From positions 248,001 through 312,000 of the forward strand of contig NZ_SDJP01000001.1 in the NCBI RefSeq assembly GCF_004114995.1: a stretch of 64,000 nt of DNA, in the 5' to 3' direction. This DNA is from Halorubrum amylolyticum. Lineage in GTDB: Archaea; Halobacteriota; Halobacteria; Halobacteriales; Haloferacaceae. The notes under the pieces are model-generated. The model saw only the letters and a program-made list of their open reading frames with translations. It had not been told where the DNA came from and searched no databases. Made by a program: the position numbers and the translations under genes. Below, in pieces: positions 1 through 64,000 of the stretch; the first letter of the stretch is position 1, and each line of letters starts with the position of its first letter.

Positions 1-179
1 ACGTCGGCCCAGAAGGCCCGGAACCCCTGGCCGTCGCCCTCGTCGCCCTCGCCGTCGGCTCCCGCCGCGCCGCCGGCCTCCCGGGCCTGTTCAGAGAGGA
101 TGTGGGGGGAGTCGCTGTGCGGGGAGTCCTCGGACGCCGAATCCGCGGCCGCGTCGGCGGAGGCGTCGTCGGCGCTCAC
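1..179 (-). CDS. lysS: Lysyl-tRNA synthetase, class I (N-terminus only, cut by window edge)
   Basis: Only the first 59 codons are visible. The frame starts at a GTG (complement 177-179) whose last bases overlap the pyrH stop as GTGA, so the two genes are translationally coupled. The visible peptide is an acidic, low-complexity leader (many D, A and S) followed by GQGFRAFWADV, which fits the 'FWAD' start of archaeal class I LysS just before its HIGH-type motif. The family charges tRNA-Lys in the cytoplasm. The pyrH-lysS pairing is common in haloarchaea and supports the call; the catalytic domain lies outside the window, so the assignment is from context plus a short N-terminal match. Confidence 0.72.
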   Translation of the reverse strand, partial: MSADDASADAAADSASEDSPHSDSPHILSEQAREAGGAAGADGEGDEGDGQGFRAFWAD

Positions 180-901
180 GCGTCGCTCGCCCCCGTCCAG
201 TAGGTCGGCTCGTCGCTGCCGGTCGGAATCACGTCGGTGCCGGTGTGGTCGCCGCGGAGCACGGCGTCGACGACCGCGCTCGGGTCGGTACCGTCGAGGA
301 CGATCGACCGGATTCCCGCCCGGTCGATCAGCTTGGCCGCGAGCAGGTCGACGGGGGCAGACGCGCCCGCGTCCCGGCTCATCGGGAGGACGATGTCGAC
401 GAGTTCGGACGGCGACATCGATCCGAACTGGGTTGCGTCCGGCTCGACGTTGGGGTCGGCGTCGTACACGCCGTTCGCGCTCGTCGCGTACACGAGCAGG
501 TCGGCGTCGACCGACTCCGCGAAGGCGGCGGCGACCGCGTCGGTGGTCTGGCCGGGGGTCACGCCCCCCATCACCGACACCTCTCCACGGCGGAGGGCGG
601 CGGCGGCCTCGTCGTACCCCGTCGCCGGCGAGAGATTCGCGCCGCCGTCGAGCGCGGCGATGAGCAGGCGGGCGTTGAGCCGGGTGGTCCCGATGCCGAG
701 CTGGTCGAGTTCGACCTCGTTGGCGCCCAGATCGCGCGCCGTCTCGATATACTCGCGCGCGACGCCGCCCCCGCCGACGACGACGCCGACCTCGCAGCCG
801 TCGGCCGCCAGTCGCTCGATCGCCCCGGCGTACGCGGCCACCCGGTCGGGGTCCAGATCGGGCGCGAGCACGCTCCCGCCGATAGAAACGACGACTCTCA
901 T
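176..901 (-). CDS. pyrH: Uridylate kinase (UMP kinase, archaeal type)
   Basis: 241 aa, usual length for archaeal UMP kinase of the amino-acid-kinase superfamily. It phosphorylates UMP to UDP in pyrimidine nucleotide synthesis, in the cytosol. Visible motifs are the N-terminal SIGGSVLAP (residues 6-14), the glycine-rich VVGGGGVAREY (41-51), MGGVTPGQTTDAVAAAFAE (111-129), and YATSANGVYDADP (138-150), which is the nucleotide-binding segment typical of PyrH. ATG at 901 is the first in frame and leads directly into the SIGGS strand. It is the first gene of a two-gene unit with lysS, which it overlaps by 4 bp. Confidence 0.95.
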   Translation of the reverse strand: MRVVVSIGGSVLAPDLDPDRVAAYAGAIERLAADGCEVGVVVGGGGVAREYIETARDLGANEVELDQLGIGTTRLNARLLIAALDGGANLSPATGYDEAAAALRRGEVSVMGGVTPGQTTDAVAAAFAESVDADLLVYATSANGVYDADPNVEPDATQFGSMSPSELVDIVLPMSRDAGASAPVDLLAAKLIDRAGIRSIVLDGTDPSAVVDAVLRGDHTGTDVIPTGSDEPTYWTGASDA

Positions 902-1016
902 TACCGTCGAATATCCCTGTCGCGGTCTTAAGGATTATCAAGCGAGACCGGGTCGCTCCCGACTACTCCCCGGCGTCCCGGGAAACGCCTAAGCCGCTCG
1001 CAGCCCGCTGTCGGGT

Positions 1017-1889
1017 ATGCAACCGATATCGATCGTCGGCCCGGGTGCGGCCGACCTCGCTGGGCCGCTCGCGGACCGGCTCGACGGGCGAGTGGCGGTC
1101 GTCGACTGCGGAGGAGAGGACGAGCGTGTCCGCCGATCCGTCGACTCCGAGGCGACCGACGGGGGCGCCGCGGTGGGCCGGGACGACCCCGACGACCGGG
1201 GGGAGCCGGAGGCGACCGCCGACACGACGCTCGCGCTCGATTCCGACGGCTCGTGGACGGGCCGCGGCCGCGTCGACGGGCTCGACGACCTCCTCGACGG
1301 GCTCGCGCCCGATCACGATTACCTCGTCGCCGTCGGCGAGTCCCGCCTGCGCGTCCCGACGGTTCTGCTCGGCCCGGACGCGGAGCCGTCGGACGTCCCC
1401 GGCTCGGTCGTCGCCGTCGCGGACGCGCGCGGCGGGATCGACCTCGATCGGCTCGTCGCGGATCTGGCCGACGCGGAGCCGTGGATCACCCGTGAGGCGC
1501 TCGTACGCCGCGTGGAGGCGTCTGCGGACGCGGACCGCGCGGGCGCCGTCGCGACGTTCACCGGGCGCGTTCGTGCGCGCGACGCCCCAGACGACGACCG
1601 GACGACCCACCTCGCGTTCGAGACGTACGAGGGGGTCGCGGCGGAGCGGATGGACGCCATCGCCGCCGAGCTGGCCGAGCGCGACAGGGTGTTCGAGATC
1701 CGGATGCACCACCGGACGGGCGTGATCGAGGCGGGCGAGGACATCGTGTTCGTCGTCGTCCTCGCGGGCCACCGCCGGGAGGCGTTCCGGACCGTCGAAG
1801 ACGGGATCGACCGCCTGAAAGACGAGGTGCCGATATTCAAAAAGGAGACCACGGAGGCCGAGGAGTTCTGGGTCCACCGGCGGGAGTAG
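1017..1889 (+). CDS. moaE: Molybdopterin synthase catalytic subunit MoaE with MobB-like N-terminal domain
   Basis: 290 aa, about twice the size of a plain MoaE. Residues about 165-290 are MoaE: GAVATFTGRVR (177-187), the HHRTGVIEAGE segment (231-241), GHRREAFRTVEDGID (251-265) and the lysines of LKDEVPIFKKE (268-277) that carry catalysis and MoaD binding. MoaE converts precursor Z to molybdopterin with sulfur from MoaD. Residues 1-160 resemble a MobB-type nucleotide-binding domain, but the expected P-loop position reads IVGPGAADLAG, with no GKS/GKT, so GTP binding is doubtful. Divergent from pyrH; the 115-bp gap should hold both promoters. Fused MobB-MoaE is, to my knowledge, usual in haloarchaea. 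Confidence 0.88.
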   Translation: MQPISIVGPGAADLAGPLADRLDGRVAVVDCGGEDERVRRSVDSEATDGGAAVGRDDPDDRGEPEATADTTLALDSDGSWTGRGRVDGLDDLLDGLAPDHDYLVAVGESRLRVPTVLLGPDAEPSDVPGSVVAVADARGGIDLDRLVADLADAEPWITREALVRRVEASADADRAGAVATFTGRVRARDAPDDDRTTHLAFETYEGVAAERMDAIAAELAERDRVFEIRMHHRTGVIEAGEDIVFVVVLAGHRREAFRTVEDGIDRLKDEVPIFKKETTEAEEFWVHRRE

Positions 1890-2249
1890 GCGCCGCGACG
1901 AGGTCCCGCGAGCGCTCGGGAGCGACCGAAGAGAGCTCCGAGCGGGCGGCGAGGTCGAGGAGCGTGAGGCGCGGGCGAGAGAGTGTTCCGGACGGTCTGT
2001 CAGGGGGATCACCGCGGACAGACGGGTGATCCTCGTGCGGACTGCGTCGACCTCGCCGAACACACCTGTGGCACGTTAAGAGATTCTGGAGATATTATAA
2101 AACGTCTAAGACGATTTAAAACGTTCGTAAAGAGTGCGTCAGACACCTTTCATCCCGCCGGAGTGGTCTGAAACGCCCTGAAAGCCGCTGAACACCTTCC
2201 AACGGTCTTGCCTTTATAACACCCTCCGGGGACAAGCGGTGAGTGTACC
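1890..2249. other. 360-bp non-coding region with AT-rich leader upstream of the DUF7123 gene
   Basis: No convincing ORF. The first part (1890-2080) is GC-rich. From about 2085 it turns AT-rich, with GATATTATAAAACG (about 2091-2104) and TTTAAAACG (about 2115), then a GC-rich block and a TATA box near 2213. Two AT-rich blocks suggest two promoters, or one promoter plus an upstream regulator site, for the single small gene that follows. Confidence 0.5.
2213..2218 (+). promoter_or_regulatory. TATA box of the DUF7123 gene
   Basis: TTTATA in the context GCCTTTATAAC lies 32-37 bp upstream of the ATG at 2250, the distance expected for a short-leader or leaderless haloarchaeal transcript. Confidence 0.6.
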
Positions 2250-2510
2250 ATGAGCGCGACTGCGAACCCCTCCACGACCGCGACCTCGACCGACGACCTC
2301 AGCAAGGAAGAGCGGCTGAAGCGGTACCTGCTCGACCGCGCGGAGGACGGCGAGATGTACTTCAAAGGGAAGTTCATCTCCGAGGACGTCGACCTCTCGC
2401 CGAAGGAGATCGGCGCCCTGATGGTGAAGCTCCGGGACTCCGCCACGGAGCTCACCGTCGAGAAGTGGTCGTACACGGGCGCGACGACGTGGCGCGTCGA
2501 GCCCGCCTGA
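2250..2510 (+). CDS. DUF7123 family small protein
   Basis: 86 aa, soluble. A Ser/Thr/Ala-rich N-terminus (1-18) is followed by LSKEERLKRYLLDRAEDGEMYFKGKF, a helical charged segment, then DVDLSPKEIGALMVKLRDS, which looks like the recognition part of a winged-helix domain, and a C-terminal EKWSYTGATTWRVE strand. This matches DUF7123, a family I know from haloarchaeal genomes with no assigned function. The wHTH-like pattern suggests DNA binding, which is inference. The gene has its own TATA box and a long conserved-looking upstream region, so it is probably monocistronic and regulated. Confidence 0.75.
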   Translation: MSATANPSTTATSTDDLSKEERLKRYLLDRAEDGEMYFKGKFISEDVDLSPKEIGALMVKLRDSATELTVEKWSYTGATTWRVEPA

Positions 2511-2580
2511 CCGCCGGAAGCGTCGCCGCCGACCAACGCGCTCGCGCGCGTCCCCGCATCACGCTGACAACCCCCCGCAC

Positions 2581-2629
2581 CGGTCGACGACTCTTTCACA
2601 GCTCCCTCGCATCGGTCGACGACTCTTTC
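2581..2629. repeat. Two 17-bp direct repeats, 32-bp spacing
   Basis: CGGTCGACGACTCTTTC occurs exactly at 2581-2597 and 2613-2629, in the 273-bp gap between the DUF7123 gene and the protease gene. A local tandem duplication or a paired binding site are both possible. Confidence 0.7.
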
Positions 2630-2783
2630 CGATCCTCCTTCTCTCCGCTGACGACCGGTTCCTCCGCTTCTACTCGCCGAGGGATACCTGTCGATCGAAA
2701 CGCGCTCCGGGGAAGCCGAAACGACCGGGGCGGGCGCATCGATCGACGCGGGGTTTATACTCGCAGACGAGTTACGGCCGACG

Positions 2784-3935
2784 ATGCCAGAACACGAGGA
2801 CGGGGAGCCGTCGGGGTCGTCCGACGTTCCGCGTCCAGAGCCCCTCCGGACGTTCTTCCGCGTCGACGAGGTCCGTCGGGAGGACGACCGCGTTTGGTAC
2901 GTCGGGGAGTCGTACGTTCCGGAGCGCACGCTGTTGCGGAAGCTGGTTCCCCGGTTCCGCGACGCCGGGTACGACGTCGACGTGGAGACGGTCGAGGGCG
3001 GGCACGTCGTCGTCGCGACCCCGTTCGACCGCGGACGAGAGGGAGTCCCGTGGGTCAACGTCGCCATGTTCGCGGCGACGATCCTTTCGACGCTGTTCGT
3101 GGGCGCGTACGGCTGGTACTACGTCGGGTGGGAGGAGATCGCCGCGAACCCGCTCGTCATGCTGCGGGCGTGGCCGTTCACGGCCGCGGTGCTCGGCGTC
3201 CTGATGACCCACGAGCTCGGCCACTACGTCGCCGGGCGGTACCACGGAGTGGACGTCTCGCTGCCGTACGTCATCCCGTTCGTCTTCCCGTTCGGAACCC
3301 TCGGAGCGATCATCCGTATGCGGGGCCGGATGCCCTCCCGGAAGGCCCTGTTCGACATCGGCGTCGCCGGCCCGATCGCCGGGCTGGTCGCGACCGTCGT
3401 CGTCACCGCGATCGGGCTCTCGCTCGACCCGATCCGGGTTCCGGCCGAGATCGCCAGCTCGTCGGGAACGATGATCCGGTTCAACAACCCGCCGCTTCTG
3501 GGGATCATCGCCGATCTCCTCGGGCAGCCGACCGCGTACGAGGACCCGACTCTCTCCGCGCACCCGGTGGTGATCGGCGGCTGGGTCGGGATGTTCTTCA
3601 CCCTGCTCAACCTCCTGCCGGTCGGTCAGCTCGACGGGGGGCACATGGTTCGGGCGATGGTCGGCCCGCGACAGGAGACGATCGCGGCGCTGGTTCCCGG
3701 CGCCCTCCTCTCGATCGCCGCGTACCTCTACTTCTGGCGCGGCTTCGGGCTCGATCAGTCGGTGGGATTGTGGGCGTTCTGGGGCGTGTTCGCGCTCGTG
3801 ATCGCGTTCAACGGCCCCGCCAACCCGGCCGACGAGGAACGGCTCGGCTGGCCCCGCCTCGCCGTCGGGATCGGGACGTTCGCGGTCGGGGCGCTCTGTT
3901 TCCTCCTCGTTCCGATCGAGGTCGTCTCGGCGTGA
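2784..3935 (+). CDS. Site-2 protease family (M50) intramembrane zinc metalloprotease
   Basis: 383 aa polytopic membrane protein. Residues 1-90 are a soluble cytoplasmic domain. The zinc motif HELGH (143-147) sits at the end of a hydrophobic segment, and the third ligand is in LLPVGQLDGGH (277-287, Asp284), the two hallmarks of the S2P family. About six transmembrane segments can be seen. S2P enzymes cut substrates within the membrane, often to release regulators; the substrate here is unknown. TATA box TTTATA at 2754-2759 is 25-30 bp upstream of the ATG, so the transcript is nearly leaderless. Converges on the ABC1-kinase gene. No fused PDZ or CBS domain is visible. Confidence 0.92.
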   Translation: MPEHEDGEPSGSSDVPRPEPLRTFFRVDEVRREDDRVWYVGESYVPERTLLRKLVPRFRDAGYDVDVETVEGGHVVVATPFDRGREGVPWVNVAMFAATILSTLFVGAYGWYYVGWEEIAANPLVMLRAWPFTAAVLGVLMTHELGHYVAGRYHGVDVSLPYVIPFVFPFGTLGAIIRMRGRMPSRKALFDIGVAGPIAGLVATVVVTAIGLSLDPIRVPAEIASSSGTMIRFNNPPLLGIIADLLGQPTAYEDPTLSAHPVVIGGWVGMFFTLLNLLPVGQLDGGHMVRAMVGPRQETIAALVPGALLSIAAYLYFWRGFGLDQSVGLWAFWGVFALVIAFNGPANPADEERLGWPRLAVGIGTFAVGALCFLLVPIEVVSA

Positions 3936-3970
3936 GCGCCCCGGCTCACGCGCCCTCGGCGTGAGGGGAG

Positions 3971-5644
3971 CTAGTCCTCGCGCCGCTTTTTCATCCCCTG
4001 TCTGGTGAACTGGGGAGTCGCCCGTATTCCGCGCTTCTTCCGGAACGACTGGTAGAGCGCCACGGCGAGCGGGGCGGCGAGCAGGAGCACGATCGCCGCG
4101 AGCCGCCACGACTGGGCGAACGAGTAGAGGATCGTCGCGGAGAGCACGCCGACCGCGAGCAGCACCGAGTAGGCGATCCGCATCGCGAGCTTGTCGAGGA
4201 CGTTCGAGCCGTCGTCGATCGTGACGTCGACGTGGAGATCGCCGCGGTTCGCCCGGTCGAGGAAGTCGTCGGCCTTCGGCGGGACCGTGAACAGCGCCTC
4301 CGCCGTCTTCTGGGCCTGCTGTCCGGCGTCTTCGGCGAGGTTCCGGGCGGTCTGCTCGTAGTACCCCTCCTCCTTGAGGTACTCCGTCGCGGTCGAGATG
4401 AAGTCGAACTCGGGGTCGAGCGTGACGCAGACCCCCTCGACGACGGTGGCGACGCGGAGGACGAGCGCGAGGTTCGGCGGGAGCCGGAGCGGGAACTCGT
4501 AGATGGTCGACTCCACCTGCTCGATGATCTGGTTCACTTGGTACTGCTCGATATCCTCGCCGCTGGCGTCCGCGATGGCCAGTTCCATCACGTTCCCCAT
4601 CACCTCGCGGTCGGCCTCCGGCGAGAGGGTGCCCATCGCGATCAGCGTGTCGAGGATGCCGTCGATGTCCTGTCGGGCGACCGCGACGTAGAAGTCGACG
4701 ATCTTCTCCTGAACGAACGGGTCCACCCGTCCGGCCATCCCGAAGTCGTAGAAGATCACCCGTCCGTCGTCGTCGACCGCGAGGTTCCCCGGATGGGGAT
4801 CGGCGTGGAACACGCCGTCCTCGATGATCATCTGGAGGTACACCTCCTGGAGCGTCTCGGCGATGGCGTTCCGGTCCATCCCGGCGTCGTCGAGGGCGTC
4901 GACGTCGCTGATCTTGGTCCCCGGGATGTACTCCATGGTGAGCACGCGCGGGCCGGAGACCGCCTCGAAGGCGGTCGGGACCCGGACGCGGTCCTCGTCG
5001 GCGAAGTTGGCGCGGATCTCCTCGAGCATCGCCCGCTCGCGGTCGTAGTCCATCTCCTCGCGGATCGTCTTCGCGAACTCGTCGGCGAGGTTCTCCAGCG
5101 AGAACGCCCGTCCGCTCCCGATGAACTGTCGGACCAGCGGGATCGACCACCGGATCGTTCGGAGATCGGCCTCGACGAGCGACTCGATCCCCGGCCGCCG
5201 GACCTTGACGGCCACGTCGGTCCCCTCGTACCGGGCGGTGTACACCTGCCCGAGGCTCGCGCCGCTTATCGGCTCCCGGTCGAAGTCGTCGAACGTCTCG
5301 TCGACCGGCCCGAGCTCGTCTTCGAGGACGGTCTTCGACTCCGCCCACGGGGCCGGCGGCACGTCGTCTTGGAGCCCCTCCAACACCTCGATGTACGCCG
5401 GCGGGAGGATGTCCGGCCGCGTCGAGAGGATCTGGCCGAGCTTGATAAACGTGGGGCCGAGCGTGAGCAGGATGTCGAGGAGGACGGCGGCGCGCTCGCG
5501 CTGGGTCTCGGCGTCGACCTCGCGCCCGCCGCCGAACAGGAAGTACCGCTTCCGGTCTCGCCAGTAGGCGACGATCAGCGGCGAGAAGCGCCGCATGACC
5601 ACGAAAAAACGCCAGTAGGCGCGGAGGTTGACCAGCGTGACCAC
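3971..5644 (-). CDS. ABC1/AarF/UbiB family atypical kinase
   Basis: 557 aa. The family signature KLGQ (68-71, in FIKLGQILSTRPD) and ASLGQV (129-134, the Ala-rich loop that replaces the kinase P-loop) are present, as are the ATP-site lysine in VAVKV (144-148), HADPHPGN and the metal-binding YDFGMAG. Two transmembrane helices close the C-terminus (about 490-530), followed by a basic tail. UbiB-type proteins are ATPases/kinases involved in isoprenoid quinone or lipid metabolism; the haloarchaeal role is not settled. GTG start at 5644, 3 bp after the stop of the Hsp20 gene, so the two are co-transcribed. Confidence 0.93.
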   Translation of the reverse strand: MVTLVNLRAYWRFFVVMRRFSPLIVAYWRDRKRYFLFGGGREVDAETQRERAAVLLDILLTLGPTFIKLGQILSTRPDILPPAYIEVLEGLQDDVPPAPWAESKTVLEDELGPVDETFDDFDREPISGASLGQVYTARYEGTDVAVKVRRPGIESLVEADLRTIRWSIPLVRQFIGSGRAFSLENLADEFAKTIREEMDYDRERAMLEEIRANFADEDRVRVPTAFEAVSGPRVLTMEYIPGTKISDVDALDDAGMDRNAIAETLQEVYLQMIIEDGVFHADPHPGNLAVDDDGRVIFYDFGMAGRVDPFVQEKIVDFYVAVARQDIDGILDTLIAMGTLSPEADREVMGNVMELAIADASGEDIEQYQVNQIIEQVESTIYEFPLRLPPNLALVLRVATVVEGVCVTLDPEFDFISTATEYLKEEGYYEQTARNLAEDAGQQAQKTAEALFTVPPKADDFLDRANRGDLHVDVTIDDGSNVLDKLAMRIAYSVLLAVGVLSATILYSFAQSWRLAAIVLLLAAPLAVALYQSFRKKRGIRATPQFTRQGMKKRRED

Positions 5645-5647
5645 CCG

Positions 5648-6088
5648 TCAGGCGTCGGCCTCACCGTCGCCGGCCGCCGTCCCGTCGTTCCCGCCGTTGG
5701 CTTCGGCCTCGGAGCCGTCGTCGACGTCGCCGTCGGCCTCGTCGACCGGGATCGTGCGGGAGGCGCCGTCGGTCCGCTTCGGGATCGTCACTTCGAGGAC
5801 CCCGCGGTCCATCTCGGCGTCGGCGCCGCCGCCGTCCGCGTCGCCGGGGAGGGGGAGTTCCGCGTCGAGGAACAGCGGCCGGTCCTCGCGCACGTAGCGG
5901 AACCCCTCGGGGACCGCCTTCTCGCGGCGCCCCTCGATGACGATCCGGCCGTCCTCCGCGAGGACCTCGGTGGTCTCGGCGGCGGCGCCCGGGAGGTCGA
6001 CGACGAGCACGTACCCCTCGTCGGATTCGAGCAGGTCCGCAAACACCGCGTCCGGGAGATCCCGGAGCGCGTCGCGTAACGCTGACAT
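5648..6088 (-). CDS. Hsp20/alpha-crystallin family protein
   Basis: 146 aa from the MSALRD start (a Met two codons upstream is possible). The alpha-crystallin core spans about 22-120: GYVLVVDLPGAAAETTEV, GRIVIEGRRE and the late DRGVLEVTIPKR strand, which is the conserved G-x-L segment of small heat-shock proteins. The C-terminus is an acidic, Gly/Ala-rich tail. Family members hold unfolding proteins in solution without ATP. Encoded directly upstream of the ABC1 kinase with 3 bp between them, and downstream of a DUF2391 membrane protein; a chaperone in a membrane-protein operon is unusual. Confidence 0.87.
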   Translation of the reverse strand: MSALRDALRDLPDAVFADLLESDEGYVLVVDLPGAAAETTEVLAEDGRIVIEGRREKAVPEGFRYVREDRPLFLDAELPLPGDADGGGADAEMDRGVLEVTIPKRTDGASRTIPVDEADGDVDDGSEAEANGGNDGTAAGDGEADA

Positions 6089-6154
6089 GCACACGGGTAC
6101 GGTCGCCGCGGCGAAAAAGGTGTGGAAAGGGGGAACGGTCCCTCTCGGGCTGGA

Positions 6155-6916
6155 TTAGTCGTCGAAGTCGAGGTCGATCTCGCCGATGTCCTCGCCCTGC
6201 GACTCGCCCGGGAGGATGTCGCCGAGCCCGCCGCCGAACGCGGCCGCGGCCCACACGACGAGCACGCGGGCACCTCGTTCGGCCGCCGTCGGATCGCCCT
6301 CGTGGAGCCGGCCCCACAGGAACAGCATGAACGCCGCGGTGAGAAGCGAGACGAGCAACACCCCGGCGTACCGCCGCGGGATGATCCCGAGGATCGGGTG
6401 CCTGATCTCGATCTGTCGGAAGTCGGCGAAGTAGAGCAGCCCGGCGGTCATGACGAGGACGAAGGCCACGTGCGCGAGCAGGAAGACCGGGACGCCCCCG
6501 ACCGTCGCCGCGGCGAGCCAAGCGGCGATCTCGAAGACGCCGCCCTCCACGAGCAGGGGGAGCGAGAAGAGGACCGCCCCGACGAACGCCTCGGCCATGT
6601 CGCGGGAGGTGTACTTGGTGATCCGCGTGGTGAACGCGGCGCTGCCGGGCATGCGTTCGACGAGCGAGATGGTCTGGCGCACCTTCTCGCGCTCGTGGCC
6701 CTCGTCGACCGTGTCGCTCAGGGCGTCGAGCTTCGCGAGCAGATCGTTGATGTCCGGGTCCGCGGGGCCGTGGGTCGAATCGTTGACCCCGTGCGAGGCG
6801 TCAGGGCCGTGCGAGGCGTCAGGACCGTGCGAGGCGTCGGAAGCGGCGTCGCCGTCGCGGAGGTCGGAACCCTCCTGGGAACCGGAGCGATCGGAACCGC
6901 CGGCGGAGCCGTCCAT
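6155..6916 (-). CDS. DUF2391 family membrane protein with N-terminal Ser-His-Gly-Pro repeats
   Basis: 253 aa. The first 55 residues are disordered and contain three near-identical hexapeptides around DASHGP, encoded by 18-bp repeats at 6789-6842. A short helix follows (DINDLLAKLDALSDTVDEG), then a domain with at least four hydrophobic segments between about 110 and 235, and an acidic tail. The hydrophobic part resembles DUF2391, a membrane family of unknown function common in Halobacteria. A TTTAAA element near 6937-6943 (minus strand) is about 25 bp from the ATG. Likely first gene of the DUF2391-Hsp20-ABC1 unit, with a 66-bp gap to the Hsp20 start. Confidence 0.75.
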   Translation of the reverse strand: MDGSAGGSDRSGSQEGSDLRDGDAASDASHGPDASHGPDASHGVNDSTHGPADPDINDLLAKLDALSDTVDEGHEREKVRQTISLVERMPGSAAFTTRITKYTSRDMAEAFVGAVLFSLPLLVEGGVFEIAAWLAAATVGGVPVFLLAHVAFVLVMTAGLLYFADFRQIEIRHPILGIIPRRYAGVLLVSLLTAAFMLFLWGRLHEGDPTAAERGARVLVVWAAAAFGGGLGDILPGESQGEDIGEIDLDFDD

Positions 6917-7299
6917 TGCACGCCGATCGAGGGCGTCATTTAAAAAGGGTGCCGACGGTCGGCGGAGTTCCCTAGCGAACGACTTATGTATCGTTGTATG
7001 CTAACGTGGATCAAGAGGTGAGTACGGAAGGCATCGGAGACCGAGACCAACAGCGATCGACGATCCGGAGGTACCGCATCGAGTTCCGTCCAGACGGCTT
7101 CCAAGCACGGGTCGCGTCCCCGTCGGGGGACGCGCCTCGGACGACCGCTTCGCTCGCCGCGGCTTTTTGACGACGGCGGCGGACGGCAGCGAGACGAGGG
7201 GCACACGACGCGCACCGAGTCAGCGGCGCACCGGGTCAGCGGCGCGACAGGCCGAGCTACTTCGGCGGGGATTCCTCCCGGATTCGGGGTCGACCGTCG
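6917..7299. other. 383-bp intergenic region with a possible small gene
   Basis: Contains the DUF2391 promoter on the minus strand, a plus-strand TTATGTAT promoter-like element at about 6984-6991, a possible 54-codon ORF (7006-7170, listed separately), and a short direct repeat of GTCAGCGGCGC around 7219-7245. Nothing else recognised. Confidence 0.4.
7006..7170 (+). CDS. Possible small protein, 54 aa (hypothetical)
   Basis: A GTG-initiated frame of 54 codons ending in TGA at 7168-7170. The product would be VDQEVSTEGI... with a central RRYRIEFRPDGF stretch that could form a beta hairpin. The main support is the promoter-like TTATGTATC about 15-22 bp upstream, which resembles the promoter of the DUF7127 gene at 8257-8269, including a TAAC just before the start. 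Against it: mixed arginine codon use, no recognised family, non-ATG start. Low confidence; could equally be an untranslated leader. Confidence 0.3.
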   Translation: MDQEVSTEGIGDRDQQRSTIRRYRIEFRPDGFQARVASPSGDAPRTTASLAAAF

Positions 7300-8121
7300 T
7301 TACGGCGAGACCCGCGAGCAGAACGTCGCGAGCGCCGCGTTGAACGCCGCCGGTCGTTCGAGCATCGCGAGGTGCGCGGCGCCCTCGACGGTCGCGCGCT
7401 CGCAGTTTTCGATCCGGTCCGCGAGGTACTCGTGGTACGCGACCGGCGTGAGCGAATCGTGTTCGCCGACGACCGCGAGCGACGGGACCCCGATCTCGTC
7501 GAGCCGGTCGCGAACGTCGAAGGCGTGGCAGGTGCGGAAGTCGCATTCGGTGACGGCGCGCCCGCACGCTCGCATTCCGGCGCGCGACAGCTCGACGTAC
7601 TCCGGCGGCGCGTCGTGGAACAGCCGGTCGGGCTCGTGGAGGAGATCGATCGCCCGGTCGAAGTCGGTCGCGAGCGCGTCGCGGAGGGGTTCGTCGACGG
7701 CGAGCTTCGCGCCCGTGCCGGCGAGCACGAGGCCGTCGAGCGCGAGGTCGCGCTCCAAGGCGACCCACAGCGCGACGGCCCCGCCCAGCGAGTTGCCACA
7801 GAGGACGGTCGCGCCCGTCGCCTCCGCGACGGCGACCACGTCGTCCGCGTACGCGTCGAGCGTCTCGGGGCCGGCGGGGGCGCCAGCGTCGCCGCTGTCG
7901 ATGCCGTCGCTGTCGATGCCGTCGCTGTCGATGCCGTCGCTGTCACCGTGGCCCGACAGATCGAGAGCGACGACCGGGAACCGGTCGCTCGCGCGCGCCT
8001 GCGCCTTCCAGACGTCCTTGCTCCCGCCGCTCCCGTGGACGAGACAGACCGTCGGCCCGTCGCCGCCGCGGTCTGAGACCCGATAGGCGGTGTCGCGGCC
8101 ATCGTGCGTGACCCGTTCCAT
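7300..8121 (-). CDS. Alpha/beta hydrolase
   Basis: 273 aa from MERVTHDG; the in-frame Met nine codons upstream is preceded by an Arg-rich stretch unlike the fold and was not used. Oxyanion region LVHGSGGSKDVW (27-38), nucleophile elbow GNSLGG (Ser111), acid Asp222 in GEHDSLTP and catalytic His250 in GAAHLAML give a full triad. Substrate unknown; small-molecule esterase or C-C hydrolase are typical. Between strand 4 and the next helix, residues 61-75 hold three copies of a five-residue DSDGI unit encoded by a perfect 15-bp tandem repeat, an acidic loop insertion. Divergent from the DUF7127-cdc48 operon. Confidence 0.88.
   Translation of the reverse strand: MERVTHDGRDTAYRVSDRGGDGPTVCLVHGSGGSKDVWKAQARASDRFPVVALDLSGHGDSDGIDSDGIDSDGIDSGDAGAPAGPETLDAYADDVVAVAEATGATVLCGNSLGGAVALWVALERDLALDGLVLAGTGAKLAVDEPLRDALATDFDRAIDLLHEPDRLFHDAPPEYVELSRAGMRACGRAVTECDFRTCHAFDVRDRLDEIGVPSLAVVGEHDSLTPVAYHEYLADRIENCERATVEGAAHLAMLERPAAFNAALATFCSRVSP
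7900..7944. repeat. Three perfect 15-bp tandem repeats inside the hydrolase gene
   Basis: GATGCCGTCGCTGTC is present three times without mismatch (7900-7914, 7915-7929, 7930-7944), preceded by a partial unit. The length is a multiple of three, so copy-number change adds or removes five residues in frame. Confidence 0.9.
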
Positions 8122-8256
8122 GGGCGTTGCTCCCGCGCGCCGCCTCATAAAGGCCGCCGCCGCGCAGAGCGGTCGCCGACGGCGCCGCGATCGACCCCGA
8201 ACCGCAACACCACCGATACGCCGTCAATATCTCACGTCATGCGGTTTTTGGCGATG

Positions 8257-8291
8257 TATTTATGTATCCTCGCGCCTAACTTATAGTTAGC
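8257..8291 (+). promoter_or_regulatory. Promoter and inverted-repeat operator of the DUF7127-cdc48 operon
   Basis: A TATA-like ATTTATGTATC (about 8258-8268) is followed by CTAACT-TAT-AGTTAG, a perfect 6-bp inverted repeat with 3-bp spacer at 8276-8290, ending one base before the ATG at 8292. A palindrome between TATA box and start codon would sit on the transcription start, a position suited to repression. Confidence 0.6.
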
Positions 8292-8543
8292 ATGAATCAC
8301 CAACAGACCCGATCGACCGGCGACGGCGCGCTGCTCCGCCGGTACGAGTACGAGGACGGGTGGGTCGTCGCCGCCGATCTGGGCGCCGACGCCGAGAACG
8401 TCTCCGTCGACACCGTCGGCGAGACCGCCATCGTCGTGATCGAGAGCGACGGCGAGCCGGTCGAGTCGGAGTTCGATCTCCCGGGCGCGGCCGACTCGGC
8501 CGTCGTGGAGAATGGCGTGGTCACCGTGGAGGGTCAGCGATGA
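8292..8543 (+). CDS. DUF7127 family protein (Hsp20-like fold), coupled to Cdc48
   Basis: 83 aa. The pattern of short beta strands ([42 protein letters not shown]) is that of a minimal alpha-crystallin/CS-type sandwich, and it matches the haloarchaeal DUF7127 family. The stop overlaps the cdc48 start as ATGA, so the two are translationally coupled. This suggests a stoichiometric partner, perhaps a substrate adaptor of Cdc48; that role is inference from gene order. Controlled by the palindromic promoter just upstream. Confidence 0.8.
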
Positions 8544-10807
8544 AGCTCACCGTCAGACCGCTGAAACAGAAGGACGCCGGGCGTCGCCTCGCGGCGATCG
8601 ACCGCGTCGCCGCCGAGGAGCTCGGCCTCTCCGGCGGGGACATCGTCCGCGTCGAGGGGTCGGACGGCGCCGCGATCGCCCGCGTCTGGCCCGGCTACCC
8701 CGAGGACGACGGGACCGGCGTCGTGCGCATCGACGGCCGCCTCCGGCAGGAGGCCAACGTCGGCATCGACGACCGCGTGACCGTCGAGGACGTCGACGTC
8801 TCGCGGGCGGAGTCGGTCACCATCGCCTTCCCGAGCCAGCTCCGCGTGCGGGGGCAGATCGCCCCGTTCATCCGCGACAAGCTCTCCGGCCAGCCGGTGA
8901 CCGAGGGGCAGACGATCCGCACGTCGCTCGGCTTCGGGCTGATGGGCGGCCAGTCGCAGGCGGTGCCGATGAAGGTCGCCTCGACGACCCCCTCGGGGAC
9001 CGTCGTCATCACCGACGACACCGAGATCGAGATCTCGGAGGTCCCGGCCGAGGAGCTGACCGACCGGAGCGGCAGCGGTGAGGGAGCGAGCGAGGGCCCC
9101 GACGTGACCTACGAGGACATCGGCGGGCTCGACAGCGAACTCGAACAGGTCCGCGAGATGATCGAGCTGCCGATGCGGCACCCGGAGCTGTTCAAGCGGC
9201 TCGGCATCGACCCGCCGAAGGGCGTGCTCCTGCACGGTCCGCCGGGCACGGGGAAGACGCTGATCGCCAAGGCCGTCGCCAACGAGATCGACGCGGACTT
9301 CCACACGATCTCCGGGCCGGAGATCATGTCGAAGTACTACGGCGAGTCGGAGGAGAAGCTCCGCGAGGTGTTCGAGGAGGCGTCCGAGGAGGCGCCCGCG
9401 ATCATCTTCATGGACGAGCTCGACTCCATCGCGCCCAAACGCGAGGACGCCGGCGGCGACGTGGAGCGCCGCGTCGTGGCCCAACTGCTCTCGCTGATGG
9501 ACGGGCTCGAGGAGCGCGGCGAGGTCGTCGTCATCGGCGCGACCAACCGCGTCGACGCGATCGACCCCGCGCTCCGGCGCGGCGGCCGGTTCGACCGCGA
9601 GATCGAGGTCGGCGTCCCCGACCGCGAGGGCCGCAAGGAGATCCTGCAGGTCCACACGCGGAACATGCCGCTGGTCGAGGAGATCGACTTAGACGAGTAC
9701 GCCGACAACACCCACGGCTTCGTCGGCGCCGACTTGGAGTCGCTGGCGAAGGAGTCCGCGATGCACGCGCTGCGGCGCATCCGTCCCGAGCTCGACCTCG
9801 AAAGCGACGAGATCGACGCCGACGTGCTCAACTCCATCCAGGTCACGGAGTCCGACCTCAAGGAGGCGATGAAGGGGATCGAACCCTCCGCGCTCCGCGA
9901 GGTGTTCGTCGAGGTCCCCGACGTGAGCTGGGACCAAGTCGGCGGCTTGGAGGACACCAAAGAGCGGCTCCGCGAGACGATCCAGTGGCCGCTGGAGTAC
10001 CCCGAGGTGTTCGAGGAGCTCGACATGCAGGCCGCCAAGGGCGTGCTGATGTACGGCCCGCCGGGCACGGGGAAGACCCTGCTCGCGAAGGCGGTCGCCA
10101 ACGAAGCGGAGTCGAACTTCATCTCGATCAAGGGGCCGGAGCTGCTGAACAAGTTCGTGGGTGAGTCCGAGAAGGGCGTCCGCGAGGTGTTCAGCAAGGC
10201 CCGCGAGAACGCGCCGACGATCGTGTTCTTCGACGAAATCGACTCGATCGCGACCGAGCGCGGCAAGAACTCCGGCGACTCCGGCGTCGGCGAGCGCGTC
10301 GTCTCCCAGCTGCTGACGGAGCTCGACGGGCTCGAATCGCTGGAGGACGTGGTCGTCATCGCGACGACGAACCGCCCGGATCTGATCGACTCGGCGCTGA
10401 TCCGCCCCGGTCGGCTGGACCGCCACGTCCACGTTCCCGTGCCGGACGAAGGCGCACGTCGGAAGATCTTGGAGGTTCACACGCGGAACAAGCCGCTGGC
10501 CGACGACGTCGATCTGGACGTCATCGCCCGGAAGGGGGAGGGATACGTCGGCGCCGACATCGAGGCGGTGGCCCGCGAGGCGTCGATGAACGCCTCCCGG
10601 GAGTTCGTCGGCAGCGTGGCGCGCGAGGAAGTGGGCGAGTCCGTGGGCAACGTCCGCGTGACGATGCAGCACTTCGAGGACGCCCTGAGCGAGGTGAACC
10701 CGAGCGTCACCCCCGAGACGCGCGAGCGCTACGAGGAGATCGAAAAGCAGTTCCGGCGGTCGGAGGTCGACCGCGCGGAGACCGAGCCCGGCACCGCGTT
10801 CCAGTAG
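8540..10807 (+). CDS. cdc48: Cdc48/VAT-type AAA+ ATPase (unfoldase)
   Basis: 755 aa. ATG at 8540 overlaps the upstream stop and opens [12 protein letters not shown], the start of the Cdc48 N-domain (double-psi barrel plus four-stranded barrel, about 1-190). Two AAA modules follow: Walker A GPPGTGKT at about 233-240 and again at about 506-513, Walker B IIFMDELD and IVFFDEID, and arginine-finger regions after each. The C-terminal tail is short and charged. The hexamer threads folded proteins using ATP and hands them to the proteasome. Length and domain order are normal for archaeal Cdc48. Co-operonic with DUF7127; a T-rich stretch after the stop (about 10836-10842) may terminate transcription. 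Confidence 0.97.
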
Positions 10808-10840
10808 AACTCCGGACCGGTCGCGGCTGCGGGTTTCTTT

Positions 10841-11053
10841 TTAAACGACGCCGAGCACCGACAGCAGGTAGAGCGCGGCGACGACGACGATTCCGATCGT
10901 GACGAGCCGCCACGCGAGCTTCAGCACGAACTTCCCGAGAATGATCACGACCGCGACGGCGACGAGCGCGACGAGCAGCTGTCCGGTCGGGCTGGCGAGC
11001 AGGCCGACCTGAAGCGGTGCGGAGACCGCGAGCGCAGCGAGAGAGCTAGTCAT
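10841..11053 (-). CDS. Small membrane protein, 70 aa, two transmembrane segments
   Basis: The frame is open far upstream, but the sensible start is MTSSLAALAV at complement 11051-11053; the upstream extension is Arg/Pro-rich shadow translation. Residues about 22-45 (LLVALVAVAVVIILGKFVLK) and 48-67 are hydrophobic helices with a short basic turn between them. Such proteins are common in haloarchaea and have no assigned function. Convergent with cdc48 and divergent from nrdJ. Confidence 0.65.
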   Translation of the reverse strand: MTSSLAALAVSAPLQVGLLASPTGQLLVALVAVAVVIILGKFVLKLAWRLVTIGIVVVAALYLLSVLGVV

Positions 11054-11506
11054 GTCCGGATTCACGGCGACGCCCGGCATAAGCTTGGGGGGCGAGCGCG
11101 ACCGACAGTTATCGGGTTTTGATAGGTCTGCGGCAAGAACCGCGTCGAACCCCGACGATCGATCACAGGCGTGGCGGGCGAGAGGACGGAGATGCCCGCC
11201 GTCTCCGCGAAAAACCGCGCCAAACAACCCCCCTTCTGTTCCGGTGGGAACACACCGCCTTACTGCGGTTTTTTCGATCACCGATCAGTTTCACTCCGGT
11301 CTGGCTACGCTTATGTGTCCGGAGCCCGTTTGTTGCCGACGTACCGAAATCCAGCGTCAGACGTGCGGAACGGACGTTGCATAACGAATCAAACATATAG
11401 ACGCCCGTCGGGTCCGAACATCCGAACGTACAAGGGCCCGCCTCGCCAGTACACCAACACTACAGATGATCCATATCCCACGCCAACCGAGCGGGGTGAC
11501 CGTCGA
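11054..11506. other. 450-bp leader upstream of nrdJ
   Basis: The nrdJ frame is open through much of this region, but the peptide (Arg/Pro-rich, no family match) and composition are not coding-like. It holds a terminator-like hairpin (11254-11274), a CTCCGG/CCGGAG inverted repeat (11294-11299 and 11319-11324), and an AT-rich CATATAG element near 11394 that may be the nrdJ TATA box, about 110 bp from the ATG. I see no cobalamin-riboswitch B12 box. Confidence 0.45.
11254..11274 (+). terminator. Hairpin plus T-tract upstream of nrdJ
   Basis: ACCGC (11254-11258) pairs with GCGGT (11265-11269) across a 6-nt loop and runs into six Ts (11269-11274). It has the form of an intrinsic terminator and lies about 230 bp before the nrdJ ATG, where no gene is known to end. 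Confidence 0.4.
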
Positions 11507-14500
11507 ATGAGCAGCGACGGCGTCGCCGCCGACGAACTCGAACTGCCGATCAAACGCACCACGGGCGAGACGATGGAGGAACGTCTCACGGCCAACGCCT
11601 ACCACAACATCCTGCCCGCGCGCTACCTCCGGAAGAACGCGGACGGGGAGCCGATCGAAGATCCCGAGGAGCTGTTCGACCGCGTCGCGCGCAACGTCGC
11701 GCTCGCGGAGGCGGTCTTCGAGGCGGAGAATCAGGACCTCGAGATCACGGTCACGCCCGACCAGCTCAAGCCCGACCACCCGCGGCGCGACGAGCTCGCC
11801 GAAGAGGTCTTCGGCGCAGGGACTACCGCTGCAGACGACGCGGAGACGACACTCACCGCGCACAACGTCAACAAGTTCGCGTACGACACGATCGTCCCCG
11901 AGCTCCCCGAGGGCGTCCGCGACCACGTCGAGGCGACCGCCGATCGGTTCCGCGACGGGATGGAGAACCTCTCGTTCATGCCGAACTCTCCGACCCTGAT
12001 GAACGCGGGCGACGAACTCCAGCAGCTCTCCGCCTGCTTCGTCGACTCTCCGGAGGACGATATCACGGACATCCACCAGACCGCCAAGGAGGCCGCGGAG
12101 GTATTTCAGAGCGGTGGCGGAATGGGGTATGCGTTTTGGAAACTCCGTCCATATGGAGATTCTGTTGGGTCAACCGGCGGGATCGCTTCAGGACCGATCA
12201 CTTTCATGCGCACGTTCGACCAGATGTGCGAGACGATCGCACAGGGCGGCGCGCGCCGCGGCGCCCAGATGGGCGTCATGCGCGTCTCGCACCCGGACGT
12301 CATCCAGTTCATCCACTCGAAGAACAAGGACGTCTCGCTGGCCCACTCGCTGCGGCTGAACGACCCCGACGACTTCACGCACAACTCCTTCACGGACGCC
12401 TTAGAGGAGGCCCGCGGCCTCATCGACGAGGACGGGAAGGTCCCCGAGCACCTCCGGAACGCGGTCGAGGGCCACCTGTCGAACTTCAACATCAGCGTCG
12501 GCGTCACCGACGACTTCATGGAGGCGCTGTACAACGACGAGGAGTTCACCTTCACCAACCCGCGCACGGAGGAGCCGCACATCGCGACCCCGGAGACGAA
12601 GGAGATCTACGACATGTTCGGCCTCGGCGAGCACGTCGAGGTCGGCGAGGAGCTGTCAATCCCGGCACAGGAGCTCTGGGACGACATGATCGAGGGCGCC
12701 CACGAGAACGGCGAGCCGGGCGTCATCTACCTCGAACGCGTGAACAAGGAACATTCGTTCGACGTGGAGGAGCACCCGGACCACCGGATCCTCGCGACGA
12801 ACCCCTGTGTCACCGGCGACACGCTGATCAGCACTGAGAACGGGCTCATCGAAGCCGAGGAACTCTACGAGCAGGGCGTCGCACGCGACGTCGTCGTGGA
12901 CGGTCGCCTCAGTGAGGAGACGCTCAAGGAAGCGAGCAGCGTCTACAAGACCGGCGAGAAGGACGTTTATAAACTCACGACCGAAGAGGGGTACGAACTC
13001 CGTCTGACTGACGACCACCGCGTCATGACCGACGACGGATGGGTCGAGGCCGGGAATCTCGACGCCGGCGACACGGTTCACATCCAGAATCGAAAAGGCT
13101 CCTTCGGCCAGCACGGAACGGCGGCGGAAGGTCGCGTACTCGGCTGGATGGTCGGTGACGGCCATCTCAAGACCGGGGAGGAACGCGCCGTCCTCAACTT
13201 CTACGACGAGGACGCCGAGGTCTCGGAATCGTTCGCAGCTGACGTGAACGAAGTCGTTCGCGATCCTGTCGGTAACGCCGACTACGAGGTCGGCGTCAAC
13301 GAGATTGCCAGAAGTGACGACTACCGCGGTGCGCAGGCCGTCGAGCAGCGGATCCGCTCGGCTCGGCTGTACGAGTACGCCGAGGAGGCCGGTTTAGTTG
13401 ACCGGAAGCATCAGGTTCCCGAAGCCGTGATGCGCGGGAGCGAGGAGATGGCGCGCGGGTACCTCCGTGCGCTGTTCTCCGCGGACGGCGGCGTTCAGGG
13501 GAACGTCGAGAAGGGCGTCTCCGTCCGGCTCACGAGTACGAGCACCGATCTGTTAAAAGAGGTCCAGCAACTCCTGCTCAACTTCGGAATCTTCAGCAAG
13601 ATCTACGAAGAGCGCCACGAGGCGGGCCTTCAAGAAATGCCCGACGGAAAGGGCGGAACTGCGGAATGCGAGCGACAGGCCGATCACGATCTCGTCATCT
13701 CGAAGGACAATCTCGTCCGGTTCGCGGAGGAGATCGGATTCCTCCTCGACTCGAAACAGGACGCACTCGATGAGCGTCTCACGAACTACGACCGCGGACC
13801 GTACAGTGAGGGATTCGAAGCGACCGTTTCCGCAGTCGAGGGCGACGGCCACGAAGCCGTCTACGACCTGACTGAGCCGGAAACGCACTCATTCGTCGCT
13901 AACGGGATTGTGACCCATAATTGCGGGGAGCAACCGCTCGAAGAATATGAGGCGTGTAACCTCGGTCACATCAACCTCTCGACGCTCGCGGCGCAGGACG
14001 CGCCGGACTGGCGCGTCTGGTCCGACGAGCACGCCGACGAGTACGACTCACAGGAAGCGGCGATGTCGGCGTTCTTAGCGGAGGCGATCGACTTCGAGGA
14101 GTTCGACGAGCGGATCGACTACGGCACCCGCTTCTTGGAGAACGTGGTCACGATGTCGGACTTCCCGGTCGAGAAGATCGAGCAGAAGGTCCGCGACATG
14201 CGGAAGATCGGGTTGGGGGTTATGGGGCTGGCACAGCTGTACATCCAGCTCGGGATCCAGTACGGCACCGAGCCGGGCAACGAGGTCGCCCGCCAGCTGA
14301 TGACCCACATCAACCACGCGTCGAAACAGACCTCCCACGAGCTCGCGCAAGAGCGCGGGACGTTCAACGACTGGGAGGACTCGAAGTACGCCAACCCCAC
14401 CGAGTACCGTGACTGGTTCGAGCACTACACCGGCCTCGACGCCGACGAGTGGGAGGACGGCTTCCCGGTGCGCAACCACAACACGACGACGATCGCGCCC

Positions 14501-15772
14501 ACAGGCACGACGTCGATGATCGGCAACACCACCGGCGGGTGTGAGCCCATCTACAACGTCGCCTACTACAAGAACGTCTCCGATGACGTGCAGGGCGACG
14601 AGATGCTCGTCGAGTTCGACGACTACTTCCTGCGCACCTTAGAGGAGAACGACGTCGATGTCGACGCGGTCAAGCGGGAGGCACAAGACCAGATGGCGAC
14701 GAACGAATTCAACGGCGTGGACGGGTTGGAGACGGTGCCGGACGCGATCGGCGAGCTGTTCGTCGTCACCGGCGACCTCTCGGGCAAGCAGCACGCGGCG
14801 GTCCAGTGCGCGTGTCAGAAGGGCGTCGACTCCGCCATCTCGAAGACGTGTAACTTCCCGAACGACGCCACCGCCGAGGAGATGGAAGAGGTGTACCGCT
14901 ACATCTACGACCACGGCGGGAAGGGCGTCACCGTCTACCGCGACGGCACCCGCTCGAAGCAGGTGCTCACGACGCGCGCGAAGAACACGGAGTTCGCCGA
15001 CGAGAGCGAGGCGGCCGAGGCGATCGTCGAGCAGATCGGCGAGGTGTTCGGCGGCATCGAGTCGTTCCTCGACAACGAGGACGTGCAGGCGGCGATCGAC
15101 GCGGAGATCTCGGACCTGCTCGAAGCCAGCGAGCAGCCCCGGATCGACTACAGCGAGCGCAGTCCGCGTCCCGACTCCCTGAACGGCGTCACCCAGCGGG
15201 TCGAGACGGGCTACGGCAAGCTGTACGTCACCATCAACGAGGACGACAAGGGGCTGCCGTTCGAGCTGTTCGCGAACATCGGCCACTCCGGCGGCTACAC
15301 CAACTCCTTCACGGAGGCGCTCGCGAAGGTCATCTCGACGGCGCTCCGCTCGGGCGTCGACCCCGAGGAGATCGTCGACGAGCTGCAGGGCACCCGGAGC
15401 CCGAAGGTCGCGTGGGACAAAGGCGAGCAGATCCAGTCGATCCCGGACGCGATCGGCACCGCGCTCCGCCGCTACCTCGACGACGAGGTCGACAAGGGGA
15501 TCCCCCAACAGCAGAGCCTCGACGACGTGGGGACCACCGCCACCGAGCCGCCGAGTCAGACCGACGGCGGCGCGGTCGACGCCGGCACGGCGACCGACGC
15601 CCCGGCCGCTGGCGGTCCCGAGGCCGCAGACGACGCGGCTGACGCGGACGACGCGATGCAGGAGCTGATCGCGGCGGGCGAGTCGCCCGAGTGTCCCGAG
15701 TGCGGCGGGATGAACCTCTACTACTCCGAGGGCTGCAAGACGTGCGAGTCGTGCGGTTGGTCGGAGTGTTAG
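11507..15772 (+). CDS. nrdJ: Adenosylcobalamin-dependent ribonucleotide reductase (class II) with intein
   Basis: 1421 aa precursor; 1049 aa after removal of the 372-residue intein. Start chosen at MSSDGVAADELELPIKR, where family similarity begins. The enzyme makes dNTPs using a B12-generated thiyl radical. Visible family features: NSPTLMNAGDELQQLSACFV with one redox cysteine, the substrate loop QSGGGMGYAFWKLRP, NPC/GEQPLEEYEACNLGHINL with the active-site region split by the intein, APTGTTSMIGNTTGG, and a C-terminal zinc-ribbon CPECGGMNLYYSEGCKTCESCGW that carries the reducing cysteines. A stretch at about 12100-12210 uses A/T-rich codons unlike its surroundings. Probably monocistronic, with a T6 tract at 15815-15820. 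Confidence 0.97.
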   Translation: MSSDGVAADELELPIKRTTGETMEERLTANAYHNILPARYLRKNADGEPIEDPEELFDRVARNVALAEAVFEAENQDLEITVTPDQLKPDHPRRDELAEEVFGAGTTAADDAETTLTAHNVNKFAYDTIVPELPEGVRDHVEATADRFRDGMENLSFMPNSPTLMNAGDELQQLSACFVDSPEDDITDIHQTAKEAAEVFQSGGGMGYAFWKLRPYGDSVGSTGGIASGPITFMRTFDQMCETIAQGGARRGAQMGVMRVSHPDVIQFIHSKNKDVSLAHSLRLNDPDDFTHNSFTDALEEARGLIDEDGKVPEHLRNAVEGHLSNFNISVGVTDDFMEALYNDEEFTFTNPRTEEPHIATPETKEIYDMFGLGEHVEVGEELSIPAQELWDDMIEGAHENGEPGVIYLERVNKEHSFDVEEHPDHRILATNPCVTGDTLISTENGLIEAEELYEQGVARDVVVDGRLSEETLKEASSVYKTGEKDVYKLTTEEGYELRLTDDHRVMTDDGWVEAGNLDAGDTVHIQNRKGSFGQHGTAAEGRVLGWMVGDGHLKTGEERAVLNFYDEDAEVSESFAADVNEVVRDPVGNADYEVGVNEIARSDDYRGAQAVEQRIRSARLYEYAEEAGLVDRKHQVPEAVMRGSEEMARGYLRALFSADGGVQGNVEKGVSVRLTSTSTDLLKEVQQLLLNFGIFSKIYEERHEAGLQEMPDGKGGTAECERQADHDLVISKDNLVRFAEEIGFLLDSKQDALDERLTNYDRGPYSEGFEATVSAVEGDGHEAVYDLTEPETHSFVANGIVTHNCGEQPLEEYEACNLGHINLSTLAAQDAPDWRVWSDEHADEYDSQEAAMSAFLAEAIDFEEFDERIDYGTRFLENVVTMSDFPVEKIEQKVRDMRKIGLGVMGLAQLYIQLGIQYGTEPGNEVARQLMTHINHASKQTSHELAQERGTFNDWEDSKYANPTEYRDWFEHYTGLDADEWEDGFPVRNHNTTTIAPTGTTSMIGNTTGGCEPIYNVAYYKNVSDDVQGDEMLVEFDDYFLRTLEENDVDVDAVKREAQDQMATNEFNGVDGLETVPDAIGELFVVTGDLSGKQHAAVQCACQKGVDSAISKTCNFPNDATAEEMEEVYRYIYDHGGKGVTVYRDGTRSKQVLTTRAKNTEFADESEAAEAIVEQIGEVFGGIESFLDNEDVQAAIDAEISDLLEASEQPRIDYSERSPRPDSLNGVTQRVETGYGKLYVTINEDDKGLPFELFANIGHSGGYTNSFTEALAKVISTALRSGVDPEEIVDELQGTRSPKVAWDKGEQIQSIPDAIGTALRRYLDDEVDKGIPQQQSLDDVGTTATEPPSQTDGGAVDAGTATDAPAAGGPEAADDAADADDAMQELIAAGESPECPECGGMNLYYSEGCKTCESCGWSEC
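12806..13921 (+). other. In-frame intein with LAGLIDADG homing endonuclease inside nrdJ
   Basis: 372 residues from CVTGDTLIST to NGIVTHN, followed by the Cys nucleophile of the C-extein (codon 13922-13924). Block A is CVTGDTLI, block B is TDDHRVMT, blocks F/G are VYDLTEPETHSFVANGIVTHN; the terminal His-Asn and +1 Cys are intact, so protein splicing should work. Two dodecapeptide motifs, LGWMVGDGHL and LRALFSADGG, identify a LAGLIDADG (DOD) endonuclease with both acidic residues kept, so it may still be active. Insertion is exactly between NPC-type residues and GEQPL of the reductase active site, a classic position that eliminates enzyme function unless splicing occurs. Confidence 0.95.
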
Positions 15773-15814
15773 ACGGGACAGGCTGGCGTCGATAACGAAC
15801 TCTCGACGACGCGA

Positions 15815-15820
15815 TTTTTT
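15815..15820 (+). terminator. T-tract after nrdJ
   Basis: Six Ts 43-48 bp beyond the nrdJ stop, of the kind that ends transcription in archaea. It lies just before the left end of the structured repeat element. Confidence 0.4.
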
Positions 15821-15847
15821 AGACGGTGTCCGGAGTGGGACGCGACT

Positions 15848-16297
15848 GATAGCGGGAGTGGGTATTGCAAACCGGCGCTTGCGATTCGGTATTTAAATAG
15901 CCGGGAGCGACGGCGACGATTGCTTATAAACAACAGTGCGGTGGCGCGCGCCTCCGAGCGGCCGCCACCGGCGGCCGCGAGGAGCGCGTGCGAGGGAGCC
16001 CGCGGCCGCCCATGGCGGCCGCAGCGAGGTTGGGGAGGGGTGAGGCTGCGTTGCTGTGCGGTCGGGGTGGGAATCAAAGGGACAGTCGCTGCGGGCGGCG
16101 CAGGCGATGTAAGCACCGCAACGAGGGAGCAACGCGACCGAGTGAGGAGCGCAGCGAGCGTGCGCCGCCCGCAGTGGCTGGGGCTTTGGAGGTCTTCACC
16201 GCGGTTCCATTATTCACTTATAAACGGCCGACAGCGACACCACTCGATCACTTATAAACCGGGCTACGACCGACTTGCTATACTTACTCCCGCTATC
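15848..16297 (-). repeat. Structured non-coding repeat element, copy 1 (450 bp)
   Basis: Bounded by perfect 12-bp terminal inverted repeats, GATAGCGGGAGT (15848-15859) and ACTCCCGCTATC (16286-16297). No ORF is shared with copy 2 at 25614-26009, which lies in opposite orientation. Conserved blocks (on this + strand) are TTGGGGAGG..GTGAGG, GTGGGA.TCAAAGG, CTGGGGCTTTGGAG and CGACAGCGACAC..CTCGATCACTTATAAA. Hairpins include 16002-16010/16014-16022 (9-bp stem, 3-nt loop) and 16089-16102/16161-16174 (14-bp perfect stem). Three TTATAAAC boxes (about 15924, 16219, 16251) read as TATA boxes on the minus strand. It fills the space between convergent nrdJ and the Gly-rich gene. Strand given is that of the putative transcript. 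Confidence 0.8.
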
Positions 16298-16370
16298 GAT
16301 CCACGAACGAGCACGACGCTCTACGCGTCGAAAACGGAGAGAACCGCGGCCGCAGAGATCTGTCGCCGAG

Positions 16371-16832
16371 TCAGTCGTCTTCGAGCGCCTGCGCGATGCG
16401 CTGGAGCTGGCGGGTGGCGTCGCGGACCTCGTCGCGGAGCTGACGCACTTCGCGGACGAGTTCCTCGTTGCCGGCCTGGTCGCCGCGTTCCTCGCCGCCA
16501 CCGCCTGCGCCGCCGGGACCGCCGGGACCGCCGCCCATCCCCGGCGGGCCGCCCGCGCCGCCCGGACCGCCGCCGCCCATCATGCCGGACATCATCTGCG
16601 CGAAGGGGTTGCCGCCGCCACCGCCGCCCATCCCCGGCGGGCCGCCGCCGCCGCCCATCATCTCTTCGGGCTCGGGTCGGTCGCCTTCCTCGCGCTCCTG
16701 CTCGCGTCGCTCGCGGATCTCCTCGACGCGCTCGCGGAAGGACTTCTCCTCGCCGTCGTCGCCCTCGGCTCCGGCGGTGCTGTCGCCCTGTTCCTCGCCG
16801 CCGTCGGCGTCGGTGGCGTCGTCGTCTGCCAT
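16371..16832 (-). CDS. Hypothetical protein: acidic/coiled-coil ends flanking a Gly-Met-Pro-rich centre
   Basis: 153 aa, no family recognised. Residues 1-28 are acidic and disordered; 30-56 form a charged helix (FRERVEEIRERREQERE); 57-113 consist almost only of Gly, Met, Pro and Ala with an isolated NPFAQMMSGMM; 120-150 form a second helix with heptad-like spacing (LVREVRQLRDEVRDATRQL). Two coiled coils joined by a flexible Gly-rich spacer suggest an oligomerising scaffold, but this is inference. On the minus strand TTTATAA-type element near 16889-16895 is about 57 bp before the ATG. Downstream neighbour is the structured repeat element. Confidence 0.75.
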   Translation of the reverse strand: MADDDATDADGGEEQGDSTAGAEGDDGEEKSFRERVEEIRERREQEREEGDRPEPEEMMGGGGGPPGMGGGGGGNPFAQMMSGMMGGGGPGGAGGPPGMGGGPGGPGGAGGGGEERGDQAGNEELVREVRQLRDEVRDATRQLQRIAQALEDD

Positions 16833-16967
16833 GGACCTTGATTCGGCGCCCCGGCCGAAAAGAGTTGTCGTGCCGCCCGCGACGGTGCGTTTATAAGCGG
16901 ACGACGAACCGCGGCGAACCGACGAGTTCGGCCTCGCCCCGCGACCGGGACGGGATCGGCACCGGCG

Positions 16968-17123
16968 TCACGGCCGAACCATACTGTGGCAGTTCGGACA
17001 CTCCGCCGTCTCCGCGTCTCGGCCGGCCGCCGGTACGCGATCGCCGCAGTTCGGGCACCGCGTCCGACCGCGCGCGTACTCGGTGCGCGACCGGACGGCG
17101 GATCGGTCGGTGTCGTCGGGCAT
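16968..17123 (-). CDS. Small zinc-finger protein, 51 aa
   Basis: ATG at complement 17121-17123, TGA at 16968-16970. The product has two CPNC knuckles (Cys23/Cys26 and Cys42/Cys45) separated by 15 residues, RCPNCGDRVPAAG and AECPNCHSMVRP, a classic zinc ribbon. The N-terminal half is charged (MPDDTDRSAVRSRTEYARG). Haloarchaea encode many such micro-proteins, some affecting swarming or biofilm growth; no function can be assigned here. An AT-rich promoter region (about 17148-17175) precedes it. Other frames here give Arg-rich peptides and were rejected. Confidence 0.8.
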   Translation of the reverse strand: MPDDTDRSAVRSRTEYARGRTRCPNCGDRVPAAGRDAETAECPNCHSMVRP

Positions 17124-17220
17124 ACATCATTGTCAACGAGTGCCACACAAATAGCTTGTCGGTATATTCCTAAAACACGATTTAGGCGGCAGAACGGGTC
17201 GAAGCGGTCCGTCTCGCCGA

Positions 17221-18195
17221 CTACTCGTGGCCGGAGACGCGGACCGGCTCGTACGGCGCTTCGAGCCACTCCACGTCCGACTCCGAGAGGTCGATGTCGA
17301 GCGCCTCGACGGCATCTTCGAGGTGTTCGACGCTGGAGGTGCCGACGATCGGGGTGTCGACCCACTCTTTGTGGAACAGCCACGCCAGCGCGATCTGGGC
17401 CATCTTCACGCCCTTCTCGTCGGCCAGCTCCGCGACGCGCTCGTTGACCGCCGGCCCGCCGCCCTCGCGATACGGGTGTTCGTAGAGGTGCTCTTCGGTC
17501 TCCCCGCGGAGCGTGGTGTCAACGTCTGCGTGCGGGCGCGTGAGGTACCCGCGCGCGAGCGGGCTCCACGGCATCACGCCGATCCCCTCCCTCTCACAGA
17601 ACGGGAGCATCTCGCGTTCCTCCTCGCGGTACGCGAGGTTGTAGTGGTTCTGCATGGTGACGAACCGCTCGTACCCCTCGCGGTCGCTCGCGTGCAGCGC
17701 CTCGGCGAACTGGTGGGTCCACATCGACGAGGCACCGATGTGGCGGACCTTGCCGCGTCGTACCGCGTCGTCGAGGGCTGCCAGCGTCTCCTCGATCGGG
17801 GTTTCGTCGTCCCACCGGTGGATCTGGTACAGGTCGATCGTCTCCATCCCGAGTCGGTCGAGGCTGTGCTCCAGCTCCTGTTCGATCGCCTTCCGCGAGA
17901 GCCCGCCCGAGTTCGGGTCGGACTCGTCCATCTGGAAGTACGCCTTCGTGGCGACGACGCTCTCCTCGCGGTGGCCCGCCAGCGCCTCGCCGAGGACGCG
18001 CTCAGACTCGCCGTTCGAGTACATGTTGGCGGTGTCGAAGAAGTTCACTCCGAGTTCGAGCGCGCGCTCGACGATCGCCTTCCCCTCCTCCTCGTCGAGC
18101 ACCCACTCGCGCCAGTCCGAGTCGCCGAAGCTCATGCAGCCGAGACAGATCTTCGAGACCGTCGTCCCGGTGCTCCCGAGCGTCGTGTACTCCAT
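17221..18195 (-). CDS. Aldo/keto reductase
   Basis: 324 aa, single (beta/alpha)8 NADPH-dependent reductase domain. Start METYTTLG-type N-terminus (MEYTTLGSTGTTVSKICLG) is standard. Catalytic tetrad: Asp54 and Tyr59 (NFFDTANMYSNGESE), Lys84 (VATKAYF), His126 (YQIHRWD). The C-terminal nucleotide-binding segment includes TPIVGTSSVEHLEDAVEA. Closest in pattern to the YajO/AKR11-13-like group, with unknown carbonyl substrate. Stands alone between the zinc-finger gene and a small membrane protein. Confidence 0.93.
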   Translation of the reverse strand: MEYTTLGSTGTTVSKICLGCMSFGDSDWREWVLDEEEGKAIVERALELGVNFFDTANMYSNGESERVLGEALAGHREESVVATKAYFQMDESDPNSGGLSRKAIEQELEHSLDRLGMETIDLYQIHRWDDETPIEETLAALDDAVRRGKVRHIGASSMWTHQFAEALHASDREGYERFVTMQNHYNLAYREEEREMLPFCEREGIGVMPWSPLARGYLTRPHADVDTTLRGETEEHLYEHPYREGGGPAVNERVAELADEKGVKMAQIALAWLFHKEWVDTPIVGTSSVEHLEDAVEALDIDLSESDVEWLEAPYEPVRVSGHE

Positions 18196-18262
18196 ACGAC
18201 GGAGCAGGCGGACGCGGGGTAAAAAGGTACCCGCGGCGGACGGGATCGTCGCGGGGAGGGGC

Positions 18263-18460
18263 CTAGAGGTCTCGGAACGACGCCGTGTACACGAGGAACG
18301 CGCCCGTCAGGAGCACGAACGCGAGGAACGTCACCAGCGCGAGCACGTTCGCGACGGGCGCGAGCGGGGCGAGGAACGACTGCCCGGTCGAGTCGAGCAC
18401 GAGCACGGCGAGGAGGGCGGCGATCAGACCGAGGAGCCAGTTCGTGAGGATCTTGTCCAT
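18263..18460 (-). CDS. Small membrane protein, 65 aa, two transmembrane segments
   Basis: Start at MDKILTNWLLGLIAALL (complement 18458-18460); the frame is open for 19 further codons upstream but reads through the promoter. Helices at about 8-27 and 38-58, joined by a Ser/Pro loop, with a short C-terminal FRDL tail. No family recognised. The 8-bp tandem repeat at 18532-18587 lies about 70 bp upstream of its start. Confidence 0.6.
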   Translation of the reverse strand: MDKILTNWLLGLIAALLAVLVLDSTGQSFLAPLAPVANVLALVTFLAFVLLTGAFLVYTASFRDL

Positions 18461-18531
18461 ACTCTTCCCCTCACCGAGGTCGAGTAAAAAGGCGCGGGTA
18501 CGGATCGGGCGGGCCATCCGGCGGCGGCCGA

Positions 18532-18587
18532 GCAGTCACGCAGTCACGCAGTCACGCAGTCACGCAGTCACGCAGTCACGCGGTCGC
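18532..18587. repeat. 8-bp tandem repeat, six perfect copies
   Basis: GCAGTCAC repeats six times without mismatch from 18532 to 18579, followed by a degenerate seventh copy, GCGGTCGC. It lies between two minus-strand genes, just after the stop of the 81-aa membrane protein. The unit length is not a multiple of three, consistent with a non-coding microsatellite. Confidence 0.95.
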
Positions 18588-18589
18588 GC

Positions 18590-18835
18590 TCACTCGCCGG
18601 CGGCGAGCCGCCGGAGCCGGGGAAGCGCCTGCTCGTAACCGAGGGCGACGACTCCGACGTACAGCGCGAGCAGGCCCATCCCGGCCGCCCACGCGCCGAG
18701 CGCGAGGTCGCCGGCAGTGACCGCGGTGAGCCCGAAGCGTTCCAGCACGACCCCGATCGTCGAGGCGGCGCCGGCGCCGACGACGACGGCGAGGAGTTCG
18801 ATCAGTTCGACGGCGAACGCGGGTACGTCGACCAT
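18590..18835 (-). CDS. Small membrane protein, 81 aa
   Basis: MVDVPAFAVELIELLAVVVGAG start, two to three hydrophobic segments (about 8-28, 38-65) and an Arg-rich C-terminus (LPRLRRLAAGE). No family recognised. GC content and codon use match neighbours. The 8-bp microsatellite begins immediately past its stop. Confidence 0.6.
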   Translation of the reverse strand: MVDVPAFAVELIELLAVVVGAGAASTIGVVLERFGLTAVTAGDLALGAWAAGMGLLALYVGVVALGYEQALPRLRRLAAGE

Positions 18836-18860
18836 ACCGGTCCGGGGCGGCCGCGAACTA

Positions 18861-19103
18861 TCATTCTTTCGGGAGCGCGGCGAAGGCGCACCCTCGAAGT
18901 CTCCCGAGACGCGCCGCGTGACGGCTACTTGAGCCCGAACGCCCGATCGTGGAGTCGGCGATCCCCTTCGCGATCAGCGCGAGGCCAGCCGACAGGATCA
19001 TGACGCCCGCGCCGACGATCGGGTCGTGGACGGTCAGAATCCCGACCGCGATGAGGACGACGGCGACGCCGGCGATGCCTTCGGACCCGAGGGTGTCGCG
19101 CAT
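18861..19103 (-). CDS. DUF7470-like two-helix membrane protein with probable C-terminal frameshift
   Basis: 80 aa as read. Residues 1-52 (MRDTLGSEGIAGVAVVLIAVG..., HDPIVGAGVMILSAGLALIAKGIADS) match the pattern of a haloarchaeal family of short membrane proteins (DUF7470, from memory) that end soon after the second helix in a motif like AFGL. Here the tail GRSGSSSRHAARLG... is out of character, while the other frame at 18925-18955 reads HDRAFGLK-stop, the expected ending. A single-base loss in GACTCCACG (about 18950) would explain it. Either a real frameshift or an assembly error. Confidence 0.55.
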   Translation of the reverse strand: MRDTLGSEGIAGVAVVLIAVGILTVHDPIVGAGVMILSAGLALIAKGIADSTIGRSGSSSRHAARLGRLRGCAFAALPKE

Positions 19104-19191
19104 GGCTCCGATCGCCGCCGTCGTGGTTTAAAAAGCCCCTTGCGCGGAGAGCGGCCCTTTTATTTTCGAGAGCGCGTATCACCGCGTACGC

Positions 19192-19482
19192 ATGAGCAAC
19201 GGAGACGGCGGCGGTCGAAACGACCTCCGGATGCCGGACGACGACGAGGTGTTCGCTGAGGTCGTCGAGATGCTCGGCGCGAACCGGGTCAGGGTGCGCT
19301 GTGCGGACGGGAAAGAGCGGACCGCCCGCATCCCCGGTCGGATGCAGAAGCGCGTCTGGATACGGGAGGACGACATCGTCCTCGTCGAGCCGTGGGACTG
19401 GCAGGACGAAAAGGCCGACATCGCGTGGCGCTACGAGAAGAGCGAGGCCGAACAGCTCCGCGAGGAAGGCCACCTGCAGTGA
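19192..19482 (+). CDS. eif1A: Translation initiation factor aIF-1A
   Basis: 96 aa, normal length. S1-like OB fold with [50 protein letters not shown], the fingerprint of aIF-1A/IF1. It binds the A site of the small subunit during initiation. A TTTTATTTT-like TATA box at about 19158-19164 lies 28-34 bp upstream of the ATG. Followed 68 bp later by a RimK-like ligase with its own TATA box, so probably a separate unit. Confidence 0.95.
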
Positions 19483-19519
19483 GCGGGGCGGGATTGCGGA
19501 CACGACACGTCCCTCGCGA

Positions 19520-19526
19520 TTTTTAA
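19520..19526 (+). promoter_or_regulatory. TATA box of the RimK-like gene
   Basis: TTTTTAAG in CGATTTTTAAGTCC, about 25-31 bp before the ATG at 19551. Confidence 0.5.
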
Positions 19527-19550
19527 GTCCGAACGGTCCCGAGCGGACGT

Positions 19551-20450
19551 ATGCTCCGGCTCGCGATGGCGACCAACGAGGAGACGTTCGAGCGCGTGCG
19601 CGGGTCGCTCGCCGACCGCGGGATCGCGGTCGACCATGTGCAGACGAAAGAGCGGGCGCTTCGCGTCTCCAGGGGCGGAAACCGCGAGGCTGCGAAGGGC
19701 GCTGACGGCGAGTTCGACGGTTTCGACGCCGGCTTCGTCTACCCCTCCCGGCTCATGGAGGGCGCCGTAGTCGACGCGCGGCTGTCGGTCCCGTGGGTGA
19801 ACGACCGGGAGGCCGTCCTCACCTCGCGGAACAAGGCGGGTGTACTCGCCGCGCTCGACGAGGCCGGACTCCCGACGCCGCGGACGACGCTGGTGTCGAA
19901 CCCCGTCGACGAGGCGGTCGTCGCCGAGGCCGTCGAACCGTTCTCCTACCCGGTCGTCGTCAAGCCGAACTCCGCGACCCGGGGTGTCGGCGTCGCGACC
20001 GCGGGCGACCTCGACTCGCTTCTGGGCGTCGTCGACTACCTGAACCTCGTCCACGACTACCGCGCGACCGGCGACAAGTCGTACTTGATCCAGGAGTTCC
20101 TCCCCGACGCGCGCGACTACCGGGCGATGGTCGTCGACGGCGCGTACGTCGGCGCGGTCGAGCGGGAGCTCCCCGCTGACGCGGTCGAGGAGGGCCGGTG
20201 GAAGCACAACGTCCACCGCGGCGCGGCGGCCACCGGGGTCGACCTCCCGGACCGTGCACGCGAACTGGCCGAGCGGACCGCGGAGGTCCTCGGAATCGAC
20301 TACCTCGGCGTCGACATCTTGACGACGGACGGGCGCTTGGTCATCAACGAGACGAACGCCCGGCCGACGGTCGACGCGGCCACGAAGTACGAGCCCGACT
20401 TCTACGACCGGCTCGCCGGGCTGATCGAGCGGACGGCTACAAGAGGATAA
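19551..20450 (+). CDS. RimK-type ATP-grasp ligase
   Basis: 299 aa. ATP-grasp elements: NKAGVLAALDEAGLPTPRT (start of the central domain), VVVKPNSATRGVGV (ATP-binding lysine and Gly-rich loop), LIQEFLPDARDYRAMVVDG, KHNVHRGAAATGVDL, and the Mg-binding VLGIDYLGVDILTTDG with NETNARPTV. This is the RimK/LysX/MptN/CofF family that adds amino acids (often Glu) to a carboxylate. The substrate cannot be read from sequence; glutamylation of a coenzyme or ribosomal protein, or an amino-group-carrier pathway, are options. It converges on an Hsp20 gene with 13 bp between stops. Confidence 0.85.
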   Translation: MLRLAMATNEETFERVRGSLADRGIAVDHVQTKERALRVSRGGNREAAKGADGEFDGFDAGFVYPSRLMEGAVVDARLSVPWVNDREAVLTSRNKAGVLAALDEAGLPTPRTTLVSNPVDEAVVAEAVEPFSYPVVVKPNSATRGVGVATAGDLDSLLGVVDYLNLVHDYRATGDKSYLIQEFLPDARDYRAMVVDGAYVGAVERELPADAVEEGRWKHNVHRGAAATGVDLPDRARELAERTAEVLGIDYLGVDILTTDGRLVINETNARPTVDAATKYEPDFYDRLAGLIERTATRG

Positions 20451-20463
20451 AGGGAGCCGGCGA

Positions 20464-20841
20464 CTACGCGAGGTCGATCGACGCGGAGTCGTCGTCGCGG
20501 TCGAACGCGACCTCCAACACGCCGTTGTTGAACGTCGCGTCCGCCGAGTGCTCGTCGACCGGAACGGGAAGATCGATGGTCTCGTCGTACTCTCGCCGAT
20601 CGGACGCCGCGGAGATGGTGAGCGCCTCCCCGTCGCACTGCAGGGAGAGCTCGTCTTTCGAGACGGCCGGGAGGTCGGCGACGAGTCGGACCCCGTCGTC
20701 GGTCGTGTACGCGTCCACATGCGTCGCCGAGCCGAAGCCGGCGTCCTCGCTTCCGGGGTTCCCGTTGGCCATCTCGTTCATCATCCGTTCGATCTCCTCG
20801 AAGAAGTCTCCGAACGGATCGTCACGGTCGTCTCTGTCCAT
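20464..20841 (-). CDS. Hsp20/alpha-crystallin family protein
   Basis: 125 aa. N-terminus MDRDDRDDPFGDFFEEIERMMNEM is a short oligomerising helix. The alpha-crystallin core follows: THVDAYTTDDGVRLVADLPAV, LSLQCDGEALTISA, EYDETIDLPVPVD and FNNGVLEVAFDR, the conserved G-x-L strand. The C-terminal IxI-type tail is only weakly present (ASIDLA). ATP-independent chaperone. Divergent from gap across a 252-bp region. Confidence 0.9.
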   Translation of the reverse strand: MDRDDRDDPFGDFFEEIERMMNEMANGNPGSEDAGFGSATHVDAYTTDDGVRLVADLPAVSKDELSLQCDGEALTISAASDRREYDETIDLPVPVDEHSADATFNNGVLEVAFDRDDDSASIDLA

Positions 20842-21063
20842 GTCTCATGTGAGGTGGTGATCCCGATAAGCCTTCTGTCCACGACCGTCTTCGCCGCCGC
20901 TCGGGGTCGTGCGGGCGGTATGCGGAGGTGCTGGCGCTCAGCCCTCGTTCTCTCGGGCGTCCGATCGATCGCTCGAAATTGGAAGCGGCGGGACGCCGAG
21001 CAAAAACCGACCGTCCGTAACAAAATCGAACGATAGTGACCGTCTCGCGGCGACTCGGTCGGA

Positions 21064-21069
21064 TTTAAG
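21064..21069 (+). promoter_or_regulatory. TATA box of gap
   Basis: TTTAAG in GGATTTAAGTATC, 25-30 bp before the gap ATG at 21094. Confidence 0.5.
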
Positions 21070-21093
21070 TATCTGGGCTCGCTTTTTTCGGAC

Positions 21094-22146
21094 ATGAGTA
21101 AATCATATCTCGCCGCAGGCGACGACGTGAGCGACGACGAGATCGTCCGGGTGGGCCTCAACGGGTTCGGTCGGATCGGGCGGAACGTGTTCCGGGCGGT
21201 GCTGGAGTCGCCGCGGATCGAGCTCGTCGGGATCAACGACGTGATGGACTTCGACGACATGGCGTACCTCGCGAAGTACGACACCGTCATGGGCCGGCTC
21301 GACGGCGTCGAGCGCGATGGCGACGCGCTCACGATCGGCGGCACCGCGGTGGACCTGTACAACGTGCAGGACCCCGCGGACCTCCCGTGGGACGAGCTCG
21401 ATGTCGACGTGGCCTTAGAGTGTACGGGCGTCTTCCGCACCCGCGAGGACGCGAGCGCGCATCTCGACGGCGGCGCGGACACCGTGATCATCTCGGCGCC
21501 CCCGAAGGGCGAGAAGCCGGTCAAACAGCTCGTCTACGGCGTCAACCACGACGAGTACGACGGCGACGACGTGATCTCGAACGCCTCCTGTACGACCAAC
21601 TCCATCACGCCGGTCGCGAAGGTGCTCGACGCGGAGTTCGGCATCGACGCCGGCACCCTCACCACCGTCCACGCGTACACCGGCTCCCAGAGCCTCATCG
21701 ACGGCCCGAAGGCGAAGACCCGCCGCGGGCGCGCGGCCGCCGAGAACATCGTGCCGACCTCGACGGGCGCCGCGGGCGCCGCCCAGGAGGTCCTCCCGCA
21801 GCTGGAGGGGAAGATCGACGGGATGGCGATGCGCGTCCCGGTCCCGTCCGGCTCGATCACCGAGTTCGTCGTCAGCCTCGACGAGCCCGTCACCGAGGAG
21901 GATGTGAACGCGGCGTTCCGCGAGGCCGCCGACTCCGGCCCGCTCGCGGGCGTTTTAGGCTACACCGACGACGAGGTCGTCTCCAGCGACATCGCCGGCC
22001 TCCCCTTCTCCAGCTACGTCGACCTGCAGTCGACGAACGTCATCGCCGGCGGGAAGCTCCTGAAGATCCTCACCTGGTACGACAACGAGTACGGCTTCTC
22101 GAACCGGATGCTCGACATGGCCGCGTACGTGCAGGACGAGGCGTAA
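21094..22146 (+). CDS. gap: Glyceraldehyde-3-phosphate dehydrogenase, bacterial-type
   Basis: 350 aa. NAD(P)-binding GLNGFGRIGRNVFR (about 18-31), catalytic Cys166 in SNASCTTNSITPV, and the C-terminal SWYDNEYG-type segment (LTWYDNEYGFSNRM). The SCTTN core and overall sequence are of the bacterial class I type, known to have been acquired by haloarchaea, not the archaeal type. It interconverts glyceraldehyde-3-phosphate and 1,3-bisphosphoglycerate. N-terminal extension of about 15 residues (MSKSYLAAGDDVSDDE) precedes the Rossmann fold. Followed by pgk with its own TATA box, 116 bp downstream. Confidence 0.95.
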   Translation: MSKSYLAAGDDVSDDEIVRVGLNGFGRIGRNVFRAVLESPRIELVGINDVMDFDDMAYLAKYDTVMGRLDGVERDGDALTIGGTAVDLYNVQDPADLPWDELDVDVALECTGVFRTREDASAHLDGGADTVIISAPPKGEKPVKQLVYGVNHDEYDGDDVISNASCTTNSITPVAKVLDAEFGIDAGTLTTVHAYTGSQSLIDGPKAKTRRGRAAAENIVPTSTGAAGAAQEVLPQLEGKIDGMAMRVPVPSGSITEFVVSLDEPVTEEDVNAAFREAADSGPLAGVLGYTDDEVVSSDIAGLPFSSYVDLQSTNVIAGGKLLKILTWYDNEYGFSNRMLDMAAYVQDEA

Positions 22147-22233
22147 GCGGCCGATCGGGCGCAAGCGCCTGACGGCGGCTGACGGACGAATAGCGACACC
22201 CCCGGCGGCAACGTTCCCCCGGAGAACCATTCG

Positions 22234-22239
22234 TTAAAT
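22234..22239 (+). promoter_or_regulatory. TATA box of pgk
   Basis: TTAAAT in CGTTAAATACC, 24-29 bp before the ATG at 22263, giving pgk a promoter independent of gap. Confidence 0.5.
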
Positions 22240-22262
22240 ACCTCATCGACGACCGTTCACCC

Positions 22263-23486
22263 ATGTCCACGTTCGACACCATCGACGACCTCCCGGCAGA
22301 CTCGCGCGTCCTCGTTCGGCTCGACCTCAACTCCCCGATCGAGGACGGAGCACCGCAAGACAACCGCCGGTTCGAGCGCCACGCGGAGACCGTCCGCGAG
22401 CTCGCCGAGGCGGGACACCGCGTCGTACTCATGGCCCACCAGGGCCGCCCCGGCCGCGACGACTTCACGTCGCTCGCGGGCCACGCCGCGGTCCTCGCCG
22501 ACCACGTCGACCGCGACGTGGCGTTCGTGGCCGACACCTACGGCGACGAGGCGCTGGAAGCCATCGACGCGCTCGGCGCGGGCAAGGTGCTCCTCTTAGA
22601 GAACACCCGGATGTGCGACGACGAGCTTCCCGAGGAGTCGCCCGAGGAGAAGGCCGAGACGGAGTTCGTACGGACCTTGGCGCCGCACTTCGACGCGTAC
22701 GTCAACGACGCCTACTCCGCGGCCCATCGCAAACACGCCTCGCTGGTCGGGTTCCCGCTCGTCCTCCCTTCGTACGCGGGCCGCGTGATGGAGACGGAGT
22801 ACGAGGCCAACACCGCCATCGCGACCCGCGAGTTCGACGGGCCGGTGACGATGGTCGTCGGCGGCACCAAGGCGACCGACGTGATCGGCGTGATGGACGC
22901 CTTGGACGACCGGGTCGACCGCTTCCTGCTCGGCGGCGTCGCCGGCGAACTGTTCCTGCGCGCCGCGGGTCACCCGGTCGGCCACGACATTGGGGAGATG
23001 GACCTGTTCGACGAGCAGTGGGAGCAGAACCGAGAGCTGATCGAGTCGGTGCTTGACGAGCGCGGCGACGCGATCCGGCTCGCGACCGACCTCGCATACG
23101 AGGGTCCAGACGGCGACCGCGCCGAGGTCGCCGTCGACGACATCGGCGAGAAGACGTCGGGGTACCTCGACGTGGGCTCGGAGACGGTGGCGGCCTACGA
23201 GCCGCCGATCCGCGAGTCCGACGCGGTGTTCGTGAAGGGCGCGCTCGGCGTCTTCGAGGACGAGCGGTTCGCGGACGGGACGGTCGGCGTGCTCGAAGCG
23301 ATCGCCGACACCGACTGTTTCTCGGTGGTCGGCGGCGGCGACACCTCGCGGGCGATCGAGATGTACGGGCTCGACGAGGGCGACTTCTCGCACGTCTCCA
23401 TCGCGGGCGGGGCGTACATCCGCGCGCTGACGGGCGAGCCGCTGCCGGCCGTGGAAGTCCTGGAGGCGGCGGCTGCGGAACAGTAG
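22263..23486 (+). CDS. pgk: Phosphoglycerate kinase
   Basis: 407 aa, typical length. N-domain motif [15 protein letters not shown] and [13 protein letters not shown] (substrate basic patch), [19 protein letters not shown], and in the C-domain [32 protein letters not shown] and the nucleotide-binding [12 protein letters not shown]. Transfers phosphate from 1,3-bisphosphoglycerate to ADP. Directly downstream of gap, giving a two-step glycolytic/gluconeogenic block. Converges on lrp. Confidence 0.97.
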
Positions 23487-23524
23487 GACAGACGGAACGC
23501 GAAGGAGGGCGGGCTTGCGGGCGA

Positions 23525-23986
23525 CTACTCCTCGTTGAGGTCGAGGTCGAACTGCTCGTTTTCCGTGACGGGGTTGAGGACGACGCTGGTGTTCGACTCG
23601 CGGATATCGGCGTCGGTGAGGATCGACTTGATCTGTTCGTTCATCCCGTCCGTGTCGGTGAACTTCCCGATGGCGATCACGTCGTAATCGCCGGTGACCT
23701 CGTAGACGCTCACCATCTGTTTCTCCTGCCGGAGCTTCTCGGTCACGTCGGGGAGCGCGCTCCCCTCGACCTTGAGCTGGAGCACCGCGGTCACGTCGTA
23801 GCCGAGCTTGTCGTAGTCGACGATGGGCGTGTACCCCCGGATCACGCCCTCGTCTTCGAGATCGCGGAGGTGATTCGACACCGTCGTCACCGATACGTCG
23901 AGCTCGTCGCCGAGGCTCCTGAGACTCGCCCGCCCGTTGCTGAGAAGGGAGTTGACGAGCTTCGCGTCGAGGTTTTCGTACGTCAT
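23525..23986 (-). CDS. lrp: Lrp/AsnC-family transcriptional regulator
   Basis: 153 aa from [11 protein letters not shown] (a Met one codon upstream is also possible). Helix-turn-helix at about 5-48 ([31 protein letters not shown]) and an AsnC/RAM ligand-binding domain at about 70-140 ([29 protein letters not shown]). The gene is divergent from glnA with the two TATA boxes in a 126-bp gap, and this lrp-glnA pairing is known in haloarchaea, where the regulator affects glnA. Control of glnA and of itself is therefore likely; this is inference from arrangement and family. Confidence 0.93.
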
Positions 23987-24009
23987 CACACCTATCCACG
24001 TCGCCAGGG

Positions 24010-24082
24010 GTTTATAATTTTACGAACGTCCAGCATTTTTGCGCGACTGGCGGTTCATGCGCCAAGCGATAAGGCCTTTATA
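24010..24082. promoter_or_regulatory. Divergent lrp/glnA promoter region
   Basis: Minus-strand TATA (TTATAAA, about 24010-24018) serves lrp, 24-32 bp from its ATG; plus-strand TTTATA (24077-24082) serves glnA, 31-36 bp from its ATG. The space between them is where an Lrp dimer would be expected to bind, but I see no clear palindrome. Confidence 0.55.
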
Positions 24083-24112
24083 CTGGCAGATAACGAATGT
24101 ACCGTCCAGAAC

Positions 24113-25480
24113 ATGACGGACGAACACGCGAAACCGGACGGCGGCCTCACAGCCGAAGAACAGGCGGTACTCGACGAGATCGAAGAGGAGAACGTCGATT
24201 TCCTGCGGCTCCAGTTCACCGACATCCTCGGCGTCGTGAAGAACGTCTCCGTGCCCGCCCACCAGGCGGAGAAGGCGTTCACCGAGGGTATCTACTTCGA
24301 CGGCTCCTCCATCGAGGGATTCGTGCGGATTCAGGAGTCGGACATGCGGCTCGTCCCGGACCCCGACACGTTCGCCGTGCTCCCGTGGCGCAGCGGCGAG
24401 GACGGCTCCGCGGCCGCGCGACTCATCTGCGACATCGTCACCACGGAGGGAGAGCCGTTCGAGGGCGGCCCGCGCCAGGTGCTGAAGAGCGTCCTCTCAG
24501 AGGCCGACGACATGGGATACACGGTTTCGATCGGACCGGAACCGGAGTTCTTCCTGTTCAAGACTGACGAGGACGGGAACGCGACGACGATTCCCCACGA
24601 CAACGGCGGGTACTTCGATCTGGCGCCGAAGGACCTCGCGTCCGACGTGCGCAAGGAGATCATCTTCACCCTCGAAGAGATGGGCTTCGAGATCGAGGCG
24701 TCCCACCACGAGGTCGCCGAGGGGCAACACGAGATCAACTTCAAGTACGACGACGCGCTCACGGCCGCGGACAACATCGCGACGTTCCGCGCCGTCGTCC
24801 GCGCGGTCGCGGCACAGCACGACCTGCACGCGACGTTCATGCCCAAGCCGATCGCCGACATCAACGGCTCGGGGATGCACAGCCACATCTCGCTGTTCGA
24901 CGAGGACGGCAACGCCTTCGCCGACGACTCGGACGAGTTCAACCTGAGCGAGACGGCCTACCAGTTCATGGGCGGCATCCTGAACCACGCCCCCGCGTTC
25001 ACGGCCGTCACCAACCCGACCGTGAACTCCTACAAGCGCCTCGTGCCCGGCTACGAGGCGCCCATCTACGTCGCGTGGTCCGACACGAACCGCTCGGCGC
25101 TCGTCCGCGTCCCCGACGCCGCGGGCGTCTCCGCCCGGTTCGAGGTCCGCAGTCCCGACCCGTCCTGTAACCCCTACATCGGTCTGGCGTCGATGATCGC
25201 GGCCGGCCTCGACGGGATCAAGACGGGCGCCGACCCCGGCGACCCGGTCCGCGAGGACATCTACGAGTTCGACGACGAGAAGCGCGAGGAGTACGGCATC
25301 GAGACGCTGCCGCCGAACCTCGGCGCCGCCGTCGAGGAGCTGGAGGCCGACGAGGTGCTGCAGGAGGCGCTCGGTCCGCACACCTCCGAGAAGTTCGCCG
25401 AGGCCAAGTCCCAGGAGTTCAGCGAGTACCTCACTCAGGTGTCGCAGTGGGAGGAGGACCGCTACCTGGAGACGTTCTGA
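24113..25480 (+). CDS. glnA: Glutamine synthetase, type I
   Basis: 455 aa. The frame is open far upstream across the lrp promoter; start set at [20 protein letters not shown], 31 bp after the TATA box. Motifs: [23 protein letters not shown] (substrate latch), [50 protein letters not shown], and the nucleotide-site [19 protein letters not shown]. Makes glutamine from glutamate and ammonia using ATP. No adenylylation tyrosine context (NLYDLP) is apparent near the C-terminus. A T6 tract lies at 25559-25564. Confidence 0.97.
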
Positions 25481-25558
25481 GGCGACGGCGCGGCTCGGCT
25501 TTTCGGTCTCTCCCGACTCTCGCGGCTCTCGCGTCGTCCGGTTTCACTTTTCCGCGTA

Positions 25559-25564
25559 TTTTTT
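25559..25564 (+). terminator. T-tract after glnA
   Basis: Six Ts in GTATTTTTTGAG, about 80 bp beyond the glnA stop and 50 bp before the repeat element. Confidence 0.35.
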
Positions 25565-25613
25565 GAGTGTCGCCGGTTCGTCCCCGACGAGCACCTGAAC
25601 CTGACGAACGATC

Positions 25614-26009
25614 GATAGCGGGAGTACGTGAATCACTGTGGCGGGTCGGTTATTTATAAGTGATCGAGCAGTGTCGCTGTCGGCTGTTTATCGGTTATCG
25701 ACGGCTCTGCGGTGAAGGTCTCCAAAGCCCCAGCCGCGAGGCGCTTCGCGCCTCTGGCAGCCGGCGGCTCCGCCGCCGGCGACTACCCCTTTGAGTCCCA
25801 CCCGTACAGCACCGCAACCGCACCTCACACCTCCCCAGCCTCGTCAGTCGCCTATGGCGACTGACTCCCTCGCGCGTGCGACTCGTGCCCTGCGGGCGCT
25901 CGTCGGCACGCGCCACCGCACAGCCGTTTATAAGCGACCATCGCCCTCGCTCAAACGCGTTTAAATATCTCATCGTCGCCGACGAACTGCAACACTCACT
26001 CCCGCCACC
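25614..26009 (+). repeat. Structured non-coding repeat element, copy 2 (396 bp)
   Basis: Ends GATAGCGGGAGT (25614-25625) and ACTCCCGCCACC (25998-26009), a 12-bp inverted repeat with two mismatches. It is the reverse-oriented homologue of copy 1. On this strand, in order: TTTATAAGTGATCGAG, GTGTCGCTGTCGGC, CTCCAAAGCCCCAGCC, hairpins 25738-25744/25748-25754 and 25760-25768/25772-25780, CCCCTTTGAGTCCCACCC, CCTCACACCTCCCCAGCCTCG, hairpin 25844-25852/25856-25864, GTTTATAAGCGA and GTTTAAATATC. No coding frame is shared with copy 1. It separates convergent glnA and the PAP2 gene, ending 29 bp past the PAP2 stop. Confidence 0.8.
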
Positions 26010-26037
26010 GATCGCGATGACCGTTCGTCGCCCCGCT

Positions 26038-27024
26038 TCAGTCCCGGGCCGCCGACAGCGCCTCGACCCGTTCGGGCAGCGCCGGCAGCGCGACGACCGC
26101 GACCACGGCGGCGGTCGTCGCGGCCAGCGTGACCGCGAACGCCCCCGAGAGCGCGTACGCGCTCACCCAGAGCCCCCCGGTGACGGCGAGCGCGGGGACC
26201 GCGATCCGGACCGGGATCGCGGGCTCGTCGCCGTCGACGAGCCGCCAGCCGATCGCGCCGCCGGCGCCGGTGGCGATCCCGATCCCCGCCTCGACCACCT
26301 CGCCGGTGTGCCCGTTCGCGACGGCGACGGTCAGCGCGCCGAGCGAGACGACCGTCGCCAACAGGAAGGGCAGCGTGGGATCGAGCGCGGCGGTGGCGCC
26401 GCGGGAGTGAGACCCACTCCCGCCCCGCCAGACCCGCGGGTCGCCCGCGAGCCACAGCGCGCCGAGGACGACACCGCCCCCGACGACCAGTCCCGCGAGC
26501 ACGTCGACGAGGTAGTGGACCTCGATGACGATCCGCGAGGCCGCGACCGCGAGGGCGACCGCGACCCCCCCGAGGAGCCGCTTCCGCGCGGTCCACGCCC
26601 GGTCGTACACGAGCGCTAACGCGAGGTACGCCGCCGCGCCGCCGGTGGCGTGGCCGCTCGGGAAGCCGAAGCCGTCCGAGAGCACCTGCGCCTCGTACCA
26701 CGCCGACAGCAGGCCGGGGAGCCACGTCGGCACGTCCGCGGGACCGGCCGCGCCGGGCGGGCGGGGAACCGCGAACCACGCCTTCCCGAGCGCCGTGGCG
26801 GCGTACGCGCAGGTGACGGCCGCGATCGCGGTCGCGCCGGCGCGGCGCGGCGCGGCCGCGAGCCGGTCGCTCGCGAACCAGTAGCCGACCGCCAGCAGCC
26901 CGAACAAAAACCACGGGTCCGCGAGGTGGGTGACGGCGGCGAACGCGACGACGACGACTTCCGGGAGCGCGTCGACGAGGACGATCTCGCCGATCCCGCG
27001 TTCGGCGGTGACGAATCCTGTCAC
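26038..27024 (-). CDS. PAP2-superfamily membrane phosphatase
   Basis: 328 aa. All three phosphatase motifs are intact: KAWFAVPRP (Lys81, Arg88), PSGH (122-125) and SRIVIEVHYLVD (Arg164, His170, Asp174). Around these are about eight transmembrane segments; the last ~130 residues form an extra hydrophobic domain with no known name. Members remove phosphate from lipid phosphates such as phosphatidate or polyprenyl pyrophosphate at the membrane face. Follows the BrkB gene on the same strand with a 16-bp gap, so probably co-transcribed. Confidence 0.92.
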   Translation of the reverse strand: MTGFVTAERGIGEIVLVDALPEVVVVAFAAVTHLADPWFLFGLLAVGYWFASDRLAAAPRRAGATAIAAVTCAYAATALGKAWFAVPRPPGAAGPADVPTWLPGLLSAWYEAQVLSDGFGFPSGHATGGAAAYLALALVYDRAWTARKRLLGGVAVALAVAASRIVIEVHYLVDVLAGLVVGGGVVLGALWLAGDPRVWRGGSGSHSRGATAALDPTLPFLLATVVSLGALTVAVANGHTGEVVEAGIGIATGAGGAIGWRLVDGDEPAIPVRIAVPALAVTGGLWVSAYALSGAFAVTLAATTAAVVAVVALPALPERVEALSAARD

Positions 27025-27040
27025 GAGTCGATCAGTCGGA

Positions 27041-28384
27041 TTAGTCGTCGCCCCGATCGCGGGCGTAATCGAGCGCTTTGCCGGGCGTTTCGAGCAGGTT
27101 GAGGCCGATGCCGACGATGATAAAGAGAGTGTACAGCCCGAGCGTCGACAGCCCGAGGATGAGCATCGCGGCGATGGCGTAACCTTCGTTGAGGAACGAG
27201 AACGCGCCGAGTGTCAGCACCGTGCCGTACAGAAGCACGAGGTACGGTCCCCAGCCGCGGGCGTGGCCGCGCCGCATCCGTGACCGGACGTACCGCTTCA
27301 GCTCCGACTCGACGGCCGGCTTGTCGACGGTGCGCCGCTCGACGTCGTCCTCGAACGCGTCGAACTCCGCCCGCAGCCGGCTCACCTCCTCCTGGAGCGC
27401 CGCCACGTCCGGCGCGCCCGCCGGGCGTTCCTCGTCGCCGGCGTCGCCCGCGCCGTCCGACTCACCGTTCATACCCGTGGGTCGGTCGCGGTCGTGTTGT
27501 AACTGCCGGTCCGCGCCGTCGTCGGGGACGGCGATCCCGCCCGCGAGGCCGACGCCGCTCGCGGGGGACGCTCTTCCCCGCCCCGCGAGGACGACGTTGA
27601 CGACGCCGCCGACCACGACGACGACGGCGGCGAGGTACAGCCACGTGACGAGCAGCAAGATCCCGCCGATCACGCCGTACACCTGGTACTGCCCGGCGCT
27701 CGCGGCGTACACCTGGAAGCCGGCCTGCAGCAGCGTCCAGCCGACGGCGGCGAAAACGGCCCCCGGAAGCGCCTCGCTGACCCCGATCGCGGGCTGGGGT
27801 AGGAGGTAGTACATCGGGAGGAAGACGACGGCGAGGAAGGCGGGGAGCGCGAGGACGCTCGCGGCCTCCACGAGGGGAACCGCGTCCGCGGCCGCGACGA
27901 ACGCGCCGACGGCGGCCATCACCGCGATCCCGACCCCCACGCCGAGCACGACCGAGGCGGCGTCGGTGACCTGCTTGAGGAAGTCCGGCGACCCCTCGAC
28001 ACCGTACAGCTCGACGAAGGCCGTGTCGAGCCCGCGGAACACCTTCAGCGTCGACCAGAGCAACACCGCCACCCCGAGCACGCTCGCCCCCGTCCGCCCG
28101 CCGGCGGAGGAGACTGCGGCGACGACGGCCTCCTCGCCGGCGGGCGTGAGAAAGTTACCGGTGGCGGCGACCAGCTCGGCGGCGATCGTCTCGCCGAAGA
28201 CCGCGCTGGCGACGACGACGAGCAGGAGCAGCGCGGGGATCAGCGAGACGAACGCGTAGTAGGCGATGGCGGCGGCGAGAAACGTCACCTGCCGGTCGAG
28301 CGCGGTGTCGACGACGTGACGGGCGGTTCCGAGCGCGGTGGTCGAGTGACGGGACACGCCCGCGGGTTCGGACGACGGCGACAA
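27041..28384 (-). CDS. YihY/BrkB family membrane protein fused to a coiled-coil/three-helix domain
   Basis: 447 aa. Residues 1-285 are a YihY/BrkB (formerly RNase BN) domain: VTFLAAAIAYYAFVSLIPALLLL, LWSTLKVFRGLDTAF, PMYYLLP and the Gly-rich last helix. Residues about 305-447 (from MNGESDGAGD) form a second unit: a coiled coil (VAALQEEVSRLRAEFDAFEDDVERR) and three transmembrane helices. The 15-residue junction (RQLQHDRDRPTG) is unlike either domain and uses a TTA codon at 27500-27502, very rare in such genomes. It may be a former intergenic region, so this could be two genes joined by a lost stop. Function unknown for both parts. Confidence 0.8.
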   Translation of the reverse strand: MSPSSEPAGVSRHSTTALGTARHVVDTALDRQVTFLAAAIAYYAFVSLIPALLLLVVVASAVFGETIAAELVAATGNFLTPAGEEAVVAAVSSAGGRTGASVLGVAVLLWSTLKVFRGLDTAFVELYGVEGSPDFLKQVTDAASVVLGVGVGIAVMAAVGAFVAAADAVPLVEAASVLALPAFLAVVFLPMYYLLPQPAIGVSEALPGAVFAAVGWTLLQAGFQVYAASAGQYQVYGVIGGILLLVTWLYLAAVVVVVGGVVNVVLAGRGRASPASGVGLAGGIAVPDDGADRQLQHDRDRPTGMNGESDGAGDAGDEERPAGAPDVAALQEEVSRLRAEFDAFEDDVERRTVDKPAVESELKRYVRSRMRRGHARGWGPYLVLLYGTVLTLGAFSFLNEGYAIAAMLILGLSTLGLYTLFIIVGIGLNLLETPGKALDYARDRGDD

Positions 28385-28435
28385 AAACGGGACGGGTGCG
28401 GGTGGAAGCGGTCGGGGGAGGAGAGCGCCGAGCCG

Positions 28436-29563
28436 TCAGGCCGCGTCGTCGCCGAGGACCGCCTCGCGCATTGCGGGGATCGACGCCGTGCTCTTGACCG
28501 CCGTGCCGCGGTAGTGCGCGCGGCTCGCCTCGTGGCCGGCCCCTCGCAGGCGCTCGACGAACTCGTCCATCCCGATCGCGGCCTCTCCCCACTCCTTGTA
28601 CAGGCGGTGCTGATCGTAGTGCGTGGGCGTGTCGAGCTCGCGAGCGACGGTTCCGAGCAGCTTCCGGGCGCGCTTCGCCTCCCCCATGTCGTCGGTGACG
28701 CGCTCGCGGACCGCCCGCGTGAACTCCGCGTCCGCGACGGGACCGAGCCAGAGCGGGCCGGCGGTGAGCACGCGGTCGCTCCCGCAGACGGGGCAGTCGT
28801 CGACGGGGTCCGCGATCAGCCTCTGGGTCGGCTCGCGCCAGAGGCAGTCCTCGCAGCCGTCGACGTATCCGAGTTCGCCGATACAGTCGTCGGCCGCCTG
28901 CGCGCCCGACTCCAGTTCGAGGTAGGTCCGCGCGTAGTGGCGCGAGACGTGCGAGACGATCGGGCGGGCCGCCTTGTCGTAGCGCGCGGCGGTCCGGACC
29001 AGCGCGGAGATCAGCGTCCGGAGCCCCATCTCGGGGTGGTAGTCGGTGTTGCGCGGGACCGCGCCGTACTTGCGGATCCCGCTGTTCAGGTGGGCGCCAC
29101 AGAGGGGCGCGGTGTCGGTCGCGGTGACGCAGACGAGATTGCGCGCGTTCGCCAGCGCGGCGTCCGCAAAGGGGATCGGCGTCCCGTAGGGGTCTAGGTC
29201 CACCACGTCGAAGACGTTCTCGTACAGCAGGGCGTTGACGTCGCGGTGAGCGGTCTCGCCGTCCAGACCGTTCGCGGCGAGGTTCTCGGCGGCCAGCTCG
29301 ACCGCATCGGGGTCCACGTCGGCGCAGGTGACGTCGTACCCCTCGGCGGCGGCGCGGACGCCCCGGACCCCGGAGGCCGCCATCGCGTCGAGGTACGACG
29401 CCGCGCGCGGCTCGCGGTCGCGGTACGCGCGCAGCACCGCGACGGTCACGTCGCGGTTCAGCTCCTGCGTGGGGTTGAAGAAGACCCCGCCGCCGGTGCC
29501 TTCGCTGGCCCCGTCGCGGGCCTCCGGAACGGAGACGGTGAGACCGCCCTCCTCGATGTCCAT
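28436..29563 (-). CDS. trm1: tRNA (guanine-26 N2)-dimethyltransferase
   Basis: 375 aa from [15 protein letters not shown]; 20 upstream codons are open but not family-like. SAM-binding Rossmann motifs: [49 protein letters not shown], and the DPYG catalytic segment. A CPVCG...CEDC zinc-type cluster ([23 protein letters not shown]) lies at about 245-275. Dimethylates G26 of tRNAs. Start is preceded by GC-rich sequence without an obvious TATA box. Divergent from the tetrad-repeat protein. Confidence 0.95.
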
Positions 29564-29685
29564 ACCCCGCGTTCGGCCATCCGCCACAAAAGGACCCCGC
29601 TCCGCGCCGCGCGACGCGGTCACGCGACCGGTGCCGCCGCGAAGCGGGAGTTTTAGCCCGTCAGCGCGGAAATGGGAGTATACGA

Positions 29686-29775
29686 ATGATTACCACGCGG
29701 AGCCGGCGAACGGACATCGGCGACGGAGCGACCCGCGGACGCGTCACGGTCTCGGAGGCGGATGAGACATGGTGA
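29686..29775 (+). CDS. Possible 29-aa leader peptide upstream of the tetrad-repeat gene
   Basis: ATG at 29686, TGA at 29773-29775. The stop overlaps the ATG of the next gene (29769-29771) in ATGGTGA, an arrangement seen in translational coupling. The peptide is [14 protein letters not shown]..., Arg/Asp/Thr-rich, no family. Supported only by the overlap and the position; could be chance. Confidence 0.3.
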
Positions 29776-30479
29776 GTCCCGCCCGCGTCGACGCGATCAC
29801 CGACATCGCCTACGGCGCGCTGATCGCCTTATCGATCGTCCTCATCGCGACGCTCGAAGTGAACGACATCGGGGTGGCGTTCGGGATCGGGGTGTTCGCC
29901 TCCTACGTCGTCCACGTCGTCTGGAAGATGGCCCGGTTCGACCCGGACTGGATGACCCGCGAGGTCGCCGATCAGGTCGGCAAAGAGGTCGAGAAGAGCG
30001 TGGGCGAGACCGTCAACAAGGAGGTCGAGAAGAGCGTCGGCGACACCGTCAGCAAGGAGGTGGAAAAGACCGTGGGCGAGACGGTCAGCAAGGAAGTCGA
30101 GAAGACGGTCGGCGACACGGTCAACAAGGAGGTCAGCGAGGTCGCAGACGAGGTCACCGACACCGTCAGCGAGGAGGTCACCGGAACGGTCGAAGAGACG
30201 GTCGGTGCGAAGGTCGAAGAGACGGTCGGTGAGAAAGTCGAAGAGACTGTGGAGAAGACCGTCGAAGAGACCGTCGGCGAGAAAGTCGAAGAGACCGTCG
30301 AGGAGACGGTCGGTGCGAAGGTCGAAGAGACGGTGGAGGAGACCGTCGGCGAGAAGGTCGAAGAGACGGTGGAGAAGACCGTCGAAGAGACCGTCGGCGA
30401 GAAAGTCGAAGAGACGGTGGAGAAGACCGTCGAAGAGACCGTCGGCGAGAAGGCGTCCGGCGGCAGCGAGGACGCGTGA
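29769..30479 (+). CDS. Membrane-anchored protein with a long strict four-residue repeat domain
   Basis: 236 aa. Residues 1-52 hold two hydrophobic segments (AYGALIALSIVLIATLEV, IGVAFGIGVFASYVVHVV). From about 64 on, the chain is repetitive: first 12-residue units such as KEVEKSVGETVN (five times), then from about 140 to 225 pure tetrads V-E-x-T or V-G-x-K (VEETVGEKVEETVEKT). Valine every fourth residue and acidic/basic residues elsewhere imply a very long helix with a single hydrophobic stripe, likely a right-handed coiled coil or membrane-lying helix. No family name known to me; LEA-like or apolipoprotein-like in pattern. Acidic tail GSEDA. Function unknown. Confidence 0.85.
   Translation: MVSPARVDAITDIAYGALIALSIVLIATLEVNDIGVAFGIGVFASYVVHVVWKMARFDPDWMTREVADQVGKEVEKSVGETVNKEVEKSVGDTVSKEVEKTVGETVSKEVEKTVGDTVNKEVSEVADEVTDTVSEEVTGTVEETVGAKVEETVGEKVEETVEKTVEETVGEKVEETVEETVGAKVEETVEETVGEKVEETVEKTVEETVGEKVEETVEKTVEETVGEKASGGSEDA
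30190..30460. repeat. Degenerate in-gene tandem repeats encoding the Val tetrads
   Basis: Blocks built from GTCGAAGAGACGGTSG-like 12-bp units recur with 36- and 48-bp higher-order periods; the unit GAGAAGACCGTCGAAGAGAC occurs repeatedly (for example near 30252, 30372 and 30420). Such DNA is prone to in-frame copy-number change. Confidence 0.75.
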
Positions 30480-31104
30480 CCGAACCGCTTCACGCATCCT
30501 GTCGCTCGGCGTGTCGTCGCGCCCCGGTCCCGCCGCGGCTCTCCCTTCGGTCTCGCACGGCACGCAGTCACAACACTTAGTACGGACCGACGCCGAGGAT
30601 CGAGTGAGCCCGCAGCGGGGCGTCGCACCTGTTCTCTTGGATAGGGGGACGCTCGCGGCGCCCCGCTGGTTTCACGCACGCGACCCGCGGGCCGCTGCGC
30701 CCGACGCGGGCTCGCCCGGACCCCCGGTCCCCGCTTCTCGAGGTCCGCCCGTCCGCCCTCGGAGCGCTCCGCTTCGCCTCCGCGATCCCGCGATCCAGCT
30801 TCGGCTGTGCGACGCCCCCTCGTCGTGCGTGCGCGACAGGAAACGCGCATCCGCCGCGACCGACGCTGTTTCCGCGGTGAGATCAGCGCGGAAGGCGCTC
30901 GCGACGCGGCGCTCGCGAGTGGATTTCGAAGGCTCCCCGTTCAGCCGAGCCGAGCGGGGCGATCCGGACGCGAGTGGTATCCGCTCGTCACCCCGGATTG
31001 CGCCCTTTGGTTGGCGCTACCGCTGAGAGATAGTCAACTACTGGAGCGGTGAATCGGCCCGAAAGGGCCGTGGGAGGGAACGAACGCCGTTCTACAAATG
31101 TTCG
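30480..31104. ncRNA. 625-bp gap between convergent genes; candidate structured RNA
   Basis: Both flanking genes end here, so the gap is not a promoter region for either. Plus-strand features: a TTAGTACGG promoter-like element near 30577, then CAGCGGGGCG (about 30612-30621) pairing with CGCCCCGCTG (about 30658-30667) over a 36-nt loop, and a TTCCGCG/CGCGGAA stem near 30869-30892. Short ORFs here are Arg/Pro-rich and unconvincing. I tried to read it as SRP RNA or RNase P RNA and could not match the conserved cores. It is not a copy of the 15848/25614 element. Strand unknown. Confidence 0.35.
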
Positions 31105-32583
31105 TTACTCGTTCCCGAACATCTGGCGCATCATCGGGTGCATCTCCATCAGCTGCTCTTCCGCGATCTCCTCGTACAGCTTGTACGTGATGGAGACCGC
31201 CAGCAGCAGTCCGGTTCCGGAGACCTGACCGATGGTGCCGAGCAGGTTCGCCATCACGGCGAGCAGCCCGACGAGGGCGCCGCCGATGACGGTCACCTGC
31301 GGGATGTACCGTTCCATCACCTTCTCGACGACCTGCGGGTTCCGGCGGAAGCCGGGGATCTGCATCCCGGAGCTCTGGATCTGCTCCGCGGTCGACTCCG
31401 GCCCCATCCCCGTCGTTTCCACCCAGAAGACGGCGAAGACGGCGCCGCCGACGATCATGAACGCGAGGTCGATCGCCAGCCGGACCGCGATCATCCACGG
31501 CTCGACCGACGCCGGGATCTCGCCGAGGAACCACATCCACTCCGTCCGGGCCTGAATCGGGTTCAGGTAGTAGAACAGCCCGGATATGGGCTGTCCCTGG
31601 TTGCTGTAGACGCCGAGCCACCCGGGCATCCCCGCCCACTGCGAGGAGAGGAGCTGCCCGAGGAACTGGATGTTCGCCTGCAGCGCGCGAACGAGGATCA
31701 TCGGCAGGACGGACGCGTAGACGAGCTTCACCGGGAAGCGTCCGCGAGCGCCCTTCACCCGCGCGTGCGACAGCGGGATCTCGACGCGGACCGACTCCGC
31801 GTACACGACGATCCCGAAGATGAACAGCGTGGTGAAAAGCGCCAAGATGTTTCCGGGATCGAACAGCAGATTCTGGAGTCCCTCGGCCGTGAACGGCGAC
31901 AGCGACACCGGCACGTCGCCGACGATGATGCCGTACCAGCTCGCGAAGAAGCCGGACGTGCCGAGCGCCGAGAAGCTGAAGAACCCGCCGACGATCTGCT
32001 GGCTCACCGCCGCGATGATGAACAGCCCGACGCCGGAGCCGACCCCCCACTTGCTCACGATCTCGTCCATGAACAGGATGAGGATGCCGCCGACGAATAT
32101 CTGCGCGAATATCAGCAGCTCGACGCCGAACGTGCTGATACCGAGCGCTCCCGCGACCGCCTCGTCCGCTGGAAGGAACTCGCCGGTGAACACCATCGGC
32201 GCCGCCGTCACGGCGGTGACGATGAACACCAACAGCTTCTGGAGGCCCTGGTACAGGACCTGGTCACGCGGGTCGTCGGTGTCGAGGCCGAGCAGGTTCG
32301 CCCCGCCCAGCAGTTGCAGCACGATGGACGCCGTGACGATCGGTCCGATACCGACCTGCAGCAGCGATCCGGACTCCCCGGCGAGCACCGAACGGAACTG
32401 CCCGAAGAAGTCCGTCCCCTGACCCGCGGCCAACCCAAACGGGTTGATGTTGGTCAGGAAGAAGTAGACGATCAGGATGCCGGCCGTCCACATAAGCTTC
32501 CGCTTAAACGGAACGTGACCCGCGGGTCGCTCCACGACGGGCATCCGCGTGAGCACCGGTTCGGCGACCTCCTTCCAACTCAT
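31105..32583 (-). CDS. secY: Protein translocase subunit SecY
   Basis: 492 aa, ten transmembrane segments. Family features: N-terminal VPFKRKLMWTAGILIVYFFL, plug region NPFG, the cytoplasmic loop YAESVRVEIPLSHARVKGARGRFPVKLVYASVLPMI and C-terminal QIPGFRRNPQVVEKVMERYIP. Forms the Sec channel with SecE and SecG/Sec61beta. Last gene of the ribosomal operon, starting 3 bp after the L15 stop; this spc-operon position is ancient. The insert FFASWYGIIVGDVPVSLSPFTAEG between helices is longer than in many archaea. Confidence 0.97.
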   Translation of the reverse strand: MSWKEVAEPVLTRMPVVERPAGHVPFKRKLMWTAGILIVYFFLTNINPFGLAAGQGTDFFGQFRSVLAGESGSLLQVGIGPIVTASIVLQLLGGANLLGLDTDDPRDQVLYQGLQKLLVFIVTAVTAAPMVFTGEFLPADEAVAGALGISTFGVELLIFAQIFVGGILILFMDEIVSKWGVGSGVGLFIIAAVSQQIVGGFFSFSALGTSGFFASWYGIIVGDVPVSLSPFTAEGLQNLLFDPGNILALFTTLFIFGIVVYAESVRVEIPLSHARVKGARGRFPVKLVYASVLPMILVRALQANIQFLGQLLSSQWAGMPGWLGVYSNQGQPISGLFYYLNPIQARTEWMWFLGEIPASVEPWMIAVRLAIDLAFMIVGGAVFAVFWVETTGMGPESTAEQIQSSGMQIPGFRRNPQVVEKVMERYIPQVTVIGGALVGLLAVMANLLGTIGQVSGTGLLLAVSITYKLYEEIAEEQLMEMHPMMRQMFGNE

Positions 32584-32586
32584 TGG

Positions 32587-33084
32587 TTACGCCTCGTCGC
32601 CCTCGTCGTCGGAAGTGCTTTCCGGTTCGTCGGCCGCCTCCTCGGCGCGCTCGGAGAGCGCCGCCTCGCCGCCGGCGTCCTCGATGCGTTCGACCGCGCC
32701 CGCCGTGAACGCGTCGGCGGTGACGCGGAGCTCGCGACGGACCTGTCCGCCGCCGAGCACCTTCACGACGTCGGCCTCGTGGCCGTCCTCGACGACGTCG
32801 CGCGCGTCGATGACGTACGCGTCGCCGTCCTCCTCGGCGAGACCCTCCGCGGCGTACAGCGCCGCGTCCTCGTCGAGCTTCTGGACCGTCACTTCAAGGA
32901 CCTCGGTCTGCGTCCCCTCGGGCCGCTTGAAGCCGTACTTCCCGAGCGGGCCATAGTTGTGGAATTCGTGTTTCGCGCGGCCGGCCGCGCCGCGACCGCC
33001 GCGGTGACCGGCGCCGCGCCGGTTCTTGTGCGTTCCGCCGCCGTGGGTTCGGGAGCCGCGCTGTCGACGTTTCTTGCTCGTCAT
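32587..33084 (-). CDS. rpl15p: Ribosomal protein uL15
   Basis: 165 aa. MTSKKRRQRGSRTHGGGTHKNRRGAGHRGGRG is the Gly/Arg/Lys-rich N-terminus of L15 that threads into 23S rRNA; the globular part ends in an acidic tail (EEAADEPESTSDDEGDEA) typical of halophiles. Its ATG overlaps the L30 stop (TCAT on the plus strand). The frame is open upstream, but only this start makes an L15 protein. Confidence 0.97.
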   Translation of the reverse strand: MTSKKRRQRGSRTHGGGTHKNRRGAGHRGGRGAAGRAKHEFHNYGPLGKYGFKRPEGTQTEVLEVTVQKLDEDAALYAAEGLAEEDGDAYVIDARDVVEDGHEADVVKVLGGGQVRRELRVTADAFTAGAVERIEDAGGEAALSERAEEAADEPESTSDDEGDEA

Positions 33085-33545
33085 CGCATCGCCTCCAGGA
33101 GACCGTCGATCTCCTCGGTGCTGTGTTTTCCGAGTTCGCCGCCCTCGATCACGGGGTGCTTGATGCCCTCGTGGCCGCCGCGGGGGGCGTGGAGCCGGAG
33201 CGTCGGCGAGAGGCCCTGCTCGCGCAGGGTCGTCTCCTCGTCGACGAGCGCCTCGGCCAGCGCCTCCAGATCGGCGTAGTCGGTGTTGTCGTCGATCCAC
33301 TCGTCGTCGACGTCGGCCGAGCCCTCCAAGGGCTCGCCGCGCCGCGCGACGGTGGTCGCGACCGCGTCGACGCTCGGTTCCCCGAACGCGACGACGTCGT
33401 TCACCTTGGTGACCATGCCGCGGTACGAGTCCGTCTCGGGGACGAACGTCGCGTGGTTGACGCGCCCGATGTTCAGCATGTCGAGGGTGTCCTCGACGCC
33501 GTGTTCGAGGTTCACGTCACCGCGGAGCTGCACGATCGCTTGCAT
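33081..33545 (-). CDS. rpl30p: Ribosomal protein uL30
   Basis: 154 aa, the long archaeal/eukaryotic form. Starts [31 protein letters not shown], the ferredoxin-like core, then an archaeal C-terminal extension with LSPTLRLHAPRGGHEGIKHP. Overlaps L15 by 4 bp and abuts S5 by 1 bp, so translation is coupled. Confidence 0.96.
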   Translation of the reverse strand: MQAIVQLRGDVNLEHGVEDTLDMLNIGRVNHATFVPETDSYRGMVTKVNDVVAFGEPSVDAVATTVARRGEPLEGSADVDDEWIDDNTDYADLEALAEALVDEETTLREQGLSPTLRLHAPRGGHEGIKHPVIEGGELGKHSTEEIDGLLEAMR

Positions 33546-34192
33546 CACTCGCTCACCTCGTCGTAGTGGACCTCGCGCGCGTGCTGCGGAGTGCGGGACT
33601 GCGCCGCGTTCTCTAAGGCGTTGAACGTCGCCTTCGCGAGGTTCACGGTCGTACGGGTGTTGCCGTCGGAGTTCGTCCAGGCGTCCTCGACGCCGGCGAG
33701 CTCCAAGATGTTCCGGACCGTCTCCGCCGCGGCCAGTCCGAGCCCCTGCGGGGCGGGCTGGATCTCGACGGTGACGGAGCCGGCCTTCCCCTCGGCCGTG
33801 CGGGTGAGGGAGTTCGTGCCGCCGGGCTGGTCCTCCCAAGACCCGGAGCCGCGGTCGACCTCGATGATGTTCAGCTTCGCGACGTCGATCGCCTTCTGGA
33901 TGGCGCCGCCGACCTGATCGTCCCGGGCCTGCGCGTAGCCGAGGTAGCCGTCGCGGTTGCCCACGGCGACCACGCAGCGGAACTTCACGCGGCGGCCGGA
34001 GTCGGTCATGCGCTGGACCATGTTGATGTCCAGCACCTCGTCTTCCAGCCCCGGGAGGAGCTGGTCGACGATCTCGGCCTCCTTCATCGGGAGGCCGGAG
34101 TCGAGCGCCTGTTCCATCGACGAGATGTCGCCGTTCTGTACCTTGCGGCCGAGTCGCGTCCGCGGTTCCCAGCCGTCGTTGTGTCTACTCAT
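33545..34192 (-). CDS. rps5p: Ribosomal protein uS5
   Basis: 215 aa. dsRNA-binding-like N-domain ([33 protein letters not shown]) and C-domain [23 protein letters not shown]. Located near the mRNA entry and decoding site; needed for accuracy. Start [18 protein letters not shown] overlaps the L18 stop by 8 bp. Confidence 0.97.
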
Positions 34193-34742
34193 GGTCCTCC
34201 TGGATTGTCGCGAGCACGTCGTCGAAGTGCTCGGGTATGTCGGCCGCGTCGAAATCGCCGCCGTAGAGCGGCTCGTCGAGCTGTTCGGCGTACGCGGCGA
34301 TGTGCTCGCCACGCGTGCGCGACCAGTCGGCCAGCACGTCGTCGTTGTGCGGGATTTCGAGGCCGGCGTCGATCGCTCCTTCCTGTACTGCGAACGTCTT
34401 GTTGCCGGGCGTCGCCGTGTTGAGCCCGATGTCGAGGACGGCCTCGTCGAGGCCGGCGTCGACGGCGCGGGCGCCCGCGAGGTACCCGGTGAGGTACGCG
34501 CTGGGGAGGTTGCCCGTGGGGGCGTCCCAGCCGTACTCGCCGAGCTCCTCGCTGGAGGCGGCCGCGTGGGTCTCGTCGCCGTCAGATCCGGGAGTCACCA
34601 GCTGCGCCCTGACGTGAGCGTTGCTCACCCGAGCGACCAGGCGAGGCTTGCCCGATTTCAGCAGGCGCAACCTCTGATGGTAATCCGTCCGGACCTCGCG
34701 GCGGCGCCGCATCGGCACCTTGTATCGTGGTCCTGTCGCCAT
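34185..34742 (-). CDS. rpl18p: Ribosomal protein uL18
   Basis: 185 aa. [41 protein letters not shown] is the 5S-rRNA-binding N-terminus; the archaeal insert ([31 protein letters not shown]) and acidic C-terminus are present. With L5 it anchors 5S rRNA in the central protuberance. Start abuts the L19e stop. Confidence 0.97.
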
Positions 34743-35203
34743 TAGTCCGTCACCTCGTAACCGTACTGCGTCTGGATGTACGCCTCCAGCCGCGCGACGT
34801 CCTCGAACTCGCCGCCGCTCGCCTTGTTGTAGAGCGTGCGGTACTCGCTGGCGTCGAGCACGTCCTCGTCGTCGCGGAGTTCCTTCAGGCGGGCGCGCTG
34901 CGCGCGGATCCGCGCCTTCCAGTCCTCTTTCGTGTTCTGTCGTGCGCCGGCCTTCCCCTTCCGGGTACCGGCGCCGGACTTGTGTCCGTACGAGCGCTTC
35001 TCCGCGCGCTCGCGGGCCTGACCGCGGGAGTTCGTCTTCGCGTCCTCCGCGCGGATGGTGTCCTGTTCGATGAGTTCGCGGACGTCCTCTCGCGTGATGG
35101 CGTCCTCGATCTCCTCCTGTGCCTCGGGGTCGAGCCAGACGCGGTCCTTGCCGACGTCCAGCTCGTCCGCTGCGAGCCGTTTCTGCGCCTTCAGATCACT
35201 CAT
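34742..35203 (-). CDS. rpl19e: Ribosomal protein eL19
   Basis: 153 aa, archaeal/eukaryotic-specific. Begins [28 protein letters not shown] and contains the long basic helix [30 protein letters not shown]. It extends across the large subunit to an intersubunit bridge. Start overlaps the L32e stop by 8 bp. Confidence 0.97.
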
Positions 35204-35906
35204 CGTCGACCTCCACTTCGACGTAGGTCGGGTTCAGCACGCGGATGCCGCGCTCCTCCGCCTCGTCTTCGATCAGTTCGCGCTTGCGACCGCCGACCTT
35301 CGAGGCGATCCGCACCGCCTGCGTGTCGCCGTCGACGCCCTCGAGGCCGTCCGTGTTGTGCACGCGGACCTCCTCGAAGCCGCTCGGGTGCAGGTCGCGG
35401 GCCGCCGTCGGCGAGCGGAACCCCGCCTCGACGACGGGACCCTTCGCCTTCATGCGGCGGCGCTGCTTGGAGAGCCCGCCGCGCGGCTTGCGCCACGACG
35501 TCGGGATGCGCTTTTTCTTGTGGTAGTCCTGCCGGTTGAACTGCGGTTTCCCCTCGCGGTGCTTCTGTGCGAGCGCGCGAGCGGTCTCGTCGTCCAGTTC
35601 CGGCGTCTTGTCGGCGTGACCGCGGGGGCGAAGCTCCGTCTCGACGTCCTCGTCGGCGTCGGCCTCGTCGGCCGCCTCCTCCTCGTCCGTCTCGTCTTCG
35701 ATCTCCGCGTCCGCCTCCTCGTCGACCTCCAGCCCGCCGACGTCGGCCTTGATACGCGCCGCGAGCGCGTTGCCGACGCCGTCGACCTCGGAGAGCTCCG
35801 ACTGGGAGGCGGCCTTCACGTCCTCGACCGTCTCGTAGCCGGCCGCGCGAAGGGCGTCCGCCTTCGAGGGACCGACACCGCTGATGTCTTCGAGTTCTTC
35901 GGCCAT
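35196..35906 (-). CDS. rpl32e: Ribosomal protein eL32 with N-terminal helix-hairpin-helix extension
   Basis: 236 aa, about 100 more than a minimal eL32. Residues 1-62 contain two HhH units ([43 protein letters not shown]) like those of DNA/RNA-repair proteins. An acidic Glu/Asp/Ala linker (about 65-95) joins it to the canonical eL32 ([41 protein letters not shown]). The extension is a known haloarchaeal feature and may touch rRNA; its role is unclear. 3 bp after L6. Confidence 0.95.
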
Positions 35907-35909
35907 TGG

Positions 35910-36443
35910 TTAGGCACCTCCGGTGGGCTTCTCGACGATGTACACGCCGTCTTGGAAGACGCGCGTGTCCTTGTCGGTCACCTTCGTCAGCTGTTCGATG
36001 TCGGCGGCGGTCTGCCCGACGGCCTCCTTGTCGGAGCCCGAGAGGATGACCGTCTCGCCGTCGATCTGTACGTCCGTGTCCCCGCGGATCGGAGTGCGTC
36101 GCTGTGCTCGCTCGCCGAGGAAGTTCTCGATGACGACCTCGTCGCCCTCCACGGTCACCTGCATCGGGAAGTGGGCGTAGTACACTTCCATCGTGTACTC
36201 CCATCCGTCGGTGACGCCGTGGATCATGTTGGCGACGTGGCTCTCGAAGGTGCCGACCGTGGCGTTCGTCTTCGCGTCCTCGTTCTCGGAAGCGATCGCG
36301 ACGACACCGTCCTCGATCGTGACCTCGACGTCGGGGTACCAGAGGCGTCGCGTGACGCTCCCGTTGGAACCCTCGACGGTGAGTTCGAGGTGATCGGTCT
36401 CGGCGGAGACGTCGTCCGGAATCTCGATTTCGACTCTGTTCAT
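35910..36443 (-). CDS. rpl6p: Ribosomal protein uL6
   Basis: 177 aa. Two repeated L6 folds; second carries HVANMIHGVTDGWEYTMEVYYAHFPMQVTVEGDEVVIENFLGER, the classic L6 signature. Near the sarcin-ricin loop and factor-binding site. Start follows the S8 stop by 2 bp. Confidence 0.97.
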   Translation of the reverse strand: MNRVEIEIPDDVSAETDHLELTVEGSNGSVTRRLWYPDVEVTIEDGVVAIASENEDAKTNATVGTFESHVANMIHGVTDGWEYTMEVYYAHFPMQVTVEGDEVVIENFLGERAQRRTPIRGDTDVQIDGETVILSGSDKEAVGQTAADIEQLTKVTDKDTRVFQDGVYIVEKPTGGA

Positions 36444-36445
36444 TG

Positions 36446-36838
36446 TTAGTAGACGTATGCGATCACTTGGCCGCCGATGCCCTGTTCGCGGGCCTCGTAG
36501 TGGCTCATGACGCCGTGGCTCGTCGTGACGATGAGCGTCCCGTAGTCACGGGCGGGGAGGTACCGCTTCTCCCACTTCTCGAACTCGTCGGCACCCGCGG
36601 AGTAGCGGGGCTTGACGGCGCCACACTCGTTGATCGCTCCTTTCAGTTCGACCTCGAACTTCCCGGCCTTCCCGTCGTCGACGTACTCGAAGCCGTCGAC
36701 GTACCCGCGGTCGTAGAGGACCTCGAGGACGGAGCCGATGATGTTGGAGGCGGGCTCAACCGTGTACGACAGGTGGCCAACGCTCTCGGCGTTGTCCATG
36801 CCGGCCAGCGCGTTGGTGAATGGATCGTTTCCCGTCAT
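36446..36838 (-). CDS. rps8p: Ribosomal protein uS8
   Basis: 130 aa from MTGNDPFTNALAGMDNAESVGH; upstream codons of the open frame belong to S14. Binds the central 16S domain (helix 21) through GTLIVTTSHGVMSHYEAREQGIGGQVIAYVY, the S8 signature. Starts 2 bp after the S14 stop. In bacteria this protein is the translational regulator of the operon; I see no proof of that here. Confidence 0.97.
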   Translation of the reverse strand: MTGNDPFTNALAGMDNAESVGHLSYTVEPASNIIGSVLEVLYDRGYVDGFEYVDDGKAGKFEVELKGAINECGAVKPRYSAGADEFEKWEKRYLPARDYGTLIVTTSHGVMSHYEAREQGIGGQVIAYVY

Positions 36839-36840
36839 GA

Positions 36841-37014
36841 TCAGCTGTACTTCTCGAATCCCATGTCTCGGGCGACCTCGCGGAAACACTGCCGGCAGAG
36901 GTTGATGTCGTACTTGCCGACGAGCCCCTGCTCGCGGTCGCACCGCCGGCACGTGTGCCGGGAGTCGGTACGTTTCGACGCGTGCTCGCCCGTGTCGTTG
37001 TTCGCTTCGCTCAT
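36841..37014 (-). CDS. rps14p: Ribosomal protein uS14, zinc-binding form
   Basis: 57 aa, missed by size-filtered ORF calling. [20 protein letters not shown] precedes the zinc site Cys22-x2-Cys25 ([10 protein letters not shown]) and Cys40-x2-Cys43 ([20 protein letters not shown]). Overlaps the L5 stop by 4 bp. Sits in the 30S head near S3 and S10. Confidence 0.96.
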
Positions 37015-37535
37015 TCCGTTACCTCAACGTCGAAGTTCGTTTCGAGGAACGCGGCCGCGTCCTCGACGGTCATCCGGTGTTTCGCGGGGATCGAGGCGGT
37101 CGCCTTGTCCCGCTTCGACACGCGGTAGCCGGGACGGACGATCGTCGTCGTCACGTCGAGGCCGTAGATGCCGATGTTCGGGTCGTACTCCTGGCTCGGG
37201 AAGTCGGTGTGGTCCTCGACCCCGAAGCTCAGGTTCCCCGTGTCGTCGAACTGGCTCTCGGAGACGTCGACGATGTCGAGCGCGGTCGCGAGGAACTCGT
37301 GTGCGTCCTCCTCCCGCAGCGTCACCTTGACGCCGATCGGGTCGCCCTTGCGAATCCCGAACTCGGCGATGGTACGCTTCGAGGTGGTCCGGACCGACTG
37401 CTGGCCCGTGATCTCCTCGATGATCTCCTCGGCGTCCGCGAGCGGCTCACCGCCCTGCCCGACGCCCATGTGGACGACGACCTTCTCCAGGTACGGCTCG
37501 CGCATCTCGTGGGACGCGCTCTCGGATTCACTCAT
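37011..37535 (-). CDS. rpl5p: Ribosomal protein uL5
   Basis: 174 aa from [32 protein letters not shown]; three in-frame codons upstream (MVR) are less likely because they lie inside the S4e C-terminus overlap. Binds 5S rRNA and contacts the P-site tRNA. Core motifs [24 protein letters not shown] and [25 protein letters not shown] are present. Overlaps S4e by 8 bp. Confidence 0.97.
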
Positions 37536-38250
37536 CCGAACCACCCGTCTCGTCGGCGTCGCCGGTGAAGTTCTCGTCGATGACGACGAGGTACTCCTCG
37601 ACCGTCTCGTAGCCGTCCTCGTCGTCGCCGACGAAGACCGTGTTCGAGCCGGAGCCGAGCGTCACGTCGATGTCGGCCACCTCGCCGATGCGGCCGGCGT
37701 GCTGGCCGGCGACGGCGGTGACCAAGGCGCCCTCCTCGTACTCGAAGTGGGCGACGATCTCCTTCGACTCGTTGTTGACGACGATCGAGTCCTTCGTGTC
37801 GTACTCGGTGTCGGCGTCCACGAGGACGTTCGTCCCGTCGTGGAGCGTCAGCTGCGCGTCGCTACCGGGGACGACGGACTTGTTCGTGATCTTCCCGAGC
37901 CGGCTGCCGGCGGCCTCCTCGTCGACGGGGGTCAGCGCGAGCCGACCGCCCTCGTCGGGGAAGACGCGGAAGAACTCCCCGCGCTCGGGGAACGCCAGGA
38001 TGTCGAACATCCCGATCGGACGCTGCTCGTCCGAGACGGCGTCCCCGTTGACGAGGACCGAGTCGTTGTTCAGCGCGTAGCGCGCCTCCTTCGTCGAGTC
38101 GACGTAGCCGAGCACGTCCCGCAGCAGGACGACGAGCGGAACGCCCGCCTCACCGTGCGGGCCGGCGCCGGCCTTGACGGTGAACGTGTTCGTCTTGCGC
38201 TCGACCGGCCAGGAGTTCGGTACTGCCAGTCGCTTCTGATGTCGCGTCAT
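37528..38250 (-). CDS. rps4e: Ribosomal protein eS4
   Basis: 240 aa. S4-like RNA-binding segment ([49 protein letters not shown]), central domain and KOW-type C-terminal stretch ([20 protein letters not shown]). Archaeal/eukaryotic-specific small-subunit protein. Acidic Asp/Gly/Ser tail. Overlaps L24 by 4 bp. Confidence 0.97.
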
Positions 38251-38603
38251 TCGTTATCCTCCTGGAGCCGCGCCTCCCGGCGCTCGTCTTCCAGGTCCAG
38301 TTCGGTCACCCGGACGTTGCTCGCCGGGATGGGACGGGGAACCTCCTCCCCGTCCGCCTTCTCGACGGTGACGTCCTCGACGGTGATCCGTTCCGCGGAC
38401 AGGTCGACGGCGACGACTTCCGCCTCCGTCCCGGCCGCGTCGCCGCGAAGCACCTCGACGGTGTCGCCGGCGTTGACGCGGACGTTCCGCTGGCCGTACT
38501 CCTCGCGGAGCTCCTCCGTGAGGGTGGCCCGGACCTGGTTCTGCCGCTCGTGGAGCGGCGCGGTCTCCGACCGTTTTCGCTGTTTGCGTGGCTGTTTCGT
38601 CAT
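38247..38603 (-). CDS. rpl24p: Ribosomal protein uL24
   Basis: 118 aa. [60 protein letters not shown] has the archaeal basic leader plus KOW motif; an acidic C-terminus follows. Early assembly protein at the exit tunnel. 2 bp after L14. Confidence 0.97.
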
Positions 38604-38605
38604 GA

Positions 38606-39004
38606 TTAGACGATCATCGTCGCGGTCGAGGCGATGCTCCCGAAGCGCTCGGCGACCTCGCGGGCGACGGGGCCTTTGATCTCCGTGCCCCGCGGCTCCT
38701 CGAGGTCGTCGATGATGACGGCCGCGTTATCCTCGAACTTCACGCGCGTGCCGTCCGGACGGCGGATCGGCTTGCGCTGGCGGACGACGACCGCCTCCAG
38801 CACCTGCCGCCGCATCTCCGGGGTCCCTTTGGTGACCGAGACGGTCACCTTGTCGCCGATACCTGCCTTCGGGTGGCGATTCTTCGTGCCGGAGTAGCCC
38901 GACACGGAGATCACCTTCAGCTCACGGGCGCCGGTGTTGTCGGCGCACGTGATGAGCGAGCCCTTCGAGAGCCCCTGCGTGACGTCGGCCTTGAGCGCCT
39001 CCAT
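38606..39004 (-). CDS. rpl14p: Ribosomal protein uL14
   Basis: 132 aa from [34 protein letters not shown]; a Met one codon earlier is possible. Contains [36 protein letters not shown], the L14 signature. Forms an intersubunit bridge. Overlaps the S17 stop by one base. Confidence 0.97.
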
Positions 39005-39348
39005 CACTGATCACCCGACAGGTTCTCGACGACGACGTGGGACTTCGTCTTCGAGAGCGGTCGCGTCTCCGCGATTTTCACTTCGTCACCGACTTCGAGC
39101 GAGTCGAGCACGCCCGGCACGTGGGCCGGGATGCGCGACCGACGCTTCATGTACCGATCGTATTTCGGTACGAACACGTCGTATTCTCGCTCGACGATGA
39201 CGGTCTTTGCCATATCCGTCGACACGACCGTCCCCTCACGGGTCTGGCCGCGGACGGAGAGCTGCCCGTAAAACGGGCACTTCTCGTAGTCGTAATCCTC
39301 CGGGTTGTCTGGCTCCGGAGGCGTGGGTACGTCGATTCCTATCGCCAT
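39004..39348 (-). CDS. rps17p: Ribosomal protein uS17
   Basis: 114 aa from [57 protein letters not shown]. Archaeal N-terminal extension with a Cys-Pro-Phe-Tyr segment precedes the OB fold ([14 protein letters not shown]). Start is 10 bp inside the Rpp29 gene. Primary 16S binder. Confidence 0.97.
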
Positions 39349-39797
39349 TGTGTGACACCTTGTTCGGTGCGTTCGGCGGGTCGATACCGTAACCGCTCGC
39401 CATCCACCGTCGCGTAGACCGCGTCTTTGCACTCGCCGCGTCGGCTCGCCGGACCCGCGCCGTCACCGGTGACGACGCTTGTGGACCCGGACGGGCCAGA
39501 CTGACGGGGGCGGACCCCCGTAGTATCCGACCCGAGTTGGGACGTGGACCCCGACGACTGACCGTCGTCGGCGGCTTCATCTGTGCGGGCGGTCGGTCGA
39601 TCGACGACCGCGAACTCGAACGTCGCGCCCGACTTGGGCACGCGTTTGTCCCCCGATCCCGTCCGCACCACGAGGGTGCCGAACGTCTCGGACAGCACGC
39701 GACCGGCGATGCCCACGTAGGCGTCGCTGTCGGCGTCGGCCACCCGAACGGGGAGGCCGACGAGTTCGTGCCGAACGAGTGTGTCGGGGGAGATCAT
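39339..39797 (-). CDS. rnp1: RNase P protein component 1 (Rpp29/POP4)
   Basis: 152 aa. Sm-like core of Rpp29: LVRHELVGLPVRVADADSDAYVGIAGRVLSETFGTLVVRT (7-46) and KRVPKSGATFEFAV (51-64), then the final strand DAVYATVDGERLRYRPAERTEQ (125-146). Between them, residues about 68-122 are a Ser/Gly/Thr/Asp-rich, disordered insert not found in the short archaeal protein. Protein subunit of the tRNA 5'-processing ribozyme; its place between L29 and S17 is characteristic of archaea. Confidence 0.92.
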   Translation of the reverse strand: MISPDTLVRHELVGLPVRVADADSDAYVGIAGRVLSETFGTLVVRTGSGDKRVPKSGATFEFAVVDRPTARTDEAADDGQSSGSTSQLGSDTTGVRPRQSGPSGSTSVVTGDGAGPASRRGECKDAVYATVDGERLRYRPAERTEQGVTQWR

Positions 39798-39799
39798 CG

Positions 39800-40009
39800 T
39801 TATTCGTCGAAGTCGCCTTCTTCCGCCTGGATCGTCTTGATCCGCGCGATCGTCTTCTTCAGCTCCTTCACGCGACCGGGGCTCTCCGGCATGCCGCCGG
39901 CGGCCCGCTGCGCCTTCGAGTTGAGCAGCTCGGTCTCGAGCTCTTCCAGTTCGACCTGGCGCTCGGCCGCGGTCATGTCGCGGATCTCGTCTGTGTAGAG
40001 GATCGCCAT
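39800..40009 (-). CDS. rpl29p: Ribosomal protein uL29
   Basis: 69 aa. [59 protein letters not shown], a two-helix coil that lies at the tunnel exit near the SRP site. Start abuts the S3 stop with no gap. Confidence 0.96.
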
Positions 40010-40951
40010 TTACTCGTCCTCCTCGTCTTCGTCCGCGGCTTCCATCTCTGCGACGAGGTCTGCGGCTTCTTCCTCGATCTCCTCGTCGAGCTCCTCGACG
40101 TCGTCGGCCTCGGCGTCGCCGACCGGCTCCTCGGCGGCGGCGTCGGTCGCCTCCGTGGCCGTCTCCTGCGTCTCCTCGACGACTTCCTCGACGACCTTTT
40201 CGTCGATGACCTCTGCGGGGTCCTCGTCGGGGACCTCGACGTCCTCGTCGTCGGCGCCCACGTCGGGCACCTCCTCGGGCTCCTCTTCGAGCAGCGATTC
40301 GACGCCCTCGTCGGCGTCGACGTCGGCCGCCGCCTGCTCGACCTTCGGGACCTCTGCGTCCTCGCGGATGTCGAAGTCGTCCGGGAGCTGCGCGCCCGGC
40401 GGGATGATCTTCACGTTGACGCCGATCGTCCCGAGCTTCATCACCGCGACGCCCTGGCCGTGGTCGACGACTTCCTCCGCGGGCTCACCGTTGTGCTTGA
40501 TGTAGCCGCGGTTGAACTTCTCGACGCGCGAGCGGGCACCGGTGACCTTCCCGGACAGGACGATCTCGGCGCCCAGCGCGCCAGCGTCCATGATCCGGTC
40601 GATCGTCGTGTGACCGGCCTTCCGGAAGTACCAGCCGCGCTCTAAGGCGTTCGCGAGACGGTCCGCGACGATCTGAGCGTTCAGGTCGGGCTCGTCGACC
40701 TCCTGAACGTCGATCTGCGGGTCGTCCATGTCGAATCGGTCCTCGAGCTCGGTGGTGATCTTGCGGATGTTCTTCCCGCCCTTCCCGATCACCATGCCGG
40801 GCTTTTCGGCCTTCAGGACGATCTGCGTTCCCATCGGCGTCTGGGCGACGTCCATGCCGCCGTAGCCGGCGCGGCCGAGCTCGTCCGCGAAGAACTCGTT
40901 GATCTGTGAACGGCGCAGGCCGTCCTCGATGAATTGGTGTTCGTCAGCCAT
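40010..40951 (-). CDS. rps3p: Ribosomal protein uS3 with long acidic C-terminal tail
   Basis: 313 aa. KH domain [22 protein letters not shown] at about 58-80 and S3 C-domain [46 protein letters not shown]. From about 190 to 313 is an extremely Glu/Asp/Val/Ala-rich tail, roughly a third of the protein, a haloarchaeal feature of unknown purpose. Lines the mRNA entry channel. One-base overlap with L22 (TAATG). Confidence 0.96.
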
Positions 40952-41415
40952 TATTCGTCAGCCTCCGGCTCCTCGATGATGAGCTCGACGTCGGCGAGAG
41001 TGGTGTTCCACGCGGTGGCGCCCGCGGCTCGCGGGTTCCGCCCGGGTCGTTCGCCGACCTTGTGGGGGGCGACGTGTTTGATGACCATCTCGTCGCCGTC
41101 GAACCCCTGCTCGTCCGCGTTGTTCTTGACGTTCTCTAAGAGCTTCAGGAAGTCCTTGGCGGCCTTCTCGGGGTACCGTCCCGCGTCCCAGCCGTCGATG
41201 TCGGAACGGTGGCCCGCGCCGGCGTTGTGCTGGCGCATCGGCACCGATGTCTCCTCGTCGATGACTTCCTGCAGGAACTCCTCGGCGTCGGCGACCGTCT
41301 CGCCTTTGATCTCCCGGGAGATCTCCTTGCTGTCCTTCACGCTGATGGGCCGCTCGCGGAGCATCCCCTTGGCGGTGGTCTCCGGGTCGGCCTCGACGCT
41401 GTAGTTGATTCCCAT
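40951..41415 (-). CDS. rpl22p: Ribosomal protein uL22
   Basis: 154 aa. [38 protein letters not shown] is the archaeal L22 start; the tunnel hairpin includes [33 protein letters not shown], then [24 protein letters not shown]. Contacts all 23S domains and lines the exit tunnel. 3 bp after S19. Confidence 0.97.
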
Positions 41416-41418
41416 GGG

Positions 41419-41844
41419 TTACTTGAGGGGCACGAACTTCGAGGACCGGGTCGCGCCGATGCCGGCCTGACCGTGTTCGACGGTGCTTCGAGTCAGGTGG
41501 AACTCGCCGAGGTAATGACCGATCATCTCGGGTTCGACCTGCACGCGCTCGAAGCTGTGTCCGTTGTACACGGCAAAGGTGACGCCGACGAACTCCGGCA
41601 GCACAGGCATGTCGCGCAGATGCGTCCGGATCGGGTCGTCCGCCGTCGTCTCCTTGTCGCGGCTCCGGACCGTTTCCAGCAGCTTCTGCTGTTCGGTGCC
41701 GAGGCCACGAACGATGCTTCGCCGCTGGCGTGCGGGGAGCAGTTCCGCGACTTCCTCTACGTCCATCTCCTGCAACTCGTCGAGCGAGTGACCGCGGTAG
41801 GCGAACTCCTTGCCCTCGCGGCCGGTGCGGTAGTCAGAACTCAT
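41419..41844 (-). CDS. rps19p: Ribosomal protein uS19
   Basis: 141 aa, archaeal length. [32 protein letters not shown] (archaeal extension) and the conserved [35 protein letters not shown] end. Head of the 30S, near A- and P-site tRNA. 4-bp overlap with L2. Confidence 0.97.
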
Positions 41845-42563
41845 TTGTTGCCACCTCGTCCGGTGCGCTTGGATGCGATGTCACCGACCTTCCGTCCCGG
41901 CGGGGCGTCCCGCGAGACCGATTTCGGCTGGCCGGGGTGTTGGCGACCTCCCCCGCCAAAGGGGTGGTCGACGGCGTTCATCGCGACGCCGCGCACGCGG
42001 GGGTATTTGGTCCCGCGCGCCTTCATCTTGTGGTGTTTGTTACCGGCCTTGACGAAGGGTTTCTCCGTCCGACCGCCGCCGGCGACCACGCCGATCGTGG
42101 CGCGGCACTGCGGGTCGAGCCGCTTCACTTCGCCGCTGGGGAGCTGGACGACCGCGACGTCGCGGTCGTGGGTAAGAAGCGTCGCCGACACGCCGGAGGC
42201 GCGCGCGAACTTCCCGCCGTCCCCGCGGTTGCTCTCGACGTTACAGACCGGGACGCCCTCGGGGATCTCCGCCAGCGGGAGCGTGTTCCCGGGCTTGATC
42301 TCCGCGGAGACGCCGACCTGAATCGTCTCGCCCACGCTCACGCCTTCCGGCGCGAGCACGAGCCGACGGTCGTCGTCCTCGAACTCGATCTCCGCGAGCG
42401 GAGCCGAGCGGGCGGGGTCGTGTTCGATCCCGACGATCTCGCCGGTGATCGTGTCCACGTCTTCGAGCTTCTTGTGCGACAGTTCCGCCTTGTAGCGGTG
42501 GGACGGGGCCCGGAACGTCGGGCCGCCGCGCCCACGCCGCTGTCCTTGGATTCGTCGTCCCAT
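41841..42563 (-). CDS. rpl2p: Ribosomal protein uL2
   Basis: 240 aa. Contains [35 protein letters not shown] and the peptidyl-transferase-near [35 protein letters not shown], with the conserved histidine. Needed for subunit joining and peptide-bond formation. Starts 1 bp after the L23 stop. Confidence 0.98.
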
Positions 42564-42564
42564 C

Positions 42565-42819
42565 TTAGAACACCCCGATGCGCGATGCGATATCGGTCGC
42601 GTCGTCGTCCTCGGAGAGCGTGACGGTGGCCTTCTTGTCGCCCTGCGGGGTCACCTGCGTGTTCACGTCGACGACGGAGACGTCGTACCGGTCCTGCACT
42701 TCCTCGCGGACCTCGGGTTTGGTCGCGTCGATGTCGACGAGGAACAGCAGCTTGTTCTTGAAGTCCATCTCGTTCATCGCCTGTTCGGTGACGATCGGGT
42801 GCTCGATGATGGAGTTCAT
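42565..42819 (-). CDS. rpl23p: Ribosomal protein uL23
   Basis: 84 aa from MNSIIEHPIVTEQAMNEMDFKNKLLFLVD; the 12 codons upstream are Arg-rich and lie in the L4 overlap. Tunnel-exit docking site for SRP. Overlaps L4 by 4 bp. Confidence 0.96.
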   Translation of the reverse strand: MNSIIEHPIVTEQAMNEMDFKNKLLFLVDIDATKPEVREEVQDRYDVSVVDVNTQVTPQGDKKATVTLSEDDDATDIASRIGVF

Positions 42820-43562
42820 CGGTCGGCCACCTCCTCGACGGCGCTCTCGGTCCACAGCGTGAGTCGGCCCGGGTGCGTACCCGGCGCGAGGTCTTCAGCG
42901 TTGACCTCTCGCGCGGTCGCAACATCGACGCCCGAAAGGTTCCGGGCGGCGCGGGACGGCTCCTCGCTGGTGACGACGAGGACGGACTTCGGCTGGCTGT
43001 ACTTGCGACCGCGGGTCTTCCCGCGGCCGGCTCGGACGGAGCGACCATCCTCGGCGCGCTCGATGTCGGCGTCGACGCCGACGGCTTCGAGCACGCCCAG
43101 GGCCTCTTGGGTCTTCTCGAGGTCCTCGAACTCGTCGCTCACGACGAGCGGCAGATCGAGGTCCTCGTCGAACGCGTGACCGCGCTCGGCGACGAGCTCG
43201 GCGTCGGCGGTGGCCGCGACGGCCGACCGAATCGCGAACTGTCGTTCCTTGTCGTTCAGGCTCTTCGACTGGTCCTTCTCGGCCTTCGGCGGGTGCGCGG
43301 CGCGGCCCGAAACGGCGTTCGGGACGCGGCGGGCGACGTTCTCGGAGCGCGGGATGTGTGCGAGCCCGCGACCGGAGCCGAACGACTCCGCGGGGGTTCG
43401 CAGCCCGGCGAACTCGTCGGCACCGTAGGCCTGTTTCCGGTTAGCCTGTGCGGCGGAGACCGCCCGACCGATGAGGTCCGGTCGGAACGCGGTCTCGAAG
43501 ATCGCCGGCAGATCGATCGTGCCAGCGTCCCCGCCGTCCAGGTCGTGTACTGTTGCGTTCAT
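42816..43562 (-). CDS. rpl4p: Ribosomal protein uL4
   Basis: 248 aa. MNATVHDLDGGDAGTIDLPAIFETAFRPDLIGRAVSAAQANRKQAYGADEFAG, then the tunnel loop SFGSGRGLAHIPRSENVARRVPNAVSGRAAHPPK and globular core. Archaeal/eukaryotic type without the bacterial C-terminal zinc elements. 3 bp after L3. Confidence 0.97.
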   Translation of the reverse strand: MNATVHDLDGGDAGTIDLPAIFETAFRPDLIGRAVSAAQANRKQAYGADEFAGLRTPAESFGSGRGLAHIPRSENVARRVPNAVSGRAAHPPKAEKDQSKSLNDKERQFAIRSAVAATADAELVAERGHAFDEDLDLPLVVSDEFEDLEKTQEALGVLEAVGVDADIERAEDGRSVRAGRGKTRGRKYSQPKSVLVVTSEEPSRAARNLSGVDVATAREVNAEDLAPGTHPGRLTLWTESAVEEVADR

Positions 43563-43565
43563 GGA

Positions 43566-44582
43566 TTATCCCTGGTTGGATGCGGTGGATACGTACCGGA
43601 CCTCGGGATCGAGGCGCGGCTGGTCGTTCGGCCGGATGGCCGGGCGGAACCGAAGCAGGCGCTTGTCCGGACCGGGCAGCGAGCCCTTGATGAGCGCGTA
43701 GTCGCCGTCGACCTCGCCGTAGTTGACGAAGCCGCCGTCGACGGAGGCGCCGTCGCCCTCGCCGAAGTCGATGAGGCGCTTGTTGAGCTCGGTGCGCTGG
43801 TGGTAGCCGGTCTGCCCCTGCTGGGGAACGGTGGAGCGAACGCGGGAGGGGTTCCACGGACCGAGGTTGCCGATCCGGCGCCGCCATCCCTGACGGGCGT
43901 GTTTGCCCTTCCGCTTCTGCACGCCCCAGCGCTTGACGGGACCCTGGGTCCCCTTCCCCTTCGTGATGCCCGACACGTCGGTGTACTGACCCGCACGGAA
44001 GACGTCGCCGAACTCGTGGGCGCCGCCCTCCGCGACGAGGTCGAGCCCGAAGTCGACACGCTCCTCGAGGGAGCCGCCGCCGACTCGGGTCTCCATGATG
44101 TCGGGCTTCTTCTTGGGTACATTCGCGAGCTCCGAGGGGACGGTGTGGGTGATGACGCGGACGTCGTCGACCGCGTCCTGGTCGAGCAGCGAGCGCAGCT
44201 CCTCGGCGTCTTCCTCGAAGGTGTCTTCCGCCGGGAGGTCGAGCGCGCGGTCGAGCTCCTCGTGGAACTCGGTCGCCCATACCTCTTCGACCGGCTTCTT
44301 TCCGTACGGCGTCTGTTCGTAGGCGCGCAGGGCCACCGCGTACATCGGCGGCGTCTCGACGACGGTGACGGGAACGGACTCTTCCATTCCCTCACGCGGC
44401 GAGTTGGCCTCGTCGTTGACCATAACGACGTGCGTCATTCCGGCCTTGTAGCCGGCGAACCCCTGCAGTGCGGGGGCTCCGTCGTCGTCGGGCCACGATC
44501 GAATGCGCGGGACCTCGCGGTCTGCGCGGGTACGCGGGCCGTAGCCCAGCGAGCCTTTTCGTGGTCGGCTTGGTTGTGGCAT
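43566..44582 (-). CDS. rpl3p: Ribosomal protein uL3
   Basis: 338 aa. MPQPSRPRKGSLGYGPRTRADREVPRIRSWPDD start, FAGYKAGMTHVV, the loop near the peptidyl-transferase centre (GTQGPVKRWGVQKRKGKHARQGWRRRIGNLGPWNPSRV) and C-terminal DFGEGDGASVDGGFVNYGEVDGDYALIKGSLPGP. Four bp after the SPOUT methyltransferase gene. First ribosomal protein gene of the operon. Confidence 0.98.
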   Translation of the reverse strand: MPQPSRPRKGSLGYGPRTRADREVPRIRSWPDDDGAPALQGFAGYKAGMTHVVMVNDEANSPREGMEESVPVTVVETPPMYAVALRAYEQTPYGKKPVEEVWATEFHEELDRALDLPAEDTFEEDAEELRSLLDQDAVDDVRVITHTVPSELANVPKKKPDIMETRVGGGSLEERVDFGLDLVAEGGAHEFGDVFRAGQYTDVSGITKGKGTQGPVKRWGVQKRKGKHARQGWRRRIGNLGPWNPSRVRSTVPQQGQTGYHQRTELNKRLIDFGEGDGASVDGGFVNYGEVDGDYALIKGSLPGPDKRLLRFRPAIRPNDQPRLDPEVRYVSTASNQG

Positions 44583-44586
44583 GTGT

Positions 44587-45489
44587 TTACTCCGTGAGTG
44601 TGAGCGAGCCGAGAGTCACGAACAGAGCCTCCTCCGTCCGGACGACCTCGCTCGCCTGTGCCGGGATCGTGTTCAGCCAGAGGTCGAACCCCGGATCGGG
44701 TTCGACCGAGCGGCCGTCGGCGACGGCCGCCCGAATGCCGGCGGGCGAAAGCCCGAGCATCTCCGGAAGCCCTCGCTCGGGCGCGCCGAAGGCGACGGTG
44801 TACCCGCCGGCCTCCCGCGCGTCCGAGACGATGGTGCCGAGCCGCGAGACGGAGAGTTCCTCCCCGTGTCGCGACGTCGCGACGGCCAAGCCGTCGCCGG
44901 CGAGCGCTTCCGACAGGTCCGCTTCCACGACCTGGAAACCGTCCTCCGGTTTCCCGGTGATGCGGGCGCGGACCGGTTCTCTCGAAGAGACCCTGATGGT
45001 GACGCGCTCCCCCTGCTCGACCTCCATTCCGGAGGGAACGAGCAGGGAGATCGGGTGTTCCCGCAGCGGGGAATTGACCCGGACGCGGCCTTCAGGTCCG
45101 ACCTCGGTCACGAGTCCCTGTGTTTTCGACTCTTCCCCGCTAGGGGTCGAGCCGGTCCGCCACGGCACGCGGAGCGGCGGGAGCACACCGGCGTACCGGA
45201 GTTCGTCGCGCTCCCCCCAGAGGTCCTTGCGGAGCCCCGGAGGGGTCGCGGCGTACCCCAGCACGGTCCGAACGTACTCGCCGTCCCGTCGCCGCTCGCC
45301 TTCCCTGTCGGGGAAGACGACCAGTCGATCCGCCCGGAACACCGCCGCCGCACGGGCGACGTAGCCGAGTTTGCGAGTCGCCTCGCGAGTGTCTTCGGCC
45401 TCCCGGACGACCGAAGACGGAATGCAGATCGTGAGTCCGTCTTCGGTACGCATCGTGGCGAGACTGTACTCCTCGATTTCGGACGACAT
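44587..45489 (-). CDS. Putative RNA uridine N3-methyltransferase (SPOUT superfamily), first gene of the ribosomal operon
   Basis: 300 aa from MSSEIEEYSLATMRTEDGLTICIPSSVV; codons further upstream run through the tRNA region and are not coding. Features of the SPOUT1/archaeal Methyltrn_RNA_3 family: LTICIPSSVVREAEDTREATRKLGYVARAAAVFRADRLVVFPD, YAATPPGLRKDLWGERDELRYAGVLPPLRVP, an S1/OB-like insert (GLVTEVGPEGRVRVNSPLREHPISLLVPSG) and the knot end VAFGAPERGLPEMLG...FDLWLNTIPAQASEVVRTEEALFVTLGSL. Catalyses methylation of an rRNA uridine, probably in 23S; exact site is not readable. It leads the S10-spc operon as in many archaea. Confidence 0.85.
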   Translation of the reverse strand: MSSEIEEYSLATMRTEDGLTICIPSSVVREAEDTREATRKLGYVARAAAVFRADRLVVFPDREGERRRDGEYVRTVLGYAATPPGLRKDLWGERDELRYAGVLPPLRVPWRTGSTPSGEESKTQGLVTEVGPEGRVRVNSPLREHPISLLVPSGMEVEQGERVTIRVSSREPVRARITGKPEDGFQVVEADLSEALAGDGLAVATSRHGEELSVSRLGTIVSDAREAGGYTVAFGAPERGLPEMLGLSPAGIRAAVADGRSVEPDPGFDLWLNTIPAQASEVVRTEEALFVTLGSLTLTE

Positions 45490-45710
45490 CGTAAAAGGGT
45501 AGCGGTCCCGCTTTCGGGCTGTGGCGCGTTCACACGGGGTCTGGCGGCGGTTTCGACCGGGCGATCGAGCGACCGAGTCACACGATCCGGAACGGGCCGA
45601 ATTGACCAAAGGCGGGAATCGACTCGGGCCGGACTGACCCACTCGGGAAACGCGGACCGGGACGGCCCGCGCGATCGAAGGGAACCGGGGTCGTCGACCG
45701 TCGTTCGGAA

Positions 45711-45720
45711 CCCTTATATC
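45711..45720 (+). promoter_or_regulatory. TATA box of tRNA-Gly
   Basis: CCTTATATCT lies 33-42 bp upstream of the first tRNA base, the normal archaeal tRNA promoter position. Confidence 0.6.
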
Positions 45721-45752
45721 TCCGACTCGGGCTATGTGGAGATGCGAAGCAC

Positions 45753-45823
45753 GCACCGGTAGTGTAGTGGTATCACGCAACCTTGCCATGGTTGCAACCC
45801 GAGTTCAAATCTCGGCCGGTGCA
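45753..45823 (+). tRNA. tRNA-Gly, anticodon GCC
   Basis: 71 nt cloverleaf. Acceptor stem GCACCGG (45753-45759) pairs with CCGGTGC (45816-45822), discriminator A at 45823. D-arm around GTAGTGGTA, anticodon stem CAACC/GGTTG with loop TTGCCAT, anticodon GCC reading GGC/GGT glycine codons. T-arm CCGAG/CTCGG with loop TTCAAAT (45798-45815). CCA is not encoded. No intron. A 14-bp copy of its 3' end occurs 54 bp downstream. Confidence 0.96.
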
Positions 45824-45876
45824 CTCCTTTCAGTCGTGCACCGCCCTGACTCCCCGCTCGCTGCGCTCGCGTGGAG

Positions 45877-45890
45877 TCTCGGCCGGTGCA
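45877..45890 (+). repeat. Duplicate of the tRNA-Gly 3' end (attachment-site-like)
   Basis: TCTCGGCCGGTGCA is identical to tRNA positions 45810-45823. Integrases that use the T-arm/3' end of tRNA genes leave exactly this kind of direct repeat. The AT-rich segment begins right after it. No integrase gene is present, so it would be the remains of an integration event. Confidence 0.6.
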
Positions 45891-46093
45891 TTTCTCGAAG
45901 CAGACTCTCTTGGTCAGCATTCGCTTTCTTCTGTTCAATTGGACCGTTTCGGCTTTGTTGAAATCCTCTTCTTCAGATGAATTCTCGTCTGAATCAGCTA
46001 GTCAGTGAAGACTGCGTATTGACCGACTCAAAACAACCACCTACCTGAACAAGTGAGACAAAGCATATATCTAACATTCATCGTGTCTCATAT
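45891..46093. other. AT-rich non-coding segment downstream of tRNA-Gly
   Basis: Visibly lower GC than the rest of the window. Holds a hairpin TTCAGATGA-ATTC-TCGTCTGAA (about 45974-45995, one G-T wobble) that could terminate the tRNA or belong to an integrated element, GTATTGACCG (46016-46025, repeated at 46620-46629), and a TATA-like CATATATC at about 46063-46070. Confidence 0.5.
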
Positions 46094-46100
46094 ATGAGAC
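46085..46100. promoter_or_regulatory. 16-bp perfect palindrome spanning the lipoprotein start codon
   Basis: GTCTCATATATGAGAC is a perfect palindrome; the start codon of the next gene (46094-46096) lies inside it. With a TATA-like element at about 46063-46070 it is placed to act as an operator or, in mRNA, as a hairpin covering the start. Confidence 0.55.
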
Positions 46101-46513
46101 GCCGAGGATTTCTCGCCAGTACCGGAATTGGACTTGCTACCGTCGGTGGTGGGTGCCTCGGTGATACTCCTCCCGACGCCTCGGCAACTGTTGAGATAGA
46201 ATCAGTGACGATCAACGACGATCCGGAGGACAAGGCAACAGTCAAGGTAAACGACGACCGCGCTACTGTGGAGGGTACCTTTGGAGCAGACCTAGACTGC
46301 GTCACGCTTGAGACTGCGGCGTTTGCCAGCAATGAGGGCGATGTGATCGTTGAACTCACCACAGAGGCGACTGGTGACGATTGTGACGGCCCGGCGACGG
46401 TGGCATACACCGGCGAAATCACCGCGAACTTCACTATTAACGATTTGCTGTTGATCCACGTCCATGAGGAGAACGATCGCACGACGGTATTCTCCTATGA
46501 GCGGGGAGATTAA
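46094..46513 (+). CDS. Tat-secreted lipoprotein, 139 aa (hypothetical)
   Basis: Signal peptide MRRRGFLASTGIGLATVGGGCLG has the twin-arginine motif (RRRGFL) and a lipobox ending in Cys21, so the protein should be exported folded via Tat and lipid-anchored outside the cell, the usual route in haloarchaea. The mature part is an acidic beta-rich domain of about 115 residues with two further cysteines (LDCVTLE, DDCDGPA) that could form a disulfide. No family recognised. Codon use is less GC-biased than neighbours and it lies in the AT-rich patch next to the duplicated tRNA end, so recent transfer is likely. Confidence 0.78.
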   Translation: MRRRGFLASTGIGLATVGGGCLGDTPPDASATVEIESVTINDDPEDKATVKVNDDRATVEGTFGADLDCVTLETAAFASNEGDVIVELTTEATGDDCDGPATVAYTGEITANFTINDLLLIHVHEENDRTTVFSYERGD

Positions 46514-46725
46514 TCGGGTCAGATCGAAATAAACAACTGAAAAACGGTTGGCCAAATCACGAGTTGCCTGTTCAGAACGTTCCGAGACTCCCCCGTACTG
46601 AATGATTTGTGAGTCCCCTGTATTGACCGCAGCAGTGTCAGGATGAACTCCTTGATAAGTCGTTCACCGGAGCCGCCCTTCCCCTACCGGTACTTTCAAT
46701 CGGCGATCCGCCGAACCCGTGTCGT
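46514..46725. other. End of the AT-rich patch and promoter of the aldo/keto reductase
   Basis: AT-rich to about 46660, then typical high GC. Contains the second GTATTGACCG (46620-46629). No ORF seen. ACTTTCAATCG at about 46691-46701 may serve as the TATA region of the next gene, 25-35 bp from its start. Confidence 0.4.
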
Positions 46726-47559
46726 GTGACCGTACCTACGAAGACGCTCCCGAGCGGCGCCGAGTTACCGGCGCTCGGGCTGGGCACGTACGACCTCGGA
46801 GACCGGACGACCGACAGCGTCCGCGCGGCGCTCGACGCCGGCTACGCGCACATCGACACCGCCGAGGGGTACCACAACGAGGCGGCGATCGGCGACGCGC
46901 TCGCGGAGTACGACCGCGACGACGTGTTCCTCACCTCGAAGGTGCTCGCGAAGAACCTCAACTACGAGTCGGTGATCGAGTCGTGCGAGGCGTCGCTCGA
47001 CCGGCTCGGAACCGACTACCTCGACCTGTATCTGGTCCACTGGCCGAACCCCGCGATCTCGCTGCGCGAGACCCTCCGGGCGATGGCCGAGCTGCGCGAG
47101 CGCGGGCTCGTCCGCGATGTCGGCGTCTCGAACTTCAGCGCCTACCAGCTGAGCTGCGCCCACCACGTCTCGGACGTGCCGATCGCGGTCAACCAGATCG
47201 AGTTCCACCCGTGGTTCCAGCGCCCCGACCTCGTCGACTACTGCCGCGAGTCCGACACCGTGATCGAGGCGGCGGCGCCCCTCGCGCGGACGGACGTGTT
47301 CGACGACGAGGTCGTCGCCGAGCTCGCCGAGAAGTACGACAAACACCCCGCGCAGGTCGTGCTCCGGTGGGCGCTCGACAACGACGTGGTCGCGCTCCCG
47401 CGGTCGTCGACCCCAGATCACGTCCGGGCAAACGCCGACCTCGACTGGGAGCTCGACGAGGCCGACCGGCGGCGGCTCGACGAACGCGACCGCGACCGGC
47501 CGGTGTACGACACTCCGGCGCGCGACTGGACGGACGACGTGTACGGGATCGAGCAGTGA
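46726..47559 (+). CDS. Aldo/keto reductase (AKR3/5-like)
   Basis: 277 aa with GTG start at 46726 (MTVPTKTLPSGAELPALGLGTYDLG). Tetrad Asp44, Tyr49 (HIDTAEGYHNE), Lys72 (TSKVLAKNL), His105 (YLVHWPNP). Later landmarks GVSNFSAYQL, AVNQIEFHPWFQRPDLVDYC, ALPRSSTPDHVRANA. NADPH-dependent reduction of small aldehydes or ketones, similar to 2,5-diketogluconate reductases; true substrate unknown. Unlike the 324-aa reductase at 17221, it is a compact form without C-terminal extension. Converges on the Gfo6-like gene. Confidence 0.93.
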   Translation: MTVPTKTLPSGAELPALGLGTYDLGDRTTDSVRAALDAGYAHIDTAEGYHNEAAIGDALAEYDRDDVFLTSKVLAKNLNYESVIESCEASLDRLGTDYLDLYLVHWPNPAISLRETLRAMAELRERGLVRDVGVSNFSAYQLSCAHHVSDVPIAVNQIEFHPWFQRPDLVDYCRESDTVIEAAAPLARTDVFDDEVVAELAEKYDKHPAQVVLRWALDNDVVALPRSSTPDHVRANADLDWELDEADRRRLDERDRDRPVYDTPARDWTDDVYGIEQ

Positions 47560-47594
47560 GGCGGCTCGCGGTCATCGACTGACGCCGCGCGGCC

Positions 47595-48695
47595 TCAGGC
47601 CGCGTCGTCGCCGAGATCGACCGGCCGCCCGGTCTCGGCCGACTCGTAGATCCCGTCGAGCGCGCGCATGTCCGCGAGGGCGTGCTCGCCGTCGGGGTGG
47701 AACGGTTCGTCCGCCAGCAGCTGGTGGCCGAAGTACGCGAACTCCGCTTCGATCTGGTGGACCTGGTCGAAGTCGACGTCGACGCGGGTGCCGTCGCGGA
47801 CGACGGCGAACCCGCGGTCCTCGCGCTCGTAGAACGCCGGATCGAGGATCAGCCGGGCCTCCGTGCCGGTGACCTCCAGCCGGCTCGCGTGCTGGGCGTT
47901 CTGGCTCACCGAACACAGCGCGTCGACGCCGCCGGGGAACTCCAGTCGGAACGTGGCGTGCTCGTCGACGCCGGCGAACGCCTCGTGGTTCGTTCGGGTC
48001 CGACCCGACACTCGGACCGGGTCGGCTCCGAGCACGAACCGCGTCGTATTGAGCGGGTACACGCCCAGATCCATGAGCGCGGAGCCGCCCGACAGCTCCG
48101 GATCGAGCCGCCACTGGTCGTGGTCGCCCCCGAGTTCGCCGAGCATCGTCTGCGACATCGTCGCGTGGACGTGGATCACCTCGCCGGCGATGCCGGCGTC
48201 GAGGAGTTCGCGGAGCCGCCGGACGGCGGGGTCGGTCTGCATCCGGTAGCCGACCATCAGGGGCGCGTCGGCCTCCCGACACGCGGCCACGAGCCGGCGG
48301 GCGCGGTCGAGGGTCGCTTCGAGGGGTTTCTCGCAGAGGACCGCCTTCCCCTGCTCCGCGGCGGCCCGGACGTACTCCAAGTGGGTCGCGTTCGGCGTCG
48401 CGACGTACACCGCGTCGTACGCGTCAGCGACGGCGCCCGATCGGAACTCCTCGGGGGTGACGCCGGTCAGGTCGCGCTCGGCGGCGACCGCCTCCACCGC
48501 GTCGGCGTCGATGTCGGTGACGACGGTGGCCTCGGTGTACGCCGACCGCGCGATTCCCGGTAGCGCCCAGTCGCGGGCGAACCAGCCGAGGCCGACGACC
48601 GCGACTCGGACGGGATCGGTGACGGCGGTCGGGTCGAGCGTCTCCCAGTCACGGCGCGTGAACTCGTCGAGGTACTCCGCCAAGGCGGCTTCCAT
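47595..48695 (-). CDS. gfo6: Gfo/Idh/MocA oxidoreductase, D-xylose 1-dehydrogenase-like
   Basis: 366 aa. N-terminal Rossmann fold VRVAVVGLGWFARDWALPGI, then CEKPLEATLDRARRLV with the conserved EKP lysine, and a C-terminal alpha/beta domain with GGSALMDLGVYPLNTTRFVLG. A 28-residue N-terminal helix (MEAALAEYLDEFTRRDWETL) precedes the fold, as in the haloarchaeal Gfo6 D-xylose dehydrogenases. These oxidise sugars with NADP+. Sugar specificity is inferred from resemblance. Lies 76 bp after the redoxin gene on the same strand. Confidence 0.82.
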   Translation of the reverse strand: MEAALAEYLDEFTRRDWETLDPTAVTDPVRVAVVGLGWFARDWALPGIARSAYTEATVVTDIDADAVEAVAAERDLTGVTPEEFRSGAVADAYDAVYVATPNATHLEYVRAAAEQGKAVLCEKPLEATLDRARRLVAACREADAPLMVGYRMQTDPAVRRLRELLDAGIAGEVIHVHATMSQTMLGELGGDHDQWRLDPELSGGSALMDLGVYPLNTTRFVLGADPVRVSGRTRTNHEAFAGVDEHATFRLEFPGGVDALCSVSQNAQHASRLEVTGTEARLILDPAFYEREDRGFAVVRDGTRVDVDFDQVHQIEAEFAYFGHQLLADEPFHPDGEHALADMRALDGIYESAETGRPVDLGDDAA

Positions 48696-48771
48696 GTCGG
48701 ACCCTCAGCGGGGGTCGTCAAATAACCCCGGCGACGCGAGGCGGGGACCACACGGCGACGCGGGAGCGTGA

Positions 48772-49317
48772 TCACCACGGCCCGTCGTAGTTCACGCGGG
48801 GGCGGTCGGCGTCGACCCCGATCTCGCGGAGCGCCGCGGTCGCGTTCTGGACGGGCGAGGGCGCCGGACGGTCGAGCGCGTCGGTCGTCGCCTCCGCGAA
48901 CCGCACCGTCCAGTCGCCGCCGACAACGACGACCGCCCGGCGCGGAATGTCCGAGTGGCCCTCCCACGAGTCGGCGAGCAGGTCGTACGACTCCGCGATC
49001 CCCCCGTGGAAGTCGGAGACGATCGGGAAGGGGAGGTCGAACCGATCGGCGTACGCGAACCCCGCGTACAGCGAGTCGCCGGTGAGTCCGACGACGGCGA
49101 GGTCGTCGCGGTCGTGCCAGCCCGCGTCGCGGACCGCGGCGAAGGCGGCGGTGCAGGTCGGAACGAAGTTCGCGGGCGCGAAACAGCAGACGACGGCCTC
49201 GTGTCGGTCGACGAGCCGGAACAGCTCCAGCTCGGAGGCGCTGACCACTCCAGTTTTCCCCTCGGCAGCGACCGCGGGCGCGATGAAGTCGGGCGCTTTG
49301 ACGCCGGTGTCGATCAC
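48772..49317 (-). CDS. Peroxiredoxin-like redoxin domain protein
   Basis: 181 aa. Thioredoxin fold of the AhpC/TSA group: VVCCFAPANFVPTCTAAFAAVRDA contains the peroxidatic Cys in FVPTCTAAF (the T-x-x-C loop), then LAVVGLTGDSLYAGFAYADRFDLPFPIVSDFHGGIAESYDL. A resolving Cys is not apparent, so 1-Cys or inactive are possible. Unusual CC pair in VVCCF. Starts 2 bp before... the carboxyltransferase stop at 49319, so both are in one transcript. Confidence 0.85.
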   Translation of the reverse strand: MIDTGVKAPDFIAPAVAAEGKTGVVSASELELFRLVDRHEAVVCCFAPANFVPTCTAAFAAVRDAGWHDRDDLAVVGLTGDSLYAGFAYADRFDLPFPIVSDFHGGIAESYDLLADSWEGHSDIPRRAVVVVGGDWTVRFAEATTDALDRPAPSPVQNATAALREIGVDADRPRVNYDGPW

Positions 49318-49318
49318 G

Positions 49319-51169
49319 TCACAACACCGTCCCGTGTTTCTTGTCCGGTAGGTCCTTCTCCACGTCCTCGTAGAACGCGAAGCGGGCGGCCAGCTCCTCC
49401 CGGAGCGTCGAGGGCGGAACGATCTCGTCGATGACGACCTCGCTCGCCATCCGGTGAATATCGATGTCCTCGCGGTACTCCTCGCGCAGGCGCTGCTCGG
49501 TCTCGGCGCGCTCCTCGGGATCGTCGATCTCGGCGAGCTTCCGGGCGTACACCGCGTTGATCGCAGCCTCCGGCCCCATGATCGCGATCTCGCCGGAGGG
49601 GAGCCCGATCACGCCCTCGGGGTCGTAGGCGGGGCCGCCCATCGCGTAGATCCCCGCGCCGTACGCCTTCCGGACGACGACGGTCTGTTTCGGGACCGTC
49701 GCCGAGGAGGTGGCGTAGATCATCTTCTTCCCCTTCTCCAAGATCGCGTCCGTCTCGACCTGCGAGCCGGCCATGAATCCGGGCGTGTCGCAGAGGTACA
49801 GCAGGGGGACCTCGTAGGCGTCGCAGGTCCAGATGAACTCGGCCGCCTTCTCGGCCGCGTCCGGGAAGATGGCGCCCGAGCGCACCGCGGGGTCGTTGGC
49901 GACGACGCCGACGGGGCGCCCGTCGATCCGGCAGAACGCCGTGACGATCTCCTCGCCGTACCCCTCCTTCAGCTCGAAGACGGACTCCGCGTCGGCGATC
50001 CGGTCGAGCAGGTCGCGCACGTCGTAGGGGCGGTTCGGCGACTCGGGGATCAGCTCGTCGATCCCCTCTGGTGAATACGTCGGCGGCTTCGTCTCGCGCT
50101 GCGGGGGCTTCTCGCCCGCCTTGTCGGGGAGGTAGCCGATCAGGTCGGCGACGAGCTCCCGGGCGTGCTCCTCGTCGCGGGCGACCAGATCGGCCGAGCC
50201 GGACTCCTCGGCGTGGACCCGCGGCCCGCCCAGCTCGTCCAGTTCGATCTCCTCGCCGGTGACCATCTTCACCATCCGCGGGGAGGCGATCGCCATCGCG
50301 GACATCCCCTCGACCATCACGGTGAAGTCGGCGAAGACGGGCGTGTAGGCGGCGCCGGCGATGCAGGGACCGTACAGCACGCAGATCTGCGGCACCGCGC
50401 CGGAGAGCATCGAGTGGTTGTAGTAGTACTTCCCGATCCCCTCGCGGTTGGCGAAGAAGCCGGTCTGCTGGTCGATCCGGCCGCCCGAGGAGTCCATCAG
50501 GTAGAGCACGGGGTTGCCCGTCTTCAGCGCGCGCTGTTGCATCCGCAGGAACTTCTCGACGCCCTTCGCCGCCATCGACCCCGCCTTCACGGTGAAGTCG
50601 TTGGCCATGAAGTGCACGTCGCGCCCCTCGAACTCGGCGGCGCCGGTGAGGAGGCCGTCGCCCGGGAGGCGGTCGCTCGTCCCCTCGGACTCGTCGCTCT
50701 CGCCGTCCTCGTCACTACCCTCCTCGTTCCCGTCCCGGCCGGCTCGTCCCGGCGCGTTCGGGTGCCAGTCGTCGAACGCGGCGAACTTCCCGTCCTCGAA
50801 GTGGACCCCGGCCGGGTCGCCCTCCGCGGCGCTCGCGTCGCCCGCGCCGCGCGTCCCGCCCTCGCCGCCGAACCAGAGGTCGAGGCGATCGCGGACGAAC
50901 AGCTTCCCCTGCTCGGGGAGGCGGCCGCGGTACTTCTCGGGGCCGCCTTCGAGGATGTCGTCGATCTCCGCTTGGAGGTCGCGCTCCCGGTCGGTCGGCC
51001 CGAGGTCGTCGTCGAGGGGGTACTCGACCTCGGGGGGAGAGGCGCTCGCCGCGGGCTCGTCGCGCTCCCCGACGTGGACATCGACGTCGACGCCGAGGTG
51101 CTCGGCGAGGGACTTCGCGATCGCCTCGGCCTCCTCCGGCGTCGCCGCCGCGCCGACGTGGACGTTCAT
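49319..51169 (-). CDS. Acyl-CoA carboxylase carboxyltransferase (beta) subunit
   Basis: 616 aa from MNVHVGAAATPEEAEAIAKSLAEHL. Residues 95-616 are a crotonase-fold carboxyltransferase pair: AEFEGRDVHFMANDFTVKAGSMAAKGVEKFL (N-half), GPCIAGAAYTPVFADF, and GRPVGVVANDP...PLLYLCDTPGFMAGSQVE, YGAGIYAMGGPAYDPE (C-half). An N-terminal ~90-residue domain and an acidic Gly/Ser/Glu insert (NEEGSDEDGESDESEG) are extra. It transfers carboxyl from biotin to propionyl- or acetyl-CoA. No biotin carboxylase or BCCP gene is in the window, so the partner is encoded elsewhere. Confidence 0.93.
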   Translation of the reverse strand: MNVHVGAAATPEEAEAIAKSLAEHLGVDVDVHVGERDEPAASASPPEVEYPLDDDLGPTDRERDLQAEIDDILEGGPEKYRGRLPEQGKLFVRDRLDLWFGGEGGTRGAGDASAAEGDPAGVHFEDGKFAAFDDWHPNAPGRAGRDGNEEGSDEDGESDESEGTSDRLPGDGLLTGAAEFEGRDVHFMANDFTVKAGSMAAKGVEKFLRMQQRALKTGNPVLYLMDSSGGRIDQQTGFFANREGIGKYYYNHSMLSGAVPQICVLYGPCIAGAAYTPVFADFTVMVEGMSAMAIASPRMVKMVTGEEIELDELGGPRVHAEESGSADLVARDEEHARELVADLIGYLPDKAGEKPPQRETKPPTYSPEGIDELIPESPNRPYDVRDLLDRIADAESVFELKEGYGEEIVTAFCRIDGRPVGVVANDPAVRSGAIFPDAAEKAAEFIWTCDAYEVPLLYLCDTPGFMAGSQVETDAILEKGKKMIYATSSATVPKQTVVVRKAYGAGIYAMGGPAYDPEGVIGLPSGEIAIMGPEAAINAVYARKLAEIDDPEERAETEQRLREEYREDIDIHRMASEVVIDEIVPPSTLREELAARFAFYEDVEKDLPDKKHGTVL

Positions 51170-51262
51170 GGGCGCAAGATTTGCGGTAGATCCTAAACAG
51201 TTTTCCATGCAAGTCTACCAACGCGGAGAGATCGGTGGCGGAAGGGGCCGCGAACCCACCGA

Positions 51263-52204
51263 TCAGTCCAGCGCCGCCCGCAGTCGCTCGATCAGCGCCT
51301 CGTTGCCGACGTAGAGAGGGACCCGGTCGTGGACGCCCTCGGGTTCGACGTCGAGGATGTCGATTTCGCCGTCGGTCGCGGCCCCGCCCGCGCGCTCGAC
51401 GATGTAGGCGATCGGGTTCGCCTCGAAGGAGAGCCGGAGCTTGCCCTCCGGCGCGCTGGTCAGGGAGGGGTACGCGAATATCCCGCCGTAGGTGAGCACC
51501 TGGTTCACGTCGCCGACCATGGCGCCGCCGTACCGGAGCTTCAGTTCGTCTTCGATCTCGCGGGCGTAGGCGGTGAAGTCGTCGGGCCAGTCCGGGACGC
51601 GCCCGCCGAACCCGTACACGAGGGGGTCGTCCGGGAGCGTCAGGTCGTCTTCGACGACCGAGCGAGAGACGCCCGTACCGTCGCCGGCCTCGCCCTCCTC
51701 GCCGGCGGGCTCCCGCTCCACTACCTCCTCGCGCACGCCGGCGTCGTCGGCGACGATCATCGTCGTGATCGGGCCGTAGAGCACGTAGCCGGCGGCGACG
51801 AGGTCGCGTCCGGTCGCGGGAAGCGGGGCGTCGTACACCCCGACGACGGTCCCCATCGCGTTGTTCGACCGGAGGTTCGAGGAGCCGTCGAGGGGGTCGA
51901 TCGCGACCGCGTACGCGCCGTCGCCGTCGCTCCTGACCGCGCCGCCCGCGTCGACGGCGGCCTCGCGCTCCTCGCTGACGAATGAGCCGACGCCGTCGAC
52001 CGCGGTCAGCGCGTCCGCGAGCAGCTCGTCGGCGTAGAGGTCGCCGGCCAACACCGACTCCCCGGAGGGGTTGTCGGTCCCGCTCTCGACGCGTCGACCG
52101 GGGAGCGCGGCACGGATCTCGGGGGCCGTGGCCGCGACCGCGTCGAAGACCGCCTCGACGACGGAATCGTCGCCTCCGTCGATGGTCGGGTCGCTCTCGG
52201 CCAT
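51263..52204 (-). CDS. fbp: Fructose-1,6-bisphosphatase (FBPase class I-like)
   Basis: 313 aa from MAESDPTIDGGDDSVVEAVFDAVAATAPEI; the frame is open through fba upstream, but this start overlaps the fba stop as ATGA. Metal/phosphate motif DPLDGSSN (103-110) is intact, with VLAGDLYADELL before it and GKLRLSFEANPIAYIVERAGG near the end, the FBPase signature. Removes the 1-phosphate of fructose-1,6-bisphosphate, the committed step of gluconeogenesis. Acidic insert EREPAGEEGEAGDGTG (about 170-185). Confidence 0.94.
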   Translation of the reverse strand: MAESDPTIDGGDDSVVEAVFDAVAATAPEIRAALPGRRVESGTDNPSGESVLAGDLYADELLADALTAVDGVGSFVSEEREAAVDAGGAVRSDGDGAYAVAIDPLDGSSNLRSNNAMGTVVGVYDAPLPATGRDLVAAGYVLYGPITTMIVADDAGVREEVVEREPAGEEGEAGDGTGVSRSVVEDDLTLPDDPLVYGFGGRVPDWPDDFTAYAREIEDELKLRYGGAMVGDVNQVLTYGGIFAYPSLTSAPEGKLRLSFEANPIAYIVERAGGAATDGEIDILDVEPEGVHDRVPLYVGNEALIERLRAALD

Positions 52205-53007
52205 CAGTCCGCGCTCTCGGCGACCGCCAGCGCCTCCGCCGGGTCGGCCTCCTCGAAGACCACGGCTTCGAGCGCGTCGAGGATGCGCTCGGGGTCGTCG
52301 CGCTGGAAGACGTTCCGCCCGACCGCGAGTCCGGTCGCGCCCGCGCCGATGGCGTTCGCGACGTTCCGGAGGAACGCCGTGTCGTCGCGCATCGTGCCGC
52401 CGGACATCACGACCTTCGTGGGGCCGGCCATCCGGACGGCCTCGCCCATCGCCTCGGCGGAGCCGGGGTACTTCACCTTCACCACGTCGGCGCCGAGCTC
52501 CAGCCCGAGCCGGGCCGCGTACGAGATGGTGTCGGAGCTCGTGTCGTTTTTGACGCCCTGTCCGCGCGGGTACGACCACATGACGACGCCCATGTCGTGC
52601 TCGCGGGCATCCTCCTGGGCCTCGCGGAGCTCCTCGGCCATCTCGATCTCGTGGTTCGAGCCGCCGTAGAGGGTGAAACCGATCGCGTCGGCGCCGAGGT
52701 CGGCGGCGTACTCGGCCGAGCAGTTGACGGGGCTGTCGGGTTCGCCCATCCAGAGGTTCGAGGTGCCGTTCAGCTTCAACAGGAGGTTCACGTCGTCCTC
52801 GTAGTCGGGGTAGTACGCCTCCGCGACCCCCTTCTGTACGGCCAGCGCGGTGACCGCGTCGTGGGTGGCGAGCTCGAACAGCCGCTCCGGATCGGCCGTC
52901 GCCGGATTCGGATCGAAGTCGACCGGGCCGTGTTCGAGCCCGTGGTCGTACGCGAGGATGAGCGACTTGCCGTCCCGCGAGATGGCGTCGTCGGCGTGAG
53001 GAAGCAT
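52204..53007 (-). CDS. fba: Class I fructose-bisphosphate aldolase, archaeal DhnA type
   Basis: 267 aa TIM barrel. ILAYDHGLEHGP (17-28), FTLYGGSNHE, VVMWSYPRGQGVKND, Schiff-base lysine in DVVKVKYPGS (about Lys177), KVVMSGGTMRDD and phosphate loop GLAVGRNVFQR. The DhnA family also includes the aromatic-pathway enzyme ADH synthase; the 4-bp overlap with fbp favours the aldolase/gluconeogenesis reading. A TTTTTTTAC element (minus strand, about 53030-53038) lies 23-31 bp upstream. Divergent from hbd. Confidence 0.92.
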   Translation of the reverse strand: MLPHADDAISRDGKSLILAYDHGLEHGPVDFDPNPATADPERLFELATHDAVTALAVQKGVAEAYYPDYEDDVNLLLKLNGTSNLWMGEPDSPVNCSAEYAADLGADAIGFTLYGGSNHEIEMAEELREAQEDAREHDMGVVMWSYPRGQGVKNDTSSDTISYAARLGLELGADVVKVKYPGSAEAMGEAVRMAGPTKVVMSGGTMRDDTAFLRNVANAIGAGATGLAVGRNVFQRDDPERILDALEAVVFEEADPAEALAVAESAD

Positions 53008-53230
53008 CAGTTCGTACTCCCGTTACATCGGTAAAAAAACGCTATGGTCGTTCGATTCGTTACGTCCGGTTAGAGACCGTATATACAGCCTTCCTCGGCG
53101 GCGCTATCGACCGGTTCACCGATCCCTCAATTACTACTCAAATAGTTAATTCTGCGCGCTCTCGGACGGATCGCGGACCCTCGTCCCCGGAGTCGCAATA
53201 CTTACCATCGCCGCCGCGACAGCGTCCCGC
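53008..53230. promoter_or_regulatory. Divergent fba/hbd promoter region with AT-rich block
   Basis: An AT-rich stretch CAATTACTACTCAAATAGTTAATTC (about 53127-53151 quoted in parts: TTACTACT and AGTTAA) has an imperfect inverted repeat and could be a regulator site. TATATAC near 53083 and AATACTTACC near 53197 are TATA candidates. Confidence 0.4.
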
Positions 53231-54094
53231 ATGCGGGAGCTATCCGACATCGACGTCGTCGGCGTGGTGGGGGCCGGCACGATGGGCAACGGGATCGCAC
53301 AGGTCGCGGCGACCGCCGGCTACGAGGTCGTGATGCGCGACATCGAGCCGGAGTACGTCGAGCGCGGACTCGGGAGTATCGACGACAGCCTCGCTCGGCT
53401 CGACGGGAACGAGCGACTCGACGAGGACCCGGCGGCGATCCGCGACCGGATCGAGGGTACGACCGACCTCGACGCGCTCGCGGCCGCGGACGTGGTCATC
53501 GAGGCCGCCGTCGAGGACCTCGACGTGAAGCGGGAGGTCTTCGCCGACCTCGACGAAGTGACCGACGACGACGTGGCCCTCGCGACCAACACCTCGACGC
53601 TGTCGATCACGAGCATCGCGAGCGCCACGGACCGCGCGGGCGACGTGATCGGGCTCCACTTCATGAATCCGGTTCCGATCATGGACGGCGTGGAGGTCGT
53701 CGTCGGGGAGCGCACCGCGGACGCGGTGGTCGACTTCGCGCACGCGTTCGCGGAGGACCTCGGCAAGGAGACGTGGGAGGCCGACGACAAGCCCGGCTTC
53801 GTCACGAACCGCGTCCTGATGCCGTGGATCAACGAGGGCGTCCGCGCGTACGACGAGGGCGTCGCCGACAGGGAGGACATCGACCGCGGGATGAGGCTCG
53901 GGACGAACGTCCCGATGGGTCCCCTCGAACTCGCCGACCACATCGGGCTCGATGTGGTGTTAGACGCCAGCGAGACGCTCCACGCCGAGCTCGGCGACCG
54001 CTACAAGCCGGCGTACCTCGTGAAACGTAAGGTGGCGGCCGGCGACCTCGGCAAGAAGACGGGTAGGGGGTTCTACGAGTACGACGAGGAGTAG
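53231..54094 (+). CDS. hbd: 3-hydroxyacyl-CoA dehydrogenase (NAD-binding, Hbd type)
   Basis: 287 aa, complete and not fused to a hydratase. Rossmann GAGTMGNGIAQVAATAGY (14-31), VVIEAAVEDLDVKREVFADL, NTSTLSITSIA, GLHFMNPVPIMDGVEVVVG (catalytic His in LHFMNP) and C-terminal PGFVTNRVLMPWINEGVRAYDEG, KTGRGFYEYDEE. Oxidises 3-hydroxyacyl-CoA in beta-oxidation or polyhydroxyalkanoate metabolism. Own promoter, divergent from the fba-fbp operon. Confidence 0.96.
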   Translation: MRELSDIDVVGVVGAGTMGNGIAQVAATAGYEVVMRDIEPEYVERGLGSIDDSLARLDGNERLDEDPAAIRDRIEGTTDLDALAAADVVIEAAVEDLDVKREVFADLDEVTDDDVALATNTSTLSITSIASATDRAGDVIGLHFMNPVPIMDGVEVVVGERTADAVVDFAHAFAEDLGKETWEADDKPGFVTNRVLMPWINEGVRAYDEGVADREDIDRGMRLGTNVPMGPLELADHIGLDVVLDASETLHAELGDRYKPAYLVKRKVAAGDLGKKTGRGFYEYDEE

Positions 54095-54106
54095 CGGCGG
54101 TCCGGG

Positions 54107-54790
54107 TCAGGCGCTCTCGGCGCTCTCAGCGTCCGTGTCGTCGCTCGCGGTCCACCGGCGCGCGCCGGGGAGGAGGCCGACGAGCTTCGTCACGTAGCCG
54201 AACCGGAACAGCCCGAGCTGCGAGAGCGCCCCGAGGACGAACACGGCGAGGAACGCGGGCGCCGTCACGTCGAACAGCAGCGGCTGGACCGTCGTCTGCG
54301 CGGCGGCCGCGTCCAGCGTCGCGGGCGTGATCGACCGCGACGCGAACGCCGCGCCGATGAGGGCCGTGGAGACGACGAGCGTCGTCCGACTCATCACGAA
54401 CCCGAGCAGCGCGCCGACCGCGACGCCGGCCAGCGTGGCGCCGACGAGGAGGAGCGTCCCCTCCATCCCGGCCGCGTCGGCCGCGTACATCGGCCCGACC
54501 GCGAACCGCCCGGCGAAGCCGCCGACGATTCCCCCGATTGCGACGACCGCGAAGGAGAGCCCGGCGTACGCGAGGACCCCGCCCACCGCGGCGCCGAGCG
54601 CGGCGGCTCCGCCGACCAGCACCAGCCCGTCGGCCCCGAGCACCCCCGCGAGGTTCGGCGCGGCGAGGTAGCCCGCACCGGCCCCGACGAGGACCCCGGT
54701 TATCGTGACGGCGTAGACGGAGACCGCGGCCCCGACGAACGCGAGGAGCAGCCCCGCAACGACGAGTCCGGCGGAGAGTGGCGTGATCAT
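54107..54790 (-). CDS. Polytopic membrane protein, 227 aa (TMEM198/DUF4203-like pattern)
   Basis: From MITPLSAGLVVAGLLLAFVGAAVSVYAV; the 26 upstream codons are out of character. Seven or so hydrophobic segments rich in Gly, Ala and Val, spaced by short loops, with GALLGFVMSRTTLVV near the middle and an acidic tail (SDDTDAESAESA). The Gly/Ala-rich pattern recalls DUF4203/TMEM198 membrane proteins, but the match is weak. Convergent with hbd. Confidence 0.6.
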   Translation of the reverse strand: MITPLSAGLVVAGLLLAFVGAAVSVYAVTITGVLVGAGAGYLAAPNLAGVLGADGLVLVGGAAALGAAVGGVLAYAGLSFAVVAIGGIVGGFAGRFAVGPMYAADAAGMEGTLLLVGATLAGVAVGALLGFVMSRTTLVVSTALIGAAFASRSITPATLDAAAAQTTVQPLLFDVTAPAFLAVFVLGALSQLGLFRFGYVTKLVGLLPGARRWTASDDTDAESAESA

Positions 54791-54896
54791 GTCTCCACGT
54801 GAACACCGATCCGACTTAAAAGGTCGCGAGACGAGAACGTCGACACCGGCGGGAAGCCGACTCGACATCCGTCCTCACCGCTCCCGACGCCCGGCC

Positions 54897-55175
54897 TCAC
54901 CGCCCCCGACGGCCCGCCTGCCGGTCGATGTGCCGGGTGTAGCCGCCGACGGCGAGGCCGAACCCCACTACGATCAGTCCGAGCCCGAGCATGCGGGTCG
55001 TCCCCAGCGTCATCAGCGCGAGGATCGCGCCGAAGACGAACGCGAACACGCCGGCGACGACGACGCCGACGTCGAGGAGCGGCGACGGTTGGACGGTCTC
55101 GCAGTGGGGACAGATCCGCGCGTCGCTCGGGATCGGCTCCCGGCAGTCGACGCAGTGGACGCGGTCGCGGGACAC
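54897..55175 (-). CDS. Zinc-ribbon membrane protein, 92 aa
   Basis: MSRDRVHCVDCREPIPSDARICPHCETVQ has a zinc ribbon (Cys8, Cys11, Cys22, Cys25), followed by two transmembrane helices (about 36-58 and 62-82) and an Arg/Lys-rich end. This layout is common in haloarchaea (zinc-ribbon domain plus SHOCT- or DUF-type helices) with no function known. Third small zinc-ribbon protein in the window. Confidence 0.75.
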   Translation of the reverse strand: MSRDRVHCVDCREPIPSDARICPHCETVQPSPLLDVGVVVAGVFAFVFGAILALMTLGTTRMLGLGLIVVGFGLAVGGYTRHIDRQAGRRGR

Positions 55176-55270
55176 GGCCGCCGGTTCGGCCGTCGGGGAC
55201 TTATAAGGTTCAGTCGGCGGCCCCCGTCCGTCGTCAGCCCGGCGCGCCCGTCGTCAGTCCGCGGGGGGCA

Positions 55271-56587
55271 TCAATCCGCCGCGGCCGCGTCCGCGGCGCC
55301 CTCGCCCGCCCCCAGCGTCTCCTCGACCTGCGTCACGACGGTCACGAGCGCGACGACGGCGAGCGCGGCGCCGACCGCGAAGGGAACGACGAAGCCGAAG
55401 CCGACGAGCCAGCCGGACGCCAGCGGCCCGATCGCGACCCCGAAGCCGAACCCCATCGTGAGCACCGACAGCGTCGTTCCGGACTCGCCCTCCCGCGCGA
55501 GGTCGCCCGCGAGCGCCAGCGACGGCGCGAACACGCACGCGACGGCGACGCCCTGCGCCAGCCGGACGAGCGTCATCACCAGCGGGTCGGTGACGACCCC
55601 CTGCAACAGCGTCGTGGGCGCGAGCAGCACGAACCCGGCCAAGAGGAAGGGGCGGCGCCCGATCCGGTCGCTGGCCTGCCCGACCGGCACCTGAAAGAGG
55701 ACGTTCGCGATGGTGACCGCCGCGAACTGGAGGCCGAACCACACCGGCGGCTGGTCGAGCCGGACGTTCACCTGGTTCTGGAGGGTCGCGAACAGCGCGA
55801 TGCAGATCCCCATCGCGACCGTCGCCAGCCCGAGCGCGAACACCGGGTCCAGCAGGCGTCCCTCGCCGCGGACCCGGATCGAGAGGTCGTCGCTCGCCTC
55901 GCTCGACTCGGCGGCGTCGCGGACGAGGAGGAAGACGAGGGCGAAGCTGAGGTACGCGCCGGCGCAGGCCGCCACGAACGCGGCGTCGAACCCGTCGAGG
56001 ACCGGCAGCCCGATCGCGGAGAGGTCGTAGGGGCCGCGCTCGACGACGGCGCCGGCGACGACCGGGCCGAAGCCGAACCCGATCAGCCGAAAGGTGTTGT
56101 ACACGCCGAAGTTGCCGCCGCGGTCGGCGTCGCTCGCGGCGTACTCGTTGACCAGCGCGACCGTCGCCGGGATGATGAGCGCCGCGCCGAACCCCTGCGC
56201 CGCGCGGAGCGCGATCAGCTGCCAGTAGGCATCCGCGACCGTGTACAGTCCGCTGGCGGTCCCCAGAAGGAGGATGCCGGCCAACACGAAGGGCCGTCGC
56301 ACGCCCGTCCGGTCCGAGAGCCGCCCTGTGAGCGGTTGCGAGAGACTGTTGAGGAAGCCGAACAGCGAGAGCACGAGCCCGATGAGCAGCGGCTCGGTCA
56401 GGGTCACCGACGCCGCGCCGACGCCGACCGCCGTCCCGAGGAGCGACTCGATGTCGACTAGGTCGCTCGCGATGTACAGCGGCAGGACGACGATGAGAAA
56501 GGAGTTGCCGGCGGCGCCGACCATCCGAGCGAGCGCGAGCACGATAACTCGGCGGTCGGTGTCGGCGACGCCCGAGAGTAACCCCAT
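55271..56587 (-). CDS. Major facilitator superfamily transporter
   Basis: 438 aa, 12 transmembrane segments in two halves. Motif A-type loops: GRLSDRTGVRRPFVLAG after helix 2 and GQASDRIGRRPFLLAG after helix 8. Loop 6-7 is short and charged. The pattern is that of drug/metabolite exporters in haloarchaea; substrate unknown. C-terminus ends in a Gly/Ala/Asp tail. Monocistronic. Confidence 0.93.
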   Translation of the reverse strand: MGLLSGVADTDRRVIVLALARMVGAAGNSFLIVVLPLYIASDLVDIESLLGTAVGVGAASVTLTEPLLIGLVLSLFGFLNSLSQPLTGRLSDRTGVRRPFVLAGILLLGTASGLYTVADAYWQLIALRAAQGFGAALIIPATVALVNEYAASDADRGGNFGVYNTFRLIGFGFGPVVAGAVVERGPYDLSAIGLPVLDGFDAAFVAACAGAYLSFALVFLLVRDAAESSEASDDLSIRVRGEGRLLDPVFALGLATVAMGICIALFATLQNQVNVRLDQPPVWFGLQFAAVTIANVLFQVPVGQASDRIGRRPFLLAGFVLLAPTTLLQGVVTDPLVMTLVRLAQGVAVACVFAPSLALAGDLAREGESGTTLSVLTMGFGFGVAIGPLASGWLVGFGFVVPFAVGAALAVVALVTVVTQVEETLGAGEGAADAAAAD

Positions 56588-56713
56588 CGGAACGCGGGTT
56601 CGCCCGCGAGCACAAAGGCGTTTGCGAACGGCGGGGATCGATCCGGTTCCGGCGGCGGAACCGGATCCGTACCCGCGGACCGCGTTCCGATTCCGGGACT
56701 GCTCCGCCGCCGG

Positions 56714-56878
56714 CTACGAGGGGCGCTCGACGATCGACTCGATCCGGTCGAGCGCGGCCGACGGCTCCGTGACGATCGTCACCGCGACGGACTCCAGCTC
56801 GCGTTCGAGGTACGCCTCCGTGAGGTCCAGCACGGACGAGTCGTCGTCGACGTGTAACACGTCGATCCGTTCGGACAT
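56714..56878 (-). pseudogene. Truncated response-regulator receiver domain, 54 aa
   Basis: From MSERIDVLHVDDDSSVLDLTEAYLEREL: the first beta strand with the acidic triad DDD (metal-binding in receivers), helix 1, strand 2 (VAVTIVTEPSAALDRI) and then a stop at SIVERPS. The rest of the domain, including the phosphorylated Asp region and the usual sensor-kinase fusion, is missing. The continuation after the stop is not receiver-like in the same frame. Either a decayed gene or a functional micro-protein. Another Met upstream gives an extension unlike the family. Confidence 0.6.
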
Positions 56879-57046
56879 GGCACGGGCTTCAGGCTCTCCC
56901 GATAAACGAATACCGGCTCGGGTATCAGTCGTGAGGACGCGAGTGTTCCCCCCGAAACGCCCCGGTTCCACGACCGCCACGGTACCCGTTTCACTACCGC
57001 CGCGCGTGGCCGGTTCTTAAGGCCGCGCGGCGCGGAGCCTCTGGCG

Positions 57047-58480
57047 ATGGCGGGCGGAACCCTCCCCGGGACCGACGCGGACGACGACGCGGGGAGCGAC
57101 CGCGTCGTGTTCCACGTCGACATGGACTGCTTTTACGCCTCCTGCGAGCGCCTGCGGCGCCCCGAGCTGGCGGGCGAGCCCCTCGTCGTCGGGATGGGCT
57201 ACGAGGCGGGCGAGACGATCGGCGCGGTCGCGACCGCGAGCTACGAGGCCCGCGCGTTCGGCGTCGAGAGCGCGATGCCGATCTCGGAGGCGCTGGAGCT
57301 GCTCCCCCGCCGGGCCGACGCCGACCCCGACGACCCGGACGCGCCCGACCCGGAGGAGGCTGGCCGGTACCTCCCCGTCGACCTCGACTACTACAAGGCG
57401 GCCGCCGGCGACGTGAAGACTGTCCTCCGCGACTGCGCGGACGTGCTCCGCGAGGTGAGCGTCGACGAGGCGTACCTCGACGTGACCGACCGCACCGCGT
57501 GGGACGCCGCCGGCGATCCCGACGGTCCCCCGCCGAGCGCCGCGGCCGGCCCCGCCGAGGTCCGGACGCTGGCGGAGGGGTACGCCCGGCACGTCAAGGA
57601 GCGCATCGAGCGCGAGGCCGGGGTGCCCGCGAGCGTCGGCGTCGCGCCGAACATGTCGACCGCGAAGGTCGCCAGCGACGCGGACAAACCCGACGGGCTC
57701 GTCGTCGTGCCGCCGGGCGAGGTCGAGCCCTTCCTCGCGTCGCTGCCGACCGCCGAGATCCACGGCGTCGGCCCGGTGACGGAGCGGACGCTGGCGGAGA
57801 TGGGGATCGAGACCGCGGGCGACCTCGCCGCCGCCGACCCCGACCGGCTCGGCGAGGCGCTCGGCGACCGCGGCCGGGAGCTGTACCGGCGGGCGCGGGG
57901 CGAGGACGACCGGGAGGTGACGCCCACGGGGCTCCCGAAGAGCCTCTCGCGGGAGTCGTCGCTGTCGGCGACGGCCGACGAGGAGCGCAAGCGCGAGACG
58001 GTGCGCGCGCTGGGCGCCGACGTGGCCCGCCGCGCCCGCGAGCGGGGGTGTCTGTACCGCACCATCGGGATCAAGGCGGTCGAGCCCCCGTACGAGGTGA
58101 ACACCCGCGCTCGGAGCCTCCCCGGCCCCGTCGACGACCCCGACCTCGTGGAGTCGGTGGCGCTGGACCTCCTCGACGAGTTCGCCGACGACCGGGTGCG
58201 AAAGCTCGGGGTGCGCGTCTCGAAGCTCGACTTCGCCGAGAGCGATCAAGCGACGCTCGGCGGGTTCGACGCGGAGACAGGAGGAGGCGCCTCGGAGGAC
58301 GGCGGACGCGACCGCGAGCCGGAACCGCAGTCGGTCGCCTCCGGCGGCGAGGGCGGGAAGCTCACCGACTGGGTAGGGGGCGAATCGGACGCGGCCGACG
58401 GGGACGAGACGGACGAGGCCGGAGACCGGCGGACGGGCGAAACCGCGGACGGGCAGGCATCGCTGGGCGACTGGGGGTGA
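57047..58480 (+). CDS. dinB: DNA polymerase IV (Y family)
   Basis: 477 aa. Catalytic blocks: HVDMDCFYASCERLR (24-38), YLPVDLDYYKAAAGDV, and SVDEAYLDVTD (138-148) with the metal acids. Little-finger domain to about 380. The tail (about 400-477) is acidic and disordered and ends in GQASLGDWG, which looks like a PCNA-interacting (PIP) box of the haloarchaeal QxxLxxW form. An insert PDDPDAPDPEEAGRY (about 95-110) is extra. Translesion synthesis past damaged bases, important in UV-exposed organisms. Confidence 0.94.
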   Translation: MAGGTLPGTDADDDAGSDRVVFHVDMDCFYASCERLRRPELAGEPLVVGMGYEAGETIGAVATASYEARAFGVESAMPISEALELLPRRADADPDDPDAPDPEEAGRYLPVDLDYYKAAAGDVKTVLRDCADVLREVSVDEAYLDVTDRTAWDAAGDPDGPPPSAAAGPAEVRTLAEGYARHVKERIEREAGVPASVGVAPNMSTAKVASDADKPDGLVVVPPGEVEPFLASLPTAEIHGVGPVTERTLAEMGIETAGDLAAADPDRLGEALGDRGRELYRRARGEDDREVTPTGLPKSLSRESSLSATADEERKRETVRALGADVARRARERGCLYRTIGIKAVEPPYEVNTRARSLPGPVDDPDLVESVALDLLDEFADDRVRKLGVRVSKLDFAESDQATLGGFDAETGGGASEDGGRDREPEPQSVASGGEGGKLTDWVGGESDAADGDETDEAGDRRTGETADGQASLGDWG

Positions 58481-58500
58481 GGTTCGTCCGCGGTGCTGCG

Positions 58501-58560
58501 GACGGACCGACGACGACGCGGACGGACCGCCGACGACACGGACGGACCGACGACGACGCC
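58501..58560. repeat. Three 20-bp tandem repeats downstream of dinB
   Basis: GACGGACCGACGACGACGCG and two near-identical units (one or three substitutions) at 58501, 58521 and 58541, between dinB and the next gene. Confidence 0.9.
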
Positions 58561-58605
58561 GCGGGCGGCACCCGGATTTATCTGGCGACTTTGACGATCC
58601 GCGGT

Positions 58606-59061
58606 ATGTCCCTCGCTCGCCGCGTCCTCCTCGGCTCGACCGGAAACGCCCCCGACCGGCGATATCGTCTCCTCGTCCCGCCGCTGCTGTTTCTCGTCGT
58701 CTTCGCCGCCTACGCGCTCGGGATCTTCGAGATCGGCGGCGGCGTCGTGTTCCTCGCGGGACAGGCGGCGCTGGTCGGGGTCGTCGCGGCCGCCGGCCTC
58801 GCCTTCCGTCGGGCGGGGCTGGCGCTCGCGTGGGCGGCCGTCTACGCCGCCCTGCTCGGATACAACGCGGTCCATTACCTGCTCGGGCTCTCTGGGCGGT
58901 CTTGGGAGGGACGGGTCGCCGCCCTGCTGGCGGTCGACGGCCTGGTCTTCGTCGGCGTCGAGGCGTTCGTGCTCGGGACGCTCGCGTGGGTCGCCGGCCG
59001 GGCCGCTGTCCGCGCGGCCGGCCTCCGACGAGCCCTGAGCGGAGACGGCTCCCCCGAGTGA
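58606..59061 (+). CDS. Membrane protein, 151 aa, four transmembrane segments
   Basis: MSLARRVLLGSTGNAPDRRYRLLVPPLLFLVV start; hydrophobic helices at about 22-42, 46-68, 73-92 and 105-130. GC-rich Ala/Val/Leu composition. The longer open frame that overlaps dinB is a shadow; ATTTATC at about 58576-58582 is 24-30 bp before the ATG and supports this start. No family recognised. Confidence 0.65.
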   Translation: MSLARRVLLGSTGNAPDRRYRLLVPPLLFLVVFAAYALGIFEIGGGVVFLAGQAALVGVVAAAGLAFRRAGLALAWAAVYAALLGYNAVHYLLGLSGRSWEGRVAALLAVDGLVFVGVEAFVLGTLAWVAGRAAVRAAGLRRALSGDGSPE

Positions 59062-59095
59062 GGGGGTTTAGGTGCCCGAGCATCGACCCCGACAC

Positions 59096-59653
59096 ATGGA
59101 CGACTCCGCCGACGAACTCGCGTGGGAGACGCTCGACACCGACATCGACTACCGCTGCCCCGGCTTCGACGTGCACCGCGACGAGGTGCGCTTCCCGGAC
59201 GGCGACACCGACGGGTACCACTACGTCGACGAGCCGCCGGCGGTCGTGGTGCTCCCGCTCACCCCCGACGGCGACGCGGTCGTCATCGACGAGTGGCGGC
59301 AGGCGGTCGGCCGGGTCAACCGCGGGCTCCCCGTGGGGTCGGTGGAGCCGGAGGACGCTGACGACCTCGAACGCGCCGCCGCCCGCGAACTCGCCGAGGA
59401 GACCGGGTACGAGGCCGACGCCTTCGAGCGCCTGACGACGGTCGAGCCGACGAACGGGATGGCGAACTCGGTCCACCACCACTTCCTCGCGACCGGCTGC
59501 GAGGCCACCGCCGAGCAGGATCTCGACCACAACGAGTCGATCGCGGTCGAGACGGTGCCGTACGACGACCTGCTCGAAGCCGTCGTCGACGAGGGACTGC
59601 GCGACGGGCGGACCGTGACCGCCGTGCTGTGGTACGAGCTTCTCCACCGGTGA
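59096..59653 (+). CDS. NUDIX hydrolase
   Basis: 185 aa from MDDSADELAWETL. Nudix box: VGSVEPEDADDLERAAARELAEETGYEADAF, with the REL-x-EE-x-G core and spacing kept. VVIDEWRQAVGRVN and TTVEPTNGMANSVHHHFLA frame it. These enzymes hydrolyse nucleoside-diphosphate-linked compounds; ADP-ribose pyrophosphatase is the nearest pattern. Start is 34 bp after the membrane protein stop. Confidence 0.9.
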   Translation: MDDSADELAWETLDTDIDYRCPGFDVHRDEVRFPDGDTDGYHYVDEPPAVVVLPLTPDGDAVVIDEWRQAVGRVNRGLPVGSVEPEDADDLERAAARELAEETGYEADAFERLTTVEPTNGMANSVHHHFLATGCEATAEQDLDHNESIAVETVPYDDLLEAVVDEGLRDGRTVTAVLWYELLHR

Positions 59654-59757
59654 TCCCGGGAACGGGACCGAAGACGACCCCACCGGGCCTACCGCGGAAC
59701 CCGCAAGCGTCGGGGCGCACGAACAGCCATATTACCTGGCGAGTCGTAGGCGCGGCA

Positions 59758-60675
59758 ATGGCAGATCCCTCCAGCGGCGATCCGGGCGGCCGTTCGACCG
59801 CGACCGAGACGGGGAGAGACGGAACGGAGACCGGCGGGTCCGGACCCGGAGAGCGCGGACCCGAGCCCGGAGCGGACGAGACAGGGGCGGACGGGCTCGA
59901 CGGACGCGCCGTCGCTGTCGCGGTCGGGACGGCGGTGCTGCTCGGCGCGCTCGGTCCGCTGATCGCGTTGGCGAGCGGGGTCGGGGTGTTCGCGATCGAC
60001 CTCGCGGTCGGCGGACTCCCGCTCGCCGCCAACGTCGTGCTCACGCTGATCTTCGGCCAGTACGTCGCCTTCGGCGGACTGGCGGTCGCGTACCTGACGT
60101 GGCGGGGGTTCGACCACGCGGGGATCGTCTCCTATCTCGGCGTGCGCCGGCCGAGCCTCAAGGAGATCGGGATCGTGATCGGGAGCTGGGTCGTGATCTT
60201 GATCACGATCATGGTCGTGTCGGTCGTCGTCCAGCTGCTCGGCACCGACACCGCGGCGAACCAGAGCGCGGAACTGGCGCTGGGGAACCCGCAGATCATC
60301 CCGCTTTTCGTCGCCGCGTCGTTCCTCGTGATCGGTCCCTGCGAGGAGATCCTGTACCGCGGGGTGGTGCAGGGACGGCTCCGCGAGGCGCTGCCGGCCG
60401 CCCCGGCGATCCTGATCGCCTCCGCGATCTTCGCGGCCATCCACGTGATGGCGCTGACCGGCGGCGTCTCCGCCCGGCTCACCACCGTCTCGATCCTCTT
60501 CGTCCCGAGCCTCGTCTTCGGCGCGGTGTACGAGTACACCGAGAACCTGGTCGTTCCCGCGCTGCTCCACGGGCTCCACAACGCCGTCATCTTCACGATC
60601 CTGTACGTCACCGTCACCTACGGCGGCGACATCGAGGGGATGGCCGAGGGCGGCGCGCTGCTGTTGCCTTTATAA
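59758..60675 (+). CDS. CPBP family intramembrane metalloprotease
   Basis: 305 aa from MADPSSGDPGGRSTATETGRDG; the frame is open upstream but only this start leads cleanly into the disordered Gly/Thr/Glu N-terminus. Six or more transmembrane segments. Glutamate pair EEILYR (196-201, in CEEILYRGVVQGRLRE), FAAIHVMALTGG and HGLHNAVIF carry the three CPBP (Abi) motifs. Prokaryotic members process peptides or confer bacteriocin immunity; the haloarchaeal role is unknown. Confidence 0.9.
   Translation: MADPSSGDPGGRSTATETGRDGTETGGSGPGERGPEPGADETGADGLDGRAVAVAVGTAVLLGALGPLIALASGVGVFAIDLAVGGLPLAANVVLTLIFGQYVAFGGLAVAYLTWRGFDHAGIVSYLGVRRPSLKEIGIVIGSWVVILITIMVVSVVVQLLGTDTAANQSAELALGNPQIIPLFVAASFLVIGPCEEILYRGVVQGRLREALPAAPAILIASAIFAAIHVMALTGGVSARLTTVSILFVPSLVFGAVYEYTENLVVPALLHGLHNAVIFTILYVTVTYGGDIEGMAEGGALLLPL
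60669..60674 (+). promoter_or_regulatory. TATA box inside the CPBP stop region
   Basis: TTTATA overlaps the CPBP stop (TAA, 60673-60675) and lies 48-53 bp before the next ATG at 60722, a separate promoter for the NucS-like gene. Confidence 0.5.
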
Positions 60676-60721
60676 ACCTCGCGCCGACCGCTTTTCACCC
60701 ATACCGCGGCCACCCGGGGGT

Positions 60722-61477
60722 ATGCCCGAACGACTCCGCGTGTTCGCAGGCGACTGTCGGGTGACCGAACGCGGCGACCGCTCCCGGACCCACCGCGGGC
60801 GCGTCGTCGTCCTGATCAAGCCCGACGACACCACCCTCGTCCACGACGCCGACGGCTACCAGCCGGTCGCGTGGCTCACCCGTCCCGACTCGGTCGTCGT
60901 CGAGGGCGACGGCGACGGCTTCTCCGTCACCGCCCGCGACGGCGCCCGTCGGCTCCGCGTCGTCGCCGAAGAGGCGACCGCGAGCCGCGCGCTGCCGGTC
61001 ACCGAGGCCGGCCTCCCGGTCGGCACCTGCCCGGCGGACGGCGGGGTGCTCGTGCGCTCGCGCGGCGACGTGGTCTGTCTCGACTGCGAGACCCGCTGGG
61101 GGCTCCCGGCCGGTGCGAGCGTCACCGACGGGGTCTGCGACGACTGCGGGCTCCCGAAGATCCGGATCGAGCGCGGCGAGCCGTTCCACCTCTGTCTCGA
61201 CCCCGCGTGCGATCCGATGGAGGTCGCCGTCAGCGACCGGTTCGACCGCGTCTGGGACTGCCCGGACTGCGAGGGCGACCTCACCGTCCAGTCCGCGCCC
61301 GGCCGCGTCTACCTCGCCTGCGAGCACCGTCCGGACTGTGAGACCACCTTCTCGATCCCCTCCGGCGTCGTCGTCGACGAGTGCGACTGCGGGCTCCCGG
61401 TCTTCGAGACGGCCGCCGGCCGCGGCTGTCTGGACGGGAGCTGCGAGCTGGGCGGTCACACCGCGAACGAGAACTGA
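60722..61477 (+). CDS. NucS-type N-terminal domain fused to topoisomerase-like zinc ribbons
   Basis: 251 aa. Residues 1-100 match the ssDNA-binding N-terminal barrel of NucS/DUF91 (FAGDCRVTERGDRSRTHRGRVVVLIKPDDTTLVHDADGYQPVAWL), but the nuclease half with its acidic catalytic residues is absent. Residues about 105-251 hold several Cys-x2-Cys-type zinc ribbons of the topoisomerase I tail kind (CLDCETRW, CDDCGLPKIRIERG, LCLDPACDP, WDCPDCEG, CEHRPDCETTF, CDCGLPVFETAAGRGC). A DNA-binding protein, probably in repair. This fusion is known in haloarchaea; its partner nuclease is unknown. Confidence 0.85.
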   Translation: MPERLRVFAGDCRVTERGDRSRTHRGRVVVLIKPDDTTLVHDADGYQPVAWLTRPDSVVVEGDGDGFSVTARDGARRLRVVAEEATASRALPVTEAGLPVGTCPADGGVLVRSRGDVVCLDCETRWGLPAGASVTDGVCDDCGLPKIRIERGEPFHLCLDPACDPMEVAVSDRFDRVWDCPDCEGDLTVQSAPGRVYLACEHRPDCETTFSIPSGVVVDECDCGLPVFETAAGRGCLDGSCELGGHTANEN

Positions 61478-61492
61478 AAAGCGTCTACCGAG

Positions 61493-62479
61493 CTACTCCG
61501 CGAGCTGCTCGCGTCCCGGCGCGATGAGCCGGTCGAGGTACTCCGCGAGCGCGCCCTTCGCGTCGGCGGGATGGAGCTCGCCGGACTCCAGGTCGGCCTC
61601 CAGCGCGTCGTAGGTCTCGTACGCCAGATCGCCGCCGTACTCCTCGGGACGCTCGACGACGACCGTCTCGAACCGCGGGAACACGTGGTACTCGAACACC
61701 TGCAGGACGGGGTTCTCTCGCGCCTCGCCGTCGTCAGTCGGCTCCGGGTCGGCCGTCGGCGGGCAGTACGCGTCGTTCACCTTCGACTCGATGTCGTCGC
61801 GGGAGTCCTCCATCGAGATGGTGACGCCCTCGCTGGAGGACATCTTCCCGCGGCCGGTGCCCAGGTCGGCGATGAGCGGGGTGTGGAGGCTCGTCGGCGG
61901 CTCGCGGTCGATGCTCGGGAGCACGTCGCGCGCGAGCATGTGGACCTTCCGCTGCTCCATCCCGCCGACCGCGAGGTCGACGCCGAGGTACGGGATGTCG
62001 AGCGCCTGCATCAGGGGGTACACCGCCTGCGACACCTTCACGGAGTCGCCGGAGGTGATCTCGGCCATTGCGCGCTCGGCCCGCGCGAGCGTCGTCTCGA
62101 GCTCCAGCGAGTGCAGATCGAGCGTGTAGTCGTCGTCGAGCTGGAAGTCGGAGCCGAGCACGAACTGCGTGTTCGACTCGTCGAGCCCGTAGGCGATGAA
62201 CTGGTCGCGCATCCGTTCGGCGGTGTGGCGGATCTCCTCGAACGACCCCTTGTCGTTGAGGTAGGCGTGCACGTCGGCGAGCAGCACCGTCACCTCGAAC
62301 CCGGCCTCTTGGAGGTCGATGAGCTTGTTCGCGGTGAGCATGTGCCCGATGTGGAGGACGCCCGAGGGCTCGTAGCCGACGTACGCCCGCTTCCCGTCGG
62401 GGTCGTCGGCCAGCGCCTCGATCTCCTCCTCGGTGACCACCTCGGCCGCGTTCCGGGTGATCCGCTCGTAAGCGTCCAT
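61493..62479 (-). CDS. tyrS: Tyrosyl-tRNA synthetase
   Basis: 328 aa from MDAYERITRNAAEVVTEEEIEALADD; nine more codons upstream (MTDNRAVGC) are possible. Class I motifs: HIGH (43-46, in SGVLHIGHMLTA) and KMSSS (in GRGKMSSSEGVTI). TLARAERAMAEI and DIPYLGVDLAVGGMEQRKVHMLARD belong to the archaeal/eukaryotic short TyrRS without a bacterial S4 domain. Convergent with the NucS-like gene by 15 bp. Confidence 0.96.
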   Translation of the reverse strand: MDAYERITRNAAEVVTEEEIEALADDPDGKRAYVGYEPSGVLHIGHMLTANKLIDLQEAGFEVTVLLADVHAYLNDKGSFEEIRHTAERMRDQFIAYGLDESNTQFVLGSDFQLDDDYTLDLHSLELETTLARAERAMAEITSGDSVKVSQAVYPLMQALDIPYLGVDLAVGGMEQRKVHMLARDVLPSIDREPPTSLHTPLIADLGTGRGKMSSSEGVTISMEDSRDDIESKVNDAYCPPTADPEPTDDGEARENPVLQVFEYHVFPRFETVVVERPEEYGGDLAYETYDALEADLESGELHPADAKGALAEYLDRLIAPGREQLAE

Positions 62480-62577
62480 ACACCCGACTGCGCGGTTGTC
62501 GGTCATATGACTTCTGGATGCGTGCGGACGGGTGGCGAGGGGGTGCGTCCCGACGGAAGGCCGCCCGCCCTGCTCCC

Positions 62578-64000
62578 CTACTCCTCGGTCTCCGGCAGCG
62601 TCCGTCCCGCCCGGTGTTCCGAGATGATCCGGTCGAGATGCTCCTGTTTTTCGGCCTTCTGCCGGCGCTCTGCCCGGTGCTCCCAGTCGTCGATCGCGGC
62701 CGTCACGGCCTCCTCGCTCGCAACCGCCAGCTCGTCGACCTCGCGGACCGGGACCGCGTCGGCCGGGAGGACCGGCACGTTATGGTCGAACAGCACCTGA
62801 TCGGCCGCGTCCGAGAGGTTTCCGTCACGGATCACGGCGCGCGGCTCCGTCTCCGCCAGCCGCTCGGCGGTCCGGCGACCCGCGCCGGAGGCGTCCCGGA
62901 GGTAGACCACGTCGCCGGCGACGAGGCCGTACGCCTCGTCCGCGGACTCGATCGCGTCGAGCGTGAACTGTTCCACGATCTTCACGCTGACGAGCCCCCG
63001 GTCGTCGGCCACGTCGTCGAAGTTCGAGTGGTCGAGCCGCCACAGCTCCTTGAGCGTCTCCACTTTGCCCTCCAGTTCGGCGACGCGCTCGCGCGCCTCG
63101 TCGCGATCGCGCTCCAGCCGGTCCGTTTCGCGTTCGAGTCGAGAGACCGCACGCCGGCTCCGCGCTTCGATCCGCTCCTCGCGCTTCGCCTCCTCCAGTT
63201 CGCCCTCCAGTTCTTCGATCCGCTCCTCGCGCTCCGTGAGGTCGTCCTCCAGCGACTCGGCGTGCGACTCCAGCCGGTCGACACGCTCGCGGAGCCGGCG
63301 GATCGTCTCCTCTTCCTCGGTGCGCTCGGGCTCGGTGGGGTCCGCCTCGTCGGCGTCTCCGTCGCCGCCCCCGCTACCCCCGCCGCTCCCGTCGTCCTCG
63401 CTCAGCTCCGCGATGACGGACTCCACGGAGGCGTCGCCCGCGACGACGCCCGCGATCACCGCCTCGCGGTCGAGCCGCGGCGGGGTCTTCGCCGCGATGC
63501 GCTCGAACTGGTCCTCGTGGTCGTCGTAGGCGTACAGCGCGGCCGCCAGCGCGTCGCGCTCGTGGTCGTTCGCGTAGTTGGTCTCGCGGGTCCGGTGGAG
63601 CTTCTCGTCGACGGGCAGGTCCGTGGTCGGGCGCCAGCCCGCGGCGTCGAACGACCGCCGGAACTTCTCGACGGTCTCCGGCATCGGCTCCACGTCGGCG
63701 GCGACGATGATCGGGCGCCCCTGATCGATGATCCACTCGGTCACGTCCGCGGTGTCCGCGGTCCGCGAGGAGTAGAGCGCGTGGACGGTGCCGTCGAGCC
63801 CGACCACGGCGGCGGCGGTGGTCGTCCCCGGATCGATCCCGACGATCACCCGGTCGCGCCGCTGCACCAGCGGCTCGTACTCGATCCCGTCGCGGCGCTC
63901 GCGCTCGACCTCGACGCGCACGTCGCCGGCCCGCGAGTTCGACACGGGGATGTCTTCGGGGCGCGCCTCCACCGCGAACGTCGCGTTCGCGTAGCCGCCG
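62578..64000 (-). CDS. DUF460 family protein, N-terminus beyond window
   Basis: At least 464 codons are visible and the frame remains open to the window edge (…GYANATFAVEARPEDIPVSNS…), so the start lies upstream. The visible part begins with an RNase H-like fold: DRVIVGIDPGTTTAAAVVGLDG, VEPMPETVEKFRRSFDAAGW and a conserved RETNYANDHERDALAAALYAYDDH. A long coiled coil follows (about 210-330 of the visible part, many Glu/Arg heptads), then a C-terminal globular region (AYGLVAGDVVYLRDASGAG, DHNVPVLPADAVPVREV). DUF460 proteins are archaeal; a role in nucleic-acid processing is inferred from the fold. Confidence 0.85.
   Translation of the reverse strand, partial: GGYANATFAVEARPEDIPVSNSRAGDVRVEVERERRDGIEYEPLVQRRDRVIVGIDPGTTTAAAVVGLDGTVHALYSSRTADTADVTEWIIDQGRPIIVAADVEPMPETVEKFRRSFDAAGWRPTTDLPVDEKLHRTRETNYANDHERDALAAALYAYDDHEDQFERIAAKTPPRLDREAVIAGVVAGDASVESVIAELSEDDGSGGGSGGGDGDADEADPTEPERTEEEETIRRLRERVDRLESHAESLEDDLTEREERIEELEGELEEAKREERIEARSRRAVSRLERETDRLERDRDEARERVAELEGKVETLKELWRLDHSNFDDVADDRGLVSVKIVEQFTLDAIESADEAYGLVAGDVVYLRDASGAGRRTAERLAETEPRAVIRDGNLSDAADQVLFDHNVPVLPADAVPVREVDELAVASEEAVTAAIDDWEHRAERRQKAEKQEHLDRIISEHRAGRTLPETEE

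Follow-up and report, generated by a model that had tools for sequence, protein, structure and literature searches.

A hairpin module carrying a copy of the tRNA-Gly 3′ end in Halorubrum amylolyticum and related modules behind haloarchaeal tRNA genes

The window, that is the whole 64,000-nucleotide stretch of DNA analysed here, corresponds to positions 248001-312000 of contig C1 (NZ_SDJP01000001.1) of the Halorubrum amylolyticum genome (G000). It carries a tRNA-Gly(GCC) gene followed by a short hairpin-forming sequence, an AT-rich segment with a predicted lipoprotein gene and an aldo/keto reductase gene. ARAGORN called tRNA-Gly(gcc) at 45753-45824, and the last base of the Rfam tRNA match (G000:C1:293753-293823) is the discriminator, 45823. 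The features of the locus are as follows:

45753..45823, + strand: tRNA-Gly(GCC) gene, ending at the discriminator A (ARAGORN, Rfam)
45810..45823, + strand: S1, first copy of the 14-nt tRNA 3′ end, TCTCGGCCGGTGCA, within the tRNA gene
45824..45890, + strand: 67-bp module of 'type A', pyrimidine-rich at its start; the imperfect hairpin that follows has the second tRNA-end copy as its 3′ strand
45837..45843, + strand: TGCACCG, the hairpin's 5′ arm, with complementarity to the tRNA 3′ end
45877..45890, + strand: S2, second copy of the tRNA 3′ end, at the right edge of the module
45900..46678, no strand: AT-rich insert
45951..46025, + strand: copy of a dispersed ~75-bp repeat (GGCTTTGTTGAAATCC...)
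46094..46513, + strand: predicted lipoprotein of 139 aa
46726..47559, + strand: aldo/keto reductase gene, conserved to the right of the locus and serving as an anchor

The preliminary description of this locus had taken a repeat of the tRNA-Gly 3′ end (45810-45823 / 45877-45890), together with the AT-rich DNA that follows, for the trace of a decayed element inserted at the tRNA. The repeat is indeed present at both places, and TCTCGGCCGGTGCA has no other site in the window when both strands are searched. Such a repeat alone is not rare, since 180 14-mers are repeated within 1 kb across the window. A second repeat brought forward in the same context, GTATTGACCG, does lie at 46016 and 46620, but this pair is without weight as evidence because 1555 pairs of 10-mers recur within 1 kb in the window.

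We observed that the duplicated tRNA end bounds a 67-bp hairpin module (45824-45890), not the AT-rich DNA. Its type, A, is one of three labels (A, B, C) set in this analysis by starting letters. The stem is formed by TGCACCG (45837-45843) and CGGTGCA (45884-45890), is continued by GACTCC/GGAGTC and encloses a GC-rich inner loop. In this short form, the copied tail comprises only the last 14 nt of the tRNA. The predicted minimum free energy of the module is −31.7, compared with −21.1 ± 2.8 for 300 dinucleotide shuffles, hence 3.7 standard deviations lower. This stability favours a functional RNA trailer, in which the module would be transcribed with the tRNA and would act as a processing or termination signal, as an imitation of the tail that RNase Z, the CCA enzyme or another tail-binding protein recognises, or, by way of its 5′ arm, as a switch between the two tails. 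We regard this explanation as possible, if rather doubtful. Against it, no Rfam family covered the modules at the nine loci tested. These loci had no match to RtT RNA at E ≤ 1 either, provided that the library includes that family.

The AT-rich DNA next to the module is unusual for the window. The fall in GC up to about 46660 and the deviant codon use of the lipoprotein gene, both noted at the outset, were borne out: the GC content of 45891-46660 is 0.505 versus 0.685 for the window, and none of the 6324 sliding windows of the same size is lower; the segment's tetranucleotide distance lies in the top 0.3%, and GC3 is 0.59 for the lipoprotein gene versus 0.95 for the gene that follows. In alignments with six relatives, similarity breaks off at 45899 (L041), and all six loci regain it at 46679-46680. 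The product of 46094..46513, which we take from its N-terminal signal to be a Tat-type lipoprotein, had no Pfam match at E ≤ 1. Relatives of it are found somewhere in 10 of 58 other genomes, the best three being 45-46% identical and from the same genus, and no counterpart of the gene was present in 40 other loci scanned, the 30 syntenic ones included. As the insert has no counterpart in the six aligned relatives and its gene is absent from the other loci, we consider it strain-level foreign DNA. It looks like a separate foreign insertion beside the module, one that would disrupt or replace the DNA after it. A viral origin of the lipoprotein was rejected, no relative being found in viral contigs, and so was an insertion sequence with terminal inverted repeats, as comparing short words end to end gave only 6-7-bp matches, direct or inverted.

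The ~75-bp repeat inside this insert has 12 further places in the genome and copies of ~80% identity in 36 haloarchaeal plasmid records, most of the listed matches lying without annotated gene; it has the look of an element end or of a small mobile repeat.

A decayed tRNA-integrated element that carries the AT-rich lipoprotein DNA would explain both the repeat and the fall in GC, and haloarchaeal integrases can use very short acceptor-end cores, of 13 bp in SNJ2 (PMC8371274). We nevertheless find it highly unlikely. The repeat closes after 67 bp and no third tail copy lies in 45891-46760, where the best match has 5 mismatches in 14, so that the AT-rich far end is without one; the genome has 8 matches to the integrase family PF00589, none of them on contig C1; and modules of relatives at the same tRNA carry no such cargo. 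What stands of the initial proposal is therefore a duplicated tRNA end beside foreign-looking DNA, not the AT-rich DNA as its cargo. Compared with tRNA-integrated mobile elements of the tyrosine integrase type in general, the 67-bp module has the tRNA 3′ end as a direct repeat on either side and modules of the same kind have a precise empty site in relatives (see below), but there is neither an integrase in or beside the element nor an AT-rich cargo enclosed by repeats.

We then surveyed three genomes for copies of the own 3′-end 14-mer of each tRNA (up to 2 mismatches) within 250 nt of the gene. Own-tail copies were found behind 14 of 46 tRNAs in H. amylolyticum, 13 of 46 in G020 from the same genus and 19 of 42 in G071 from another family. 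With the ends of other tRNAs as control, only 6/1912, 6/1892 and 3/1496 cases were obtained, i.e. 0.2-0.3%. In H. amylolyticum, 10 of 56 tRNA matches, from a dense cluster on contig C56, were excluded and two others of that cluster were kept. The own-tail counts are slightly low, because a filter against whole tRNA copies dropped 2, 3 and 1 cases, among which Leu CAA (two genomes) and Lys TTT (G020) are real modules. Thus it is the anchoring at tRNA ends, rather than the repeat itself, that exceeds chance. A chance repeat in GC-rich, hairpin-rich DNA, for which the 180 repeated 14-mers of the window could be invoked, is contradicted by these own-tail versus other-tail counts and by the tRNA anchoring of 30 of 30 loci described below, and its probability is negligible.

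In these genomes, one or several modules stand behind many tRNA genes; the 3′ strand of each predicted hairpin is a copy of the adjacent tRNA's end, the copied stretch usually running from the T-loop to the discriminator. The three other matching tRNA-Gly loci of H. amylolyticum also have hairpins, the ends of which are fitted to the respective tRNA; at its second Gly(GCC) gene the terminal tail copy is decayed. That second gene (L069 / L404, on the 7.2-kb contig C54) is located ~2.5 kb from the genome's best PF00589 match. The dense cluster on contig C56 (L121) holds 12 tRNA matches within 3 kb and is possibly viral.

In the long type, the order is tRNA, first hairpin, inverted T-loop sequence, inner hairpin, and then T-loop to discriminator of the same tRNA. 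The borders of the copy were analysed in 51 units from two pattern searches. The first position shared by tRNA and copy in 51/51 is G53, which closes the T-loop; one base earlier the two agree in 37/51, and further up agreement is near background. Because the search pattern fixes nine bases of the copy from G53 on, the sharp left edge rests on the drop of identity before G53. Identity continues through the acceptor strand to the discriminator (44-51 of 51), decreasing to 31/51 just after it and then to ~20/51. On the right, the 11 nt after TTCAAATC are free of the constraint set by the pattern; they had no mismatch in 36 units, one in 10 and three or more in 5, while the tails of other tRNAs never matched the same 11 nt with fewer than 2 mismatches.

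Complementarity of the inverted arm is largely confined to the T-loop plus one or two further bases. The acceptor part of the long-type copy thus remains identical to the tRNA while mostly unpaired with the 5′ arm, so that hairpin pairing alone does not account for the match; this points to identity with the tRNA gene, kept through recent origin or through recombination, more than to pairing. The mostly unpaired acceptor strand also speaks against an RNA trailer, as does the distribution of modules: the majority of tRNA genes have none (32/46, 33/46 and 23/42 in the three-genome survey), nor do 9 of 31 orthologous Gly(GCC) loci have a detected one, and modules are therefore not needed for tRNA maturation. 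In favour of a trailer are the first hairpin directly 3′ of many tRNAs, an inner motif, AGTCGC...CGTCT, common to several families, and changes on both sides that keep the hairpin in 7 of 18 short-type pairs and 4 of 18 pairs of one long type, figures obtained without shuffle control.

The same arrangement could arise in replication, by a hairpin-induced template switch that copies the tail inverted and then direct, with quasipalindrome correction keeping arms and tails alike. The order S1, inverted T-loop, inner hairpin, S2 fits such a by-product, as do the imperfect palindromes and the nested hairpin insertions within modules, and it would account for tRNA-specific tails combined with similar inner parts. 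Neither a border placed exactly at the T-loop nor the recurrence of inner families in different genera follows from it, however, and the reversed complement of the tail is weak beyond the T-loop; we judge it rather unlikely. As an explanation for the modules in general, tandem duplication of tail and trailer was rejected: the sequences following the two tails are not copies of each other. The exception is L074, the second Gly(GCC) gene of one genome, where tandem units of identical type form a true tandem.

Gain and loss of modules were followed at the same tRNA-Gly(GCC) in relatives. With the RNA methyltransferase gene as anchor, 30 syntenic loci of the same genus were collected, 31 with the window, and a tail copy was scored at up to 2 mismatches in 14 within 900 nt. 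No module was detected at 9 loci, one at 8, two at 10 and three at 4, hence at least one at 22/31; in these counts the third interval of L057, of 625 bp, is doubtful, and among the 9 loci without a detected module L060 contains a stretch of N together with a degenerate copy, and module-like remnants persist in L039 and others. Module sizes are 65-67, 73 and 109-129 bp, plus longer versions, some with a nested hairpin.

The empty sites that the preliminary description had proposed to look for in relatives thus exist, and some of them pair exactly with filled ones. When the 122-bp module of L046 is taken out, the next 50 bases equal the flank of the empty locus L052 at 50/50 positions. The same skip gave 46/50 for L045 and 40/50 for L059, compared with 13-17/50 when the module was not skipped; these pairs concern modules of the same kind in relatives, not the window's own module. 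Orthologous tRNAs differ in having a module, lacking it, having another one in its place or carrying several in a stack, and the junctions fall precisely at the tRNA end. Comparison of filled and empty loci likewise shows exact units gained or lost between tRNA-end copies, the direction (gain versus slippage loss between repeats) not being proven.

On the other side of the tRNA, the interval from the RNA methyltransferase gene (45493-45752) measures ~260 bp in the window, and most relatives have 1.4-3 kb more there; among the matches listed, only G020 aligned to the whole query across it. The corresponding DNA of L052 contains a 420-aa ORF, presumably resembling a sugar dehydrogenase lipoprotein. 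Inside the predicted RNA methyltransferase gene, on the minus strand (44993-45095), there is a match of 74.5 bits to RF03135, the L4-Archaeoglobi leader, which was found in H. amylolyticum and in L053.

The inner parts are similar behind different tRNAs of one genome: among 50 nearest-neighbour rows, which include one contig-end artefact (G000 Gly 6956), the neighbour lay behind another tRNA of the same genome in 22, another tRNA of another genome in 22 and the same tRNA of another genome in 6. Such sharing is hard to reconcile with simple site-specific insertion, because the tail of another tRNA would break the gene. We also searched six genomes with a covariance model of one type's inner hairpin and obtained 30 matches, one of which (G139 393351) is a member of the alignment. 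Twenty-four are behind a tRNA; of the remaining 6, L428 has a Gly tail but no tRNA was detected there, and five lie in other settings, four of these in H. amylolyticum. The inner hairpin is therefore not exclusive to tRNAs. The four places in H. amylolyticum (L411, L416, L422 and L427) belong to a dispersed repeat with GGGACTCAAAGGGGCAG or a near form of it, which has the same inner hairpin and no tRNA. As to L428 (G101:C1:3347935), this module is complete, ends in a tail of tRNA-Gly(TCC) type and lies ~3 kb from a near-identical copy that does sit behind a tRNA.

The distribution of the modules was examined with the pattern GATTTGAA-N35-65-GTTCAAATC, which detects only the longer type with this T-loop. 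It occurred in 114 of the 146 genomes of the order, the reversed-pattern control giving 0 among the matches listed. Outside the order it was met in 4 of 163 genomes of the phylum; one of the four was fetched (L287) and has no tRNA there. ARAGORN found no tRNA at three pattern places in all (L287, L296 and L302). When one locus per genome was taken from 30 genomes, a tRNA on the same strand preceded all 30 at a distance of 37-196 nt, and the tails of these loci were exact in 20 cases, had one mismatch in 9 and were poor in one (L159). In viral contigs the long-type pattern appeared at at least 81 places, and 0 of 81 were behind a tRNA; in phage records no modules were found. Six plasmid records matched, and the four that were read showed only a nested CGCCGGCG...GGACC hairpin without tRNA. 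Carriage of the module by viruses or plasmids was accordingly rejected. No description of such modules was found in the open-access literature searched, most subscription journals lying outside it.

We thus propose, with a confidence that is about evenly balanced, that the module of the window is the local member of a haloarchaeal class of 'tRNA-tail hairpin modules' that are mobile by recombination at tRNA 3′ ends. Modules would arrive and leave as units through recombination between tRNA-end copies, the T-loop or the acceptor serving as attachment core. The tRNA would be left intact by the insertion, since an identical tail comes in with the module or stays behind. The agent would most likely be a tyrosine recombinase supplied in trans, or else homologous exchange, and the modules are probably non-autonomous or selfish short elements. 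Against such recombination, the modules could not be connected with a recombinase, a circular intermediate or an integrating element, and they were absent from phage records. The core of SNJ2 is reportedly 14 bp in the paper on its integrase. According to PMC8371274, archaeal tyrosine recombinases prefer tRNA 3′ ends, the SNJ2 core is 13 bp at the acceptor end and three integrase families are restricted to Halobacteria, for which reasons a tyrosine recombinase with a T-loop or acceptor core would fit the known archaeal attachment sites.

A more specific, integron-like version, in which integration would use folded hairpin attachment sites, with the tRNA gene as attI, the terminal hairpin of the cassette (T-loop and tail) as attC and recombinase-driven arrays of non-coding cassettes, is distinctly unlikely. 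The modules form hairpins with variable inner parts, which may or may not correspond to attC sites. The integron core is GTTRRRY. Integron arrays and their attC sites (PMC9668308 on archaeal integrons) resemble the modules in having units at a fixed anchor and a terminal imperfect hairpin with a recombination-like border, but the modules have no ORF, are anchored at a tRNA gene, are linked to no IntI so far and possess a different core.

Recombination at tRNA 3′ ends, as we propose it for the modules, also invites comparison with other systems. In the E. coli tyrT operon, rtT repeats of ~178 bp lie behind the tRNA gene, each unit reproducing its 3′ end, and they belong to one bacterial group. 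Modules share with them the place behind tRNA and the copy of its 3′ end in each unit, and differ by being located behind many tRNAs, across a whole archaeal order, with hairpin units of several lengths. Dispersed palindromic repeats of REP or MITE kind are likewise short repeated hairpins, and the inner motif does recur in a non-tRNA repeat of the H. amylolyticum genome, but the tails of modules are specific to the adjacent tRNA and their position is fixed. Elements of SSV, pNOB8 and SNJ2 type (PMC8371274) have direct repeats of the tRNA 3′ end, an intact tRNA and empty sites, as the modules do; unlike these elements, modules are non-coding, hairpin-forming, 65-190 bp long, often in tandem and without integrase, and they occur behind a third or more of a genome's tRNA genes. 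The nearest known systems, tRNA-gene integrated elements and rtT, share single features only.

If the proposal is correct, a large share of the tRNA genes in an archaeal order would precede mobile or semi-mobile DNA built from their own tail, and this would account for some of the fast change seen next to tRNA genes. The many additional attachment-like sites might draw in integrating viruses or deflect them, and the system would allow small modules to be tracked from strain to strain as they are gained and lost. For annotation, a repeated tRNA end in haloarchaea should be taken as weak evidence for an integrated virus or island.

Finally, some modules behind tRNA-Gly (L047, L072, L076 and others) contain a nested hairpin of the form CGCCGGCG...GCGCCGGC...GGACC...GGTCC. 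The same hairpin is found on haloarchaeal plasmids away from tRNAs (L398-L401), as if it were itself mobile.
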